Position numbers and translations under genes: made by a program
Assembly (NCBI GenBank): GCA_016938195.1
Contig: JAFGVC010000058.1
Coordinates: forward strand, 1-56,825
Source: Tissierellales bacterium
GTDB lineage: Bacteria; Bacillota; Clostridia; Tissierellales; Dethiosulfatibacteraceae
Length of the DNA: 56,825 nt
Direction of reading: 5' to 3'
Notes under the pieces: generated by a model
Databases searched by the model: none
What the model saw: the letters and a program-made list of their open reading frames with translations, nothing else
What the model was told of the DNA's origin: nothing
Part shown: positions 1-56,825 of the stretch, piece by piece
How positions within the stretch are numbered: position 1 is the stretch's first letter
Layout: every line of letters starts with the position of its first letter

Positions 1-21
1 GAACCATTCTAATAATATATA

Positions 22-37
22 AGCAAGTATCATGCCA
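22..37 (-). promoter_or_regulatory. sigma-54 promoter reading out of the left edge
   Basis: The minus strand reads TGGCATGATACTTGCT, with GG and GC separated by exactly 10 bases, the sigma-54 -24/-12 signature. The start point would be near position 11, so the target gene lies to the left, outside the window. The sigma-54 activator at 180-1895 ends just upstream on the same strand and is the obvious candidate regulator. That assignment is inferred from adjacency. Confidence 0.75.
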
Positions 38-59
38 ATTCCGTCAAAAAAAAGAATAC

Positions 60-75
60 CGTCAACAAGTTGACG
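60..75. promoter_or_regulatory. palindrome upstream of the sigma-54 promoter (possible enhancer site)
   Basis: CGTCAAC-AA-GTTGACG, a perfect 7-base-arm palindrome with a two-base centre, lies about 55 bases upstream of the predicted start. Sites like this bind dimers of sigma-54 activators, but the arms do not match those of the next palindrome, so they may bind different proteins. Confidence 0.4.
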
Positions 76-94
76 TTACTCTCTCTTATTCCAA

Positions 95-108
95 TGCTCA
101 AATGAGCA
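95..108. promoter_or_regulatory. palindrome, possible activator binding site
   Basis: TGCTCA-AA-TGAGCA has the same 6-2-6 geometry as the site at 60-75 and lies about 90 bases upstream of the predicted sigma-54 start, a normal enhancer distance. Binding by the activator at 180-1895 is inferred from position only. Confidence 0.45.
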
Positions 109-131
109 AAATATTTCGCGCTATATTTTGC

Positions 132-147
132 ATGCAATATATTGCAT
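132..147. repeat. 16-base perfect palindrome
   Basis: ATGCAATATATTGCAT is a perfect palindrome overlapping a second one (TTGCATGCAA, 128-137). It lies between the end of the sigma-54 activator gene and the outward sigma-54 promoter. It could be a third protein-binding site; it does not look like a terminator. Confidence 0.4.
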
Positions 148-157
148 TAAATTATTT

Positions 158-179
158 TTTGTGCATTTTTTTGCACAAA
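158..179. repeat. inverted repeat at the 3' end of the sigma-54 activator gene
   Basis: TTTGTGCA and TGCACAAA are 8-base arms around six T. The repeat sits just after the stop codon of the activator, but on the minus strand it is followed by an A-rich stretch rather than a U-tract. A terminator role is therefore weak, and a protein site is equally possible. Confidence 0.4.
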
Positions 180-1895
180 TTATGCGTCTATATGGTATTT
201 TTCGAGCTTGTAATAAAAACTTCGGATTGAAATTCCTAATTTTTGAGCCGTTAAGGTTTTGTTTTTGCCGTAATGATGATAGGCCTTTTCAATATATTTT
301 TTTTCAAACTCATCTGTCGCCTTCCCTAATTTTGCAATATCAAAATCCATGGCTTCAAATTCATAGGGTATTTTATCAGGCGAATTCATTGTTGCAAGAA
401 ATGGCAGATGTTCTTTTTGTATTGTTTTTTCATTGATATTCATATTAATGATGGATCTACCGATAACATTTTCAAGCTCTCGCACGTTTCCCGGCCAATT
501 ATGTCTCTTCAGCATCTCAATAGCTTCATCAGAAATTTCTTTGATATCTCGGCCGTATTCAATATTCAGCTTTTCAATAAACCGGTGACACAAAGCTTCT
601 ATATCTTCAAGTCTTTCTCTCAGAGGTGGTATGTCTATAGGAAACACATTGAGTCTATAATATAAATCGTCTCTAAACAAACCCTTTTCGACTTTTTCTT
701 TTAAGTTGACATTGGTGGCTGAAATAACTCTAACATTGACATGAATTGGTTGAACGCCTCCAAGACGGGTTATTTCCTTCTCCTGTAAAACCCTGAGAAG
801 CTTGACTTGTGTACTGATACTGATTTCTGAGATTTCGTCAAGAAAAATAGTACCGTTGCTAGCTTCTTCAAACAATCCTTTTTTGCCGCCTTTTTTGGCC
901 CCCGTGAAAGCACCATCTTCATATCCGAACAACTCGCTTTCCAGAAGCGTTTCGGGAATAGCGGCGCAATTGACTCGGACAAATTGATTGTTTCGTCTTT
1001 TGCTTTCATTATGAATGGCATGAGCAAAAAGCTCTTTTCCCGTTCCACTTTCTCCCTTTAAAATAACCGTAGCCGGCACATTAGATGCTTTGATAACTTG
1101 GGCCTTGGCTTCATTCATCGTCTCGCTTCCACCGATAATGTCATCAAATGAATATTTCGCCGATAATTCTCTGATTCTTTTATGTGCCTCTGAGAGCTTT
1201 TCAGTCAATTGTTTGATTTCACTAATATCATGTAAAATAACGACGCTACCCTTCAATTGATCTCCGACGATAATGGGTGCCCCTCTTGCTATAACAGTCT
1301 TACCGACTGGTTTGGTTGTAATTTTTGTGTTTTCGACCGGTTTTTTGCTTCTTAGCACTTGAAGATGAACGCTCTCACCCTCTTGAATATCATAATTAGC
1401 TTCTTTTCCATAGACTTCCTCTGCACTAATACCCGTGATTCTCGTATAGGCCGGATTAACCATAATATGGTGACCCGTCTCATCTACTACGCTAATGGCA
1501 TCCTGAACCGCAGCAAAAACAGCCTGTAATAGGCTTTTATATGAATTAAGCGATGAAATCTGCTTATCTAGATTGAATAAATCTGTGACATTTCTAAAAA
1601 CAGCAATCGCACCAATCACTTTGCCTTCACTGTCCTTGATTGGCATCCTACTCGTGATAATTTCAAAATCTCTAAGCTGTTGTTGCCAATCTAACTCATA
1701 CTCTCCTGTTTTGAGCACGTATGGCAGTCTGGTATTGACGACAATTTCATTGACGTTTCGTCCTAAAGCTTGCTCTCTTTTTATGCCAATGAGTTTTTCT
1801 GCTTCTTTGTTATAAAGTGTGATGATGCAATTTTGATCGATTGCTATGACAGCATCATGCGTAGAGGTCAAGAAAACTTCAAGGTCTTTTCTCAA
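180..1895 (-). CDS. sigma-54-dependent transcriptional activator with two PAS domains
   Basis: A 571-residue enhancer-binding protein. Two PAS sensor domains occupy about residues 5-110 and 120-230. The AAA+ domain follows, with Walker A GESGTGKE (281-288), the sigma-54-contacting GAFTGA loop (328-333) and Walker B FLDEI (351-355). A Fis-type helix-turn-helix ends the protein (about 536-567). It opens open complexes by sigma-54 RNA polymerase in response to a signal sensed by PAS; the ligand is unknown. The start is TTG, chosen for GGAGG seven bases upstream. It follows ybbR by 25 bases and precedes an outward sigma-54 promoter (22-37), its likely target. Function class is certain; regulon is inferred. 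Confidence 0.9.
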
Positions 1896-1920
1896 TTTAT
1901 TTCCTCCTTATGCGTGCCGG

Positions 1921-3138
1921 CTAGTTCTCAGATGGAATAGGTTCAATTAACTTGATAAAAATATTTTCCGGTTCAATTATAGCTTCCAAGGTCTCTTTTT
2001 CACTTGTATAGGTCAACAAGACCTCACCCTCTAACGTTTCAAATCCTGTCAAATCAACAGAAATGATAAAATCTTCTTTCGTTAAGTTCTCCATATCACT
2101 AGCCAAGCCACCAACAGTCATAATAATATCTTCGAATTCCATCGGTTTCTCAATTTCATACCCTTCCGGTATATTTTCAAAAGCAATCTCATCCCAGCTA
2201 TAGCTTAATGTTTGTGTCGTGATTTTTTCGATTTCAATCGTCACGATGGGGGTGATGTTTTCTGTCAGGATAAAGTTTCCTCCTATTATATCAAGGGCTT
2301 CATAAATATTTGCGCTTTTGCCATCAACGTTAACCGGCTCTGATATTAAATATTCCAAGGAAGAAATAACACCGCTCTCCGCCGCAATGATAAGAGATTC
2401 CGGTTCAAGTTTAATTCTCTTGATGCCGTATCCTTCCTTGACTTGTCCAATCAAAGGAACCTGTATATCAACACTTGCCGTAGGATATATCGGAACGGTT
2501 ATTTCAGCAATGGCCGGATTTATTTTAAGGTCAAGCTCCAAGCCTTTATCACTATATATATCTATTGGAATTTTTTTGTCCAATGTTTCTGTCGCGTCAT
2601 TGATGTTAAATAAGGCAACTGCTTTATCAATTGAATTGAGAACACTTCTGGGGCCTCTTACAATCACTGAATTGACGCTTGAAATAGGACTGTCCACATA
2701 ATATCCAGCTGCCTGTCGTCCGTCAATCTCTATCGTTAAGTCTATGGTCTTGTTCATTACGGCTTCAAGGTCGCATAAAATTTGTTTCGGTGAATAATCG
2801 GTCAAATTAAATCCTGCAGGCAATTCGATTTCAACCGGTATTTTATTAAGCCCTTCTTTATATCCCGTCACGTCAATATAGGCCGTGATATCATTTTTAT
2901 TAATATTTAAAATATCATTGCGGTATCCTTCAATCTGAACTCTGATTTCAGAGATATCAATTCCGGCAACAACCAAACCCACGCTTTCAAGTGACTCTTC
3001 ATTTCTTAAGACGACGGGTATCGAGGCAACATCTTTTATAATAACCGGATTCACTTCATTCACGACAAAAAGCCATGTGATCAATGCGGCTACGATACAA
3101 AACACTTGAATGATTAGCTTGTCTTTATTTTTTATCAT
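1921..3138 (-). CDS. cdaR: YbbR-domain protein, regulator of CdaA
   Basis: A 405-residue membrane-anchored protein. One transmembrane segment (about residues 8-28) is followed by an extracytoplasmic part with about four YbbR repeats (roughly 40-110, 125-200, 215-290, 310-390). In Firmicutes CdaR/YbbR binds and modulates the diadenylate cyclase CdaA. The start codon overlaps the cdaA stop by 4 bases, indicating translational coupling. In most Firmicutes glmM follows as the third gene; here a sigma-54 activator occupies that place. Confidence 0.88.
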   Translation of the reverse strand: MIKNKDKLIIQVFCIVAALITWLFVVNEVNPVIIKDVASIPVVLRNEESLESVGLVVAGIDISEIRVQIEGYRNDILNINKNDITAYIDVTGYKEGLNKIPVEIELPAGFNLTDYSPKQILCDLEAVMNKTIDLTIEIDGRQAAGYYVDSPISSVNSVIVRGPRSVLNSIDKAVALFNINDATETLDKKIPIDIYSDKGLELDLKINPAIAEITVPIYPTASVDIQVPLIGQVKEGYGIKRIKLEPESLIIAAESGVISSLEYLISEPVNVDGKSANIYEALDIIGGNFILTENITPIVTIEIEKITTQTLSYSWDEIAFENIPEGYEIEKPMEFEDIIMTVGGLASDMENLTKEDFIISVDLTGFETLEGEVLLTYTSEKETLEAIIEPENIFIKLIEPIPSEN

Positions 3139-3950
3139 CGTTTATGCCACCATCTTTCAAATAATCTTTGTTTTTCCTCATGCGTATAAATATTTTTTAA
3201 AAGCTCTTTCAGCTCTTCTAGTTGAATGTTGCGATATAGTCTGCCTTCATTCGCATATGAAATATAGCCGGTTTCTTCAGATACGATAACAGCAATGGCA
3301 TCTGACCTCTCAGTCACACCAATGGCCGCTCTGTGCCTAGTGCCAATATCTTGGCTTAAGTGATTGCTTTCAGTCAATGGTAAAAAACAACTTGCCGCTC
3401 TGATCCTGTAGTCCTTGATAATAACTGCGCCATCGTGCAGAGGCGTGTTGGGAATAAAGATATTGATTAATAGTCCGCTGGATATTTCTGAATCAATCAC
3501 AACACCTGATTCAATAAAATCATGGAGTCCTGTCTTTTGTTCAAATACCATCAATGCGCCAATTCTTTGATTAGATAAAGCCGAGCAAGCCGTCGTAATA
3601 TCTTTGATGATTTTTTCATCCTTTTTGTCATCCCCTTCGAAGATGCTAAAGGAAATGAAGGTTGTTCTGCCTATATACTCAAGTGCTTTTCTGAGCTCAG
3701 GCTGAAATACAATAATCAATGCAATTAAACCGACTTGAAGGGTATTGTTCAGAATCCAGCTCAATGTAAAAAGCTTGAGCGTGCTTGCCAGACCTGAAAT
3801 GATAATGATAAAGGCAATCCCTTTAATCAATTGCTTTGCGCGGGTTTCACGCATAATCATATAAAGCTTGTAGTAGGCATAGGCTACAATCCCAATGTCA
3901 ATTGCATCTCTTAATCTTAAGTTCGAAATGATTGTTTTGATATATTCCAC
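3135..3950 (-). CDS. cdaA: diadenylate cyclase CdaA
   Basis: A 271-residue membrane enzyme that makes cyclic di-AMP from two ATP, a second messenger for potassium, osmotic and cell wall homeostasis. About three transmembrane helices fill residues 15-85. The DisA_N/DAC domain follows, with the catalytic DGA motif at 173-175 and the RHR motif at 205-207, so it should be active. Length is normal for the family (about 270). The start is GTG. It sits 17 bases after the capA-like gene and overlaps ybbR (cdaR), the usual partner. Confidence 0.95.
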   Translation of the reverse strand: MEYIKTIISNLRLRDAIDIGIVAYAYYKLYMIMRETRAKQLIKGIAFIIIISGLASTLKLFTLSWILNNTLQVGLIALIIVFQPELRKALEYIGRTTFISFSIFEGDDKKDEKIIKDITTACSALSNQRIGALMVFEQKTGLHDFIESGVVIDSEISSGLLINIFIPNTPLHDGAVIIKDYRIRAASCFLPLTESNHLSQDIGTRHRAAIGVTERSDAIAVIVSEETGYISYANEGRLYRNIQLEELKELLKNIYTHEEKQRLFERWWHKR

Positions 3951-3967
3951 GTTATCACTTCCATTTA

Positions 3968-5206
3968 TTATCTATTGGTGTTCATTTTAATCATCGTATC
4001 ATTATATGAGCGTTCCATTCTGCCAAGTGTTACCTCATCCAGTCCTAATGGATTGTTTGCCGGATAGGTTGTCAACGGAATGACTTTATAATCAAAAAGA
4101 GGTGGCGCTTTCACACGGTAGACCCATGTTGGGATAAATGAAACGTCCTCAATCACTGTTTGATTATCCTCAAAGCTTTTTGTGATTTTTATATTGACAA
4201 TCACACCATCCTCTGTGTAATAATTTTTCAAATTCGGATATTCCGGATCAAGTGATTCCTGTCGCTGGTTCGAGATAAAATTACCCATTGAGTATATGAC
4301 GAACTTTGTCTCCCCCTCGTGCTCAAGGGTTACCGAATCCTGAATCACATGAGGATGGCTTCCCAAAATAATATCCACACCCTTTTCAATCATACTATTT
4401 GCCAAATCCTTTTGATCTTGCGAAGGGTCTCTTTGATATTCATTGCCCCAGTGCATAAAGGCAACAATCAAATCAGCGTTTTGTGCTTTCGCATCCGCGA
4501 TATCCTCGTTTATTTTATCCTCATCTATAATGTTAACCATTGCGTCTAACTCTTCAGGGGTTAACACGGCTTCCATGCCATTGCATCCATAAGTATATGC
4601 CATAAATGCGACACGTATGTCTTTTTCTTCCACTATCAAGATTCGGGTCTCCGGCTTTTGTGCATAGGTTCCTACTGTCATCATGCCTCTATCCTGTATC
4701 TTTTGAAGCGTTCTTTCAATTCCTATTTTATTGGTATCAATTGAATGGTTGTTGACGGTGGATATGACATCAAATCCCGCATATTTGATGGCGTCCAGTG
4801 TCTCGTCCGGTGCATTGAATATGGGATAAGCCTTATATGCATAAATGTCGTCACCGGCCGTTGTTCCTTCAAAATTGGCCACCGCAATGTCAGCAGCCTC
4901 AATGATTGGCTTAATCTCGTCAAAATATCTATTGAAATCATAAGTGCCTTTTTGTTCATCATAGGCACTCGTAATTTGACTCATGTGATAGATAATGTCT
5001 CCAACAGCAGATAAAACAATTGTTTCATTACGGGGCTTTTCAGGATCTTCTGTCATTGAAGAAGATGGCTCCGGTTGAGAAAAGGAGGGTGGCGGGTTAT
5101 CATCAGGGTCTGAACTGATATTGTAGGCGGTAAATATTAAAAGACCAATCATTCCAATCAATAGAATGACGGGTACTAAGATTCCTTTTTTCTTTTTTCT
5201 TTTCAT
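3968..5206 (-). CDS. CapA-family metallophosphatase-like protein
   Basis: A 412-residue protein with an N-terminal signal anchor (basic run KRKKKK, then hydrophobic residues about 9-28), a Ser/Pro-rich linker and a PGA_cap (CapA/PgsA) domain. Visible family motifs are GDIIYH, NFEG, NNHSID, HWGNEY and GSHPHVIQ, matching metallophosphoesterase metal-binding loops. CapA proteins take part in poly-gamma-glutamate capsule synthesis, but without capB/capC neighbours this one may instead be a stand-alone surface phosphoesterase. It heads the cdaA-ybbR cluster, which suggests an envelope role. Confidence 0.82.
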   Translation of the reverse strand: MKRKKKKGILVPVILLIGMIGLLIFTAYNISSDPDDNPPPSFSQPEPSSSMTEDPEKPRNETIVLSAVGDIIYHMSQITSAYDEQKGTYDFNRYFDEIKPIIEAADIAVANFEGTTAGDDIYAYKAYPIFNAPDETLDAIKYAGFDVISTVNNHSIDTNKIGIERTLQKIQDRGMMTVGTYAQKPETRILIVEEKDIRVAFMAYTYGCNGMEAVLTPEELDAMVNIIDEDKINEDIADAKAQNADLIVAFMHWGNEYQRDPSQDQKDLANSMIEKGVDIILGSHPHVIQDSVTLEHEGETKFVIYSMGNFISNQRQESLDPEYPNLKNYYTEDGVIVNIKITKSFEDNQTVIEDVSFIPTWVYRVKAPPLFDYKVIPLTTYPANNPLGLDEVTLGRMERSYNDTMIKMNTNR

Positions 5207-5247
5207 CGTTTCCCTTTCGCAAGTAGTTTTACAGGACTTAATAAAAT

Positions 5248-5274
5248 ATTATAGTACAATGCAAAAAATTGCAA
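5248..5274 (-). promoter_or_regulatory. candidate promoter of the capA-cdaA-ybbR cluster
   Basis: The minus strand has TATAAT (5248-5253) with TTGCAA (5269-5274) 15 bases upstream. The short spacer makes the -35 assignment uncertain; the -10 is perfect and lies about 45 bases before the capA-like gene. Confidence 0.4.
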
Positions 5275-5310
5275 CTAAATAAATATTAATAATTTGTTAA
5301 AATGATATGA

Positions 5311-7095
5311 TTACGGTCTTATCAATGCTTTTTTGTCAAAACCTATCAAATCTTCTCGACCTGCAAGCTTTAATGCTTCTAATACAAGTTTTTTGTTTTC
5401 TTTTCTATTGTACTGCATAAGCGCTCTTTGCATTCTTTTTTCTTTGATTGTTTTGGGAATATAGACGGGTTTCATGGTTCTTGGATCAACCCCCGTATAA
5501 TACATGCAAGTCGATAACGTCATCGGCGTCGGATAAAAATCCTGGACTTGCTCCGGCATATGTCCCATATCCCTTATATATTCCGCAAGCTTAATCGCAT
5601 CTTTTAGGGTCGAACCCGGATGTCCTGAAATAAAATAAGGCACAATATATTGTTTTTTATCCATTTTTTTATTAATTTGATTGTATTTTTCAACAAAGGT
5701 TTCATATATTTTAAAAGAAGGCTTTCCCATATATTTTAGCACGTCGTCTGATATGTGCTCCGGAGCCAATTTTAATTGGCCGCTGATATGATGAAGACAA
5801 ACCTCGTTTAGAAATTCATCGCTTTGATCGTACATCACGTAGTCATATCTGATACCTGATCGGATAAACACTTTCTTTACGCCTTGAATGCCTCTCAACT
5901 TTTTTAACAAAGCAAGATAATCCTTGTGATCAATGATGAGTTGGTCACATTTGTTGGGAAAAATACATTGTTTATGCTTACACACACCTTGTTTTAATTG
6001 TTTTTTGCAGGCAATGGTTCTAAAGTTTGCTGTAGGTCCTCCCACATCATGAATATATCCCTTAAATTGATTGTCCCGTGTAAAATCCTCTCCTTCTTTC
6101 ACTATCGATTCGTGGCTTCTCGGTTGGATAACGCGTCCTTGATGAAAGGTAAGCGAACAAAAGGAACATCCGCCATAACATCCCCGAACACTGGTGATGC
6201 TGAATTTTACCTCTTCTAAAGCGGGAACTCCACCTAGCTCTTTATAAATGGGATGGTATTCTCTTTCATAATCAAGCGCATAGACATCGTCCATTTCCTG
6301 CTGTGTCAGTGGAAACGACGGCGGATTTTGAATCACGAACAAATCTCCATAAGAAGCAACTAGCGTTTTGCCGTTGATGGCATCCGTGTTTTCATACTCC
6401 AATCTGAAGCTATCGGCATATGCCATCTTATCCTTTACGATTGTTTCATAATCCGGCAATCGGATATCATCATAGGCTCTTGAAGCATCCTTGGTTTTGT
6501 AAACCGTTCCCCTGACATATGTAATTTCATCCACAGGAATCCCGCTCGCCAAAGCTTCAGCTATTTCAATGATTGCTTTTTCTCCCATGCCGTAAACTAA
6601 TAAATCAGCTGCTGAATCCAACAAAATAGAACGTCTGATTTTGTCATCCCAATAATCATAATGTGCCATGCGTCTCAAACTTGCTTCTATGCCGCCGATG
6701 ATAATCGGTGTATGCTTGTAAGCTTCTCTTATTTTGTTGCCGTAAACAATCACCGCTCTGTCGGGTCTTTTTCCCGTCTCTCCTCCCGGTGAATATGCAT
6801 CAACTCGCCTTCTTTTTTTGAAGGATGTATAATGGTTGACCATTGAATCAATATTTCCGGAATTGACCAAAAAACCTAATCTTGGTTCTCCAAATACTTT
6901 AAAGCCCTCCGGGTCATTCCAATCCGGTTGGGATATGATGCCAATGGTATACCCGTATCTTTCTAGTAATCTTGTTATAATGGCCGTACCAAAAGAAGGA
7001 TGATCAACATATGCGTCTCCTGTCACCATGACAAAGTCAACCTGATCCCATCCTCTTTCTTCCATTTCTTTATGATTAATCGGTAAAAATCTCAT
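5311..7095 (-). CDS. YgiQ-type radical SAM protein
   Basis: A 594-residue radical SAM protein of the YgiQ/UPF0313 family. The [4Fe-4S] motif CYGGCSFC gives C306, C310 and C313. The N-terminal half carries the family's characteristic conserved region ([28 protein letters not shown]), and the C-terminal end the short family extension. The reaction is unknown for the family. ATG at 7095 is preferred over the in-frame TTG 15 bases upstream because GGAAAGGAAA lies just before it. It appears monocistronic. Confidence 0.85.
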
Positions 7096-7112
7096 AGGTT
7101 TCCTTTCCAAAA

Positions 7113-7151
7113 AAAATATACCTTAATTATATCAAATTTTAGGTATATTTT
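7113..7151 (-). terminator. intrinsic terminator of the LacI-family gene
   Basis: On the minus strand AAAATATACC pairs perfectly with GGTATATTTT (10 base pairs, 19-base loop) and is followed by a T-run. The loop also contains TATAAT, with TTTAAA 17 bases upstream, so a promoter for the YgiQ gene may overlap the terminator. Confidence 0.7.
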
Positions 7152-7154
7152 AAA

Positions 7155-8204
7155 CTATTCTATGTTTTCTTTTATCAGTATGCCTAAGGGGCTGGGTTTT
7201 AAAGCTGAATATTCAAGGTCTCCATCTTTGATGTATTTATATATCAAATCAATGGCTCTGATAATCTCTTCATGTTGATTTTCGTAGACGGTAGCATCGA
7301 TATATCCTCTTTTCATCAAGCCTCTGATTTCCTCAGTATTTTCATGCCCAATTAAGATTATTTTTCTATTGATGTTTGAATTTTTTATAGCCTGTGCTGC
7401 AGAACCGGTCATACTTGTTGTATAGAGTGCGTCCATATCAGGATGTTTCTCTAAAATGTGTGCTACTGTTTCAAATAAAGCGGCTTTATAAAATTTTTCC
7501 TCTTCTTTCCTATACTCCGTCATATTATAGGTTTCAAGAATTTTCAACTCAGGGTATTCCGATTCAATTTTACTCATAAAGCCTTTAAGGCGTTCTTCCA
7601 TGCAAAGCAAATCCCTATGAACACCAATTACAACAATATTACCATTGCCTGCTGTCCTAAAACCCATCATCTTGGCTGCGACTACACCGGATTGGTGTGA
7701 GTTCACTCCGATGTAAGCTAATCTTTTACTATCTGGTGCGTCACTTAAAAAAGTAACCACTGGTATATTAGCTTCATATAATGCACTGATTTTTTCATTT
7801 GTCTTGTTGTAATGATAAGACATGGTGACTATTCCATTTACTTTCTGTTGTTGTAGCTCATCTAGACAGTTGATTTGAGATCTATAGTCATAGTTTTTTG
7901 TTGTTCTCACAAGGAGCTCCACTCCAAGTGAATCGAGACGTGCCTTGGCCTCTCTAATTCCTTTATTGACTTCTTTCCAAAAAAAATGATCAACATCTGG
8001 ATAAAGAATACCGATTTTAATATTTTTTTTATGTAGTGCCAATGCACTAGCCACAGGACTTCTCTTATAATTGAGTTTTTCTATCGCTTCATTGACCTTT
8101 CTCTCCGCTTCTGAAGACACACTTCCTTTTTTGTTGAGCACCCGATCGACCGTACCTCTAGATACACCTGCTTCTTTAGCTACATCGTGAATCGTTGGTT
8201 TCAA
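7155..8204 (-). CDS. LacI-family transcriptional regulator
   Basis: A 349-residue repressor. An N-terminal LacI helix-turn-helix and hinge (IHDVAKEAGVSRGTVDRVLN, residues about 4-25, hinge to about 58) precedes a periplasmic-binding-protein-like effector domain (about 62-345). The TVDRVLN recognition helix is seen in LacI proteins with peptide, sugar or small-acid effectors, so the ligand is open. The start is TTG behind AAGGGGGG. It lies 73 bases downstream of atoE, past a hairpin. A 22-base palindrome with the central CG typical of LacI operators lies on the atoE promoter (9641-9662), so atoE is the likely target. Confidence 0.9.
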   Translation of the reverse strand: MKPTIHDVAKEAGVSRGTVDRVLNKKGSVSSEAERKVNEAIEKLNYKRSPVASALALHKKNIKIGILYPDVDHFFWKEVNKGIREAKARLDSLGVELLVRTTKNYDYRSQINCLDELQQQKVNGIVTMSYHYNKTNEKISALYEANIPVVTFLSDAPDSKRLAYIGVNSHQSGVVAAKMMGFRTAGNGNIVVIGVHRDLLCMEERLKGFMSKIESEYPELKILETYNMTEYRKEEEKFYKAALFETVAHILEKHPDMDALYTTSMTGSAAQAIKNSNINRKIILIGHENTEEIRGLMKRGYIDATVYENQHEEIIRAIDLIYKYIKDGDLEYSALKPSPLGILIKENIE

Positions 8205-8224
8205 ATTAACCCCCCTTTATTTTG

Positions 8225-8256
8225 AAAGCCTCCTGCTATAATAGACAGGAGGCTTT
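8225..8256 (-). terminator. hairpin between atoE and the LacI-family gene
   Basis: AAAGCCTCCTG and CAGGAGGCTTT form an 11-base-pair stem with a 10-base loop just after the atoE stop codon. The minus-strand side lacks a long U-tract, so read-through into the regulator gene is plausible. Confidence 0.6.
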
Positions 8257-8277
8257 TGAGTTACTTATTCTGTCAGA

Positions 8278-9615
8278 TTAGAAAATCAAGAACCCAGCAA
8301 TCGTAATAATACCACCGAGCAACAGTGTAATGACGCAATATCCCATGATATCTCTTGCTCCCAATCCGGCTATTCCTAATGCAGGCAATGCCCAGAAGGG
8401 TTGAATCATGTTTGTCCAAGCATCTCCCCATGCAATAGCCATTGCAGTTTTTGCTGCCGGAACGCCTAACGCTTGTCCAGCTGGCATCATAATCGGTCCC
8501 TGAACAGCCCATTGTCCTCCGCCTGAAGGTACAAAGAAGTTAACAATCCCTGCACTTAGATAAGTGAAAACGGGGAAGGTCTTCGCTGTTGATATGCTGA
8601 CGAATCCATTAGATATGACACCCGCTAATGAAACACCATCCACATTGCCTCCAGTCATCATACCCATAATCCCAGCGTAAAATGGAAATTGAAGGATAAT
8701 CCCTGAAGCACCCTTAGCTGCTTCTATAATAGCATCTATGTATCTTCTCAAGGTACCATGCAACAATATACCTACAAACATAAATATAAAGTTAACAATA
8801 TTAAGCCCTAAATCAAATCCTTTGGTATAAAAATGGTAAACAATATATCCAAATCCCATCAGGACTGTTAATCCCCATGTAATTTTGCTGTTTTCCATTT
8901 TATCAGCCGGTGTAATATTAGCATGCTCTTTGATTGCTTCTTCTTTGAGTAAGCTCGGATCTACAACGATGGTATTCTCCGGCGTTGGATGCATCGCTTT
9001 TGTGACAAAAGGCATTGCCACTAGAATAGCCACTGAAATAGCAAGATTTAAAGGAGAAAATATGGTTAAGCTTGTTGCTACAGGCTCTGTCACAGCACCC
9101 GCAGTAGCTCCTAGACCACTTGCTGAAGCGATAGTCAATGGAATAGAGCCTGAAAGCCCGCCATGCCATACAATAAAACCTGAGTAGGCTGAAGCGATTA
9201 ATAGTCTGTAGTCAACTCCTTTCACCTGTCTTGCCATTTCTTTGGCAAGTAAGGCGCCAATAATCAATCCAAATCCCCAGTTAATCCAACAAGCTACTGT
9301 AGCAACAAAGGTGGTAATTAGAATTGCAGATCCTGGACTCTTCGCCAAGCTAGCGAAATTTTTGAGAATTTTTTTAAATACAGGAGCCTGCGCCATAGCA
9401 CTACCTAACACAAGTACCAACACCATCTGCATTGAAAATGCTAGCAATGCCCAGAAGCCATTACCCCAATGCTTGATCATGTCAACTGGTCCTTGACCTG
9501 TAAAAGCAATTCCCATTAAAAACACAATAAAAGTAAGAATAACTGCAAATAAGAATGGATCCGGAAGATATTTGTTTACAATCGTAACACAACCGTTAGT
9601 AAATTTTTTAAACAT
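8278..9615 (-). CDS. atoE: short-chain fatty acid transporter, AtoE family
   Basis: A 445-residue membrane protein with about 12 hydrophobic segments, matching the AtoE/short-chain fatty acid transporter family in length and in its N-terminal sequence (LPDPFLFAVILTF, then HWGNGFWALLAFSMQM). It should move short-chain acids such as butyrate or acetoacetate across the membrane. ATG start with AGGAGGAG upstream. The gene is preceded by a good promoter (9664-9692) with a 22-base operator over the start region, and followed by its probable LacI regulator. The upstream butyrate kinase gene fits a role in butyrate metabolism. Direction of transport is not known. Confidence 0.88.
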   Translation of the reverse strand: MFKKFTNGCVTIVNKYLPDPFLFAVILTFIVFLMGIAFTGQGPVDMIKHWGNGFWALLAFSMQMVLVLVLGSAMAQAPVFKKILKNFASLAKSPGSAILITTFVATVACWINWGFGLIIGALLAKEMARQVKGVDYRLLIASAYSGFIVWHGGLSGSIPLTIASASGLGATAGAVTEPVATSLTIFSPLNLAISVAILVAMPFVTKAMHPTPENTIVVDPSLLKEEAIKEHANITPADKMENSKITWGLTVLMGFGYIVYHFYTKGFDLGLNIVNFIFMFVGILLHGTLRRYIDAIIEAAKGASGIILQFPFYAGIMGMMTGGNVDGVSLAGVISNGFVSISTAKTFPVFTYLSAGIVNFFVPSGGGQWAVQGPIMMPAGQALGVPAAKTAMAIAWGDAWTNMIQPFWALPALGIAGLGARDIMGYCVITLLLGGIITIAGFLIF

Positions 9616-9640
9616 GTTGCTCCTCCTAATTTAATTTATG

Positions 9641-9662
9641 AATTTGTGAACGTTCACAAATT
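9641..9662. promoter_or_regulatory. 22-base LacI-type operator
   Basis: AATTTGTGAAC and GTTCACAAATT are contiguous arms forming a perfect palindrome with the central CG dinucleotide typical of LacI/PurR-family operators. It begins two bases downstream of the -10 element, so bound repressor would block initiation. The LacI-family protein encoded next to atoE is the natural candidate. Confidence 0.8.
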
Positions 9663-9663
9663 T

Positions 9664-9692
9664 ATTATACATAATTTTTATATTCTTTTCAA
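9664..9692 (-). promoter_or_regulatory. sigma-A promoter of atoE
   Basis: The minus strand has TTGAAA (9687-9692), a 17-base spacer and a perfect TATAAT (9664-9669). The predicted start point falls inside the operator palindrome. Confidence 0.8.
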
Positions 9693-9744
9693 GAGGAATT
9701 TAATGTTCTTCATGCTGGATTTCTCCTATTTTAGAAATGATGTG

Positions 9745-9778
9745 CAAAAAAAGAACCTCTAGTAAAGAGGTCCTTTTT
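9745..9778 (-). terminator. intrinsic terminator of butyrate kinase
   Basis: On the minus strand ACCTCT and AGAGGT pair around five bases, extended beyond one mismatch, and run into TTCTTTTTTT. It lies directly after the butyrate kinase stop codon. Confidence 0.75.
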
Positions 9779-9780
9779 CA

Positions 9781-10839
9781 TTAAATCTCCCTATATTTCT
9801 CCTCGCCTCTTAGCACTCTAAGCGTACCGTAAGTCAAGGCTTCCATTTCATTTTCTCCCGGCATGACGATAACGTTCCCGATAAAGCCGACTCTTTCTTT
9901 AATCATCGAAGTCAGCATCTCTGAGTAAGCCAATCCGCCCGTCAGGATGATGGCTTCCATTTGTCCCTTCAATACGGTTGCAAGCTCTCCGATGCCTTTT
10001 GAGATTTGGTAAGCCATTGCTTCATAAAGGAGCTTAGCTTGTTCATTTCCTTCTGCAATCATTTTTTCTACTTCTCTCGCATCTACTGTGTTCAAATAGG
10101 CTTTGAGGCCGCCGTTACCGGATAATTTTTTTGAGATTTCCTTTTTATTGTACTTTCCTGAAAAACATAGATTGTTCATCTCTCTTGCAGGTACTCGTCC
10201 GGCACGTTCAGGCGAAAATGGACCTTCATCATCTGATATTAAGTCAATCATAGCCCCTTTTTCATGGACAGAGAGTGTGATGCCACCGCCGAGATGCGCT
10301 ACAAGGAAGTCACAGTCCTCATATTTTTTGTCCATATCTTTCGCTGCTTTGATGGCACAAGCACGCATATTGAGCGCATGCAAAAGACTTGGCCTTTCTA
10401 TTTCGGGAATTCCTGTTACTTTTGCAATGGGTTTCATTTCATCCACTGCCACAGAATCATAAATATATGCGTCCACGTCAATGCTTTTTGCTATTTCATA
10501 GGCGATAATGCCGCCTAGGTTTGAAGCATGTTCAACTCTTGGTCTGTTTTTCAATAAATCAACCATCGCTTCATTAACTTTATAGGCTCCTGATTTGACA
10601 GGGGGTAGCAAGCCGCCTCGCCCTACTACAGCTGACAATTCTTCGACTTTGTAGTTTTTTTTCTCTAAAAAGTCGAGCACCTTATTTTTTCTGAATTCAA
10701 ATTGATCCGGTACGCTTTTGTATTCACCTAATTCCGTATCGGTATGACGTAAGGTTTCAACAAAAACTTCTTTTTCATCTTCGTATAATGATATTTTTGT
10801 TGAAGTTGAGCCTGGGTTAATCGCTAAAATTTTATACAT
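9781..10839 (-). CDS. buk: butyrate kinase
   Basis: A 352-residue acetokinase-family enzyme that converts butyryl phosphate and ADP into butyrate and ATP, the last energy-conserving step of butyrate fermentation; branched-chain acyl phosphates may also be used. The N-terminal phosphate motif (LAINPGSTSTKISLY), HLGGGITLSVHEKG and the SDDEGPFSPERAGRVP stretch are characteristic. ATG at 10839 is chosen over the in-frame ATG 12 bases upstream because the upstream ATG is part of ATGGAGG, whose GGAGG serves as the ribosome-binding site. Its usual partner ptb is not adjacent but lies about 14 kb away at 24874. The gene has its own promoter and terminator. Confidence 0.94.
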   Translation of the reverse strand: MYKILAINPGSTSTKISLYEDEKEVFVETLRHTDTELGEYKSVPDQFEFRKNKVLDFLEKKNYKVEELSAVVGRGGLLPPVKSGAYKVNEAMVDLLKNRPRVEHASNLGGIIAYEIAKSIDVDAYIYDSVAVDEMKPIAKVTGIPEIERPSLLHALNMRACAIKAAKDMDKKYEDCDFLVAHLGGGITLSVHEKGAMIDLISDDEGPFSPERAGRVPAREMNNLCFSGKYNKKEISKKLSGNGGLKAYLNTVDAREVEKMIAEGNEQAKLLYEAMAYQISKGIGELATVLKGQMEAIILTGGLAYSEMLTSMIKERVGFIGNVIVMPGENEMEALTYGTLRVLRGEEKYREI

Positions 10840-10881
10840 TTTAACCTCCATATAATTGGGATTGAGTGGATATAATGTTTA

Positions 10882-10910
10882 ATTATAGCAAATATAAGTT
10901 GACATATCAA
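10882..10910 (-). promoter_or_regulatory. sigma-A promoter of buk
   Basis: TTGATA (10905-10910), a 17-base spacer and TATAAT (10882-10887) on the minus strand. GTTGA-N4-TCAAC overlaps the -35 region, and GACATGT just upstream also occurs in the ptb promoter. Confidence 0.75.
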
Positions 10911-10941
10911 CATGTCTTTTGCTGTTTTATATCTTTTTTTG

Positions 10942-11181
10942 CTATTTTTTAAATAAGTACCATTTATGGCTATCTAATTCATACTTGAGCTCGTACATGT
11001 CACTTCCTCTGTTGATGCAGACAAATACAATCCTTATGTTTCCGGCTAACTTTTCCTGATAATATCGAATCACCTGATCCACCTTAACAGGTCTATCCTC
11101 ATATTTAAATTTATAAGGTGTTATTTTACCTTGACAGTCAAAGATTGCAATCATATCAACAGGATGATTTAATAGTTTCAA
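10942..11181 (-). CDS. small hypothetical protein
   Basis: A 79-residue protein that I do not recognise. It begins KLLNHPVDMIAIFDCQGKI and is mixed alpha/beta in appearance, with no signal peptide or membrane segment. The TTG start at 11181 is preferred because GGAGGGA lies five bases upstream; a longer in-frame version from 11229 has no ribosome-binding site. The regular hydrophobic pattern and the good ribosome-binding site support a real gene. It lies between buk and the ferritin-like gene on the same strand. Confidence 0.6.
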   Translation of the reverse strand: MKLLNHPVDMIAIFDCQGKITPYKFKYEDRPVKVDQVIRYYQEKLAGNIRIVFVCINRGSDMYELKYELDSHKWYLFKK

Positions 11182-11274
11182 ATAAATCCCTCCAAAAAAA
11201 CATATGTTGATGTAATAAAAGTATAACATCGAACATATGTTTTGTGAAGTTATTTTTTTATCCCTTTGAAAAAA

Positions 11275-11763
11275 TTAAAACGGCGCAAATCCTTGTTCGT
11301 CCCACCAAGATTCCATGCTAATCTTATAGGCCTTTGAAAATTGTTCGAGATGGACTTGTTCCCAATTAATTAACATTTCATAAAGCTTCCGTGCCGCTTC
11401 ATGATGGCTTTTTTCTCTGGCTTCTTTATAAAATTCTACGGACGCTTTTTCTAAGTTGACTGCCGTACCATAGATAGATACCGCAATGGATTTTTCTGCA
11501 AAATGATGCTTTTCCCAGTCATAGATTCCCGGGGATGGTGGGTTTTCAAGAAAAGCTAAAGAAAAAGCGTCATCTTCTTCCTGCATTTTATTGAATAATG
11601 TTTTCAAATATCCAATATGTGTTAATTCTTCTTCCGAAAGATGTCCCAAAGCTAATTTTGTCTCTTCTGAATCAGCCTGCTTCTCGGCCATTTTGTAGAA
11701 CTCATATCCTTCAATCTCATTGACAATAGCTTGTTTGATGACCATCAACTCATCAGTTTTCAT
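11275..11763 (-). CDS. ferritin-like (rubrerythrin-family) diiron protein
   Basis: A 162-residue helical protein with a ferritin-like four-helix bundle. E16 and E19 (NEIEGYEFY), EELTH around residue 49, and later ExxxxY and EQVHLEQF fit the pattern of diiron ligands of the rubrerythrin family. There is no C-terminal rubredoxin domain, so it is a stand-alone diiron module, possibly for peroxide reduction or iron handling. ATG with AGGAGGG upstream. A promoter with a 24-base palindrome over the -10 suggests control by a repressor. Confidence 0.78.
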   Translation of the reverse strand: MKTDELMVIKQAIVNEIEGYEFYKMAEKQADSEETKLALGHLSEEELTHIGYLKTLFNKMQEEDDAFSLAFLENPPSPGIYDWEKHHFAEKSIAVSIYGTAVNLEKASVEFYKEAREKSHHEAARKLYEMLINWEQVHLEQFSKAYKISMESWWDEQGFAPF

Positions 11764-11780
11764 CGTTCCCTCCTGTTAAA

Positions 11781-11804
11781 ATAGTATTCTTAAGTAAATA
11801 CTAT
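11781..11804. promoter_or_regulatory. palindrome over the ferritin-like gene's promoter
   Basis: ATAGTATT and AATACTAT are 8-base arms around CTTAAGTA. The right arm coincides with the -10 element. This is where an operator for a redox or metal repressor would be expected; no such regulator is encoded nearby, so the protein is unknown. Confidence 0.55.
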
Positions 11805-11826
11805 CACCGCTTCTCGGCTCTGTCAA
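11798..11826 (-). promoter_or_regulatory. sigma-A promoter of the ferritin-like gene
   Basis: A perfect TTGACA (11821-11826), a 17-base spacer and TAGTAT (11798-11803) on the minus strand. Confidence 0.75.
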
Positions 11827-11882
11827 ATAATAAGAACTGCAAAAAAACATGTGCCTTCCTTATCGTTTTGTCCGTAAAAAGA

Positions 11883-11911
11883 TTGATTGTTTTTAATCTT
11901 AAGTATATAAT
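11883..11911 (+). promoter_or_regulatory. sigma-A promoter of the FadR-like regulator
   Basis: TTGATT (11883-11888), a 17-base spacer and TATAAT (11906-11911) on the plus strand, divergent from the ferritin-like gene's promoter. Confidence 0.75.
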
Positions 11912-11995
11912 CTAAGAAATATAAACAGCATTTTGATTAGGTAATCGCGTTGCAACCTACCGTTGGTTCAACTAATGAGAGAAAGAGGTGTTTCC

Positions 11996-12664
11996 ATGTA
12001 CAAATATAAAGATAGCAAAGAAATTAAGCTAGCCATAGAGAAAATCGAGCAATTGATTTTGACTGAAAAATTAAAACCGAATGAAGCGTTGAAACCTATT
12101 GACGCGTTATCTTCAGAGCTTCATGTTAGCCAATATGCCCTAGAGAAGGCTTTTAAAATCATGGAGGTATCCGGTCTGTTGAAAATCAAGGACCAGCAGG
12201 TTTCCATTACAGGAAAGTTTTTTCCCAATCTTCTTAACCCCGTGTCAATGGCCTTCATAATGGATGGCGGGACACCCGGACAGGTTTTTGAGGCTAGAAA
12301 ATTCACCGAATGTTTTTCTGCTTCTGTAGCTGCTGAAAGAAGAACTGAAGAACAGGTAGACATTTTAAAGACTGTTATTGATCGAATGGCATCTCCAAAA
12401 GATCAGCACGCTGACAAGGATTTCCATTTTGTGATTTCAAAAATGACCGGAAACAAGCTTTTGTATTATCAAACTTTAAGTATGGTTAATCTCACTGATG
12501 TTTTTATTGATAATGCAATGCAGTCGTTTATAAAAGAATATACCTTTGATGTTGTTTTTAAGATTCATCATGATATATTCGACGCTATAAAAAAACGAGA
12601 TGCTCATGAGGCGTATCATACGATGCAAAAGCATTTTGATTTGCTGGAAAAATTTTATGAATAA
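11996..12664 (+). CDS. GntR-family regulator with FCD effector domain (FadR-like)
   Basis: A 222-residue regulator, one of few plus-strand genes. The N-terminal winged helix (about residues 10-75) resembles GntR, with ALSSELHVSQYALEKAFKIMEVSGLL as the helix-turn-helix core. The C-terminal FCD domain (about 95-220) is all-helical, with DKDFHF and the closing HHDIFDAIKKRDAHEAYHTMQKHF typical of the fold. FCD domains usually bind small organic acids through a metal. ATG at 11996 is chosen for the AGAGGTG site upstream; an earlier in-frame ATG lacks one. Target unknown; aor-moaD, which it faces across a shared terminator, is one possibility. Confidence 0.82.
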   Translation: MYKYKDSKEIKLAIEKIEQLILTEKLKPNEALKPIDALSSELHVSQYALEKAFKIMEVSGLLKIKDQQVSITGKFFPNLLNPVSMAFIMDGGTPGQVFEARKFTECFSASVAAERRTEEQVDILKTVIDRMASPKDQHADKDFHFVISKMTGNKLLYYQTLSMVNLTDVFIDNAMQSFIKEYTFDVVFKIHHDIFDAIKKRDAHEAYHTMQKHFDLLEKFYE

Positions 12665-12667
12665 TTA

Positions 12668-12704
12668 AAAAGAGGCTAGTGACGAATCACTAGCTTCTTT
12701 TTTA
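12668..12704. terminator. bidirectional terminator between the FadR-like gene and moaD-like gene
   Basis: AAGAGGCTAGTGA and TCACTAGCTTCTT form a long stem around four bases, flanked by an A-run and a T-run, so it works in both directions. It serves both convergent genes. Confidence 0.85.
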
Positions 12705-12926
12705 TCCCCCTCCAACAGGAGGGAAAAGAGATACAATATCTCCATGACTCAATTTTTTTATTTGATTGACCTTGATGCCGTTGACAAGAAGAATCGCGAC
12801 TTCCTTCTCTTCTATTCCTGCTTGTTTCAAGACATCTCCCACTGTTGCCTCATCAATAAAAATCATTGTCTCTTTATTTATGTTGTTTTTTCTGAAAGTG
12901 GCAAAATATCTAACTTCAATTTCCAT
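12702..12926 (-). CDS. MoaD/ThiS-family sulfur carrier protein
   Basis: A 74-residue ubiquitin-fold protein ending in PPVGGG; the C-terminal Gly-Gly is adenylated and thiocarboxylated to deliver sulfur to the pterin cofactor. It follows the tungsten-type aldehyde oxidoreductase gene by 5 bases, the standard arrangement for a dedicated MoaD-like carrier serving the dithiolene cofactor of that enzyme. MoaD usually ends in two glycines; here there are three. Expression is presumably from the sigma-54 promoter before aor. Confidence 0.87.
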   Translation of the reverse strand: MEIEVRYFATFRKNNINKETMIFIDEATVGDVLKQAGIEEKEVAILLVNGIKVNQIKKLSHGDIVSLFPPVGGG

Positions 12927-12931
12927 CGTTC

Positions 12932-14722
12932 CTATAATCCCAGCTCTTTCAGTTTTTCTTCCGTTGGCATGCCTTCAGCACTCCATCCTCTAACCTCATA
13001 ATATTTTGGCAGCATTTCATCTAATTTATGTACCCAACCTTTTGAAGGTCCTTCGGCTATAGGTTCATGCAGCAATCTTTCCGGCAAAGTGTCTTGGTCC
13101 GGCAAAATACCGGCTTTCAAGTTAAACATCTTTTCAATATTCCATATTCTTTCGCCTACTTGAAGTATGCTCTCAGCTGTATGATGTGTACCGCTTATAG
13201 CGTTGTACATATCAGCATAATCCGGTGCTCCCAGTGCAAATGAAGTAAAGAGGCAAACACCGAGTGAGTCTATAACAGCTGTCAAATCTTGGAATATTTT
13301 AGTCCATGTTTCTTTACCTTCAGTTGCAAATCGGTCTAGTTGCTCCGGCATTCCTAATACTTCCGGAGAAATCAAATATCCTCTAACATGGCATCCGCCT
13401 CTGTTCGTTGTTGCATATTGAAGACCTTGCCCTTGAACTCCTCTAGGATCATATGCGGGCAATTCAAGTTTTTTAACGGTCATTGAGAATTCCGGTACAC
13501 CATAGCTTTCAGCCAATCGATAAGACCCTTCTGCCATTTTATTTCCCAAGCCTTGTCGATATCCCATTCTTTTAGTCCATTCGATAATGTCTGTACCATT
13601 TCCAAATTCAAGCTTAAGCCCATCAAGCTCATCTTCTTTAATATAACCTTTTTCTTTTAATTCTATCGCAGCCGCAATGGTTGAACCAGCAGAAATAGTA
13701 TCAAGACCCATTTCGTTACACCAGTGATTGGCTTTAATGATTGCATCTAGATCATTGATTCCACAGTCTGATCCAAAAGCCCATAATGTTTCGTATTCAG
13801 GTCCTCCACCTTCTTGGTCACCGATTCTGACATATCTGCCGCAAGCGATAGGACATCTGTAGCATGCGGTATTTTTAATCAGGTAATTCTCAGCAAGCTT
13901 TTCTCCGCCTATATCATCCGCTGCTGCAAATTGAGATAGTTGGAAATTATTTGTCGGAAGACTGCCTAGCTCATTTAAGATGTTAACTAGCACGGCTGTC
14001 CCGTAAGTTGGCAATCCTTGTCCTGTTACACCATTTGCTTTAATTTTTGCTAGCTGTACCTTATTCATTTCATTGATGATGTCTTTGTCAAATACCGGTG
14101 GTTTTCCGCTTCCCTTAACCACAATAGCCTTTAAATTTTTAGATCCCATTACAGCCCCAACACCTGATCTTCCGGCAGCGCGGTCTTCATCATTCATGAT
14201 GGCAGCAATAAGAGAAAGATTTTCGCCGGCAGGTCCTATAGTCATCACTTTACAACCTTTAGCGTGTCTTTCTTGCATTTTCTTGGTTACGTTAGAAACC
14301 GTCGTTCCCCAAAGATCATCTGCAGGCAGCAATTCTACCTTATCATCTTCTATGCTCAAATAAACAGGGCTATCTGCCTTATCTTCAAAAATAATGACGT
14401 CAAATCCTGCAAATTTTAGCTCAGCGCCCCATTTTCCACCGGAGTTTGATGAAGCAATCGTTCCTGACAATGGTGATTTTGTGACGACCATGTACCGACC
14501 TCCGGTAGCAACCGGATTTCCGGTCATCGGTCCTGTAACGATCAATAATTTGTTTTCCGGACTAAGCGGATCAACCTGAGGGTCCACTTCATCCATCATC
14601 ATTTTTGTTCCTAAACCCCTGCCACCGATAAATTTTTCAGCATCTTCCATATTTAAAGCTTCTGTTGCAATTTGTCTCGTTTTTAAATTAATTCTCAAAA
14701 CCTTTCCATTATAACCAAACAT
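12932..14722 (-). CDS. aor: tungsten-containing aldehyde:ferredoxin oxidoreductase
   Basis: A 596-residue enzyme that oxidises aldehydes to acids with ferredoxin as acceptor, or reduces acids in the reverse direction. It should bind a tungsten bis-pterin and one [4Fe-4S] cluster; the cluster ligands are visible as C287, C290, C294 (CYRCPIAC) and C490 (GVCLF). GGRGLGTK and RGGCHVRG are further family motifs. ATG at 14722 follows AGGAGGG; an in-frame ATG 51 bases upstream is rejected because it overlaps the promoter. A sigma-54 promoter lies 35 bases upstream and an AcoR-type activator gene directly behind it, so expression is probably induced by an aldehyde or related signal. Confidence 0.93.
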   Translation of the reverse strand: MFGYNGKVLRINLKTRQIATEALNMEDAEKFIGGRGLGTKMMMDEVDPQVDPLSPENKLLIVTGPMTGNPVATGGRYMVVTKSPLSGTIASSNSGGKWGAELKFAGFDVIIFEDKADSPVYLSIEDDKVELLPADDLWGTTVSNVTKKMQERHAKGCKVMTIGPAGENLSLIAAIMNDEDRAAGRSGVGAVMGSKNLKAIVVKGSGKPPVFDKDIINEMNKVQLAKIKANGVTGQGLPTYGTAVLVNILNELGSLPTNNFQLSQFAAADDIGGEKLAENYLIKNTACYRCPIACGRYVRIGDQEGGGPEYETLWAFGSDCGINDLDAIIKANHWCNEMGLDTISAGSTIAAAIELKEKGYIKEDELDGLKLEFGNGTDIIEWTKRMGYRQGLGNKMAEGSYRLAESYGVPEFSMTVKKLELPAYDPRGVQGQGLQYATTNRGGCHVRGYLISPEVLGMPEQLDRFATEGKETWTKIFQDLTAVIDSLGVCLFTSFALGAPDYADMYNAISGTHHTAESILQVGERIWNIEKMFNLKAGILPDQDTLPERLLHEPIAEGPSKGWVHKLDEMLPKYYEVRGWSAEGMPTEEKLKELGL

Positions 14723-14756
14723 AAAAAACCCTCCTAATCTTTGATAATAGAAGGGT

Positions 14757-14772
14757 TGCAATAAACATGCCA
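14757..14772 (-). promoter_or_regulatory. sigma-54 promoter of aor-moaD
   Basis: TGGCATGTTTATTGCA on the minus strand has GG and GC exactly 10 bases apart. The start point would fall near 14745, just before the aor ribosome-binding site. No housekeeping promoter is evident nearby. Confidence 0.85.
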
Positions 14773-14900
14773 TATTTGAATTATTGTTTAAAATCTTTGT
14801 AAGTAAGCCATATCAATGCTTTCAAGATTTCAATGATTGTTAATACATTCACATGATAATTTTTGTTTCTTTTTGTAGCACTTTAAAAATTATGATTGTG

Positions 14901-16805
14901 TCATTTTGTTGCAATGTTGCTTTTTGAATCACTTATATTGTACTTCAGCATTTTACGATAAATGCTATTACGACTGATACCTAGTGATTTAGCGACTTGA
15001 GAAATGTTGTAATTATATTTTTGCAACGATTTTTCAATGTGAATCTTCTCTAATTCTTCTAAGGTTAAGTCATTCAAATAATAGGCCTGCTTATCATTCA
15101 TGCTTATTTTTTTGCTTTTAAAATCAGATGGCACTGATTCGGTATTGATAATAAGCTCAACTAAATTCTCAAGCTCACGTATATTTCCGGGCCAATCGTA
15201 TTCATATAAATAATCTAAATATTGTTTGGGTAAAGTGACTTTTTTCTTGTTAAGCTTTTTTGATTTTTTTTCCATGAAATAATCAATAAATAGAGGAATA
15301 TCATTTTTTCTTTCCCTTAAAGGAGGTAATCTTAATGGTAAGACATTTAATCTATAATATAAATCTTTTCTAAAGTTTCCTTTCTCGACTTCTTCCTTTA
15401 GCATTTTATTGGTAGCCGCAATAATTCTGACATCAATGGGTATTTCTTCAGAGCCCCCTACTCTTCTGACTGTGCTTTCTTCCATCACTCTGAGCAACCT
15501 CGTCTGGAGATCAAACGGCATTTCGCCAATTTCATCCAGAAAAATTGTGCCCCCATCAGCTATCTCGAATTTTCCGGGATGCCCTCCTTGTTTTGCTCCG
15601 GTAAAAGCTCCCTCAACATATCCGAATAGCTCTGATTCTATAAGGTTCTTAGGAATTGCGCCGCAATTCAATGCGACGAAGGGTTCTTTTCTTCTATTGC
15701 TATAATTTTGAATGGATTGCGCAAAAATTTCTTTGCCCGTACCACTTTCTCCCATAAGAAGAATCGTCGACTTTGAATCGGCCACTTTTTTTGCAAATTC
15801 AACAATTTTTAAAAATTCCTCATCCTGACCAATCACTTTGTCAAACGTATAGACGGCTCTTGATCCCATTACTTTATTGGCAAGTTTTCGCATTTTTTTG
15901 ACGTCCTTAATGACAAAGACGATCTCAATAGGATTGCCTTTTGGGTCTAATATTGGATAGGCACTCAGATTGACTTCAATCTTGTTCATTGGTACATTGA
16001 CATATACGTCCTCTTGAAAAATACTTTCTTTATTTTTGATTTGTTCAATAATTCTATCCCAGCAAACAATAATATGCTGTGCTTTGGATTTTTTCATGGT
16101 TTCTTCATCATATCCGAACATTGAATAGGTATATTTGTTCACTAGCTTTATGTTGCCTTCAAAATCTGCAGTGAATATGGATGAAGGCAGCGAATTAATC
16201 ATGGTTTCAATATATATTTTGTTTTTAGCTATTTCTTCGGTATAGGATTTGATTTGCAGCATGCTTTCTATTGCCTGTGCAGCTGAGGCAACCATTCCTA
16301 ATGTGTGCGAATTAACCAAGTGCTTGTCTCCTGTCAGGTCCAGACATCCTGTAATGTTTCCCTCATGGTCTTTGATAGGTGCTCCGGAACAGGTCCAGCC
16401 ATGAAATACTTCTGCAAAATGTTCCGTGCCTGAAACTTGTAAGGCCTTCCTTTCATGCAAAGCGGTTCCCATGCCATTGGTTCCTATACACGCTTCACTC
16501 ATGTAGGCGCCGGGTATTAATCCGGTTTCGTATGCCTTCTCAAGCATGGTCGTATTCCCAATCACATTTAAAATGCAACCTTCCTCGTCATTCAATATGA
16601 CAATGAAATTAGAGCTTTTGACAAAATCATAAAGCTGTTTAATGAATGGCTCTGCAATGCAGATTAATTCCTGTTTTTTATGGATTAATTCGCGTAATTC
16701 ATTTTCATCAAGTATTCGCTTGCTTTTTACTTGTTTTCTATCAACACCATAAGCCTCGCTTCTAGCATTTGATTGCAAAATGAACTCTCTTCCTGTTTCA
16801 CTCAT
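14901..16805 (-). CDS. sigma-54-dependent activator, AcoR type (GAF-PAS-AAA-HTH)
   Basis: A 634-residue enhancer-binding protein. The N-terminal part (about residues 40-185) is the GAF-like region of AcoR-type activators (EACIGTNGMGTAL, HFAEVFHGWTCSGAPI). A PAS domain follows (about 195-300), then AAA+ with Walker A GESGTGKE (352-359) and the GAFTGA loop (399-404), and a Fis-type helix-turn-helix near the end. AcoR-type proteins often respond to acetoin, aldehydes or alcohols. It lies just upstream of the sigma-54-controlled aor operon, its most likely target. It starts 12 bases after citG and may share the marR-citG transcript. ATG with GGAGGTG. Confidence 0.92.
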   Translation of the reverse strand: MSETGREFILQSNARSEAYGVDRKQVKSKRILDENELRELIHKKQELICIAEPFIKQLYDFVKSSNFIVILNDEEGCILNVIGNTTMLEKAYETGLIPGAYMSEACIGTNGMGTALHERKALQVSGTEHFAEVFHGWTCSGAPIKDHEGNITGCLDLTGDKHLVNSHTLGMVASAAQAIESMLQIKSYTEEIAKNKIYIETMINSLPSSIFTADFEGNIKLVNKYTYSMFGYDEETMKKSKAQHIIVCWDRIIEQIKNKESIFQEDVYVNVPMNKIEVNLSAYPILDPKGNPIEIVFVIKDVKKMRKLANKVMGSRAVYTFDKVIGQDEEFLKIVEFAKKVADSKSTILLMGESGTGKEIFAQSIQNYSNRRKEPFVALNCGAIPKNLIESELFGYVEGAFTGAKQGGHPGKFEIADGGTIFLDEIGEMPFDLQTRLLRVMEESTVRRVGGSEEIPIDVRIIAATNKMLKEEVEKGNFRKDLYYRLNVLPLRLPPLRERKNDIPLFIDYFMEKKSKKLNKKKVTLPKQYLDYLYEYDWPGNIRELENLVELIINTESVPSDFKSKKISMNDKQAYYLNDLTLEELEKIHIEKSLQKYNYNISQVAKSLGISRNSIYRKMLKYNISDSKSNIATK

Positions 16806-16817
16806 GGTTCACACCTC

Positions 16818-17687
16818 CTATTCAGATTGTATGTCATGGATTAGAAAATACAACATCAACGTGGCTGCAAGTAAATCAGCCGATCCCCCTGGACTTAGTC
16901 TTTTCCGAATAAAAGCTTTGTCCATGCTTATGATTTCCTTTTTGCCCTCAGGTGTCAGCATGCCACCCATGCTCAAAGCCTTCCTAGCTCTTTCTTTAGC
17001 GTATTCTAAGCCTTCAATGCCACCTCTTGCAATTAAATTCGTATCTTGTGAATGAATGATGATTTCCAGCAGAACATTGACACCTGCCTCGTTTAATGCA
17101 TTTCCTTCTTGGAGTAGCTTTTTTAAATAAGGATACGCGTGGTTCGTGATAGTCGGAAACCCATTTTTAGCTTCTCCTCTAATTCCTGTGACGCCATGCA
17201 ATCGATATATTTTTTGCCCGCTTGTCAATTCATCAATGGATTTATCCGAAAAATCAAGTTCAAAAATTCTTTCACACAATTTTCCCGCATTTTTACAAAT
17301 CGATTGCTCGGAAAAATCTCTTTGTTTATTATATGGAAAGGCTGCCGCTGCTGACAAAAGTCCTAAAGAGAAAATGGCTCCTTTATGTGTATTCACTCCA
17401 TTGGTTGCCTCAAGCATATCTTTATCGGCTTTTTTCCCGCGCTCTCTCAATCTTGGGAATATGTCTTCTTCGGATTTTTGATGATTTTCTAAGCCTATGA
17501 AAGCACAGTCATAAAAATATTGCTGTAGAGCCATTGCACTTTTAATAAAAGTATACAAATTCATATCCCGGTGCGATCCGTTGTTAAGTTGGTCAACAAG
17601 ACCTGGCTTAGGAGTAATCGATACTTCATGCACTAAGGCCTTTAATGCTGATCTTTTTATTCTTTCACACAATTCACATGATGCCAT
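16818..17687 (-). CDS. citG: triphosphoribosyl-dephospho-CoA synthase
   Basis: A 289-residue CitG-family enzyme that joins ATP and dephospho-CoA into the precursor of the prosthetic group of citrate lyase (or of malonate decarboxylase, via MdcB). Motifs seen are TPKPGLVD, NTHKGAIFSLG, GVTGIRGEAKNGFP and SPGGSADLLA. Length is normal. It lies 31 bases after marR and 12 before the AcoR-type activator. CitX, which transfers the group, is encoded divergently at 18298. No citrate lyase genes are present in the window, so the target complex must be elsewhere. Confidence 0.92.
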   Translation of the reverse strand: MASCELCERIKRSALKALVHEVSITPKPGLVDQLNNGSHRDMNLYTFIKSAMALQQYFYDCAFIGLENHQKSEEDIFPRLRERGKKADKDMLEATNGVNTHKGAIFSLGLLSAAAAFPYNKQRDFSEQSICKNAGKLCERIFELDFSDKSIDELTSGQKIYRLHGVTGIRGEAKNGFPTITNHAYPYLKKLLQEGNALNEAGVNVLLEIIIHSQDTNLIARGGIEGLEYAKERARKALSMGGMLTPEGKKEIISMDKAFIRKRLSPGGSADLLAATLMLYFLIHDIQSE

Positions 17688-17718
17688 ATGTCTCCTTCTC
17701 TATCTTGATAGGTTATTT

Positions 17719-18168
17719 TTATGTATTGTTTTTTAAATTATTCCATTCTTTATCAATATTGATTCTTATTCTTTCAATAAATCGATCTACAACTTTAAGC
17801 TCATCTTCTGTAAAGCCTTCAAGACCAATCAGAGACGTGTTTTGAATTCTATCAACGATGTAAGGATAAATAGCAATCAGTTTTTCATTCGGATAAATAT
17901 TCCATGAGCGTTTATCAACACTTGATTTCACCCGCGTCACGTATTCTTTTTCTTCCAATTTTTTTAAAGCCTTCGCTGTTGTTGTCTTATCCATCCTCAG
18001 CAGATAAGAAAGCTCTTCCTGACTGACGCCGGGGTTTTCCATAATTCTTGTCAAAAATGCGTGCTGCCCTCTTGTGAGTTCATATTTTTTGAATTCTTCT
18101 TGCCTTATAAAAGAAATGCATCTCGAAATGGTTACTATCTCTCTAATAATCTTCCTCTTAATTTTCAT
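17719..18168 (-). CDS. MarR-family transcriptional regulator
   Basis: A 149-residue winged-helix regulator. VSQEELSYLLRMDKTTTAKALKKLEEKEYVTR is the recognition region (residues about 49-80), followed by the D-K-R wing (SSVDKRSWNIY). It heads a likely marR-citG-activator operon and is divergent from citX. An 18-base palindrome at 18243-18260 sits between the two promoters and probably binds this protein, controlling both directions. Start ATG behind GGAG. The ligand is unknown. Confidence 0.9.
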   Translation of the reverse strand: MKIKRKIIREIVTISRCISFIRQEEFKKYELTRGQHAFLTRIMENPGVSQEELSYLLRMDKTTTAKALKKLEEKEYVTRVKSSVDKRSWNIYPNEKLIAIYPYIVDRIQNTSLIGLEGFTEDELKVVDRFIERIRINIDKEWNNLKNNT

Positions 18169-18207
18169 GTCATTCTCCGTCGTATATTTAACCCGTTTTG
18201 CCCTTTG

Positions 18208-18236
18208 TTGACTTATTAATTACTTCATAGTATAAT
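18208..18236 (+). promoter_or_regulatory. sigma-A promoter of citX
   Basis: TTGACT (18208-18213), a 17-base spacer and a perfect TATAAT (18231-18236) on the plus strand. The start point would be inside the palindrome at 18243-18260. Confidence 0.85.
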
Positions 18237-18259
18237 GCATTGTAGTTGAACGTTCAACT
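18231..18259 (-). promoter_or_regulatory. sigma-A promoter of marR, overlapping that of citX
   Basis: On the minus strand TTGAAC, a 17-base spacer and TATACT are read across the same bases as the citX -10 element. The -35 lies inside the palindrome, so the bound regulator would block both promoters. Confidence 0.65.
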
Positions 18260-18260
18260 A
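18243..18260. promoter_or_regulatory. 18-base operator palindrome between marR and citX
   Basis: TAGTTGAACGTTCAACTA is a perfect palindrome. It covers the predicted start of citX and the -35 of marR, a classic autoregulatory MarR operator position. Confidence 0.8.
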
Positions 18261-18297
18261 TAATTTTGTTTATTTAATGGATTTGGAGTGATCTTAC

Positions 18298-18843
18298 ATG
18301 TGTCATTATAATACAAAACCGACAGAAAAAATAGCCTCTATGATTCTCGATGCCCGAGAAAAAAGGGCCTTGAGGCAAGCCGAGCTGATTGAGAAATATC
18401 ATTTGCCCGTGATGAGTTTTACCATCAATGCTCCCGGAGAAACCAAAAACAACGAAATCATAAATAAAATATTTTTATTTGGTAGAGAGGCTCTATTATC
18501 TCTATTGAACCTTGAAAATATCAAAATCGTTGCGGAATTTACTTCTGAAGCTCTTCCATCCGGTCCTGAAGCGATTTTTTCTCTGGAAGCTGATGCCATA
18601 AGACTAAAGGAGTTATCCTTGTCTATAGAAGAACATCATCCTTTAGGCCGATTATTCGATATAGATATTATTGATTGTGATTTAAATCCAATCTCCCGAA
18701 AAAATTTAGGATATGAAGGTAGAAAATGCATCGTTTGTAACAACGATGCAAAGGTTTGTGCGAGAAGCCAGCGTCATGATATAAGTGATGTCATAGCTAG
18801 CTTTAATCGCATTTATGATGATTATATTAGATCATCCTGTTAG
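18298..18843 (+). CDS. citX: apo-citrate lyase phosphoribosyl-dephospho-CoA transferase (CitX)
   Basis: A 181-residue protein with the CitX signature GRLFDIDIIDCD near residue 118 and RKCIVCNNDAKVCARSQRH near the C-terminus. CitX transfers the 2'-(5''-triphosphoribosyl)-3'-dephospho-CoA group made by CitG onto the acyl carrier subunit of citrate lyase. ATG with GGAGTG upstream. Its stop codon overlaps the stop of the convergent aminotransferase gene. Confidence 0.9.
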   Translation: MCHYNTKPTEKIASMILDAREKRALRQAELIEKYHLPVMSFTINAPGETKNNEIINKIFLFGREALLSLLNLENIKIVAEFTSEALPSGPEAIFSLEADAIRLKELSLSIEEHHPLGRLFDIDIIDCDLNPISRKNLGYEGRKCIVCNNDAKVCARSQRHDISDVIASFNRIYDDYIRSSC

Positions 18844-19979
18844 TCTTTGATGACCTTGTCCGTCATTTCTTTTTTAATTAAATAATTTTCAAAATGTTTC
18901 AGATTCTCTTTGAAGTTTTTTCGACCATATCCCATTCTAAAATAATTTCCTTCAAAAAAATACATGTCCGCCGGAAGCAACAAAACACCTTGTTCTTTTA
19001 CCATTGTATCACAAAATTGCCGAATAGGAATTTCCAAGTTAAGCTTATGAAAGGCAATTGGCCCACACATAGGCTTATTATATGTAAACAGATTTGAATA
19101 CTTCTCAAAAAATTCATCCGAAGCTTCTAAGTTGTGTTTGATAATCTCTAAATTTCTATTGAGAATACGTTGACCGTTTTTAAGTGCTACAGTAGCTAAG
19201 TATTCAGAAGTCGCGCTATTACATATGGTGGTATAGTGCTTGTATTTCATCATGCTTTCAATCATTTCCTGATCTTTAGTAGCTATCCATCCTATTCTAA
19301 GCCCAGGAAGTCCATAGGCCTTTGACATAACTCCTAAGGTCACCGCTTTTTCATATTGATCGGCTATCCACGATCGTTTTATACCATCAAGCTCTAGCCC
19401 TTTATATACTTCATCTGAAAAAATGTAAATATTATGAGCCCTTGCTATTTCAATAATACGAGCCGATTCCTCATCTGTCAGCGTATAACCCGTCGGATTA
19501 TTGGGCGTGTTGATGCATATCAGCTTTGTTTGTGGGGTCACCAAAGCCTCTAGCTCTTCTAAATCTAACACCCAACCCTTATTTCCCTGTCTCAGATTCC
19601 ACTGAGAGACTTGACAGCCTATTGCATTAGCGACTTCAAATAAGGATTGATAGGTAGGAAACATGGTGATGACATGATCCCCTTTGTTTAGCAGTACATT
19701 CATAAAATTAAAAATAGCTTCCTGCGCTCCTGAATGAACGATGATCTCATCTGAATTCATTTGGCTGTAGAGCTGTGCAATTTGAGTTCTTAATTCATCG
19801 CTACCCGCAACCTCAGTGTAGCCTAACCAACTGTCCATGAAGGCTTTTTCAGAATCTGATTCATAGCTTAAAAGTTCTCTAACCGTCATAGCTTCACAAT
19901 CTGATTGTCCTAATAAATACGGCGCACTAAACTCGTGCTCTCCAAAGTATACTTCCAGTCTAAAATCATTAATTTTCAT
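18840..19979 (-). CDS. PLP-dependent aminotransferase, class I/II
   Basis: A 379-residue fold-type I aminotransferase. The PLP lysine is in SKAYGLPGLRIGW; NNPTGY and SDEVYKGLE are the cofactor-binding motifs, and the R of the C-terminal RMGYGR would bind substrate carboxylate. The substrate cannot be read from sequence; relatives are often annotated as aspartate or alanine/valine aminotransferases or capreomycidine-synthase-like. It has its own promoter and a leader of about 115 bases with a strong hairpin. The gene end overlaps citX by 4 bases, with no room for a terminator. Confidence 0.85.
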   Translation of the reverse strand: MKINDFRLEVYFGEHEFSAPYLLGQSDCEAMTVRELLSYESDSEKAFMDSWLGYTEVAGSDELRTQIAQLYSQMNSDEIIVHSGAQEAIFNFMNVLLNKGDHVITMFPTYQSLFEVANAIGCQVSQWNLRQGNKGWVLDLEELEALVTPQTKLICINTPNNPTGYTLTDEESARIIEIARAHNIYIFSDEVYKGLELDGIKRSWIADQYEKAVTLGVMSKAYGLPGLRIGWIATKDQEMIESMMKYKHYTTICNSATSEYLATVALKNGQRILNRNLEIIKHNLEASDEFFEKYSNLFTYNKPMCGPIAFHKLNLEIPIRQFCDTMVKEQGVLLLPADMYFFEGNYFRMGYGRKNFKENLKHFENYLIKKEMTDKVIKD

Positions 19980-20014
19980 TTTATCACCTCAAAAATTTTT
20001 TCCTGAAATAGTGA

Positions 20015-20056
20015 AAGTCCACCAACTTGTGCCCTCTTTCACAAGTTATTGGACTT
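20015..20056 (-). promoter_or_regulatory. long hairpin in the aminotransferase leader
   Basis: AAGTCC/GGACTT (6 pairs) and AACTTGTG/CACAAGTT (8 pairs) stack across a 3x3 internal loop, with an 8-base apical loop. It lies in the predicted 5' leader, between promoter and start codon, and has no U-tract. It matches no riboswitch class that I can recognise. Confidence 0.5.
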
Positions 20057-20103
20057 CCAAATAACGTTCATTCCCCAACCTCTTTAAATATGATTACTTC
20101 CTC

Positions 20104-20132
20104 ATTATACAACGTTTTCCCGCTATTTGCAA
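20104..20132 (-). promoter_or_regulatory. sigma-A promoter of the aminotransferase gene
   Basis: TTGCAA (20127-20132), a 17-base spacer and TATAAT (20104-20109) on the minus strand. The leader from here to the start codon is about 117 bases. Confidence 0.75.
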
Positions 20133-20141
20133 GGGACATTT

Positions 20142-21293
20142 TTAACTGTCCGCATAGGCTCTCTTAAAAATTTTGAGATAATCTTGACGATTAATTTCTT
20201 TTGGATTGCTAAAATTTGAACCGTTCTTTTCTGACATTTCAGACAAAATCTCAAAATCTTCCGTCTTAATGTTGAGCGATTTTAACCCTTGGAGTCCTAT
20301 TCTCCTTGAAATAATCTTAATATTCTCAATTCCCTCGGACGCTGTCATCAAATCGTTAGGTCCATATAAGCCCATATAATGAGCAATCTCAGCATATTTT
20401 TTTTCGGACGCTGTTACATTGTATTCCATAACATAGGGCAGCAGAACTGCATTGCATACGCCGTGAGGCGCATCATATAGACTGCCGAGCGCTTCAGCCA
20501 TACAATGGACTGCAGCTACATCCGAGTGACTGAAGGATAAACCCGCCATTAAGCTTCCCATCATCATCTTGTCTCTCGCTTCAATGTCTGAACCATCCAT
20601 AACTGCCTTTTCTATGCTCTCTGCAATATATTTAACGGCCCATAATCCCATCGCCTCTGCTAAGGGCTCCGTACACAAAGCTGTATAGCCTTCAATGGCA
20701 TGCGTCAAGGCATCCATACCTGTTGCCGCTGTGATACTAGGCGGAACTGTTAATGTCATCATCGGATCTATAATAGCTACCTTCGAAGCAATCAGTGGGC
20801 TTTTGACTGTATATTTAAATTTTTCTTTTGAATCTGTGATCACTGAAGAAAAAGTCACCTCGCTACCCGTGCCCGCAGTAGTCGGAATAGTAATCAGCTG
20901 AATAGCTTTTTCGATGGCTCTTTCTTTGTGCATATACTCTCTAACTGTGCCGCCCTGAGCCGCTAATATAGCCACAACCTTTGCCGCATCAATGGGACTG
21001 CCGCCTCCAAAAGCTATCAACGTATCCGCTCCAAATTCAACGGCTTTGTCCGCCGCCTTCGTAATGTTATAATCCTTTGGGTTTTGCTCAATTTCATCAA
21101 AAATAATATAGTCAAAGCCTTCTAGCCATTCTTCCAGCTTGTCGGTCAATTTTAAGGCCACCAGCTTTGAGTCTGTAACCACCATGATTTTTTTGGCCTT
21201 CATTTTCTTTAATTCTTCCGGCAGGACTTTCAACATTCCCACACCATAAATAATTTTTGTTGGCAAAGTAAAATTAAAAGGTGTAATCATCAT
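20142..21293 (-). CDS. iron-containing alcohol dehydrogenase
   Basis: A 383-residue NAD(P)H-dependent group III alcohol dehydrogenase. GGGSPIDAAK is the nucleotide-binding motif; TAGTGSEVT, DALTHAIEGY, HCMAEALGSLYDAPHG and the following region carry the iron-binding Asp and three His. Such enzymes reduce aldehydes to alcohols (butanol, ethanol or 1,3-propanediol types) or oxidise amino-alcohol-derived substrates. ATG behind GAGGAGAAA. It lies 75 bases after the GPH transporter, with a TATAAT in between, so it may have its own promoter. Confidence 0.9.
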   Translation of the reverse strand: MMITPFNFTLPTKIIYGVGMLKVLPEELKKMKAKKIMVVTDSKLVALKLTDKLEEWLEGFDYIIFDEIEQNPKDYNITKAADKAVEFGADTLIAFGGGSPIDAAKVVAILAAQGGTVREYMHKERAIEKAIQLITIPTTAGTGSEVTFSSVITDSKEKFKYTVKSPLIASKVAIIDPMMTLTVPPSITAATGMDALTHAIEGYTALCTEPLAEAMGLWAVKYIAESIEKAVMDGSDIEARDKMMMGSLMAGLSFSHSDVAAVHCMAEALGSLYDAPHGVCNAVLLPYVMEYNVTASEKKYAEIAHYMGLYGPNDLMTASEGIENIKIISRRIGLQGLKSLNIKTEDFEILSEMSEKNGSNFSNPKEINRQDYLKIFKRAYADS

Positions 21294-21368
21294 TTTCTCC
21301 TCATGGTTATATCGATATCATCATTATATCAAAAGATACTGATAAATAAAATATTTCATTTTATGGAG

Positions 21369-22781
21369 CTATAAAACATTCGGTTGCTTTTGGCTTTTTA
21401 TATGAATCTGGATTTCATCTACCATAGCTTGAGATAAATGGTATTTGTTGATGAAAAAATAGGCGATGCCAAAAGCGATTAGACTCCCTACGGAAAGAAT
21501 AACACCTAGGCTCAAAGATGTAAATAAAGTTTGGGTGGAAAGTCCTGAGTCAAATTTCACCACATCAAGCATAATTCCGACTAAAAACAAAATAAGTGAT
21601 TGTATGATTTTGTATCCAAAGGTTAAGGCGCCATAATAAACACCTTCAGACCTATATCCCTTTTCTTTTTCCTCGTAATCAATGGTATCGGCTGTCATAG
21701 AAGGTGGGAGCATAAACAATCCTCCGGACCCAAAGCCTAGTAAGAGGACAATCGGCAGAAGCAGAAAATTAAACTTTATAATAATCGGTCGTAACAGAAC
21801 AGCACCAAAAAACATGACTGATGCAACCATAGAAATCTTTAGGCATTCTATCATAATCGGTTTCTTGTCGTGTTTTTTAGAACGCATCAACCAAATAGGC
21901 AACGACAGGATACTTCCGCCAAAAAAAACTCCCATCACTAGCGCAATGATGTTGCTATTGAGTTCAAAGGTATAGGTGAAAACATGCAAGCCAATACTTC
22001 CAATTAAAGCTGATGAAACATTGACAAAAATATATGTAAAAAATATGTAAATGAAATGCTTGTTTCTAACAGCTTCCGTCATGGACATTTTGCGCTTAAT
22101 TTTGTCCGCTTGATTCGGAATATTTTTAAACCGATAAGAAAAGGTGGACGCAATGCAGATAAAAGACGTAATCAACATTAATCCTGATGTGGCCAACCCC
22201 ATCATGGAATAACCGGCAGGATTTAACTGTCCTACAGAATATTCAGGCGTCTCTTTAAAAAAAATCAAGAGGCCGGCAACCATCGGAAAGGCTAATCCCA
22301 AAAGAAAAGCAACTGTCTTGAAGCTTTGAATAGATGTTCTTTCATTGTAATCCATGGATAATTCAGCACCCAAGGCCGTGTAAGGCGTTCCATATATGGT
22401 CAGTGATGTTTTTAGCAGCATGAGAAAAATCAAAATCAAGATTAGTTTGGTGTTCGGTGTCAGACCCGGGCTGATATGCCATAGCATTAAGTTAAATATG
22501 GATGCCGTCACCGCACCAATCATTAAATAGAGATGTCTCCTGCCCCACTTTCGGCTAAAAGTAATGTCTGAAATATAACCCATTAATGGATCTGTAATCG
22601 CATCCCAAAAAATTCCAATAGCCATAATCGTTCCAATATATCTTCCTCTTACCCCTAAAACCGCTGTCGAATAAAAAAGCAGATAGGCCGCAAGGCTTTG
22701 AAAGACAATCCCATATCCTAAGTTGCCGATACCATATCCAATCTTTGATAAGAAACTTATTTTTTGCTCATTTTGTTTCAT
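21369..22781 (-). CDS. GPH-type (MFS) cation symporter
   Basis: A 470-residue, 12-segment membrane protein of the glycoside-pentoside-hexuronide:cation symporter family (MFS_2). The WDAITDPLMGYISD motif after the second helix and the RRHLYL loop are typical. Sugars are the usual cargo, but the family also moves other solutes, and no sugar catabolic gene is adjacent. Its start overlaps the CPBP protease gene by 14 bases, so the two are co-expressed. ATG behind AAGGAGC. Confidence 0.83.
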   Translation of the reverse strand: MKQNEQKISFLSKIGYGIGNLGYGIVFQSLAAYLLFYSTAVLGVRGRYIGTIMAIGIFWDAITDPLMGYISDITFSRKWGRRHLYLMIGAVTASIFNLMLWHISPGLTPNTKLILILIFLMLLKTSLTIYGTPYTALGAELSMDYNERTSIQSFKTVAFLLGLAFPMVAGLLIFFKETPEYSVGQLNPAGYSMMGLATSGLMLITSFICIASTFSYRFKNIPNQADKIKRKMSMTEAVRNKHFIYIFFTYIFVNVSSALIGSIGLHVFTYTFELNSNIIALVMGVFFGGSILSLPIWLMRSKKHDKKPIMIECLKISMVASVMFFGAVLLRPIIIKFNFLLLPIVLLLGFGSGGLFMLPPSMTADTIDYEEKEKGYRSEGVYYGALTFGYKIIQSLILFLVGIMLDVVKFDSGLSTQTLFTSLSLGVILSVGSLIAFGIAYFFINKYHLSQAMVDEIQIHIKSQKQPNVL

Positions 22782-23547
22782 TTAAGCTCCTTTTAACGAA
22801 CAAAATTTGACCGGTGATAACAAAAAAGACTAGCAGAATTATCATGCCATTTGGATGATAGCCATATATCACAACATTTTCAAATTCTATATCATAATTT
22901 TGAAAGTAATAGGTCGTCCAAACCGCAACGGCGTTATTTATAAAATGAAGTGCTATCCCTGAAAAAACAGATTTTGTTTTATATACCGTATAAGCGAATA
23001 CAAGTCCTAGAAGAAATGTCGGTATCAGCTTTATCAAACTGAAATGCATGGCTGCAAACATGAAAGAAGAAAGAATTAATGCTGTTTTGACACTTCTTTC
23101 TTGTAAGAGAGATGAAAGAATCAAGCCTCTAAAAAGAAGCTCTTCTACAATTGCCGGTATCAAGGCGATAATAACCATCTGCGTGGAAAAGGATGTGTTG
23201 CTAAAAAGATAGTCGAACGACTCCATTAACTCAACTTCCTCGGGCAAATAGCTTGACGCGTAATATGAATAAACCGCACTCACCATCAATGTTACAAACC
23301 AGAGCGCTATGCCTAGGATTAAATATCTATTATTTACCGGCATTCTCAATAAATACAATTCTTTCAGATTTTTTTCAGAAATCTTCCCTATAATAATGCC
23401 CGGGATTAAAAGCGAAACAAAATGTGTCACTGAAATCCCGGGTATTCCGAATCTATCAAAAAAAAATGGTCCTGAATAAAAAAAACTGAACACGATGAGC
23501 ACGTATATTATCATCACCTGATTAAAACTAAATCCTTCTTTCTTCAT
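22768..23547 (-). CDS. CPBP family intramembrane metalloprotease
   Basis: A 259-residue protein with about seven or eight membrane segments and the CPBP (CAAX protease/ABI) motifs EELLFRG, FAAMHFSL and HFINNAVA, whose Glu and His residues form the active site in the membrane. Bacterial members act in bacteriocin immunity or protein maturation; the substrate here is unknown. It overlaps the downstream transporter gene. ATG with GGAAGGA upstream. Confidence 0.85.
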   Translation of the reverse strand: MKKEGFSFNQVMIIYVLIVFSFFYSGPFFFDRFGIPGISVTHFVSLLIPGIIIGKISEKNLKELYLLRMPVNNRYLILGIALWFVTLMVSAVYSYYASSYLPEEVELMESFDYLFSNTSFSTQMVIIALIPAIVEELLFRGLILSSLLQERSVKTALILSSFMFAAMHFSLIKLIPTFLLGLVFAYTVYKTKSVFSGIALHFINNAVAVWTTYYFQNYDIEFENVVIYGYHPNGMIILLVFFVITGQILFVKRSLNETK

Positions 23548-23612
23548 GATGCCATCCTTCCAATATACTGATTAAAATCATTATATCATAGTTTGTGAAG
23601 AATTTTTGTGAA

Positions 23613-24776
23613 TTATAGACGATTATATACCAAATTCCCATCTATGATGGTTGCTTTTACTTCATGATTTATTTCTTTAAGCGGATTGCCTTTGAAGATA
23701 ACCAAATCGGCATCTTTTCCCGCTTCAATACTTCCCACTCGATCTGAAATTCCGGATATCTCAGCCGCATTAATGGTAATGGCCTTCCATCCTTCTTCTT
23801 CGGATAATCCTGCCTTTACAGCAAGTCCTGCACACAGACTAAGATATTGCAAAGGAATGACGGGTGAATCCGTCATAATTGCCATCTTCAAACCCGCTTC
23901 ATTCAAAATACGAGGCGTATCAAAGGTTAAATTTTTAAGCTCGAATTTTGTTCTGCCGCTGAGAGAAGGTCCAATGATGACATATTTATTTTCTTCCTTT
24001 AGCTCTTCTGTTATGAGATGACCCTCAGTACAATGATCTAGTGTGATATCCAAATCAAATTCTTTGGCTATTCTCAATGCGGTAAAAATGTCATCGGCTC
24101 GATGGGCATGCGCCTTGAGCGGGATTTCTTTTTTCATAACAGGAATCAGTGCTTCCATTTTCATATCAAAATCCGGCGTTTCATCCGGATCCTTTAAAGC
24201 TTTTTCTTGGTCCGCGATATATTTTTTAGCTTCGAAAAGTGTTTCCCTGAGAATTGCCGCTGTACCCATTCTGGTACTTGGTGCTTTGTGTTGATCGTCA
24301 TAAACTCTTTTGGGATTTTCTCCGAAGGCAATTTTCATAGCCACCGGATCCTTTAGAATCATTTTGTCAATTCTCTTGCCATAGGTTTTAATGGCAACAA
24401 ATGTCCCTCCTATTACATTAGCACTCCCCGGTCCTGTAACCGCTGTAGTCACACCACCTTCTCTGGCTTCTTGGAATGCCATATCCATCGGATTAATTGA
24501 GTCAATCGCTCTCAGATGAGGTGTAACAGGATCAGTCGCTTCATTTCCATCGGCACCCTCAAAGCCTATGCCTTCTTCCCACATGCCTATATGACAATGT
24601 GCATCAATTAGCCCGGGGGTAATCAAATAGCCCGTTGCATCAATCACCTCACAATCTATAGGTGCCTGAACGGTTTCTCCGACCTCTTTGATAATCTTTC
24701 CATCAATAAGAATCTGTCCTTTTTCAATGTCTCCCTGAGTCATGGTTTTAATGTATCCGTTTTTTATTAAAATCAT
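23613..24776 (-). CDS. amidohydrolase, imidazolonepropionase-like
   Basis: A 387-residue metal-dependent hydrolase of the amidohydrolase superfamily. GLIDAHCHIGMWEEG carries the first metal-binding HxH; KAHAHRADDI, TLDHCTEGH and MTDSPVIPL supply further ligands, the last with the catalytic Asp. The C-terminal GSIEAGKDADLVIFKGNPL closes the composite beta-sandwich. The subgroup is close to imidazolonepropionase-like cyclic amidases and dipeptidases, so the substrate is open. ATG at 24776 follows GGAGG; an upstream in-frame TTG is part of the ribosome-binding site. Confidence 0.86.
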   Translation of the reverse strand: MILIKNGYIKTMTQGDIEKGQILIDGKIIKEVGETVQAPIDCEVIDATGYLITPGLIDAHCHIGMWEEGIGFEGADGNEATDPVTPHLRAIDSINPMDMAFQEAREGGVTTAVTGPGSANVIGGTFVAIKTYGKRIDKMILKDPVAMKIAFGENPKRVYDDQHKAPSTRMGTAAILRETLFEAKKYIADQEKALKDPDETPDFDMKMEALIPVMKKEIPLKAHAHRADDIFTALRIAKEFDLDITLDHCTEGHLITEELKEENKYVIIGPSLSGRTKFELKNLTFDTPRILNEAGLKMAIMTDSPVIPLQYLSLCAGLAVKAGLSEEEGWKAITINAAEISGISDRVGSIEAGKDADLVIFKGNPLKEINHEVKATIIDGNLVYNRL

Positions 24777-24807
24777 TGTATCCTCCAAAAATTATGCGTC
24801 TCAATGC

Positions 24808-24836
24808 ATTATAATCAAAAAACCTCAGTAAATCAA
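24808..24836 (-). promoter_or_regulatory. sigma-A promoter of the amidohydrolase gene
   Basis: TTGATT (24831-24836), a 17-base spacer and TATAAT (24808-24813) on the minus strand. The -35 lies in the loop of the preceding terminator and its right stem arm fills the spacer. Confidence 0.7.
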
Positions 24837-24846
24837 TACTGAGGTT
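24815..24846 (-). terminator. intrinsic terminator of ptb
   Basis: AACCTCAGTA pairs perfectly with TACTGAGGTT (10 pairs, 6-base loop) and is followed by TTTT on the minus strand, shortly after the ptb stop codon. Confidence 0.85.
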
Positions 24847-24873
24847 GCAAGCTTCAGTTCTCAGTCGCTAATC

Positions 24874-25779
24874 TTATTTGGCTGAAGCTATCACGCTTCC
24901 AAACAAGATAGAATAATATTTCGAATCAAAATCGTCCGCTCTAGATACCAGTATAATCGGTGCTTTTGCGCCCATAACGACACCCGCTCCTGTTCCATTG
25001 CCAAAATATGTAATGGCCTTGCCAATGCCATTTCCCATCTCTATATTCGGAACAAGTAAAACATCCGCGTCTCCGGCTACCGGACTTGAATATTTCTTGA
25101 TTTGAGCCGCCTCACATGATACGGCTAAATCAAGCGCCATAGGTCCATCTACGATGATTCCTTCGTCAAATTCTCCTCTCTCATACATTTCTTTTAACAA
25201 TCCGGCGTCTACGGTAGCCGGCATTTTTGGATTGACCTTTTCTTTTGCAGCTAAGCAAGCGACTTTAATGGTTTTATACTGTAATCCTTTGGCCGCTTCT
25301 GCAACATTTTTGATCAGGTCTACCTTTGTGTCTAAGTCAGGATAGGTCACCATCCCACCGTCTGTCAACATAATCAGCTTATGATAGGCTGCAATTTCAT
25401 AGAGCATGACATGGCTGAGCTGTCTTCCTGTTCTCAATCCCCATTCTTTATTGAGGACGGCCTTCAGAAGAATTGCCGTATCGACTAATCCCTTAATTAT
25501 AAAATCCGCCTTTCCCTCTGTCACCATTTGAACGGCAATTTGTGAAGATTCTTCGAAATTCGCGCTGTTTACAATCATATCTTCTGTCAGTTCCAGCGCA
25601 TTTTTTTCAATGTATTCTTTAATTTTAATGCTATCGCCAACCAATATAGGTTCGATAATCAAGTCTCGGTAGGCTTTATCAACGGCAATAAGGATATTTT
25701 CTTCCTCTGCACCGGCGACGGCAAGTCTTGATTTTTTATTTGTGTCTATTAACTGTTTTAAATCTTCTAATTTTTTCAT
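24874..25779 (-). CDS. ptb: phosphate butyryltransferase
   Basis: A 301-residue member of the phosphate acetyl/butyryltransferase family, converting butyryl-CoA and phosphate into butyryl phosphate, the substrate of butyrate kinase. Motifs include FIIKGLVDTA, the LSHVML and TDGG segments and the C-terminal GNGTGAGVVMGAKAPIILVSRADD. Length matches Ptb (about 300), not acetyl-specific Pta (about 330). ATG at 25779 follows GGGAGG; the upstream in-frame ATG is rejected. It has its own promoter and terminator; buk is about 14 kb downstream. Confidence 0.92.
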   Translation of the reverse strand: MKKLEDLKQLIDTNKKSRLAVAGAEEENILIAVDKAYRDLIIEPILVGDSIKIKEYIEKNALELTEDMIVNSANFEESSQIAVQMVTEGKADFIIKGLVDTAILLKAVLNKEWGLRTGRQLSHVMLYEIAAYHKLIMLTDGGMVTYPDLDTKVDLIKNVAEAAKGLQYKTIKVACLAAKEKVNPKMPATVDAGLLKEMYERGEFDEGIIVDGPMALDLAVSCEAAQIKKYSSPVAGDADVLLVPNIEMGNGIGKAITYFGNGTGAGVVMGAKAPIILVSRADDFDSKYYSILFGSVIASAK

Positions 25780-25807
25780 GAGTGACCTCCCAAATATCAT
25801 ATGCTAT

Positions 25808-25837
25808 ATCATACCAATTAAACAAATGACATGTCAA
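25808..25837 (-). promoter_or_regulatory. sigma-A promoter of ptb
   Basis: A perfect TTGACA (25832-25837), an 18-base spacer and TATGAT (25808-25813) on the minus strand. TGACATGTCA, a 10-base palindrome, overlaps the -35. Confidence 0.65.
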
Positions 25838-25846
25838 TATATCTTT

Positions 25847-27358
25847 TTAAACAAAGGGTAAAAAAAGCAAATTCAGAATGTATATCGTAATAATCATTAC
25901 CTGTGGCTTGATACCCTTCCTAATGAGATAATTAAATATCACGACTAAAAATATTAGCCCGGCGGAGCTACCGGATACATTGTTTACACCTATCATTAAT
26001 ACAAGTCTAAAAATTGTTTCACCTGTTACTAACCCTAGCAAAAAGACAAATATCTTGTGTGAAATTCTGAAAAACTTAATTTCCATCGGAAGGTTGACCC
26101 TCCGTAGCACGCCTTCTTCGCCGTAATAGAAGCCGTCAAAATAACCCTTGAGGGATAAGTAAACGACAGACCCTGCCATCATGATGGCAGATAGGATAAA
26201 AAAGGATAGCTCTTGTCTAACAACGCCGTAAATCATACCCAAAATCAATATAGGTGCGATAACTGTTTGTGTTGTGAAGTCTCCCATCCCGGCAACTGCT
26301 CCCATCAAGCCTTTTTTTGTGTCTGATATGTAAGCTTCACTGAAATGATGCCCCGCCTTCCTCTTATCTTCCAATTGTATGATATATCCATGTATAGCCG
26401 TTCCAACATTAGGTTCCGTATTAAAGAAGTCTAAATGTCTAACAATGCCATTTTCTCGTTCTTCTTTTTTTCCTCTATAGAGTTTTCTCATGATAGGTAC
26501 CATGCTAAAGCTAAAAGCCGGCCCCTGCAGCATCTCATAGCTGTAACAGGAATGTGTGAAATTCATCCAAAGCGTCCATGATTTAATCAAATCTTTACCT
26601 TTTATTTCAGAAGCCTTATATTTTTCTTGCTTAATTGTTTCCCTCTTTTGTGCCGAAAGCAATAAAATAATAATCAGAACCAAATATGCATCAAAGTGAA
26701 AATAAATTGAAAGCAGATAAGCTATCGCAAAAATAACGATATTATACTTATTTTTGAACCATAGAAGTGCTGATGCGGCAGATAAAATCAATAATATAAG
26801 CCCCGTTGTATTTAATACAACTGCTAAGGCAGGAACCTTAAGAATTAGATAATAAGCAGAAGCGTAAATAAACCAGGCTGAAACAGCAGCAAAAATAACA
26901 CTAACAATCAGCAACATGCCTTGAGGTAAATAAACATAATATTTTTTAAGCGCCGATACAGAATTATGTCTTATTTCTTTCTTTAAACGATCGATAAAAT
27001 ACTTATTGAAGACAAGCCTGTATTTCCACAGTATCAGGCCTAACATACTTACAGGAAATGCAATCGCTACAGCTGCTGCCGGCATCAGATTTAGTTTAAT
27101 CATGAGTAGGGCAGACAGTATACCCGCTAAACAAGGATCTCCCTTCAACGAGCCTCCCGTAGATGTGAAATCAATAAACAATAGATTAGATACCGCTCCG
27201 GCAAGTAATCCACTCATAGCATCTCCCAGAACCAAGCCTGTCAAAAGTCCCGAGAACACCGAACGGTATAAGGTAAAATATCCAATGCCAAAAGTAAATG
27301 ACGTAGAGCTTCCGATATAGTATATGAGGCCAAGTAACAAAAAGCCTGTCAGAGTCAT
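25847..27358 (-). CDS. mannose-family PTS, fused IIC-IID membrane subunit
   Basis: A 503-residue membrane protein in which the usually separate IIC and IID subunits are one chain. Residues 1 to about 236 are the hydrophobic IIC part (SGLLTGLVLGDAMSGLLAGA). About 257-503 is IID, with SWTLWMNFTHSCYSYEMLQG and RHLDFFNTEPNVGTAIHG matching the conserved IID region. Separate subunits are about 260-270 residues each, so both are slightly short but complete. It should form the sugar channel fed by IIA and IIB encoded just upstream. ATG behind AAGGAGG, 11 bases after IIB. The cargo sugar is unknown. Confidence 0.85.
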   Translation of the reverse strand: MTLTGFLLLGLIYYIGSSTSFTFGIGYFTLYRSVFSGLLTGLVLGDAMSGLLAGAVSNLLFIDFTSTGGSLKGDPCLAGILSALLMIKLNLMPAAAVAIAFPVSMLGLILWKYRLVFNKYFIDRLKKEIRHNSVSALKKYYVYLPQGMLLIVSVIFAAVSAWFIYASAYYLILKVPALAVVLNTTGLILLILSAASALLWFKNKYNIVIFAIAYLLSIYFHFDAYLVLIIILLLSAQKRETIKQEKYKASEIKGKDLIKSWTLWMNFTHSCYSYEMLQGPAFSFSMVPIMRKLYRGKKEERENGIVRHLDFFNTEPNVGTAIHGYIIQLEDKRKAGHHFSEAYISDTKKGLMGAVAGMGDFTTQTVIAPILILGMIYGVVRQELSFFILSAIMMAGSVVYLSLKGYFDGFYYGEEGVLRRVNLPMEIKFFRISHKIFVFLLGLVTGETIFRLVLMIGVNNVSGSSAGLIFLVVIFNYLIRKGIKPQVMIITIYILNLLFLPFV

Positions 27359-27369
27359 ATTATTCCTCC

Positions 27370-27837
27370 TTATATCAATTTCGAAATAGGGATTGTTTTA
27401 TCCTCCGGAATCATCTGTATTTCAACCGGTATCCCCAGATTTTCAATCGTTTTGATTGCATCTATTTCTTCTGCAGATAAAAAAATGTTCTTGTGCAAAG
27501 CTTTTCTGTCACTTCGTGAACCCGTACCACCCAGTATAATCCTTTCAAGCTTCAAGCCTTCGACTAACAATGTTTTAAAAACGATTGGACTCTTTGCCAA
27601 AAGCAAAATTTTCCCTTCGAGTTTAGAGATAATGTCGTTTGCTTTATCTTCACTTAAAATTTGGGTTTGAATATTTTTGGGTGCGGCTACCAAAGCAACT
27701 TTTTTTAAAAATTCATTTGCGAATAATTCATTGTCAATAATGACGACATGGTCTGCTTTTAAATATGGAATCCATCTGATAGTGACCTGTCCATGGATTA
27801 ATCGGTCATCTATTCTAGCAAAAATTTTAGACTTCAA
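27370..27837 (-). CDS. mannose-family PTS component IIB
   Basis: A 155-residue cytoplasmic phosphotransferase. The ARIDDRLIHGQV motif places the phosphorylated histidine at H15. It accepts phosphate from IIA and passes it to the sugar during import. The start is TTG behind AGGAGG. It lies 9 bases after IIA and 11 before the fused IIC-IID gene, so all three form one operon. Confidence 0.93.
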   Translation of the reverse strand: MKSKIFARIDDRLIHGQVTIRWIPYLKADHVVIIDNELFANEFLKKVALVAAPKNIQTQILSEDKANDIISKLEGKILLLAKSPIVFKTLLVEGLKLERIILGGTGSRSDRKALHKNIFLSAEEIDAIKTIENLGIPVEIQMIPEDKTIPISKLI

Positions 27838-27846
27838 GTATTCCTC

Positions 27847-28221
27847 CTATATCAATCCAAGCTCTTGGTTGGCATATTTGATTGATTCTTTAGATAAGTC
27901 AATCAGTTTGTGTATGTCTTGTTTTTCTGTCAAATAATATTCAAGCAGCATCGGAAGATTAACGCCGGTGATGACATTAACCTTGTCATTCATCATGTTT
28001 GCAGCGATGTTAAATGGCGTACCTCCAAATATATCAACAAAAATATAGGTTGGAATATTGTCATTGATAACATTGCGAAGCCGGGACTGAAGATTTGACA
28101 AGTCATCCCCCGAATCAATCGCGAACGCCACAGTATGTTCTTGCTTTCCTGCTATCATTTCAACACTTTTGAGCAATTCTTGCCCAAAATGACCATGTGT
28201 TATTAGAATTGTTTTTTTCAT
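27847..28221 (-). CDS. mannose-family PTS component IIA
   Basis: A 124-residue EIIA-Man fold protein. ITHGHFGQELL puts the active histidine at H9, phosphorylated by HPr. FVDIFGGTPFNIA is the second family motif. It is a stand-alone IIA, first gene of the PTS operon. ATG behind GAGGTAA. No LevR-type activator gene is adjacent in this window. Confidence 0.93.
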   Translation of the reverse strand: MKKTILITHGHFGQELLKSVEMIAGKQEHTVAFAIDSGDDLSNLQSRLRNVINDNIPTYIFVDIFGGTPFNIAANMMNDKVNVITGVNLPMLLEYYLTEKQDIHKLIDLSKESIKYANQELGLI

Positions 28222-28264
28222 TTGATTACCTCATGCTCTCTTCAATTAATCATAAGATTAATTC

Positions 28265-28291
28265 ATTATAACATATGAACCCATGATATGT
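28265..28291 (-). promoter_or_regulatory. PTS operon -10 element and adjoining imperfect palindrome
   Basis: TATAAT (minus strand, 28265-28270) is directly preceded by an imperfect 21-base palindrome with arms ACATAT and ATATGT (28271-28291), filling the -35/-10 spacer. No good -35 is seen, which suggests an activator- or repressor-controlled promoter. Confidence 0.4.
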
Positions 28292-28395
28292 ATCTCCTAA
28301 CCCATCAAAAATATTTTATACCTTTTTATTTTCATGGAATTTTTGCAAATAATTTGATATAGTAATAAAAGAATATCTTAGCAAGGGAGAAAGAA

Positions 28396-28656
28396 ATGAA
28401 AACTGAAAATTTTAAATTTTTTCAAAACAAAGATTGTGAGTATTTTCCATGCCATAAGGGCATACCGATAGAAGAATTCAACTGTCTGTTCTGCTTTTGC
28501 CCTCTTTATATGCTGAAAGATGAATGTGGTGGTAACTTTATCAAAAATGGAGATGTCAAAGATTGTAGCCATTGCACACTTCCTCATGCTTCAGGGAGTT
28601 ATGATTATATCATGTCTAAAATCGATGAGGTCGTTAAAAGAGGCAGTGATTTTTAA
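28396..28656 (+). CDS. cysteine-rich small-domain protein
   Basis: An 86-residue protein with eight cysteines (C14, C19, C30, C33, C35, C44, C57, C60) and histidines H20 and H64, matching the cysteine-rich small domain family (FNCLFCFCPLY, CGG, KDCSHCTLPH). It probably binds zinc or an iron-sulfur cluster; no function is established. ATG behind AAGGGAGA. The last seven codons and the stop lie inside a large hairpin (28630-28676). Confidence 0.82.
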   Translation: MKTENFKFFQNKDCEYFPCHKGIPIEEFNCLFCFCPLYMLKDECGGNFIKNGDVKDCSHCTLPHASGSYDYIMSKIDEVVKRGSDF

Positions 28657-28676
28657 TCGCTGCCTCTTTTAACGAC
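28630..28676. terminator. bidirectional 20-base-pair hairpin terminator
   Basis: The arms 28630-28649 and 28657-28676 pair over 20 bases with one G-T wobble, and the seven-base loop holds the stop codon of the Cys-rich gene. It lies between two convergent genes and can stop both. A partial copy of the right arm recurs at 28716-28729 inside the amrS end. Confidence 0.75.
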
Positions 28677-28726
28677 AAAGTCTTAGTTCTATTTTCTTTG
28701 GTATTAATTTTTTTTATCGCTGCCTC

Positions 28727-29584
28727 TTATTGTATGCCAGGTACATTTCCGATATAAACACGTTTTAGGTGCTTTTGAGCTATTTTTTTGGCTTGAATCA
28801 AGGTTTCTACTTTCGTAGGCGGATGGTCCATCTTATAAGCCGGAAAGTATCTTGAAAGGTGTAGGGCTATGTTGTCATCAATCGAAGCAATCCATTTAAA
28901 CATTTCTTCCAGTTCATCCATTTGATCGTTTTCTTGTTCCACAATCAATGCCGTTATTTCCAGATAGGACATTTTGGAGATAAGTTTAATTGACTCGAGT
29001 ACAGGTGCCTTCGCTCCCCGACACACGTTTTTGTAAAACGCGTCTGAAAACGACTTTAAATCGACGTTGAATGCGTCAATATAGGGAATCAAATCGCCAA
29101 GTGGCTTGAGGTCAATAAAGCCGTTTGTAACACAAACAGTGGCTATATTTCGTTTCTTTGCTAAATCCGCAATATCCATCATATACTCAATCCAAACCAC
29201 AGGTTCGTTGTAGGTGAAAGCAACCGATTTTAACCCCAACTGATAGACTTCCTCTATGATTTCTTCAGGCGTCATCCGAATAAAGGGCGGATTTTTATCT
29301 AAAGCAATGCGGTGATTTTGACAAAAAAGACAACTGAGATTGCATCCACGACTGCCATAGGACATAATTTTCGATCCCGGCATAAAATGGTATAGTGGTT
29401 TCTTTTCGATAGGGTCTATTGCTTTGGAAGTAATAACGCCATAGTTGAGTGTCATCAATCTACCTTCTATGTTTTTCCTCTGTCCACACAGCCCACATTG
29501 ATTTTTTAAAATCAAACAATGGTGAGGACAGAGTTGACACCTAATCCCTTTTGCTTCTTCTGACCAATAAAGCGCTTCCTTCAT
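28727..29584 (-). CDS. amrS: AmmeMemoRadiSam system radical SAM enzyme, C-terminally short
   Basis: A 285-residue radical SAM protein. The N-terminal cysteine cluster (C16, C19, C23, C30, C33) precedes the radical SAM motif GCNLSCLFCQN (C81, C85, C88). It is the third partner of the AMMECR1/MEMO pair, encoded 9 bases upstream. The family usually continues after the VYIGNVPG motif with a cysteine-rich zinc ribbon of about 45 residues; here the chain stops at VPGIQ. The stop codon is followed by a copy of part of the nearby terminator stem, hinting at a 3' deletion. The enzymatic core is intact. Confidence 0.87.
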   Translation of the reverse strand: MKEALYWSEEAKGIRCQLCPHHCLILKNQCGLCGQRKNIEGRLMTLNYGVITSKAIDPIEKKPLYHFMPGSKIMSYGSRGCNLSCLFCQNHRIALDKNPPFIRMTPEEIIEEVYQLGLKSVAFTYNEPVVWIEYMMDIADLAKKRNIATVCVTNGFIDLKPLGDLIPYIDAFNVDLKSFSDAFYKNVCRGAKAPVLESIKLISKMSYLEITALIVEQENDQMDELEEMFKWIASIDDNIALHLSRYFPAYKMDHPPTKVETLIQAKKIAQKHLKRVYIGNVPGIQ

Positions 29585-29593
29585 ATTAACCTC

Positions 29594-31003
29594 CTAATAA
29601 TGGCGAACAACCTGAAATCTTTGCAATTCATAGGTTTCCCATGGTTGAATACCCGCCTTCCGGAGTGCTATGGATAACTGCTCATCAATTGAATTAACGC
29701 CATCAAGATTCGGTAATAGCAGTCCCTTTTTATGACCTCGCGAAACAATCACACCATATTTTTCGACGTCCAATTGCTCTTTCGATGTAATTTTTTCCGG
29801 AGGAAATAAAACATCTACAGAATAAACTAAATTTTCTAGTTCTTCTTTTTTTACCGGATAAAATCTTGGGTCATAAAGGCCTGCACTGATTGCATTAGCT
29901 ATAATTTCCTGGGCAATATTATCTTTTGTCGGTTCAATGGTTCCAATACAACCTCTTAATTGACCCTCTTTTTTGATTGAAACAAATACCCCTGATTTTT
30001 TTGTCATAAGCTCTTGAGGGAGATCTAATTCCTTTAATTTGATTTCTTCTCCCACACTCACCATTGTTTCTAATGCTTTTCTAGCCAATTGCACTAGCGC
30101 GTCTTCCTTATTTCTCATCTTTTTGATAGAAGAATTGTTTTGCTCCTGTATCAGATTGTATATTTCCATATCTTTTGATTTTTTGATTACTTTAAGTGAC
30201 ACACAGCCATAACCGACTCCAAAAGGACCCTCATAAGAGAGCACTTCATTTTCTGTAGTCAATCCATCCAATGCCCCCATCATTATTTGAATCGATCTTA
30301 ATCCGCATTCGCCTGCTTTTTCTGCCAATTTACTATCCATTGTCATGATGTCGACTCTTTGATTGGCTTGCAGATAAGTCATCATTTTTTCATCAAATAT
30401 TTTTCCTTCTTTGGCATATCCCGAGGGAGCTTGACGTGTCAATCTGTGCGATAAATCACCGCTGGCAATCACAACCACTTTTTTATCTAATTCCTCAGCG
30501 GCTCTCTGGATAGCTTGTCCAAAGGCGTATAGCTCTGTGTTTTTAAGTAGCCCATAAGTGATATGGATTAATTGGAATTGCTGATAATGATGAAGAATAT
30601 AAGAAAGAGGAACCAATGCTCCGTGATCAATTCCTTCATCAAGATCATAGTCTTGTTTAAGCTCTTCATCCAACTTTAAAACAGGAATATGCATCCGTTC
30701 TGAAATAGACATAATAGCGTCCGCAAGCTCAAGATCATTGTCGAATGACATTTGAATGTGTTCGTATCCAAAGGAAGCGAAATTTCCTGTCAACTTTTGT
30801 TTGTAGTGAACTACGACTGCGTCTCGGAAAAGATTACCGTGTGGTGTTATCAAAATAATCGTTTCCGGATCAAGTGAACGAATCAATGAACCAATCTCGT
30901 TCATGGCGTGTATTGTCTTTTGAATTTTCTTCTCTTCGCCTTTTCCGATTTCCGGAAGAATTAAAGGAGGATGAGGCATCAAAAAACCGCTCATTATCGT
31001 CAT
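29594..31003 (-). CDS. AmmeMemoRadiSam A-B fusion (MEMO/LigB-like plus AMMECR1 domains)
   Basis: A 469-residue protein. Residues 1 to about 275 form a class III extradiol-dioxygenase-like (MEMO/AmmB) domain, with HPPLILPEIG, TPHGN, DHGALVPL and ASGDLSHR supplying metal-type histidines. About 305-469 is an AMMECR1 domain with the invariant LRGCIGTIEP. The radical SAM partner follows 9 bases on, forming the complete AmmeMemoRadiSam triad. Eukaryotic homologues are known, but the joint bacterial function is not established; a role in modifying a macromolecule has been proposed. ATG behind GGAGGG. Confidence 0.9.
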   Translation of the reverse strand: MTIMSGFLMPHPPLILPEIGKGEEKKIQKTIHAMNEIGSLIRSLDPETIILITPHGNLFRDAVVVHYKQKLTGNFASFGYEHIQMSFDNDLELADAIMSISERMHIPVLKLDEELKQDYDLDEGIDHGALVPLSYILHHYQQFQLIHITYGLLKNTELYAFGQAIQRAAEELDKKVVVIASGDLSHRLTRQAPSGYAKEGKIFDEKMMTYLQANQRVDIMTMDSKLAEKAGECGLRSIQIMMGALDGLTTENEVLSYEGPFGVGYGCVSLKVIKKSKDMEIYNLIQEQNNSSIKKMRNKEDALVQLARKALETMVSVGEEIKLKELDLPQELMTKKSGVFVSIKKEGQLRGCIGTIEPTKDNIAQEIIANAISAGLYDPRFYPVKKEELENLVYSVDVLFPPEKITSKEQLDVEKYGVIVSRGHKKGLLLPNLDGVNSIDEQLSIALRKAGIQPWETYELQRFQVVRHY

Positions 31004-31084
31004 GTTTTATCCCTCCAATTGTCTTTTGATTTCATTATATCACTATGTGAAATCGAATAAAAGCAAGTAGGCCTAACTACACGA

Positions 31085-31591
31085 TTATTTTATTTTGATA
31101 TATTCGACAAAGCGCTTTCTTTCAATAAGTGATTTAAATAGGACTACTCCCACTATGGATACTACCACAAACTCGCCAATTGAAACGAAAAATATTGACG
31201 GAAGCAAGGGTAAATCAAACATATAATATAACTGTAAACCAATAATGATACCATTTGTAATAACAGGTGCAAGACTTGCAATAAATAAAGCCTTCAATCC
31301 ATTACCCAATTTATTGCTTATATAAGCAATAAATATAAGCGCTATAAAGGTTGCTGTAGTTCCAAATATAACATCGATTATGCCAAGCGGGCTGAATAAA
31401 TTAGCAACAGCGCATCCCAATGTCAATCCCGGAATATAGGACGGATCAATAAACACGATTAACACCAATAACTCTGAAATTCGAAATTGAATCTGTCCAT
31501 AGCTAATATACTGGAATGCCAACGTAATGGCAACATATAGAGCCGCCATCAAAGCATTTCTAACCATATAATTTATTGTGCTTTTTTTCAT
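31085..31591 (-). CDS. queT: queuosine precursor transporter QueT
   Basis: A 168-residue membrane protein of five or six helices, the QueT (COG4708) family of ECF S components that import preQ0/preQ1 or related queuosine precursors. ISYGQIQFRISELLVLIVF and GCAVANLFSPLGIIDVIFGT are the family signature. It would need an energising module; ecfA1-ecfA2-ecfT are encoded nearby at 33.5-36 kb. It has its own leader, discussed separately. ATG with GGAG. preQ1 riboswitches commonly control this family. Confidence 0.9.
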   Translation of the reverse strand: MKKSTINYMVRNALMAALYVAITLAFQYISYGQIQFRISELLVLIVFIDPSYIPGLTLGCAVANLFSPLGIIDVIFGTTATFIALIFIAYISNKLGNGLKALFIASLAPVITNGIIIGLQLYYMFDLPLLPSIFFVSIGEFVVVSIVGVVLFKSLIERKRFVEYIKIK

Positions 31592-31694
31592 AAAAAAAAC
31601 TCCTTTAACATTTTTAATGTTTCTGGAGTACCAACTGAAATGAATAGTTTACTCATTTCTTGTTTTTTAAAGTGGGTACCAAGAAAACACTTTG
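31592..31694 (-). ncRNA. structured queT leader, candidate preQ1-type riboswitch
   Basis: On the minus strand, P1 AAAGTG/CACTTT carries a 13-base loop with GGTACC; P2 GAAATGA/TCATTTC follows; then a linker with GGTACTCC. ACTCC pairs with GGAGT of the queT ribosome-binding site, around a second stem AACATT/AATGTT. The loop bases GTACC can pair with GGTAC, using the first two bases of ACTCC, so a pseudoknot and ribosome-binding-site sequestration exclude each other. queT is a classic preQ1 target. I could not match the consensus of preQ1-I; classes II and III could not be tested. Confidence 0.55.
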
Positions 31695-31709
31695 TTACTT
31701 ATAATAGAT

Positions 31710-31734
31710 TGCGCCGACCTAAAAAGTCGGCGCA
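31710..31734 (-). terminator. terminator-like hairpin after rpsI
   Basis: TGCGCCGAC and GTCGGCGCA form a perfect 9-pair stem with a 7-base loop. The minus strand lacks a clear U-tract, so it may only partly terminate the rplM-rpsI transcript. Confidence 0.6.
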
Positions 31735-31746
31735 TAAATGAAAATA

Positions 31747-32136
31747 TTAACGTTTTGAGAATTGAGGTGAACGACGGGCTTTTTTTAGGCCGTATTTCTT
31801 TCTCTCTACCATCCTTGAATCTCTTGTTAAGAAGCCTGCTTTTTTAAGTATCGGTCTTAAATCCAAGTCAGCTTCCAATAATGCTCTTGAAATACCATGT
31901 CTAACAGCGCCTGCCTGTCCGGTGTATCCGCCACCTTTAACTGTACAATTGATATCAAAGCTGTCAATGGTATCTGTAATAACCAATGGCTCTTTTACAA
32001 TTGTCTTTAAGGTTTCATAATCGAAATAAGTATCTATATCTCTTTCATTAATGACTATTTTACCTGTTCCAGGCGTCATGAATACTCTTGCAATAGCTTT
32101 TTTTCTTCTACCGGTTCCGTAATATTGCGTTTTCAT
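31747..32136 (-). CDS. rpsI: 30S ribosomal protein S9
   Basis: A 129-residue S9 with the N-terminal [13 protein letters not shown] and the conserved C-terminal [17 protein letters not shown] tail, whose last residues reach the P-site tRNA on the ribosome. It follows rplM by 17 bases, the universal L13-S9 pair, and shares its promoter inside truA. Confidence 0.97.
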
Positions 32137-32153
32137 AATATCCTCCTCTCTTC

Positions 32154-32582
32154 CTAAACCTCGTAAACTTCAGGCATTTGAGCTTGATGCTCGTGTTCCG
32201 GGCCTGCGTATACTCTAAGTTTCTTGATTATTTGTCTGCCTAATCTGTTTTTTGGAACCATTCCTTTAACAGCTAAGTAAACAGCTTGTTCAGGAGTTTT
32301 ACTCATGAATTCTCTATAGGTTATTTCTTTCAAACCTCCAGAATATCCCGTGTGATGTCTATGCATCTTGGTATCTAGTTTTTTACCAGTCAAAACAACC
32401 TTGGCGCAATTGACAATGATAACGTGATCTCCTGTATCTATGTGAGGTGTATATATAGGCTTATGCTTTCCTCTAAGAAGATTAGCAACTTCTGTGGCAA
32501 GTCTTCCTAAAGTTTTACCTTCAGCATCGATTACATACCATTTTCTTTCTACTTCACTAGGCTTAGCCATGTAACTTCTCAT
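32154..32582 (-). CDS. rplM: 50S ribosomal protein L13
   Basis: A 142-residue L13 ([39 protein letters not shown]), an early assembly protein of the large subunit. ATG behind GGAGGG. A good promoter in the end of truA gives a leader of about 83 bases with a bulged hairpin, consistent with the autoregulated L13 leaders known in Firmicutes. Confidence 0.97.
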
Positions 32583-32629
32583 AGCTTTCCCTCCTTATCC
32601 TATTTGATTTTATTCATTATATATTTGTT

Positions 32630-32655
32630 ATAAGAAACCGGGGCAGGGTTCTTAT
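32630..32655 (-). promoter_or_regulatory. L13-leader-like hairpin upstream of rplM
   Basis: ATAAGAA-CC pairs with GGTTTCTTAT with one bulged base; the loop is C-rich. It lies in the rplM leader and lacks a U-tract. Rfam describes an L13 leader in Firmicutes; whether this fits the model needs a covariance search. Confidence 0.5.
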
Positions 32656-32671
32656 TTACATACACTAAGGT

Positions 32672-32700
32672 ATTTTATAACATGGTTCCCAGTGTGTCAA
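32672..32700 (-). promoter_or_regulatory. promoter of rplM-rpsI inside the truA end
   Basis: A perfect TTGACA (32695-32700), a 17-base spacer and TAAAAT (32672-32677) on the minus strand. The element overlaps the last codons and stop of truA. Confidence 0.7.
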
Positions 32701-33478
32701 GGTTTTTTTGCTGCAAAAAATTCTTTAAGCTTTGATGTTCATAGAATACGTCATAAAGAAATAAACCTTGCGCTTTTGCTGTATGTCCGGCTATTTTTCT
32801 GTCTTTAGCGTTTAATATCTTCAAAATTTCTTCAGGTTCAAAGCGTCCTCTTGCGATATCTATTAATGTTCCGGCTATAATACGCACCATATTATACAGG
32901 AATCCATTGCCGGTAATCACAATTGAAAGCAAATGCGATTTTTTTTCAATTCTAATATCGTAGATGTTCTTAACAAAATTTTTCGTTGATGATCCTGCCG
33001 ACATAAAGGAAGAAAAATCATGTTCTCCAAGTAAAAACAAAGAGGCCTTTTGCATTTTATCTAAGTCGAGTGAATAAGTGACTTTGTAGCTATAATCCTC
33101 TAAAAACGGGCTGGAACAATCATGGTTGTATATTTGATACAAATAAGTCTTGCCAATTGCGTCGTATCTTGCATGAAAATCTTTATCTACAATAGCTGCG
33201 TTTTTTATCTTAATTTCCTGAGGCAATTTAACATTTAGTGCGCGTACGATATTTTCAGGATGAACGTCACTCACTGTGTGGAAATTTGCAACCTGATTAA
33301 ACGCATGGACACCGGCATCCGTTCTTCCTGAAGCATTCAAATGAATGGGTGATTTGAATGTATCATAGTAGGCTTCTTCAATTCTTTCCTGAATCGTATT
33401 TGAGCTCGCTTGCTTTTGCCAACCCATAAAATTCGTTCCTTTATAGGCAATTATCAGTTTAATATTTTTCTCATTCAA
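32675..33478 (-). CDS. truA: tRNA pseudouridine(38-40) synthase
   Basis: A 267-residue TruA, converting uridines 38-40 of tRNA anticodon stems to pseudouridine. The catalytic aspartate is D54 in the NASGRTDAGVHA motif. The start is TTG behind AGGTGAG; an overlapping ATG is out of frame. It follows ecfT by 14 bases, the usual clostridial order ecfA1-ecfA2-ecfT-truA-rplM-rpsI. Confidence 0.96.
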   Translation of the reverse strand: MNEKNIKLIIAYKGTNFMGWQKQASSNTIQERIEEAYYDTFKSPIHLNASGRTDAGVHAFNQVANFHTVSDVHPENIVRALNVKLPQEIKIKNAAIVDKDFHARYDAIGKTYLYQIYNHDCSSPFLEDYSYKVTYSLDLDKMQKASLFLLGEHDFSSFMSAGSSTKNFVKNIYDIRIEKKSHLLSIVITGNGFLYNMVRIIAGTLIDIARGRFEPEEILKILNAKDRKIAGHTAKAQGLFLYDVFYEHQSLKNFLQQKNLDTLGTML

Positions 33479-33492
33479 TATTTCTCACCTTT

Positions 33493-34305
33493 TTATACTA
33501 TTCCAAAGGGATAAAATCTGATCCATATGATGGCAAAAACATAAATGACTGAAATCAGTATCGCCACATAATCCGCCCTAACCATCATCAATTTTCTCAT
33601 TCTGGTCCTATGCTCTCCACCCCTATAACATCTTGCTTCCATTGCCATTGCCAATTCATCGGCTCTTCTAAAAGCACTGACAAATAAAGGAACCAATAAC
33701 GGTACAAGACTTTTGGCTCTTCTAACAATGTTGCCACTTTCAAAATCTGCTCCTCTAGCCTTTTGAGCTTTCATAATTTTTTCGGTTTCTTCCATTAAAG
33801 TAGGTATGAATCGAAGTGCTATCGTCATCATCATGGCTAACTCATGAGCAGGAAGTCCTATTTTTTTATAAGGATTTAACAAGCTCTCGATGCCATCTGT
33901 TAATAAAATCGGTGAGGTTGTTAACGTAAGCATCGAAGTCCCTATAATTAATAGAATGAGTCTTAATGCCATGAATCCGGCTTGTCTTAATCCCTCTCGT
34001 GTAATATCCAAAAATCCGATTTGATACAATATCTCTCCGGGAGTCATGAAAAGATTTATCAAAAAGGTAATCGCAATAATAATTAGAATGGGTTTTAATC
34101 CTCTAATAATCATTTTGAAAGGTACTTTTGAAAGTCCAATAACAATGGCTAAAAACAAGAATACCAGAAAATAAGCATAAAATTTATTGATTAAAAACAA
34201 TGAAATTATATAGATAAATGTAATGGATATTTTAACCCTTGGGTCTAAATCATGTATTTTGGATTCTATGGGATAGTGCTGTCCTATCGTTATATTTTTA
34301 AGCAT
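33493..34305 (-). CDS. ecfT: ECF transporter transmembrane protein EcfT
   Basis: A 270-residue membrane component of the energy-coupling-factor vitamin transporters. It couples the ATPases EcfA1 and EcfA2 to exchangeable S components. Two ARG-type motifs, KARGADF and ARCYRGG, contact the ATPases. ATG at 34305 behind AGGAG overlaps the ecfA2 end by 8 bases; a longer upstream in-frame version is not favoured. QueT in the same window is a possible S component. Confidence 0.94.
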   Translation of the reverse strand: MLKNITIGQHYPIESKIHDLDPRVKISITFIYIISLFLINKFYAYFLVFLFLAIVIGLSKVPFKMIIRGLKPILIIIAITFLINLFMTPGEILYQIGFLDITREGLRQAGFMALRLILLIIGTSMLTLTTSPILLTDGIESLLNPYKKIGLPAHELAMMMTIALRFIPTLMEETEKIMKAQKARGADFESGNIVRRAKSLVPLLVPLFVSAFRRADELAMAMEARCYRGGEHRTRMRKLMMVRADYVAILISVIYVFAIIWIRFYPFGIV

Positions 34306-35158
34306 CTTTTTTACTCCTGATGGCATGGATAATCTCTTGTGCCGCTTCTTCAACTGTCAATTTATCCGTATCGACGTTTAATCCTTTAGCCTTCAACGCC
34401 TTCATAATGTCCACCACCTGTGGAACACCAAGCCCTATTCTTTTTAAGTCTTCTGAATGCTTGTAAATTTCATGTGGCGTTCCTTGCGTATGTATTTTCC
34501 CTTTATACATCACATATATATAATCTACCAGTCGGGCAATATCTTCCATACTGTGTGACACCAAAATAATGGTGATACCAATATCATGAAGCTTTTTGAT
34601 ATTGTTAAGTATTTCATTTCTGCCAGCAGGGTCAAGGCCTGCTGTGGGTTCATCCAATACGAGATAATCCGGTTTCATTGCTAAAACGCCCGCTATTGCG
34701 ACCCTTCTTTTTTGTCCTCCACTTAAATCAAACGGAGATTTATCCTTTATGGTTTGAAAGTCAAATCCTACAATTTCAAGCGCATAACGAACTCTTCTTT
34801 CAATTTCTTTCTCATCTAAATTGAGGTTAATCGGTCCATAGGCTACATCCTTGAATACTGTTTCCTCAAATAGTTGATATTCCGGATATTGAAATACAAG
34901 CCCTACCTTTTGCCTTATGAGCTTTAATTTGATGTCTTTATCTTTGATGTTGCGACCGTCAATATAAATATATCCCTCTTCCGGAAGCATCAGTCCGTTG
35001 AAATGTTGAATTAATGTCGATTTTCCTGAACCGGTATGCCCAATAATACCAACAAATTCGCCTTTATTTATTTCAATGGAAATATCCTCAAGGGCTTTTG
35101 TTTCAAAAGGTGTGTTTTGGCTATAGTAGAATGACAATTTTTCTGTTTTTATTGACAT
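34298..35158 (-). CDS. ecfA2: ECF transporter ATPase EcfA2
   Basis: A 286-residue ABC ATPase. Walker [10 protein letters not shown], signature LSGGQKRR and Walker B YLVLDEPT are all present, so it should hydrolyse ATP. It pairs with EcfA1 to form the asymmetric ATPase of the ECF module. It overlaps ecfA1 by 10 bases and ecfT by 8 bases, so the three subunits are translated together. Confidence 0.95.
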
Positions 35159-35973
35159 AATCGTTCCACCAATTCCTCTATCGTAATAATGTCATTGGGT
35201 AGGTTAATCCCATTTTCTATCAAAATATGAGATAATTCAGTTACCTGCGGGATATCTAATCCAAATTTTTTGATTCTTTCAACATTCGAAAAAACTTCTT
35301 TTGGCTTCCCTTGAAGTTGTATTTTTCCTTCATCCATAATGATAACACGATCCGCCTCGACAGCCTCATCCATAAAATGGGTAATTAGCAAAATTGTTTT
35401 TTTCTCTTCTTGGTTTAAGCGTTTAATGGTTTGCATCACTTCTTTTCTTCCGGATGGGTCTAGCATTGCAGTTGGCTCGTCCAAGATGATGCATTCCGAA
35501 TTCAATGCCAAAACTCCTGCTATAGCAATTCTCTGCTTCTGTCCGCCCGACAATAAATGTGGCGGCCTTTTTCTGAAATCATACATGTCTACTGCTTTTA
35601 ACGCGTCATCCACTCTTTTTCTGATTTCAAGCGGTTCAACACCTTGATTTTCAGGACCAAAGGCAACATCTTCTTCTACAATAGTCGCAACAAGCTGATT
35701 ATCAGGGTTTTGAAAAACCATGCCAGCCGTCTGTCGAATTTCCCATAGCCTGTTATCATCTCTCGTGTTCATATCTTTTACCAAAATAGTGCCTTCCGTC
35801 GGAAGTAACAAGGAATTGATTAGCTTTGCCATGGTTGATTTTCCAGATCCATTGTGCCCCAAAATAGCGACAAATTCTCCTTGAGAAATATCTAGGCTAA
35901 TGTTATCAAGGGCAAGCATCTCGTCCTTACTATATTTAAAGCTTACATTTTTAATGCTTATAATTGGATTCAT
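35149..35973 (-). CDS. ecfA1: ECF transporter ATPase EcfA1
   Basis: A 274-residue ABC ATPase with Walker [10 protein letters not shown], signature LSGGQKQR and Walker B CIILDEPT. First gene of the ecfA1-ecfA2-ecfT module. ATG behind GGAGA, about 100 bases after rplQ and its hairpin, so expression probably depends partly on read-through of the ribosomal operon. Confidence 0.95.
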
Positions 35974-36037
35974 TGATTGTCTCCATTGTTTTAAATCTGA
36001 CGTTTGTTTAAAACCAGCTGTATTGTATAAATAGGCA

Positions 36038-36072
36038 AAGGATTAAGCAGTCGCATGTTCCGCTTAATCCTT
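36038..36072 (-). terminator. hairpin after rplQ
   Basis: AAGGATTAAGC pairs with GCTTAATCCTT (11 pairs, 13-base loop) right after rplQ. It lacks a strong U-tract on the minus strand, so termination may be partial, letting ecfA1 be read from upstream. Confidence 0.6.
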
Positions 36073-36077
36073 GCTGT

Positions 36078-36419
36078 TTACACTAATTCGATTATGACCA
36101 TTTCGGCACCATCGCCTCTGCGTGGTCCTAATTTCAGGATTCTTGTGTAACCGCCATTTCTGTCTGCATATTTTGGAGCTACTTCATCAAAAAGTTTTGC
36201 CACTACACCTTTATCATATATAAAAGCAAGAGCTTGTCTTCTGGCATGAAGATCGCCCCGTTTGCCAAGAGATATCATTTTGTCTGCTAATTTTCTCAGT
36301 TCCTTTGCTCTTGTATCCGTGGTCTGAATTCTGCCGCTCTGCAACAAACTTGTTGTCATGTTTCTCAACATAGCTACCCTTTGATCAGACGGGCGACCTA
36401 ATTTCCTATGCTTACCCAT
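36078..36419 (-). CDS. rplQ: 50S ribosomal protein L17
   Basis: A 113-residue L17 with the invariant [20 protein letters not shown] start and the [14 protein letters not shown] end. Bacterial short form. Last ribosomal gene of the S10-spc-alpha cluster here, 23 bases after rpoA and before a hairpin. Confidence 0.97.
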
Positions 36420-36442
36420 ACTTAACCCTCCTTTTCTTCAGA

Positions 36443-37390
36443 TTAATTGTCTGATGCTCTTAGAGATAGTCCTAATTCCAATAATTTCTTCTGAACCTCT
36501 TCTAAAGACTTTTTGCCAAGATTGCGAACTTTCATCATATCTTCTTCAGATTTCAGTGTCAATTCCTCCACTGAATTGATGCCTGCTCTCTTCAAGCAAT
36601 TATAAGACCTTACAGATAAGTCCAGTTCTTCAATTGACATTTCAAGAACCTTCTCTTTTTCATCCTCTTCTTTCTCGACCATAATTTCCACATCGTTAAT
36701 ATGGTTGGTCAGAGAAATGAAAAGATTGAAATGTTCATTCAATATTTTTGCACCAAGTGAAACGGCCTCTTCAGGTTCAATTGTTCCATCGGTCCAAACT
36801 TCAATTGTCAGTTTATCATAGTCCGTTCTGTTTCCTACTCTTGTGTTTTCAACAGAGAAGTTAACTTTTAGAACAGGCGTATAAATAGAGTCTATTGGAA
36901 TAACACCTATCGAATGAGAATCTTTTTTGTTTCTGTCCGCTCCAACGTATCCTCTGCCTTTTTCCATTTCCATTTCGATAATCAATTCTGCCCCTTCTTC
37001 AAGTGTTGCAATATGAAGGTCTTTATTGACAATCTCAACTTCTCCTCCTGTGATGATGTCTCCGGCCTTGAGTTCTCTTGGCCCTCTTACATCAACCAGC
37101 AGTTGCACTGTTTCATCAGTATTCATAATTGCCGCAATACTTTTAATATTTAGGATAATTTCAGTAACATCTTCTCTGATTCCTGGAATTGCAGAAAATT
37201 CATGCAATACGCCCTGAATATTGATTGAAGTCACTGCCGCTCCAGGCAATGATGATAACAGAATTCTTCTCAAGGAGTTTCCTAATGTGGTAGCAAACCC
37301 TCTCTCAAGCGGTTCCAATACTATTTTTCCATATTTTTTATCTTCGCTTTTCTCAATTAAGGTGATGCTAGGTTTTTCAATTTCTATCAT
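36443..37390 (-). CDS. rpoA: RNA polymerase alpha subunit
   Basis: A 315-residue alpha subunit. The N-terminal domain (about residues 1-230) with [23 protein letters not shown] assembles beta and beta-prime; the C-terminal domain (about 245-310, [23 protein letters not shown]) binds upstream promoter elements and activators. It lies between rpsD and rplQ in the alpha operon. Confidence 0.98.
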
Positions 37391-37435
37391 CCCAGAAACC
37401 CTCCTTTGATTTTTTTACGTTGAGGGTGGTTATTG

Positions 37436-38059
37436 TTACTTAGAATACCACTCTACGATTAGGTGCTCTTCTATAGGTAGCTCTATATCTTCTCTGCTTG
37501 GTTCAGCAATGACTTTTCCCTGAAGGTTTTCAGCATCTACTGACAACCATTGTGGGACTGAAGCCTTATGATTTTCAACCAAAGCTTTGAATTTAAGTGA
37601 ACTTCTGCTTTTTTCTACAACTTCAATCACATCTCCAACATTAATAAGCATTGAAGGGATGTCTGCTTTTTTTCCATTGATGGAAAAATGTCCATGAACG
37701 ACTAGTTGTCTTGCTTCTGCTCTAGAAGTGGCAAATCCTAATCTGTAAACCACATTATCAAATCTTCTTTCTAGAATCTTCAAGAAGTTTTCCCCTGTGA
37801 TGCCCGGCAATTTCGAAGCCAATTCATAATATTTTGCGAATTGTCCTTCAAGCACGCCATAAAATCTTCTAACCTTTTGCTTTTCTCTTAACTGTACACC
37901 ATGGTTTGTTAATTTTGTTCTGCTTTGTCCATGTTGACCGGGTGCATAGTTTCTTCTGTTAAGAGCACATTTATCAGTATAGCATCTATCTCCTTTGAGA
38001 TATAGCTTTGTTCCTTCTCTTCTGCATAATCTGCATACGGGTCCGGTATATCTTGCCAT
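37436..38059 (-). CDS. rpsD: 30S ribosomal protein S4, zinc form
   Basis: A 207-residue S4 with an S4 RNA-binding domain (about residues 97-160). Cysteines C9, C12, C26 and C31 make it the zinc-binding form ([18 protein letters not shown]). S4 starts 30S assembly and in several bacteria represses its own operon. Confidence 0.97.
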
Positions 38060-38080
38060 GTTTACACCTCCTGTTCTAAC

Positions 38081-38482
38081 TTAGACTCTTCTACGTTTTG
38101 GTGGTCTACAACCGTTGTGTGGAATAGGCGTAACGTCTTTTATTAGACTTACTTCTAATCCTGTCGCCTGAAGAGATCTGATCGCTGCTTCTCTGCCGGC
38201 TCCAGGTCCTCTTACATATACTTCTACTGTTTTTAAACCATGCTCCATCGCTTTTTTTGCAGCTTCTTCTGCAACCATCGAAGCAGCAAAAGGAGTCGAC
38301 TTTCTTGAACCTTTAAAGCCCATTTGTCCTGCACTGGACCATGATATTGCATTGCCACGCACGTCAGTTAAAGTAACGATTGTATTGTTAAAAGTTGACT
38401 GAATATGAGCCTGTCCTCTTTCAATATTTTTTCGTTCTCTTTTTTTAACTCTGGTAGCTTTTTTTTGTACTTTCTTAGCCAC
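38081..38482 (-). CDS. rpsK: 30S ribosomal protein S11
   Basis: A 133-residue S11 with the conserved [20 protein letters not shown] and the C-terminal [18 protein letters not shown]. It lines the mRNA exit region of the platform. Between rpsM and rpsD as usual. Confidence 0.97.
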
Positions 38483-38497
38483 TTAAGTCCCTCCTTA

Positions 38498-38860
38498 CTA
38501 TTTCTTCTTGCCTGATATTCTTTTAGGACCTTTTCTTGTTCTAGAGTTGTTTTTTGTATTTTGTCCTCTGACAGGCAGTCCTTTTTTATGTCTAAGCCCT
38601 CTGTAGCAATTGATTTCTTTCAATCTCTTGATATTCATCGCTACATCTCTTCTTAGGTCACCTTCAACAGGTATTTTGTCTATTTCAGCTCTCAGCTTAC
38701 TAACTTCTTCTTCTGTTAAATCCTTAACTCTGGTATCATAGCTGATTCCTGCGTTATTAAGAATTTTTTGCGAAGTTGATTTGCCTATTCCAAAAATGTA
38801 AGTCAAACCAATTTCTACTCTTTTGTCTCTTGGTAAGTCAACACCAGCAATTCTGGCCAT
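38498..38860 (-). CDS. rpsM: 30S ribosomal protein S13
   Basis: A 120-residue S13 with [21 protein letters not shown] at the start and the basic [14 protein letters not shown] tail that contacts P-site tRNA. It forms the central intersubunit bridge. 51 bases separate it from rpmJ. Confidence 0.97.
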
Positions 38861-38911
38861 CTACAACAGCACCTCCTGATTAATATTATATTTCAGCCGC
38901 GGTATTATTTA

Positions 38912-39037
<126 letters not shown>

Positions 39038-39040
39038 TTA

Positions 39041-39259
39041 CTACTTTTTTCTCCAGGTAATCCGGCCCTTTGTCAAATCATACGGTGATAACTCGACAGT
39101 AACCTGATCTCCCTGTAAAATTCTAATATAGTTCATTCTCAGCTTTCCAGAAATGTGAGCCAAAATTTCGTGCCCGTTTTCCAATTTCACTTTAAATAAA
39201 GCATTTGGAAGAACCTCGACCACTTTACCTTCTAATTCAATCACGTCTTTTTTGGACAT
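39041..39259 (-). CDS. infA: translation initiation factor IF-1
   Basis: A 72-residue OB-fold IF-1 ([37 protein letters not shown]), which binds the ribosomal A site during initiation. The second in-frame ATG (39259) gives the universal length of 72, so it is preferred over one 18 bases upstream. Confidence 0.96.
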
Positions 39260-39283
39260 TAATTTTTTAACCCCCATTCTGTG

Positions 39284-39565
39284 TTATATTTGGACATTAT
39301 AAGGCTCCAATAACCTTCTAATATATGCATTGTTCAGTTTTTCATTTTTGTTTAAATGAGTTTCAATTTCTTCAAAAACTCGGTTATAAACAATTAAATG
39401 CTTGATTTTTTTCAACTTTGGTTTACTGACTTTTCTCAGCTCACCATCGCACAGTCTGACATATTGATCGTCAACAATTTCTATCACGACAAATATGCGA
39501 CCTTTATCTCTTCCAGCTTTAGATTTTACAACTTGACCTATTCTTAAGTCATCTGTAATTTCCAT
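39284..39565 (-). CDS. KOW-domain RNA-binding protein
   Basis: A 93-residue protein with an N-terminal KOW motif (IGQVVKSKAGRDKGRIFVVIEI), resembling the KOW/L14e-like proteins found between map and infA in Clostridia. It probably binds ribosomal RNA; the exact role is not established. It lies 11 bases after map. Confidence 0.88.
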   Translation of the reverse strand: MEITDDLRIGQVVKSKAGRDKGRIFVVIEIVDDQYVRLCDGELRKVSKPKLKKIKHLIVYNRVFEEIETHLNKNEKLNNAYIRRLLEPYNVQI

Positions 39566-39576
39566 TTTATCACCTC

Positions 39577-40323
39577 TTATAGGGATGTCAATATTGCCGG
39601 CTCTCCATCTGTTATGGCTATAGTATGTTCATAATGTGCCGAAAGCTTTCCATCTCGTGTTATAACTGTCCAGTCATTTTCCAACAGCCATACATTGTAT
39701 ACACCTTGGTTGACCATCGGCTCAATGGCAAGCACCATTCCTTTTTGAAGTCTTGGACCTCTGCCGGGCTTTCCGAAGTTTGGAATTTGAGGGTCCTCAT
39801 GAAGTTCCTTCCCTATACCGTGTCCTACAAAATCTCTAACAACTGAAAATCCTTCTTTTTCTACACATTTCTGTACAGCATGAGAAATATCTGATAATCT
39901 ATAACCTTCTTTCGCAAACTTTATGCCTTCATAAAAGCTTTTTCTAGTTACTTCTATGAGTTTTTTAGCTTCTTGACTTATTGTGCCGACCGGATAGGTA
40001 TCTGCGCTATCACCAGCGTATCCTTCAAAAAGATTGCCTATGTCTATGCTGATAATGTCTCCGTCTTTCAACACTCTTCCTCCCGGAATCCCATGAACCA
40101 CTTCTTCATTGACTGAAGCGCAAATGGTTGCCGGAAAACCCTGATATCCTTTAAATGCCGGTATGGCATTTTTAGATCTGATGAATTCTTCAACAGCCTG
40201 ATCAAGCTCCATCGTAGTGATGCCGGGTGTAATGAGTTGTTTTACTAAATCATGAGCCTGCGCATTTATTCTGCCTGCTTCTCTCATTAATTGTATTTCT
40301 CGGTCTGTTTTGATAATAATCAT
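39577..40323 (-). CDS. map: methionine aminopeptidase, type I
   Basis: A 248-residue metallopeptidase that removes initiator methionine. [45 protein letters not shown] and AIEPMV hold the two-metal ligands (two Asp, His, two Glu). Type Ia, without the N-terminal zinc-finger extension. Its start lies 2 bases after the adk stop. Confidence 0.96.
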
Positions 40324-40325
40324 TT

Positions 40326-40970
40326 TTAGCCTCTTAATCCTTCAAGTATGCTGTTGAAAACAGTCTTGATTTCTTGAGTACCATCAATGTTTTGAATAAT
40401 TCCCTTTCGAGAATAATAAGCAATCAGGGGCTCAGTTTGCTCTAAGTATACTTCTATTCTTTTAGCTACAGTGGCTTCCAGATCATCTTTTCTTTGTTCA
40501 AGCTCGCCGCCACATTTATCACATATACCCTCCGCTTTTGGCGGATTAAATTTAATATGATAGGCCGCACCACATTGTTTGCAGACTCTTCTACCCACAG
40601 CTCTTTCAATCAATATTTCACGATCTACTTGAATGTTAATGACGCGGTCAAGGTTTATTCCCATATTATTGAGTTCCCTGTCCAACGCGTCAGCCTGCGG
40701 AATAGTTCTTGGAAAACCATCTATTAAAAAACCATTCTGGCAATCTTCCTGAGATAATCTATCTTTGACAAGATCTACAACCAATTCATCCGGAACCAGA
40801 AGTCCCTTATTCATGAATTCTTGAGCCTTATGACCTAATTCTGTACCATTTTTAATGTTTTGTCTAAAGATGTCTCCGGTTGATATATGAGGAATATTAA
40901 ACTGTTTTGATATGCTCTCTGCCTGGGTACCTTTGCCGGCTCCCGGCGGTCCTAAAAGCATCAGTCTCAT
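40326..40970 (-). CDS. adk: adenylate kinase, zinc-lid form
   Basis: A 214-residue long-form adenylate kinase (AMP + ATP to 2 ADP). The P-loop GPPGAGKGT is at residues 7-15. The lid has C130, C133, C150 and C153, the zinc-binding type common in Gram-positive bacteria. Order secY-adk-map is conserved. Confidence 0.97.
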
Positions 40971-40988
40971 TATATCATCTCCTTTATG

Positions 40989-42257
40989 TTATTTCAAAAA
41001 TCCTTTGTAATGTCTCATCAACATTTGAGATTCTATTTGTTTCATTGTTTCCAGAGCTACCCCTGTCACAATCAAAAGAGCAGTGCCTCCAAAATTGATG
41101 TTGAAATTTGTGAAAGAGAAAATGATTGTCGGAACAGAAGCGATGAATGCCAATGTTACAGCTCCAACTAAGGTTATTCTCGTCAACACTTTGTTTAAGT
41201 ATTCAGCCGTCGGTCTTCCCGGTCTGATGCCAGGCACAAATCCGCCGTTTTGTTTTAAATTGTTTGCATACTCAAATGGGTTGAATTGTACCGCCGTGTA
41301 GAAATAGGTAAAGAATATAATCAATACCACATTCATTGTGGAATAAATCCAAACTCCAGGATTACCTGCCGGTGACATGTATTTTTCAACCCAGTTAATG
41401 AAATCGCCTTTGAAGAAAAAAGCCAAAGTCTGAGGAAAAGCCAACAATGATGAAGCAAAGATAACGGGTATAACTCCTGCCATCAAAACTTTAATCGGTA
41501 TATGCGTGCTTTGTCCGCCATACATTTTTCTGCCAACAACTCTTTTTGCATACTGAACATTTATTTTTCTTTCGCCTTGCTGAACGGCAATAATACCTAC
41601 AATAATCGCAAAGGCAAATATTAAAAACAAAATGACTTCAAATATATTCAAGGTTCCTGCCCTTAGCAAGCCCAAGGTTGTGCCTATGCCGGCTGGGATT
41701 CTTGAAATAATCCCTGTAAAGATGATAATGGAAATACCATTTCCAATCCCTTTTTCAGTGATTTCTTCACCTAGCCACATCAGGAAAGCCGTGCCGGCTG
41801 TCAAAGTCAGTACCACTGTAATAATTGAAAGCGCATCTGATGAAATCAAAGCCGAGTTAAAAAATCCAATTGTGTAAGCTACAGCTTGTACCAGTGCCAA
41901 TACAACGGTAAGATATCTCGTGAATTGAGCAAGCTTCTGTTTACCATCTTCCCTCTTTGCTATTTCTTCTAGCTTTGGAATAGCAATCGTAAGGAGCTGT
42001 AGAATAATTGAAGCTGTGATATATGGGTAAATATTTAAGGCAAATATCGTAAAGTTCTTGAAAGAACCTCCTGACATCAAGTCGAAGAAATCTAATATCC
42101 CTGCATTCCCTTGAAACATCTGTTCAATGACAGCCCTGTTTATTCCAGGAACCGGTATTTGCGAACCTAGTCTGTACACGAGTATCATGAAAAAAGAAAA
42201 CAATATTCTCTTTCTTAGATCTGGTATCTTCCATGCATTTCTTAGGGTTTCTATCAA
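40989..42257 (-). CDS. secY: protein translocase subunit SecY
   Basis: A 422-residue channel protein with ten membrane helices. RLGSQIPVPGINRAVIEQMF at the start and the C-terminal GIRPGRPTAEYLNKVLTRITLVGA are conserved. It forms the Sec pore with SecE and SecG. One base separates it from rplO. Confidence 0.97.
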   Translation of the reverse strand: MIETLRNAWKIPDLRKRILFSFFMILVYRLGSQIPVPGINRAVIEQMFQGNAGILDFFDLMSGGSFKNFTIFALNIYPYITASIILQLLTIAIPKLEEIAKREDGKQKLAQFTRYLTVVLALVQAVAYTIGFFNSALISSDALSIITVVLTLTAGTAFLMWLGEEITEKGIGNGISIIIFTGIISRIPAGIGTTLGLLRAGTLNIFEVILFLIFAFAIIVGIIAVQQGERKINVQYAKRVVGRKMYGGQSTHIPIKVLMAGVIPVIFASSLLAFPQTLAFFFKGDFINWVEKYMSPAGNPGVWIYSTMNVVLIIFFTYFYTAVQFNPFEYANNLKQNGGFVPGIRPGRPTAEYLNKVLTRITLVGAVTLAFIASVPTIIFSFTNFNINFGGTALLIVTGVALETMKQIESQMLMRHYKGFLK

Positions 42258-42258
42258 C

Positions 42259-42699
42259 TTATATCACCTCAACCTTTCCGCCAGCTGCCTCAATTTTTTC
42301 TACCGCACTTTTGCTGAATTTATGAGCTTTTACGATTAATTTTTTCTCGAGTTCTCCTCCTCCGAGGACCTTGACACCGTCAAGCTGTTTTTTTACAATA
42401 CCTAACTCTTTTAACAATTCCGGCGTTATTTCCATGCCGTCTTCAAATCGATTTAATGTTTCAATATTGATTTCCGAATATTTTGTTGCAAAAATGTTAG
42501 TGAATCCTCTTTTCGGAATTCTTCTGTACAGAGGCATCTGACCACCTTCGAATCCCGGTCTTGTTCCTCCTCCAGATCTCGAATTTTGTCCATTCATACC
42601 TCTTCCGGCAGTTTTTCCTTGTCCTGTAGCTGTACCACGGCCAAGTCTTTTTCTATTTTTTGTACTGCCTAAAGATGGTTTTAGTTCATGCAGTTTCAT
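42259..42699 (-). CDS. rplO: 50S ribosomal protein L15
   Basis: A 146-residue L15 with the glycine-rich N-terminal [25 protein letters not shown] that reaches into 23S rRNA. It precedes secY as usual. Confidence 0.97.
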
Positions 42700-42723
42700 A
42701 TCGCACCTCCTTCGGCTTGTTTT

Positions 42724-42897
42724 TTATTCTACTTCAACCATGTGGCTAACAACCTTAATCATTCCTCTGATTTGAGGTGTGTCTTCTTTTTCTACCACTT
42801 GACCTATTTTTCTTAAGCCCAATGCTTCCACTGTCTTTCTTTGATTAGGGGTCTTGCCTATTTTACTTCTTATAAGTTTAACTTTTATGGATGCCAA
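42724..42897 (-). CDS. rpmD: 50S ribosomal protein L30
   Basis: A 57-residue L30 (begins MASIKVKLIRSKIGKTPNQR; RKIGQVVEKEDTPQIRGMI). The start is TTG at 42897 behind GGAGGG. Position between rpsE and rplO is canonical. Confidence 0.94.
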   Translation of the reverse strand: MASIKVKLIRSKIGKTPNQRKTVEALGLRKIGQVVEKEDTPQIRGMIKVVSHMVEVE

Positions 42898-42913
42898 GGT
42901 TCTCCCTCCTTTG

Positions 42914-43417
42914 TTATAGGATTTCCTCTAAAGTTTTGCCTCTTAGTCTTGCAACTTTTTCAGGCTGTTTAAGTGCCTTCAAAGCGGCCATTGTTGCATT
43001 AACCATGTTTTTAGGATTATTTGAGCCTAGTGATTTTGTTCTGATGTCTCTGACTCCTGCCAACTCTAGCACAGCACGAACCGGACCACCGGCGATAACT
43101 CCTGTACCAGGTGAAGCTGGCTTAATCAAAACTCTTCCTGCTCCAAATTCTCCGGTCATTTCATGGGATACAGTTGTTCCTTGCAAAGGCACTTCAATCA
43201 TAGACTTTTTAGCAGATTGTATGGCTTTTTTTATCGCTTCTGGAATCTCAATAGCTTTTCCCATTCCTACACCTACGTGTCCATTTTCATCACCGACAAC
43301 GACAAGAACGCTAAATCTAAAGTTTCTACCGCCTTTAACAACTTTTGTTACCCTACTGATATTGATTACTTTTTCTTTTAAGTCTAATTGACTAGCATCT
43401 ATTCGGCTACGTTCCAT
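42914..43417 (-). CDS. rpsE: 30S ribosomal protein S5
   Basis: A 167-residue S5 with an N-terminal double-stranded RNA-binding domain and the [26 protein letters not shown] motif, near sites that affect translational accuracy. Between rplR and rpmD. Confidence 0.97.
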
Positions 43418-43438
43418 TAAATTTCATTACCTCCTTTA

Positions 43439-43807
43439 CTAAAACTTAAGTCCGCTTTCTCTTGCTCCGTCCGCCAAGGATTTAACTCTACCATGGTAAA
43501 GATATCCACCTCTGTCAAACACTACCTGATCAATGCCTTTTTCAATTGATTTTTTTGCCAGTTCTTGACCTACAATTTTTGCGGCTTCTGTTTTATTCAG
43601 ACCATTTACTTTTTCCTTGATGTCTTTATCCAACGATGAAGCCGAAGCAAGAGTTGTCCCGCTAATATCATCGATGACTTGACAATAGATGTTGGTTGTG
43701 CTTCTAAAAACATTCAACCTTGGTCTTTCAGGAGTTCCTTGGATTTTATTTCTTGTTCTTAAGTGTCTTTTTTGTCTTGTTTTGTTTCTTGGTGTTTTTT
43801 TGATCAT
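43439..43807 (-). CDS. rplR: 50S ribosomal protein L18
   Basis: A 122-residue L18, which binds 5S r[23 protein letters not shown] and [24 protein letters not shown] are conserved. 19 bases after rplF. Confidence 0.97.
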
Positions 43808-43826
43808 CCGGACTCACTCCTTTCTA

Positions 43827-44366
43827 TTATTTTCCTGTTTTACCAGCTTTTCTTCTTACAATCTCAGTATCATATTTAATTCCTTTACCCTTATAAGGCT
43901 CAGGTTTTCTCCAATCTCTGATAACTGCAGCGTGATTGCCAACTTTTTGCTTGTTGATGCCTGATACAATGATTTTATTGTTGCCTTCTACAACAGTGTC
44001 AATGCCCTCCGGATCTTCCATAACAACAGGATGCGAGTATCCTAGATTCATGACTAGGGAATTTCCTTCTTTTTTAGCTCTATATCCCACGCCCACGATT
44101 TCCAGTTTTTTTGCATATCCGTCTGTGACGCCTACAATCATATTATTGACAAGCGTTCGCGTCAATCCGTGCAAAGATTTATGTTTTTTATTATCTGTTG
44201 GTCTCACTACTTCTATTACATTTCCCTTGATATCAATCTGCATGTCTCTTGGAAGCTGCTCTGTTAAAATTCCTTTCGGTCCCTTAACTTCGGCAAAATT
44301 GTTATTGTCAATTTTCACTTCTACACCTGCAGGTATATCTATAGGTTTTAATCCTATTCTTGACAT
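43827..44366 (-). CDS. rplF: 50S ribosomal protein L6
   Basis: A 179-residue L6 with two duplicated domains and the conserved PEPYKGKGIKYDTEIVRRKAGKTGK end, close to the sarcin-ricin loop. Between rpsH and rplR. Confidence 0.97.
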   Translation of the reverse strand: MSRIGLKPIDIPAGVEVKIDNNNFAEVKGPKGILTEQLPRDMQIDIKGNVIEVVRPTDNKKHKSLHGLTRTLVNNMIVGVTDGYAKKLEIVGVGYRAKKEGNSLVMNLGYSHPVVMEDPEGIDTVVEGNNKIIVSGINKQKVGNHAAVIRDWRKPEPYKGKGIKYDTEIVRRKAGKTGK

Positions 44367-44387
44367 ATTAGCACCTCCTCGTGTAAG

Positions 44388-44786
44388 TTACCAAACGTAA
44401 CAAATTACTTCTCCGCCTACTCCTTGAATTTTAGCAGATTTACCGGTCTGGATTCCTTTTGAAGTTGATAGGATTGCAATCCCAAGTCCTCCAAGAACCT
44501 TTGGTATTTCATCGTTTTTCACGTAAACTCTCAGTCCAGGTTTAGAAATTCTCTTAATGCCTGTTATAACTCTTTCTTTATCAGCAGTATATTTCATTTC
44601 TACTCTGATAATCCCTTGCTTGCCGTCATCAATCACATCATATCCTTTAATGTATCCTTCAGACAACAGTACGGCTGCTAGTTCTTTTTTTATTCTTGAC
44701 GCTGGAATATTAACCAGTTCGTGCTTTGCGTGATTTCCATTTCTGATTCTAGTCAACATATCAGCAATTGGATCAGTCATTACCAT
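44388..44786 (-). CDS. rpsH: 30S ribosomal protein S8
   Basis: A 132-residue S8 ([15 protein letters not shown]-terminal [26 protein letters not shown]). In several bacteria S8 represses its own operon by binding mRNA. The first of two close ATGs has the better spacing to AAGGAGG. Confidence 0.97.
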
Positions 44787-44818
44787 GTATGTAACCTCCT
44801 TCCATTAATACCTTCAGA

Positions 44819-45004
44819 TTACCAACTTGCCTTTCTCACACCAGGTATTTGGCCTTTGTAAGCCAATTCCCTAAAGCATATACGGCAAATTCCATATTTT
44901 CTTAAATAAGCGTGGGGTCTACCACAAATTCTACATCTTGAATATTCTTGCGTACTAAATTTTTGTTTTCTAGCTTGTTTGATTTTTAGTGACGTTTTAG
45001 CCAT
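44819..45004 (-). CDS. rpsN: 30S ribosomal protein S14 type Z
   Basis: A 61-residue zinc-form S14. C24, C27, C40 and C43 make the zinc site ([20 protein letters not shown]). The short zinc form is typical of Gram-positive bacteria. Confidence 0.97.
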
Positions 45005-45018
45005 CTATATTCCTCCTT

Positions 45019-45561
45019 CTACCTGGTAAAAGGCATTCCCATTAGCTTAAGAAGCTCTCTAGCCTCTTCATCTGACTTTGCAGTGGTCGTTATGATAATA
45101 TCCATGCCTCTGATTGCATCAACTTTATCATAATCGATTTCAGGGAATATCAATTGTTCCTTTATACCTAAAGCATAGTTTCCTCTTCCGTCAAACGATT
45201 TAGCCGGTACTCCTCGAAAGTCCCTGACACGTGGCAAAGCCACATTCATTAGTTTGTCAAGAAAATCAAACATCTTGATTCCTCTTAACGTCACTTTACA
45301 GCCAACGCTCATACCTTCTCTAAGCTTGAAATTTGAAACGGATTTTTTAGCTTTCGTTACAACAGGCTTTTGCCCGCTTATTGTTGTCATTTCTTTTACA
45401 GCACTTTCAAGAGCTTTTGGATTGTCTCTAGCTTCTCCAACACCCATGTTCAATACCACTTTTTCAATCTTTGGTGCCTGCATTATGTTTTGATATCCAA
45501 ATTTCTCCATCAAAGCCGGCACTACTTCGTTATTGTATTTATCTTGTAACCGTGAAGTCAT
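45019..45561 (-). CDS. rplE: 50S ribosomal protein L5
   Basis: A 180-residue L5, which binds 5S rRNA and contacts P-site t[20 protein letters not shown] and [19 protein letters not shown] are conserved. Between rplX and rpsN. Confidence 0.97.
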
Positions 45562-45584
45562 TAATTGTACCTCCCTTCAATGAA

Positions 45585-45896
45585 TTATTCAAATATTTCG
45601 TCGCATTTAGCACATGCTCTCACTTTTTTACCATCGCTTAGTATCTTGGCTCTTACTCTGACACCTTGTTTGCATTTTTCACAGTAAAGCATAACATTCG
45701 AAGCATCAAGTGTACCTTCCTGGTGTATAATACCGGCCTGTTGCATGTTTCTATCTGCTTTTTTGTGTTTCGTTAGCATATTGACCCCTTCAACTATCAC
45801 GCGATTTTCTTTTGGTATACTTGTCAATATTTTTCCGATTTTTCCTTTATCTTTTCCAGAAGTAACGACTACTTTATCGCCTTTTTTAACGTGCAT
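45585..45896 (-). CDS. rplX: 50S ribosomal protein L24
   Basis: A 103-residue L24 with an N-terminal KOW motif (KKGDKVVVTSGKDKGKIGKI), an assembly initiator near the exit tunnel. A C-terminal CEKC and CAKC pair suggests a zinc site. Confidence 0.97.
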   Translation of the reverse strand: MHVKKGDKVVVTSGKDKGKIGKILTSIPKENRVIVEGVNMLTKHKKADRNMQQAGIIHQEGTLDASNVMLYCEKCKQGVRVRAKILSDGKKVRACAKCDEIFE

Positions 45897-45910
45897 TTTT
45901 ACACCTCCTA

Positions 45911-46279
45911 TTAAAGTACTTCAGGTGCTAGTGATATAATTTTCATAAATTTGCCGGTTCTTAACTCTCTCGTTACAGGTCCAAAAATCCTTGTTCCGAC
46001 AGGCGTTTTATCTTCTTTGATTATAACGGCTGCATTATCGTCAAATTTTATATATGTGCCGTCTTCTCGTCTAACACCTTTAGTTGTCCTGACAATAACG
46101 GCCTTTATAACATCACCTTTTTTTACAACTCCACCTGGTGTTGCACTTTTTACAGACGCAACAACTATGTCACCTATGTTAGCAAATTTCCTGTTGGAAC
46201 CACCCATAAGTCTTATGACTAATATTTCCTTTGCACCGGAATTATCTGCTACTTTGAGTCTTGTTTCATTCTGTATCAT
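45911..46279 (-). CDS. rplN: 50S ribosomal protein L14
   Basis: A 122-residue L14 ([42 protein letters not shown]). It takes part in intersubunit bridges. Start of the spc part of the cluster, after rpsQ. Confidence 0.97.
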
Positions 46280-46309
46280 GACTTAACCTCCCTTCGTTCA
46301 TCGTAAGGT

Positions 46310-46567
46310 TTATTTTGCCTTTTCAATGATTTCAACCAATCTCCATCTCTTATCTTTTGACAATGGTCTTGTTTCCATCAACTTAACCTTATCTCCGATA
46401 CCGCATTGGTTTAGTTCATCATGAGCTTTTAATTTTTTTGTTCTTTTTACTTTTTTGCTATACAAAGGATGTGATTCAAAAGTTTCAACAGATACTACAA
46501 TTGTTTTATCCATTTTATCAGATACAACTTTTCCTATCCTTACTTTACGATTGCCTCTTTCCACCAT
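46310..46567 (-). CDS. rpsQ: 30S ribosomal protein S17
   Basis: An 85-residue S17 with an OB fold ([22 protein letters not shown]). ATG at 46567 is preferred because GGAGGACT lies just upstream; an earlier in-frame ATG overlaps rpmC. Confidence 0.96.
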
Positions 46568-46589
46568 ATAGTCCTCCTCTCCTAGACTA

Positions 46590-46790
46590 CTACATGCCAA
46601 CATTTAATTCATGCTCTCTTAAAACTGTTTTTACTCTGGCTATATCTTTCTTGACTACTTTGATTCTAGACGTATTATCAAGCTGACCTGTTGCCAATTG
46701 AAACCTTAGGTTAAACAATTCTGTTTTAAGATCCACTAACATCGCATTTAGTTCGCTAACTGTTTTTTCTTTAAATACATTAGCTTTCAT
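46590..46790 (-). CDS. rpmC: 50S ribosomal protein L29
   Basis: A 66-residue helical L29 located at the exit tunnel, a docking site for nascent-chain factors ([20 protein letters not shown]). ATG at 46790 has GGTGA at good spacing and gives the usual length. It overlaps rplP by 11 bases. Confidence 0.95.
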
Positions 46791-47223
46791 TAGCTTCACC
46801 ATCCTTTTCTACCTGATCATCCTTGCTGACAAATTTGCATTTGATAGGTAATTTATGGATCGCAAGTCTCATAGCTTCTTTTGCTACTTCTTCGGTTACG
46901 CCCGACATTTCAAACAATACTCTGCCCGGTTTAACTACTGCCACCCAGTATTCAGGGGATCCTTTACCTTTACCCATTCTTGTCTCGGCAGGCTTTTGCG
47001 TTACCGGCTTGTCCGGAAATATCTTGATCCAAATTTTACCGCCTCTTTTGACCGATCTGGTCATAGCTCGTCTGGCAGCTTCTATCTGATTTGATGTAAT
47101 CCATGCCGGTTCTAAGGCTTGAACTCCATATTCTCCGTAAGTTAATTTATTTCCTTTGGTAGCTATTCCGGTCATTCTACCTCTATGTTGCTTTCTTCTT
47201 TTAACTCTTTTAGGCATTAACAT
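46780..47223 (-). CDS. rplP: 50S ribosomal protein L16
   Basis: A 147-residue L16 ([21 protein letters not shown]-type motif [20 protein letters not shown]), near the A-site tRNA. Overlaps the rpmC start, so both are translated together. Confidence 0.97.
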
Positions 47224-47255
47224 AATTCGACATCCTCCTTCCTGCGGGATTACTG

Positions 47256-47951
47256 TTATTTGTTATAACTCTTTTTTGGTCTTTTTTTTCTGTTATCTTT
47301 ATCTTGCTCAGGTCTCATCTTTTGTCTAAGAATTTCATCTCTGCAAATCCAAACCTTCACACCAATTTTCCCGTAAGTCGTGTCTGCTTCAGCAAATCCA
47401 TAACCGATATCCGCTCTGAGTGTCTGCAATGGAATCTTACCTTCACTATAACCTTCAGACCTGGCCATGTCGGCACCATTCAATCGTCCTGAAGCTAGCG
47501 TCTTAACACCCTTTGCACCTGTTCTCATACTTCTTTGAATCGACTGTTTCATTGCTCTTCTAAAAGATACCCTTCTTTCAATCTGGCTTGCAATACTTTC
47601 TGCCACCAGTTGTGCATCTAAATCCGGATCTTTTATTTCTTCAACGTTTATAATGACGGTTTTACCTGTCATTTTTTCAAGCTTTGTTCTAATAACTTCT
47701 ACCCCTGTACCACCTTTTCCAATAACCATGCCTGGCTTAGCAGTAAAAATGTTGACTTTTACGCGGCTTGCAAATCTCTCGATTTCAGTTTTTGAAATAC
47801 CGGCCAAGAATAACTCTTTTTTGATAAACTCTCGAATTTTATAATCTTCAACAAGATTATCTGCAAAATGTTTTTTATCTGCATACCATCTTGAATCCCA
47901 ATCCTTGTTTATTCCAACTCTAAGCCCGTGAGGATTAACCTTTTGACCCAT
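47256..47951 (-). CDS. rpsC: 30S ribosomal protein S3
   Basis: A 231-residue S3 with a KH domain ([19 protein letters not shown]) and the C-terminal S3 domain; it lines the mRNA entry tunnel. Between rplV and rplP. Confidence 0.97.
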
Positions 47952-47966
47952 CGTTTACCTCCTTTA

Positions 47967-48302
47967 CTATTTTCTTTCTTCAACAGTAACATTAATATGA
48001 CTTGATCTTTTCAATATCTTATATGCGGCACCTTTTGCCCTAGGTCTCCATCTTTTAAGAGTAGGACCTTGATCAGCGCTAACCTTGCTCACATATAATT
48101 TGTCTCTATCCATATCAAAGTTGTTTTCAGCATTTGCTGTAGCTGATTTAACTACTTTCTCTAATTCACGTGCACCTTTCTTGGGAGTGAATTTCAAGAT
48201 TGCCATTGCTTCATCTACGTCTTTTCCTCTCACCATATCACAAATAAATTTCATTTTTCTAGGTGAAATTCTTATGTATTTCGCAGTTGCTTTAGCTTCC
48301 AC
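47967..48302 (-). CDS. rplV: 50S ribosomal protein L22
   Basis: A 111-residue L22 with the long beta hairpin ([20 protein letters not shown]) that reaches the exit tunnel, a region where macrolide resistance changes occur in other bacteria. Between rpsS and rpsC. Confidence 0.97.
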
Positions 48303-48321
48303 TTAACTTACCTCCCTTCCT

Positions 48322-48603
48322 TTATCTGACCTTTGAAGACTTCTCAGTTTTATCATGTCCTCTATAAGTCCTTGTAGGAGCAAATTCTCCCAGTTTATGT
48401 CCAACCATATCCTCAGTAATATATACAGGAACATGTTTTCTACCATCATGTATTGCTAGCGTATGACCAATCATTTCCGGGAATATTGTTGATCTTCTTG
48501 ACCAGGTTTTCAATACCTTTTTGTCATTTTTATCATTCATATCCGTTATTTTTTTCAATAGTCCCGACTCACAATATGGACCCTTTTTAAGCGATCTACC
48601 CAT
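48322..48603 (-). CDS. rpsS: 30S ribosomal protein S19
   Basis: A 93-residue S19 ([34 protein letters not shown]), in the head of the small subunit with S13. Between rplB and rplV. Confidence 0.97.
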
Positions 48604-48629
48604 CAGACGTTCCTCCTCTCACCGAATGT

Positions 48630-49457
48630 TTATTTTCTCTTCTTAATAATCATTTTATCTGATTTTTTGTTTTTCTTTCTCGTCTTATAACCTAAAGCAG
48701 GCTTGCCCCAAGGGGTTACCGGTGCTGGTCGTCCGATAGGCGCACGGCCTTCGCCACCACCATGAGGGTGATCATTTGGATTCATAACTGAACCCCTGAC
48801 TGTAGGTCTAATCCCCATGTGTCTTTTACGTCCGGCTTTTCCGATTGTAATGTTTTCGTGGTCTATATTTCCAACCTGCCCAATTGTAGCCTTACATTCA
48901 ACTCTAATCAGTCTTACTTCTCCCGATGGCAATCTTACTTGGGCGTACTTGTCTTCTTTGGCCATAAGCTGTGCTGAATTGCCTGCCGACCTAACAAGTT
49001 GAGCGCCTTTTCCGACTTTTAGTTCGATATTGTGTATGATGGTACCTACAGGTATGTCTTTTAATCTAAGTGTGTTTCCCGGCTTGATATCTGCCTCAGG
49101 TCCTGAAATGATAACATCTCCAACGCTTAACTTATGAGGCGCTATGATATATCTTTTCTCCCCGTCAACATAATGAATCAAGGCAATATTTGCACTTCTA
49201 TTTGGATCATACTCTATAGTGGCTACTTTTCCAGGGACTCCGTCTTTATCTCTTTTGAAATCAATAATTCTATATTTTCTTTTACTTCCGCCGCCTTGAT
49301 GTCTAACTGTGATTTTTCCTCTAACATTTCTTCCTGCATTTTTCTTAAGAGGTGTCAACAGTGATTTTTCTGGTTCGTTGGTCGTAATTTCTTCAAAAGT
49401 AGATACCGTCATTTGTCTTAAGGCCGGAGAAGTAGGTTTGAATTTTTTAATACCCAT
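48630..49457 (-). CDS. rplB: 50S ribosomal protein L2
   Basis: A 275-residue L2, near the peptidyl transferase centre. [18 protein letters not shown] holds the conserved histidine, and [19 protein letters not shown] the basic tail. Standard length. Confidence 0.98.
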
Positions 49458-49481
49458 TTGTTTTCCTCCTTTGTGTTATTA

Positions 49482-49772
49482 TTACATTCCCTCAAAGAAT
49501 TCGATTGTCTTGCTGTCTTCAGTGAGTGTTACTATTGCTTTTTTCCAGCTAGGTCTTCTTCCAATATTGGCACCCATTCTTTTCATTTTTCCCAACATGT
49601 TCATCGTGTTGACTTTAGCCACTTTAACTTCGAAAATTTGCTCAATAGCATTTTTGATCTCAGTTTTATTGGCCCTTTTGTCAACCTTGAACGTGTATTT
49701 TTTATCAGCCAAAGCCTCTGTACTGGCTTCAGTTATAATTGGCTTTATAATAATATCATGTGGGCTGCGCAT
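49482..49772 (-). CDS. rplW: 50S ribosomal protein L23
   Basis: A 96-residue L23, the exit-tunnel docking site for trigger factor and the signal recognition particle ([32 protein letters not shown]). Its start overlaps the rplD stop by one base. Confidence 0.97.
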
Positions 49773-50395
49773 TAAGAATACACCTCCTCAAGTTTCGTTA
49801 CTGCATCTTTGGTGATAATGAATGAATTGTAGTTTAAAATGTCGTATACATTCAAAGTATTCACCTGAGTTGTTTTAATTCCGGGAATGTTTCTTGCGGA
49901 CAATACAACGTTATTATCTTTTTCAGGCATTACGATGAGAGCTTTTTTTTGCGCTTTAATATTTGACAATACTTTTATCATTTCCTTCGTTGCCGGCGCA
50001 TTCATCGTCAACTGGTCTAATACAATAATTTCATTGCTTTCATATTTTGCGCTAAATGCAGATTTCATAGCTAGTCTTCTTATTTTCTTAGGTAATTGCA
50101 TGCTATAATCTCTTGGTTTCGGTGCAAATACAACGCCGCCGCCTTTCCATTGTGGTGACCTGATGCTTCCTTGTCTTGCTCTGCCTGTACCTTTTTGTCT
50201 CCAAGGTTTTCTTCCGCCACCTCTTACTTCACTTCTTGTTTTTGCGGACTGAGTCCCCTGTCTCTGATTAGCCAGATAAACTTTTACCGCCTCATACATA
50301 ACATGTGTATTTATTTCAATGCCGAACACGTCATCACTTAGTTCAATTTCTCCGACTTGCTCGCCTGATATGTTATAAAGAGCTACTTTAGGCAT
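49772..50395 (-). CDS. rplD: 50S ribosomal protein L4
   Basis: A 207-residue L4. The extended loop ([20 protein letters not shown] and [20 protein letters not shown]) lines the exit tunnel. L4 is a known autogenous repressor of the S10 operon in some bacteria; the long structured leader before rpsJ is a possible target. Confidence 0.97.
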
Positions 50396-50423
50396 ATGTA
50401 ATCCTCCTTTCTCAACAACTTGA

Positions 50424-51047
50424 TTACTTAACTGATTCTTTTATGGTTACAAATCCTTTTTTAGGTCCTGGTATTGCACCTTTGACAAGCAGTAAATTTC
50501 TCTCTGTGTCAATTCTTACGATTTCTAGATTCTGAACGGTAACTCTTTCATTACCCATTCTTCCTGCGCCCTTCATGCCTTTGATAACCCTTGCCGGATA
50601 TGCTGAAGACCCCAAAGATCCGGTGATTCGATGAGATTTTGAACCATGAGATTCAGGACCTCTTGAATGTCCATGTCTTTTAATAACGCCAGCCGTTCCC
50701 TTTCCTTTTGAAGTTCCAACAGCATCAACCTTATCGCCCTCAGAAAACACTTCTACCGTGATGGCTTGTCCAACTTCATATTCATCCGGGTTATCCACGA
50801 TGAATTCTCGAAGAATTCTTTTTACATCTGTTCCTGCTTTTGAAAAATGTCCTTTTCTAGGCTTGTTGACATTTTTTTCTTTGATTTTTCCAAATCCGAC
50901 TTGAATCGCATTGTACCCATCTTTTTCTTTGGTTTTTTTCTGTACAACGACCATTCCTTGAGATTCTACAACCGTGACCGGTACTAAAATACCGTCTTCC
51001 TTAAAAACTTGCGTCATCCCTAATTTTTTTCCTACAATTGCTTTCAT
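50424..51047 (-). CDS. rplC: 50S ribosomal protein L3
   Basis: A 207-residue L3 with the loop reaching the peptidyl transferase centre ([20 protein letters not shown]). One of the first proteins to assemble. 83 bases after rpsJ. Confidence 0.97.
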
Positions 51048-51130
51048 CCGTTTACACCTCCTATGTTCTTACAGCGGATTACAACACATGCAATCATACT
51101 AAGCAGAGTGTATATATCCATTCTCTACTC

Positions 51131-51442
51131 TTACAGTTTGATTTCGATATCCACACCTGCCGGTAAATTCAATTTCATTAAAGAATCGACTGTTTTTGGC
51201 GTTGGATTTGAGATATCGATAAGTCTCTTATGTGTTCTTTGTTCAAATTGCTCTCTAGAATCTTTGTACTTATGAACAGCTCTCAAGATAGTGATGATTT
51301 GTTTCTCCGTTGGAAGCGGAATAGGACCCGCTACAACAGCTCCTGTAGCTTTTGCAGTTTCAACAATTTTCTTGGCTGATTGATCCAATAATTGATGATC
51401 ATAAGCTTTCAATCTGATTCTGATTTTTTGACTGTTTACCAT
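51131..51442 (-). CDS. rpsJ: 30S ribosomal protein S10
   Basis: A 103-residue S10, also NusE of antitermination complexes ([31 protein letters not shown]). ATG at 51442 behind GGGAGG gives the universal length; a longer in-frame reading lies in the structured leader and is not translated. It opens the S10 operon. The str genes (rpsL, rpsG, fusA, tuf) that often precede it are absent here. Confidence 0.97.
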
Positions 51443-51637
51443 TGTGTTACCTCCCTTTTTTCGTATTGTAACCTTCCATACGATAAGGCAATTCCCATGT
51501 ACACCCTGCCAGGTGTTTTCTATATTTTTTTTAAATATAGGAATTCCTTTTCGCCTTGCTTTTAGCAAGACATACTCCGCAAAAATTACCCGGTTTTCCG
51601 GCAACCTCTTGCATCTTCGCATGCGGCACACTGAAAT
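51443..51637 (-). promoter_or_regulatory. structured leader of the S10 operon
   Basis: On the minus strand several stems are seen. AAGGAATTCC (51540-51549) pairs with GGAATTGCCTT (51485-51495) with one bulge and encloses two hairpins: CTATATTT/AAATATAG (51520-51540) and ACACC/GGTGT (51501-51516), a three-way junction. Upstream lie CTTGC/GCAAG and CCGG-AAAA-CCGG. No open reading frame is needed here. An autoregulatory leader, for example bound by L4, is likely. Confidence 0.6.
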
Positions 51638-51666
51638 AGTTTATATAGTTTTCAGCTTTAATTCAA
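51638..51666 (-). promoter_or_regulatory. S10 operon promoter P2
   Basis: TTGAAT (51661-51666), a 17-base spacer and TAAACT (51638-51643) on the minus strand. Transcripts would begin just before the structured leader, about 190 bases upstream of rpsJ. Confidence 0.55.
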
Positions 51667-51747
51667 GACATTTTTTTAAATGTTACAAAAAATTAATATT
51701 TAGACGCTAGCTCTCTGTTTTATTATCAATTTCTTGTGCAAAATAAC

Positions 51748-51775
51748 AGCAGGCACTGCATCTACTCGGCCTGCT
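51748..51775 (-). terminator. hairpin between the two S10 promoters
   Basis: AGCAGGC and GCCTGCT pair around 14 bases, followed on the minus strand by GTTATTTT. It may terminate transcripts of the upstream hypD-regulator operon, or attenuate those from P1, whose start point is about 25 bases upstream. Confidence 0.5.
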
Positions 51776-51807
51776 TAAAAACTGTCTCGATTTTAAACTG
51801 CATATAA

Positions 51808-51835
51808 ATTATATACGAAACTCTTGAAATGTCAA
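51808..51835 (-). promoter_or_regulatory. S10 operon promoter P1
   Basis: A perfect TTGACA (51830-51835), a 16-base spacer and a perfect TATAAT (51808-51813) on the minus strand, the strongest promoter match in the window, as expected for a ribosomal operon. Leader from here is about 360 bases. Confidence 0.85.
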
Positions 51836-51847
51836 GAAAAATTAATA

Positions 51848-53242
51848 TTATTCTCTGCTTTTGACTTTGATTTCGAGCTGATTCATTTTGTAATGTAACG
51901 TCTGTCTCTTAATCCCCAGTTTTTGAGCAGCTCTTGTAATTGAATGCTCGTTATCGGACAACGCTTGTTCAATAATCTGCTTTTCATAGGCCAGTACTTT
52001 TGCCTTCAAGGAATGATTTGAATTGTCATTAGGCAAAACCTCAGTTAATTTTGAGCTGTGGCTCTGTGGACCGGCTTCAGGTAAATCATATCGGTTAATT
52101 TCATTACCTTCAGACATTAGGACGGCTCTTTCTATTGCATGCTCTAGCTCTCTAACGTTACCGGGCCAGTCATGATTAAAAAGCTCTTTAAAGGCTTCAT
52201 CACTGGCTCCACTCACATTTTTATTGTATTTGAGATTAAACTTATGAATAAAATATTCGGTTAAAATTTTAATATCGTCTTTCCTTTCCTTTAAAGGAGG
52301 GATATGTATATGCAATACATTTAGCCTATAATATAGATCTTCTCTAAGATTTCCTGATTCAAGCGCTTCTTTTGGACTTACATTCATCGCCGTAATGATT
52401 CTAACATCGACGCGTCGGGTATGCTTGTCACCTATACGCCTAATTTGGCCATCCTGTAGAACTCTCAGCAGCTTGGCCTGAAGAAAAATATCCATTGAAT
52501 TAATTTCGTCCAAAAATAATGTTCCTTTATCTGCCAACTCAAACAATCCCGGTGAATTTCTGGAACCGGTAAAGCTTCCGACAGACGTACCAAATAGAAT
52601 GCTTTCTAATAATGTTACTGGTATCGCAGCACAATTTTGTGCAATAAATGGCGCCTCTCTTCTTTCGCTAAGTTGATGAATGCTTTGTACCACCATTTCC
52701 TTTCCCGTGCCTGTGGCTCCTGTAACGATAACCGGCGAGCTTCCCATAGCCACTTTTCTGACCATAGACTTTAGCTGCTTGATCTCTTGACTTTGTCCAA
52801 TTATATCATCTAGATCATAAAGTGTCTTTTGCTTAGAGATTCTTTGACCTTTGCTGTTCCTGATTTTGTCTATCTTATCATTAAATTCTCCATATTTATT
52901 CAAATCTTTTGATATTTCAACAGCTCCTACTATAATACCGTCCTCAAAAATAGGAAAAGTAGTCGAAATAATGGTCACTTTTTTTTGATGATAATTATAA
53001 TAATTTTGAATATGCCCAATTATCGGCTCTTTAGTCTGCATAACCCTCAACAAGGTACTGCTATGATGATCTAATTTCGGAAAAATCTCCAGTATATTCT
53101 TGCCAATTGCATTTTCAAAATTAACGCCGGCTTGGTTATCCGCTGACTCATTATAAAAAACAACTTTTCCTTCATGATCAACTATGAAAATGCCGTCATC
53201 GATATGCTCTGTTATTATTTTTAAAATTTTTTCGTAGTTCAT
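51848..53242 (-). CDS. sigma-54-dependent activator, RocR-like, with PAS domain
   Basis: A 464-residue enhancer-binding protein. One PAS domain (about residues 3-120) precedes AAA+ with Walker A GATGTGKE (175-182) and Walker B FLDEI, and a Fis-type helix-turn-helix closes it. The sigma-54 contact loop reads GSFTGS (222-227) instead of GAFTGA, keeping the essential F, T and G. RNSPGLFELADKGTLFLDEINSM resembles RocR, the arginine/ornithine catabolism activator. It is the last gene after hypD and probably controls the activase-hypD operon. The start at 53242 is preferred for AGAGG upstream; 53254 and 53275 are possible. Confidence 0.87.
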   Translation of the reverse strand: MNYEKILKIITEHIDDGIFIVDHEGKVVFYNESADNQAGVNFENAIGKNILEIFPKLDHHSSTLLRVMQTKEPIIGHIQNYYNYHQKKVTIISTTFPIFEDGIIVGAVEISKDLNKYGEFNDKIDKIRNSKGQRISKQKTLYDLDDIIGQSQEIKQLKSMVRKVAMGSSPVIVTGATGTGKEMVVQSIHQLSERREAPFIAQNCAAIPVTLLESILFGTSVGSFTGSRNSPGLFELADKGTLFLDEINSMDIFLQAKLLRVLQDGQIRRIGDKHTRRVDVRIITAMNVSPKEALESGNLREDLYYRLNVLHIHIPPLKERKDDIKILTEYFIHKFNLKYNKNVSGASDEAFKELFNHDWPGNVRELEHAIERAVLMSEGNEINRYDLPEAGPQSHSSKLTEVLPNDNSNHSLKAKVLAYEKQIIEQALSDNEHSITRAAQKLGIKRQTLHYKMNQLEIKVKSRE

Positions 53243-53293
53243 AACGCCTCTCATGTTTAATGATTTGCTTATCATTATAACACAAAAGCCTTA

Positions 53294-55666
53294 TCAATTA
53301 AAATGTTGTTCTGTTCTATCAATGATTTCATCCTGTAAAGCTTTTTCAAGATTGTTGAAATGATCACTATATCCGGCAACCCGAACAATAAGATTGTTGT
53401 ATTCGTCTGGATTTTCTTGAGCTTTAAGCAAAATTTCTTTGTCAAATACATTGAATTGAAGGTGATGGCCTCCCATTCTAAAATAGGCTCTTAAAAATGC
53501 CGCCAGATTTTCAATGCCTTGTTCAGAGTCAATTGCGGATGGTGAAAATTTTTGATTTAAGAGCGTTCCACCTGTTTTGTAGTGGTCCATTTTTGCTGCT
53601 GACTTGATGACAGCAGTCGGACCATTCGTATCTGCTCCTTTCTCAGGTGAAATACCATCCGGCAACGGCTTGTAGGCATATCTGCCATTTAAAGTGGCCC
53701 GCGTTACAGAACCAAAATAAACATGGCATGTGGTCGGGAGCATATCTATTCTGTACGTTCCGCCAAATACCGTAGGGCGATTGGTTACTAAGTCGTAAAA
53801 TATATTAAAGGCTTGTCTCATCAAATCATCTGCATAATCATCGTCATTTCCGTATTTGGGTGTATCTTTTGAGACTATCTTGTGAATGAGCTCATAACCG
53901 CTAAAATTATGATCTGCCGCTTCAATTAGTTCTATTAGAGTGAATCGGTGATAATCAAATACATTATATTTAATAGCTGCAAGGCTATCCGCTACGTTTC
54001 CTATACCCACTCCTTGTAAATATCTGGTATTATATCTTGCGCCTCCCTTGTTGTAATCTCTGCCATTTCTTATGCAATCTTCTGTTATAACAGATAAAAA
54101 AGTCGCAGGCATATTTTCACCAAATATTTTCTCAATAATATTATTACCTTCAATTTTGATGTCAATAAAATGCTTCATCTGTGCTTTGTAAGCATCCATC
54201 AAGTCTTCAAAGCATTCGAATTCTTGTCCGTTCATCAGTTGCAGTCCAAGCTGTTTTCCTTTTTCTTTATCAAATCCATCACTGAGTGTCAGCTCTAATA
54301 CTTTTGGCAAATTAAAATACCCTGTCAAAATATAAGCTTCCCTACCATGTGCACCTGTTTCAACACAGCCACTTGACCCTCCAAACATGGCATCTTCACG
54401 TGTTTTACCGGCAACAATTAATTCCTGAATCAATTCTTCAGTATTATAAAAAGCAGGCTGTCCCCATCCTTTTCTGGATATTTTTAAAGCTTTTTTTAAA
54501 AAGTCTTTTGGCGTCTTCTGACTAATCTGAACATTTGAGCTTGGCTGCAATAGCTTCATTTCATCCATAACTTCCAATATCATATGAGATACTTCGTTGA
54601 CACCGTCTTCTCCTGTATAGGGATTGATGCCTCCGGTATTAATATTGGCAAAGTCGGTATAGGTGGCACTTTCTTTTAGCGTGATACCTACTTTCGGAGG
54701 TGCCGGCTGGTTATTGAATTTCACCCAAAGGCACTCTAGAATTTCTTTTGCAAAATCATAAGTTATTGTTCCCTCGTCAATTTCTTTTTTGTAAAATGGA
54801 TATAAGTATTGATCTAATTTCCCTGGCGAAAAAGCATCCCATGTATTTAATTCCGTCGTTACCCCTATGTGAACAAACCAGTACATTTGAACTGCCTGTG
54901 CAAAGCTTTTAGGTTTATTAGCCGGTACAACATCACAATTTGAAGCTATCCACAGTAATTCGTCTTTTCTTCTATCATCACTCTCTTTTTGCGCTAATGC
55001 TCTCGCGTGTTCAGCGTAACGTTTCCCGTATGCGATAATCGCTTCACACGAAATAAGCATTGCGTCCAGTTGATTCTTTTTATCAAGAGCTTCCATGTCA
55101 TTATGGTAATCTAAATTTTCTATGGCTTGTTCAATTTCTCTCTTGAAATCTAAAAAACCCTTGTGATAAATTTTATCATCAGCTACTGTATGTCCCGGAG
55201 CCCTTTGTTCCATAAATTCTGTAAAAATTCCAGCTTCGTAGCATGCCTTCCATTCTTTTGACATATTAGTCAATATTTTGTGTCTAATTGATTTATTATG
55301 CCAATATGGAATAATAACGTCCTTATGTATTCTTTTGTTGTCTTCACTGACCTTGAAAGAAATATTTTTCCTTCTATCCATCACATCAAGGTCTTCCATT
55401 GTATGACAACAAAGCTCCGGAAAGGTAGGTGCTACTTGTGGTTCGACCCCTTTTTCTCCGACAATTAATTCATCTTTTCCAAGATATAACTCCCTTTTTT
55501 CAAGATAATTCTTAAAGCTTAATGCACGCAAAACCGGAATGGATACTTCCCCAAAATGCTTCTCATAAACATCAGTCATCAATACTGCTCTTTCCAAGCT
55601 TAGAGCTGGCTTTGTATTCACGCTTTGTTCTCTCAATTGTTTTACTCTTTCCGTACTGCCTCTCAT
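53294..55666 (-). CDS. hypD: trans-4-hydroxy-L-proline dehydratase (glycyl radical enzyme)
   Basis: A 790-residue glycyl radical enzyme that dehydrates trans-4-hydroxy-L-proline to 1-pyrroline-5-carboxylate, which a reductase turns into proline. The glycyl radical site is G765 in RVAGYSDHF, the catalytic thiyl Cys is C434 and the base E436 (SSGCVETG). Numbering is identical to the C. difficile HypD as I remember it (C434, E436, G765), and its pocket residues H160, D278, S334, D339, F340 and Y450 map to H159, D277, S333, D338, F339 and Y450 here. HplG-type D-hydroxyproline enzymes are the main alternative. 22 bases after the activase gene. ATG with GGAGGAG. Confidence 0.9.
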   Translation of the reverse strand: MRGSTERVKQLREQSVNTKPALSLERAVLMTDVYEKHFGEVSIPVLRALSFKNYLEKRELYLGKDELIVGEKGVEPQVAPTFPELCCHTMEDLDVMDRRKNISFKVSEDNKRIHKDVIIPYWHNKSIRHKILTNMSKEWKACYEAGIFTEFMEQRAPGHTVADDKIYHKGFLDFKREIEQAIENLDYHNDMEALDKKNQLDAMLISCEAIIAYGKRYAEHARALAQKESDDRRKDELLWIASNCDVVPANKPKSFAQAVQMYWFVHIGVTTELNTWDAFSPGKLDQYLYPFYKKEIDEGTITYDFAKEILECLWVKFNNQPAPPKVGITLKESATYTDFANINTGGINPYTGEDGVNEVSHMILEVMDEMKLLQPSSNVQISQKTPKDFLKKALKISRKGWGQPAFYNTEELIQELIVAGKTREDAMFGGSSGCVETGAHGREAYILTGYFNLPKVLELTLSDGFDKEKGKQLGLQLMNGQEFECFEDLMDAYKAQMKHFIDIKIEGNNIIEKIFGENMPATFLSVITEDCIRNGRDYNKGGARYNTRYLQGVGIGNVADSLAAIKYNVFDYHRFTLIELIEAADHNFSGYELIHKIVSKDTPKYGNDDDYADDLMRQAFNIFYDLVTNRPTVFGGTYRIDMLPTTCHVYFGSVTRATLNGRYAYKPLPDGISPEKGADTNGPTAVIKSAAKMDHYKTGGTLLNQKFSPSAIDSEQGIENLAAFLRAYFRMGGHHLQFNVFDKEILLKAQENPDEYNNLIVRVAGYSDHFNNLEKALQDEIIDRTEQHFN

Positions 55667-55688
55667 TGATTTCTCTCCTCCATTATTC

Positions 55689-56582
55689 TTATCCCCCTAT
55701 ATTAACTAAATATCCGGCATCTTCAAATACTTGCTTAATCTCTTCCAACTCTTCTTGCGTTGGGACGTTGAAGCTATAACAAGTTAAATCAAGTTTTTTA
55801 TATTTATTTCCTGACAAATGATGATAAGGCAAAAGGTTAATCCGACTTATTTTGATATCATGAATGATGTCAAGAATCCCCTTTATATCACTTGGAGTTG
55901 TGTTTATGCCACTAATCATAGGCATTCGAAGATTAATCTCCACAGCATGCTTTGAAAGTTGTATTAAATTTTCAATAATCAGCTTATTTGAAACCCCCGT
56001 GTATTGGATATGTTTTTGATTATCGGCTATTTTTAAATCATACAAGAATAAATCTACATATGGAATTATTTTTTCAATATTTTCAAATAATGTAAATCCA
56101 CTGGTATCCACTGCAATATGTATGTTTTTTTGTTTTAGTTTTTTCATAACCTCTGCCAGAAATTCAGATTGCATCAGTGGCTCTCCACCTGAGAATGTAA
56201 CGCCACCATTGGATTCTTCAAATATAACTTGATCTTTTAATATTTCTTTAACCAGTTCATCTACCTCATAGTCTTTACCTACTAGTTGTCGTGCAGAATT
56301 TACACAGTAAGTTTCACATAAGCCACAGCCATCGCATAACAAATAATCTGTAACTATTCTATTATCATTTAAAGATACTGCATTTCGAGGACAAATTTCT
56401 ACGCATTTCATGCAGTAACTGCATTTATCCTGATTCCACATCATTTCATCACAGGCGTTGAAGCTCTCAGGATTATGGCACCATTTACATCGCAGCGGAC
56501 AGCCTTTCAAGAAAACAGTAGTCCTTATATTCGGACCGTCGTGAATTGAAAACCTCTGAATATTAAAAACTTTTCCTTTCAT
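55689..56582 (-). CDS. hypE: glycyl radical enzyme activating enzyme (HypD activase)
   Basis: A 297-residue radical SAM protein that generates the glycyl radical on HypD by hydrogen abstraction from G765. The radical SAM cluster is C28, C32, C35 (GCPLRCKWCHNPES). Two extra ferredoxin-type [4Fe-4S] clusters are seen: C54, C57, C60, C64 and C83, C86, C89, C93, the form found with non-PFL glycyl radical enzymes. First gene of the operon, behind a sigma-54 promoter. The symbol follows its role with hypD; published naming of the activase varies. Confidence 0.92.
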   Translation of the reverse strand: MKGKVFNIQRFSIHDGPNIRTTVFLKGCPLRCKWCHNPESFNACDEMMWNQDKCSYCMKCVEICPRNAVSLNDNRIVTDYLLCDGCGLCETYCVNSARQLVGKDYEVDELVKEILKDQVIFEESNGGVTFSGGEPLMQSEFLAEVMKKLKQKNIHIAVDTSGFTLFENIEKIIPYVDLFLYDLKIADNQKHIQYTGVSNKLIIENLIQLSKHAVEINLRMPMISGINTTPSDIKGILDIIHDIKISRINLLPYHHLSGNKYKKLDLTCYSFNVPTQEELEEIKQVFEDAGYLVNIGG

Positions 56583-56630
56583 ATTTCACCCTCTAGTATT
56601 GTAATATGTTTTCATGTGTATGATAAATAT

Positions 56631-56646
56631 TGCAATTTCCTTGCCA
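56631..56646 (-). promoter_or_regulatory. sigma-54 promoter of the activase-hypD operon
   Basis: TGGCAAGGAAATTGCA on the minus strand, with GG and GC exactly 10 bases apart. The start point would be near 56620, about 38 bases before the activase start codon. Confidence 0.85.
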
Positions 56647-56656
56647 ATTTAAAAAT

Positions 56657-56670
56657 GACTGAAATCAGTC
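56657..56670. promoter_or_regulatory. palindrome upstream of the hypD sigma-54 promoter
   Basis: GACTGA-AA-TCAGTC, arms of 6 with a 2-base centre, extended by A- and T-runs with one mismatch. It lies about 44 bases upstream of the predicted start. It is a candidate site for the RocR-like activator. Confidence 0.5.
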
Positions 56671-56694
56671 TTTTTAAATTTAAAATCCAAAAAC

Positions 56695-56733
56695 TGTCAA
56701 AAAAACTGTCTTTTTTCGACAGTTTTTTTGACA
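56695..56733. repeat. 16-base-arm inverted repeat upstream of the hypD operon
   Basis: TGTCAAAAAAACTGTC and GACAGTTTTTTTGACA are perfect complements around TTTTTTC. The repeat lies 75-115 bases upstream of the sigma-54 start, in enhancer range. The A/T-runs also make it a plausible bidirectional terminator for a gene beyond the right edge. Confidence 0.55.
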
Positions 56734-56741
56734 AATAAATA

Positions 56742-56825
56742 AGGGGCTGTCGGGAAATAGGTCTTTAGACAAAACAGGATTCTCGTAATGAAGGGTCCTG
56801 TTTTTTTACAAAAAAAAGAGAAAAA
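56742..56825. mobile_element. possible insertion-sequence end with plus-strand terminator
   Basis: AGGGGCTGTCGGGAAATAGG resembles the GGGGCTGTC terminal repeats I associate with IS1182-type elements. It is followed by AAAACAGGA/TCCTGTTTT (771-804 of the last kb, 56771-56804), a hairpin with a T-run, as a transposase terminator would have. No transposase is inside the window, so this is tentative. Confidence 0.3.

Follow-up and report, generated by a model that had tools for sequence, protein, structure and literature searches.

The window, a 56,825-nucleotide contig of a Tissierellales bacterium (JAFGVC010000058.1), carries the only queT gene of its genome on the minus strand, with an ATG start codon at 31591 directly after a run of eight T residues. 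The queT leader (positions 31694-31592, minus strand) reads 5' to 3' as AACAAAGUGUUUUCUUGGUACCCACUUUAAAAAACAAG-hairpin-AGUUGGUACUCCAGAAACAUUAAAAAUGUUAAAGGAGUUUUUUUUAUG and is immediately preceded by rpsI; its parts are collected in Table 1. The segment that separates rpsI from the aptamer holds a strong GC hairpin (31710-31734, minus strand), which was flagged as terminator-like in the terminator scan and may be the end of the rplM-rpsI transcript; no promoter consensus was found in the window between this hairpin and the aptamer. Directly after queT (28727-31003, minus strand) lie genes for a fused LigB/Memo-like and AMMECR1 protein and for a radical SAM protein, an AmmeMemoRadiSam-like pair; an AMMECR1-like gene is seemingly also kept beside queT in the relative G003 (L049). 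The only Rfam family to reach its gathering threshold in the window is an S10-Clostridia ribosomal protein leader (51551-51625, minus strand, 44 bits), and close to the queT loci of relatives are a Moco riboswitch (L050, 1233-1353, minus strand) and a glycine riboswitch (L047, 2112-2204, plus strand).

Table 1. Features assigned to queT and its leader
Feature	Positions	Strand	Basis or remark
Variant preQ1-I aptamer (R1 match)	31658-31694	minus	own covariance model, 60.5 bits, E 5.5e-10 in genome; window sequence is part of the model
P1 5' strand AAAGUG	31688-31693	minus	pairs with 31669-31674; P1 covaries over 86 distinct sequences
L1 UUUU	31684-31687	minus	UU invariant in 86/86
P2 5' strand CUUG	31680-31683	minus	pairs with CAAG; 100% of cells paired, nearly invariant
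L2 GUACC	31675-31679	minus	last C is the presumed ligand-specificity base; CC before P1' in 86/86; pairs with 31628-31632 in antisequestor
P1 3' strand CACUUU	31669-31674	minus	pairs with 31688-31693
L3 A-tract (AAAAAA)	31663-31668	minus	sequence; AA invariant
P2 3' strand CAAG	31659-31662	minus	complementary to P1-loop CUUG
Second hairpin, variable spacer between aptamer and linker	31637-31659	minus	fold; absent or different in relatives
Linker GGUACUCC	31625-31632	minus	GGUACU pairs with L2 in predicted ON state; ACUCC is anti-SD in predicted OFF state
Nested antisequestor (predicted ON fold)	31616-31691	minus	31691-31684 with 31623-31616, 31680-31675 with 31632-31627, 31673-31671 with 31636-31634; MFE
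SD-sequestering hairpin ACUCC...GGAGU	31599-31629	minus	pairs in 28/28 leaders; inner stem varies in sequence, stays paired
ACUCC anti-SD	31625-31629	minus	complementary to GGAGU 31599-31603
Inner stem AACAUU/AAUGUU	31616-31621 / 31607-31612	minus	within SD hairpin
Shine-Dalgarno (SD) GGAG	31600-31603	minus	sequence
U8 tract between SD and AUG, terminator-like tail	31592-31599	minus	run of 5-8 T in all 28 leaders sharing this platform
queT, preQ1 ECF-transporter S component, putative regulated gene	31591-31085	minus	Pfam PF06177 QueT, 140 bits, E 6.4e-41

The original prediction described the AAAGUG/CACUUU hairpin with GGUACC (31680-31675) in its loop, the second hairpin and the linker, the complementarity of ACUCC to the queT ribosome-binding site, and the stacked AACAUU/AAUGUU stem, all of which we find on the minus strand. 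It understated two features: the loop-linker pairing is part of a longer set of helices, described below, and CUUG in the P1 loop also pairs with the CAAG downstream of the A-tract, a pseudoknot of the class-I type. An A run lies between P1' and P2' in every aligned row, and the base directly 5' of P1', where class I has its specificity base, is C in 86/86 distinct sequences. Covariation in homologous leaders, proposed earlier as a check, is strong in P1. Across the 86 sequences P1 and P2 together show 57 two-sided changes, compared to 15.7 +/- 2.9 in shuffled alignments (0/500 reaching the observed number), with 96% of cells paired; all of these changes except one fall in P1, where three of the five pairs show them. 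P2 is paired in every cell and almost invariant, with a single C-G to U-A change, and its pairing thus rests on complementarity, as it hardly varies. No variation is seen in UG/CA at the upper end of P1, in the UU of L1, in UUGG, or in the CC before P1'. The alignment behind these figures is model-based, as a MAFFT alignment misplaced P2' because L3 varies in length.

Searches with the Rfam models point to the same class at a score that falls short of the Rfam cut-off. The class-I model PreQ1 (RF00522) matches 31696-31654 with 21.3 bits against a gathering score of 39 (E 0.056 for all 4227 families over 500 bases), and this is the best match to the model in the whole 2.5-Mb genome; the gathering score is a detection threshold and not a defining structural feature. 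P1, A-tract, and CAAG tail all align to the model, which skips the loop and leaves it as a local end. Two other genomes of the same family show the same sub-threshold match before queT (L067, 25.8 bits; L060, 20.6 bits). All other Rfam families were rejected at the queT leader, none being above threshold there. The earlier statement that the leader does not fit preQ1-I is thus correct as to the cut-off and the unaligned loop, but it runs against the genome-best match and the conserved P1, P2, A-rich L3, and C before P1'. Its proposed alternatives, a divergent member of class II or III or else a new, unrelated class, are in our estimate very unlikely. That proposal drew on the absence of a visible class-I consensus, and queT is among the usual targets of classes II and III, which likewise control it with the SD occluded and, in class III, through a pairing distant from the pocket as in the queT leader. 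Yet the Rfam models for preQ1 classes II and III find nothing in 31400-31900 even at E 10, these classes differ in architecture (HLout), the P1/L3/P2' frame fits class I, and the class-I architecture is kept in 100 relatives. The leader is, on its sequence, very probably a divergent preQ1-I (class I) variant and not a new class on present evidence.

A comparison with the described types of preQ1-I shows some disparities. Like the type II aptamers of B. subtilis queC and T. tengcongensis, the variant forms an H-type pseudoknot of P1 and P2 with an A-rich L3, a C before P1', and queuosine genes downstream. The T. tengcongensis (Tte) aptamer ends in a CAAGG tail, which resembles P2' of the queT leader. 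Unlike type II, the variant has an L2 of the form G-N-A-C-C and a full CUUG/CAAG P2; in the queT leader of the window the SD is placed some 60 nt further downstream, within a hairpin of its own that carries a U-tract, and the antisequestor uses L1, the P2 5' strand, L2, and P1'. Type I (C. antarcticum; the canonical L272-L281 of the same order) likewise has P1, an A-rich tail, and the niche before queT, but differs in its CUAAGG tail and in passing the Rfam cut-off. The C before P1' is preceded by U in type I (UC) and by A in type II (AC) (PMC11625349), whereas CC stands there in 86/86 variants, so that the variant is filed under neither described type. Three leaders (L014, L033, and L048) have CUUG in P2 with AAC or AAACC before P1' and look like intermediates towards type II. 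Judged by its sequence, the frame is that of class I, although the variant conforms fully to neither type, and the type II set of McCown 2014, whose consensus lies outside our comparison, may already list the subgroup; among the papers searched, none joins preQ1 riboswitches with Peptoniphilus or Anaerococcus.

The variant is common in its own order. Our covariance model of it (R1), built from queT leaders collected from relatives, finds a match in 111/249 genomes of the order, nearly always once each, while a phylum-wide sample of 398 genomes adds only two weak matches; the Rfam PreQ1 model is above its cut-off in only 10 of the same 249. Where queT was mapped, 52/56 R1 matches are on its strand and no more than 1 kb ahead of it, 42 of them at most 150 nt away and 10, at about 720 nt, ahead of an operon in which queT comes last; the seed of the model overlaps the leaders tested, so that the linkage of seed members is not independent, but most matches are outside the seed. 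The remaining four are a match in G076, whose contig ends within the operon, and three weak matches. This linkage argues against a constitutive leader or a ligand-free attenuator tied to the ribosomal protein gene rpsI, as the position of the window leader might suggest; in G002, G003, and G006 other sequence precedes the same leader, and in G002 and G006 a promoter-like TTGCNN-17-TATWAT element, read by eye, lies ahead of it. We regard this explanation as extremely improbable.

In ten genomes (L245, L246, L250, and similar) a RaSEA-like radical-SAM gene (TIGR01210, below cut-off), possibly a queuine-salvage lyase, lies between the aptamer and queT. Such operons, an L2 length unlike that of the type-II-like L033 and L014, and the CC that replaces the AC or UC of the described types (PMC11625349) would all suit an aptamer that uses the same frame to sense a related 7-deazaguanine (queuine or preQ0) or two ligands, with CC marking a changed pocket. 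Two ligands are known for type I (PMC11625349), and the CC leaves room for altered ligand recognition. Nonetheless, the presumed specificity C is retained, queT is by family a preQ1 transporter, and a canonical preQ1-I occupies the same place ahead of queT in another genome of the order (G148), and we consider this reading improbable. A broader version takes the CUUGG-N-ACC-CA loop as the mark of a fourth preQ1-I subtype that is widespread in one order and escapes the Rfam model, and that has a changed pocket favouring some other 7-deazaguanine, for example queuine, or binding at another stoichiometry; this, too, seems to us unlikely, if marginally less so.

Expression platforms vary among the carriers of the aptamer: the SD lies inside the P2 tail in 46 parsed leaders, others have classical terminators, and 28 leaders share the arrangement of the window. 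Misparsed matches, G066, L174, and L188 among them, were disregarded, and G066 was corrected manually. The 28 leaders fall into two families, f1 (six leaders including the window) and its sister family f19 (22 leaders). Folding of the window leader, in calculations that ignored pseudoknots, gives as MFE (-22.4 kcal/mol) a nested antisequestor and not the sequestered form. Its helices, AGUGUUUU with GAAACAUU, GGUACC with GGUACU, and ACU with AGU, open P1 and P2 and engage the anti-SD together with the 5' arm of the hairpin that holds the SD. The original prediction had the loop GUACC pair with GGUAC of the linker as a pseudoknot. That pairing is present, and GGUACC is matched by a GGUAC linker in 6/6 leaders of f1, although only 1.1% of CTCC-ending 11-mers would pair equally well with the loop; but it belongs to a much longer set of nested helices, and a kissing pseudoknot with P1 closed is replaced by this predicted fold. 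Nor is pairing of L2 with the linker a general rule: it holds over 5 bp in f1 and fails in f19, where UUCUUGG pairs with CCGAGAA, CACU of P1' pairs with AGUG of the linker, and the A residues of L3 pair with the U-tract. Likewise, the L3 A-tract of B. subtilis preQ1-I is part of an antiterminator (PMC11625349).

An equivalent antisequestor fold is possible in all 28 leaders, and the nested energies of the ON and OFF forms differ by no more than about 5.5 kcal/mol, P2 and the ligand not being counted. The antisequestor is stabler than with a shuffled linker and arm at p<=0.05 in 21/22 leaders of f19 and 3/6 of f1; the leaders are related, so that these and our other p-values are not independent and are descriptive. 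Departures in the 3' strand of the antisequestor still pair with the aptamer, and G082 alters both strands. The idea of a two-state leader before queT, in which GGUACC competes with sequestration of the ribosome-binding site most likely under the control of preQ1, thus gains support, the leader folding better than its shuffles (z -2.3).

We think it likely that the leader is a divergent preQ1-I riboswitch that turns queT off when preQ1 is plentiful. This proposal draws on P1 covariation, P2 complementarity, queT linkage, and conserved alternative folds, each shown by sequence comparison, with the ligand, the direction of the switch, and the share that transcription termination would have in it inferred. 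Without ligand, the P1 5' strand with L1, the GGUACC of L2, and part of P1' would pair with GGUACU of the linker and with the 5' arm (GAAACAUU) of the hairpin that follows, leaving the SD free for translation of queT. With preQ1 paired to the C before P1', the H-type pseudoknot of P1 and P2 would be stabilized; the ligand-stabilized aptamer and the antisequestor are mutually exclusive because the latter breaks P1 and P2, and the linker and hairpin arm would be freed. ACUCC could then pair with GGAGU and the inner stem close, burying the SD just before the U8 tract and blocking translation.

The same closure may also end transcription. The same riboswitch might act mainly in this way, with ACUCC...GGAGU and U8 forming an intrinsic terminator that includes the SD only incidentally. 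The T run stands right after the stem throughout the 28 leaders and before the start codon in 0/46 leaders with the SD in P2, and a U-tract as SD spacer is uncommon in the genome, where only three GGAGT6-ATG strings occur, one of them inside queA. Against this, the stem, at -5 to -10 kcal/mol, is weak and has internal loops, it was left unflagged in the terminator scan, and it holds the SD, so that sequestration alone suffices. We consider predominant termination possible but doubtful, and retain sequestration of the SD as the principal proposed step.

Repression of a preQ1 importer by preQ1 fits what can be expected of the host. The genes tgt and queA are adjacent in the genome and a convincing QueC is absent from it, with only weak partial matches within longer frames; dependence on imported preQ1 is therefore expected. 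The leader offers a clear example of an antisequestor that recruits the strands of the aptamer itself, and its sequestering stem is at the same time a terminator-like hairpin. The variant pocket differs at the base adjoining the specificity C, the position by which the described types are told apart. As the Rfam model misses a subgroup as common as this one, preQ1 regulation is under-annotated in the order.
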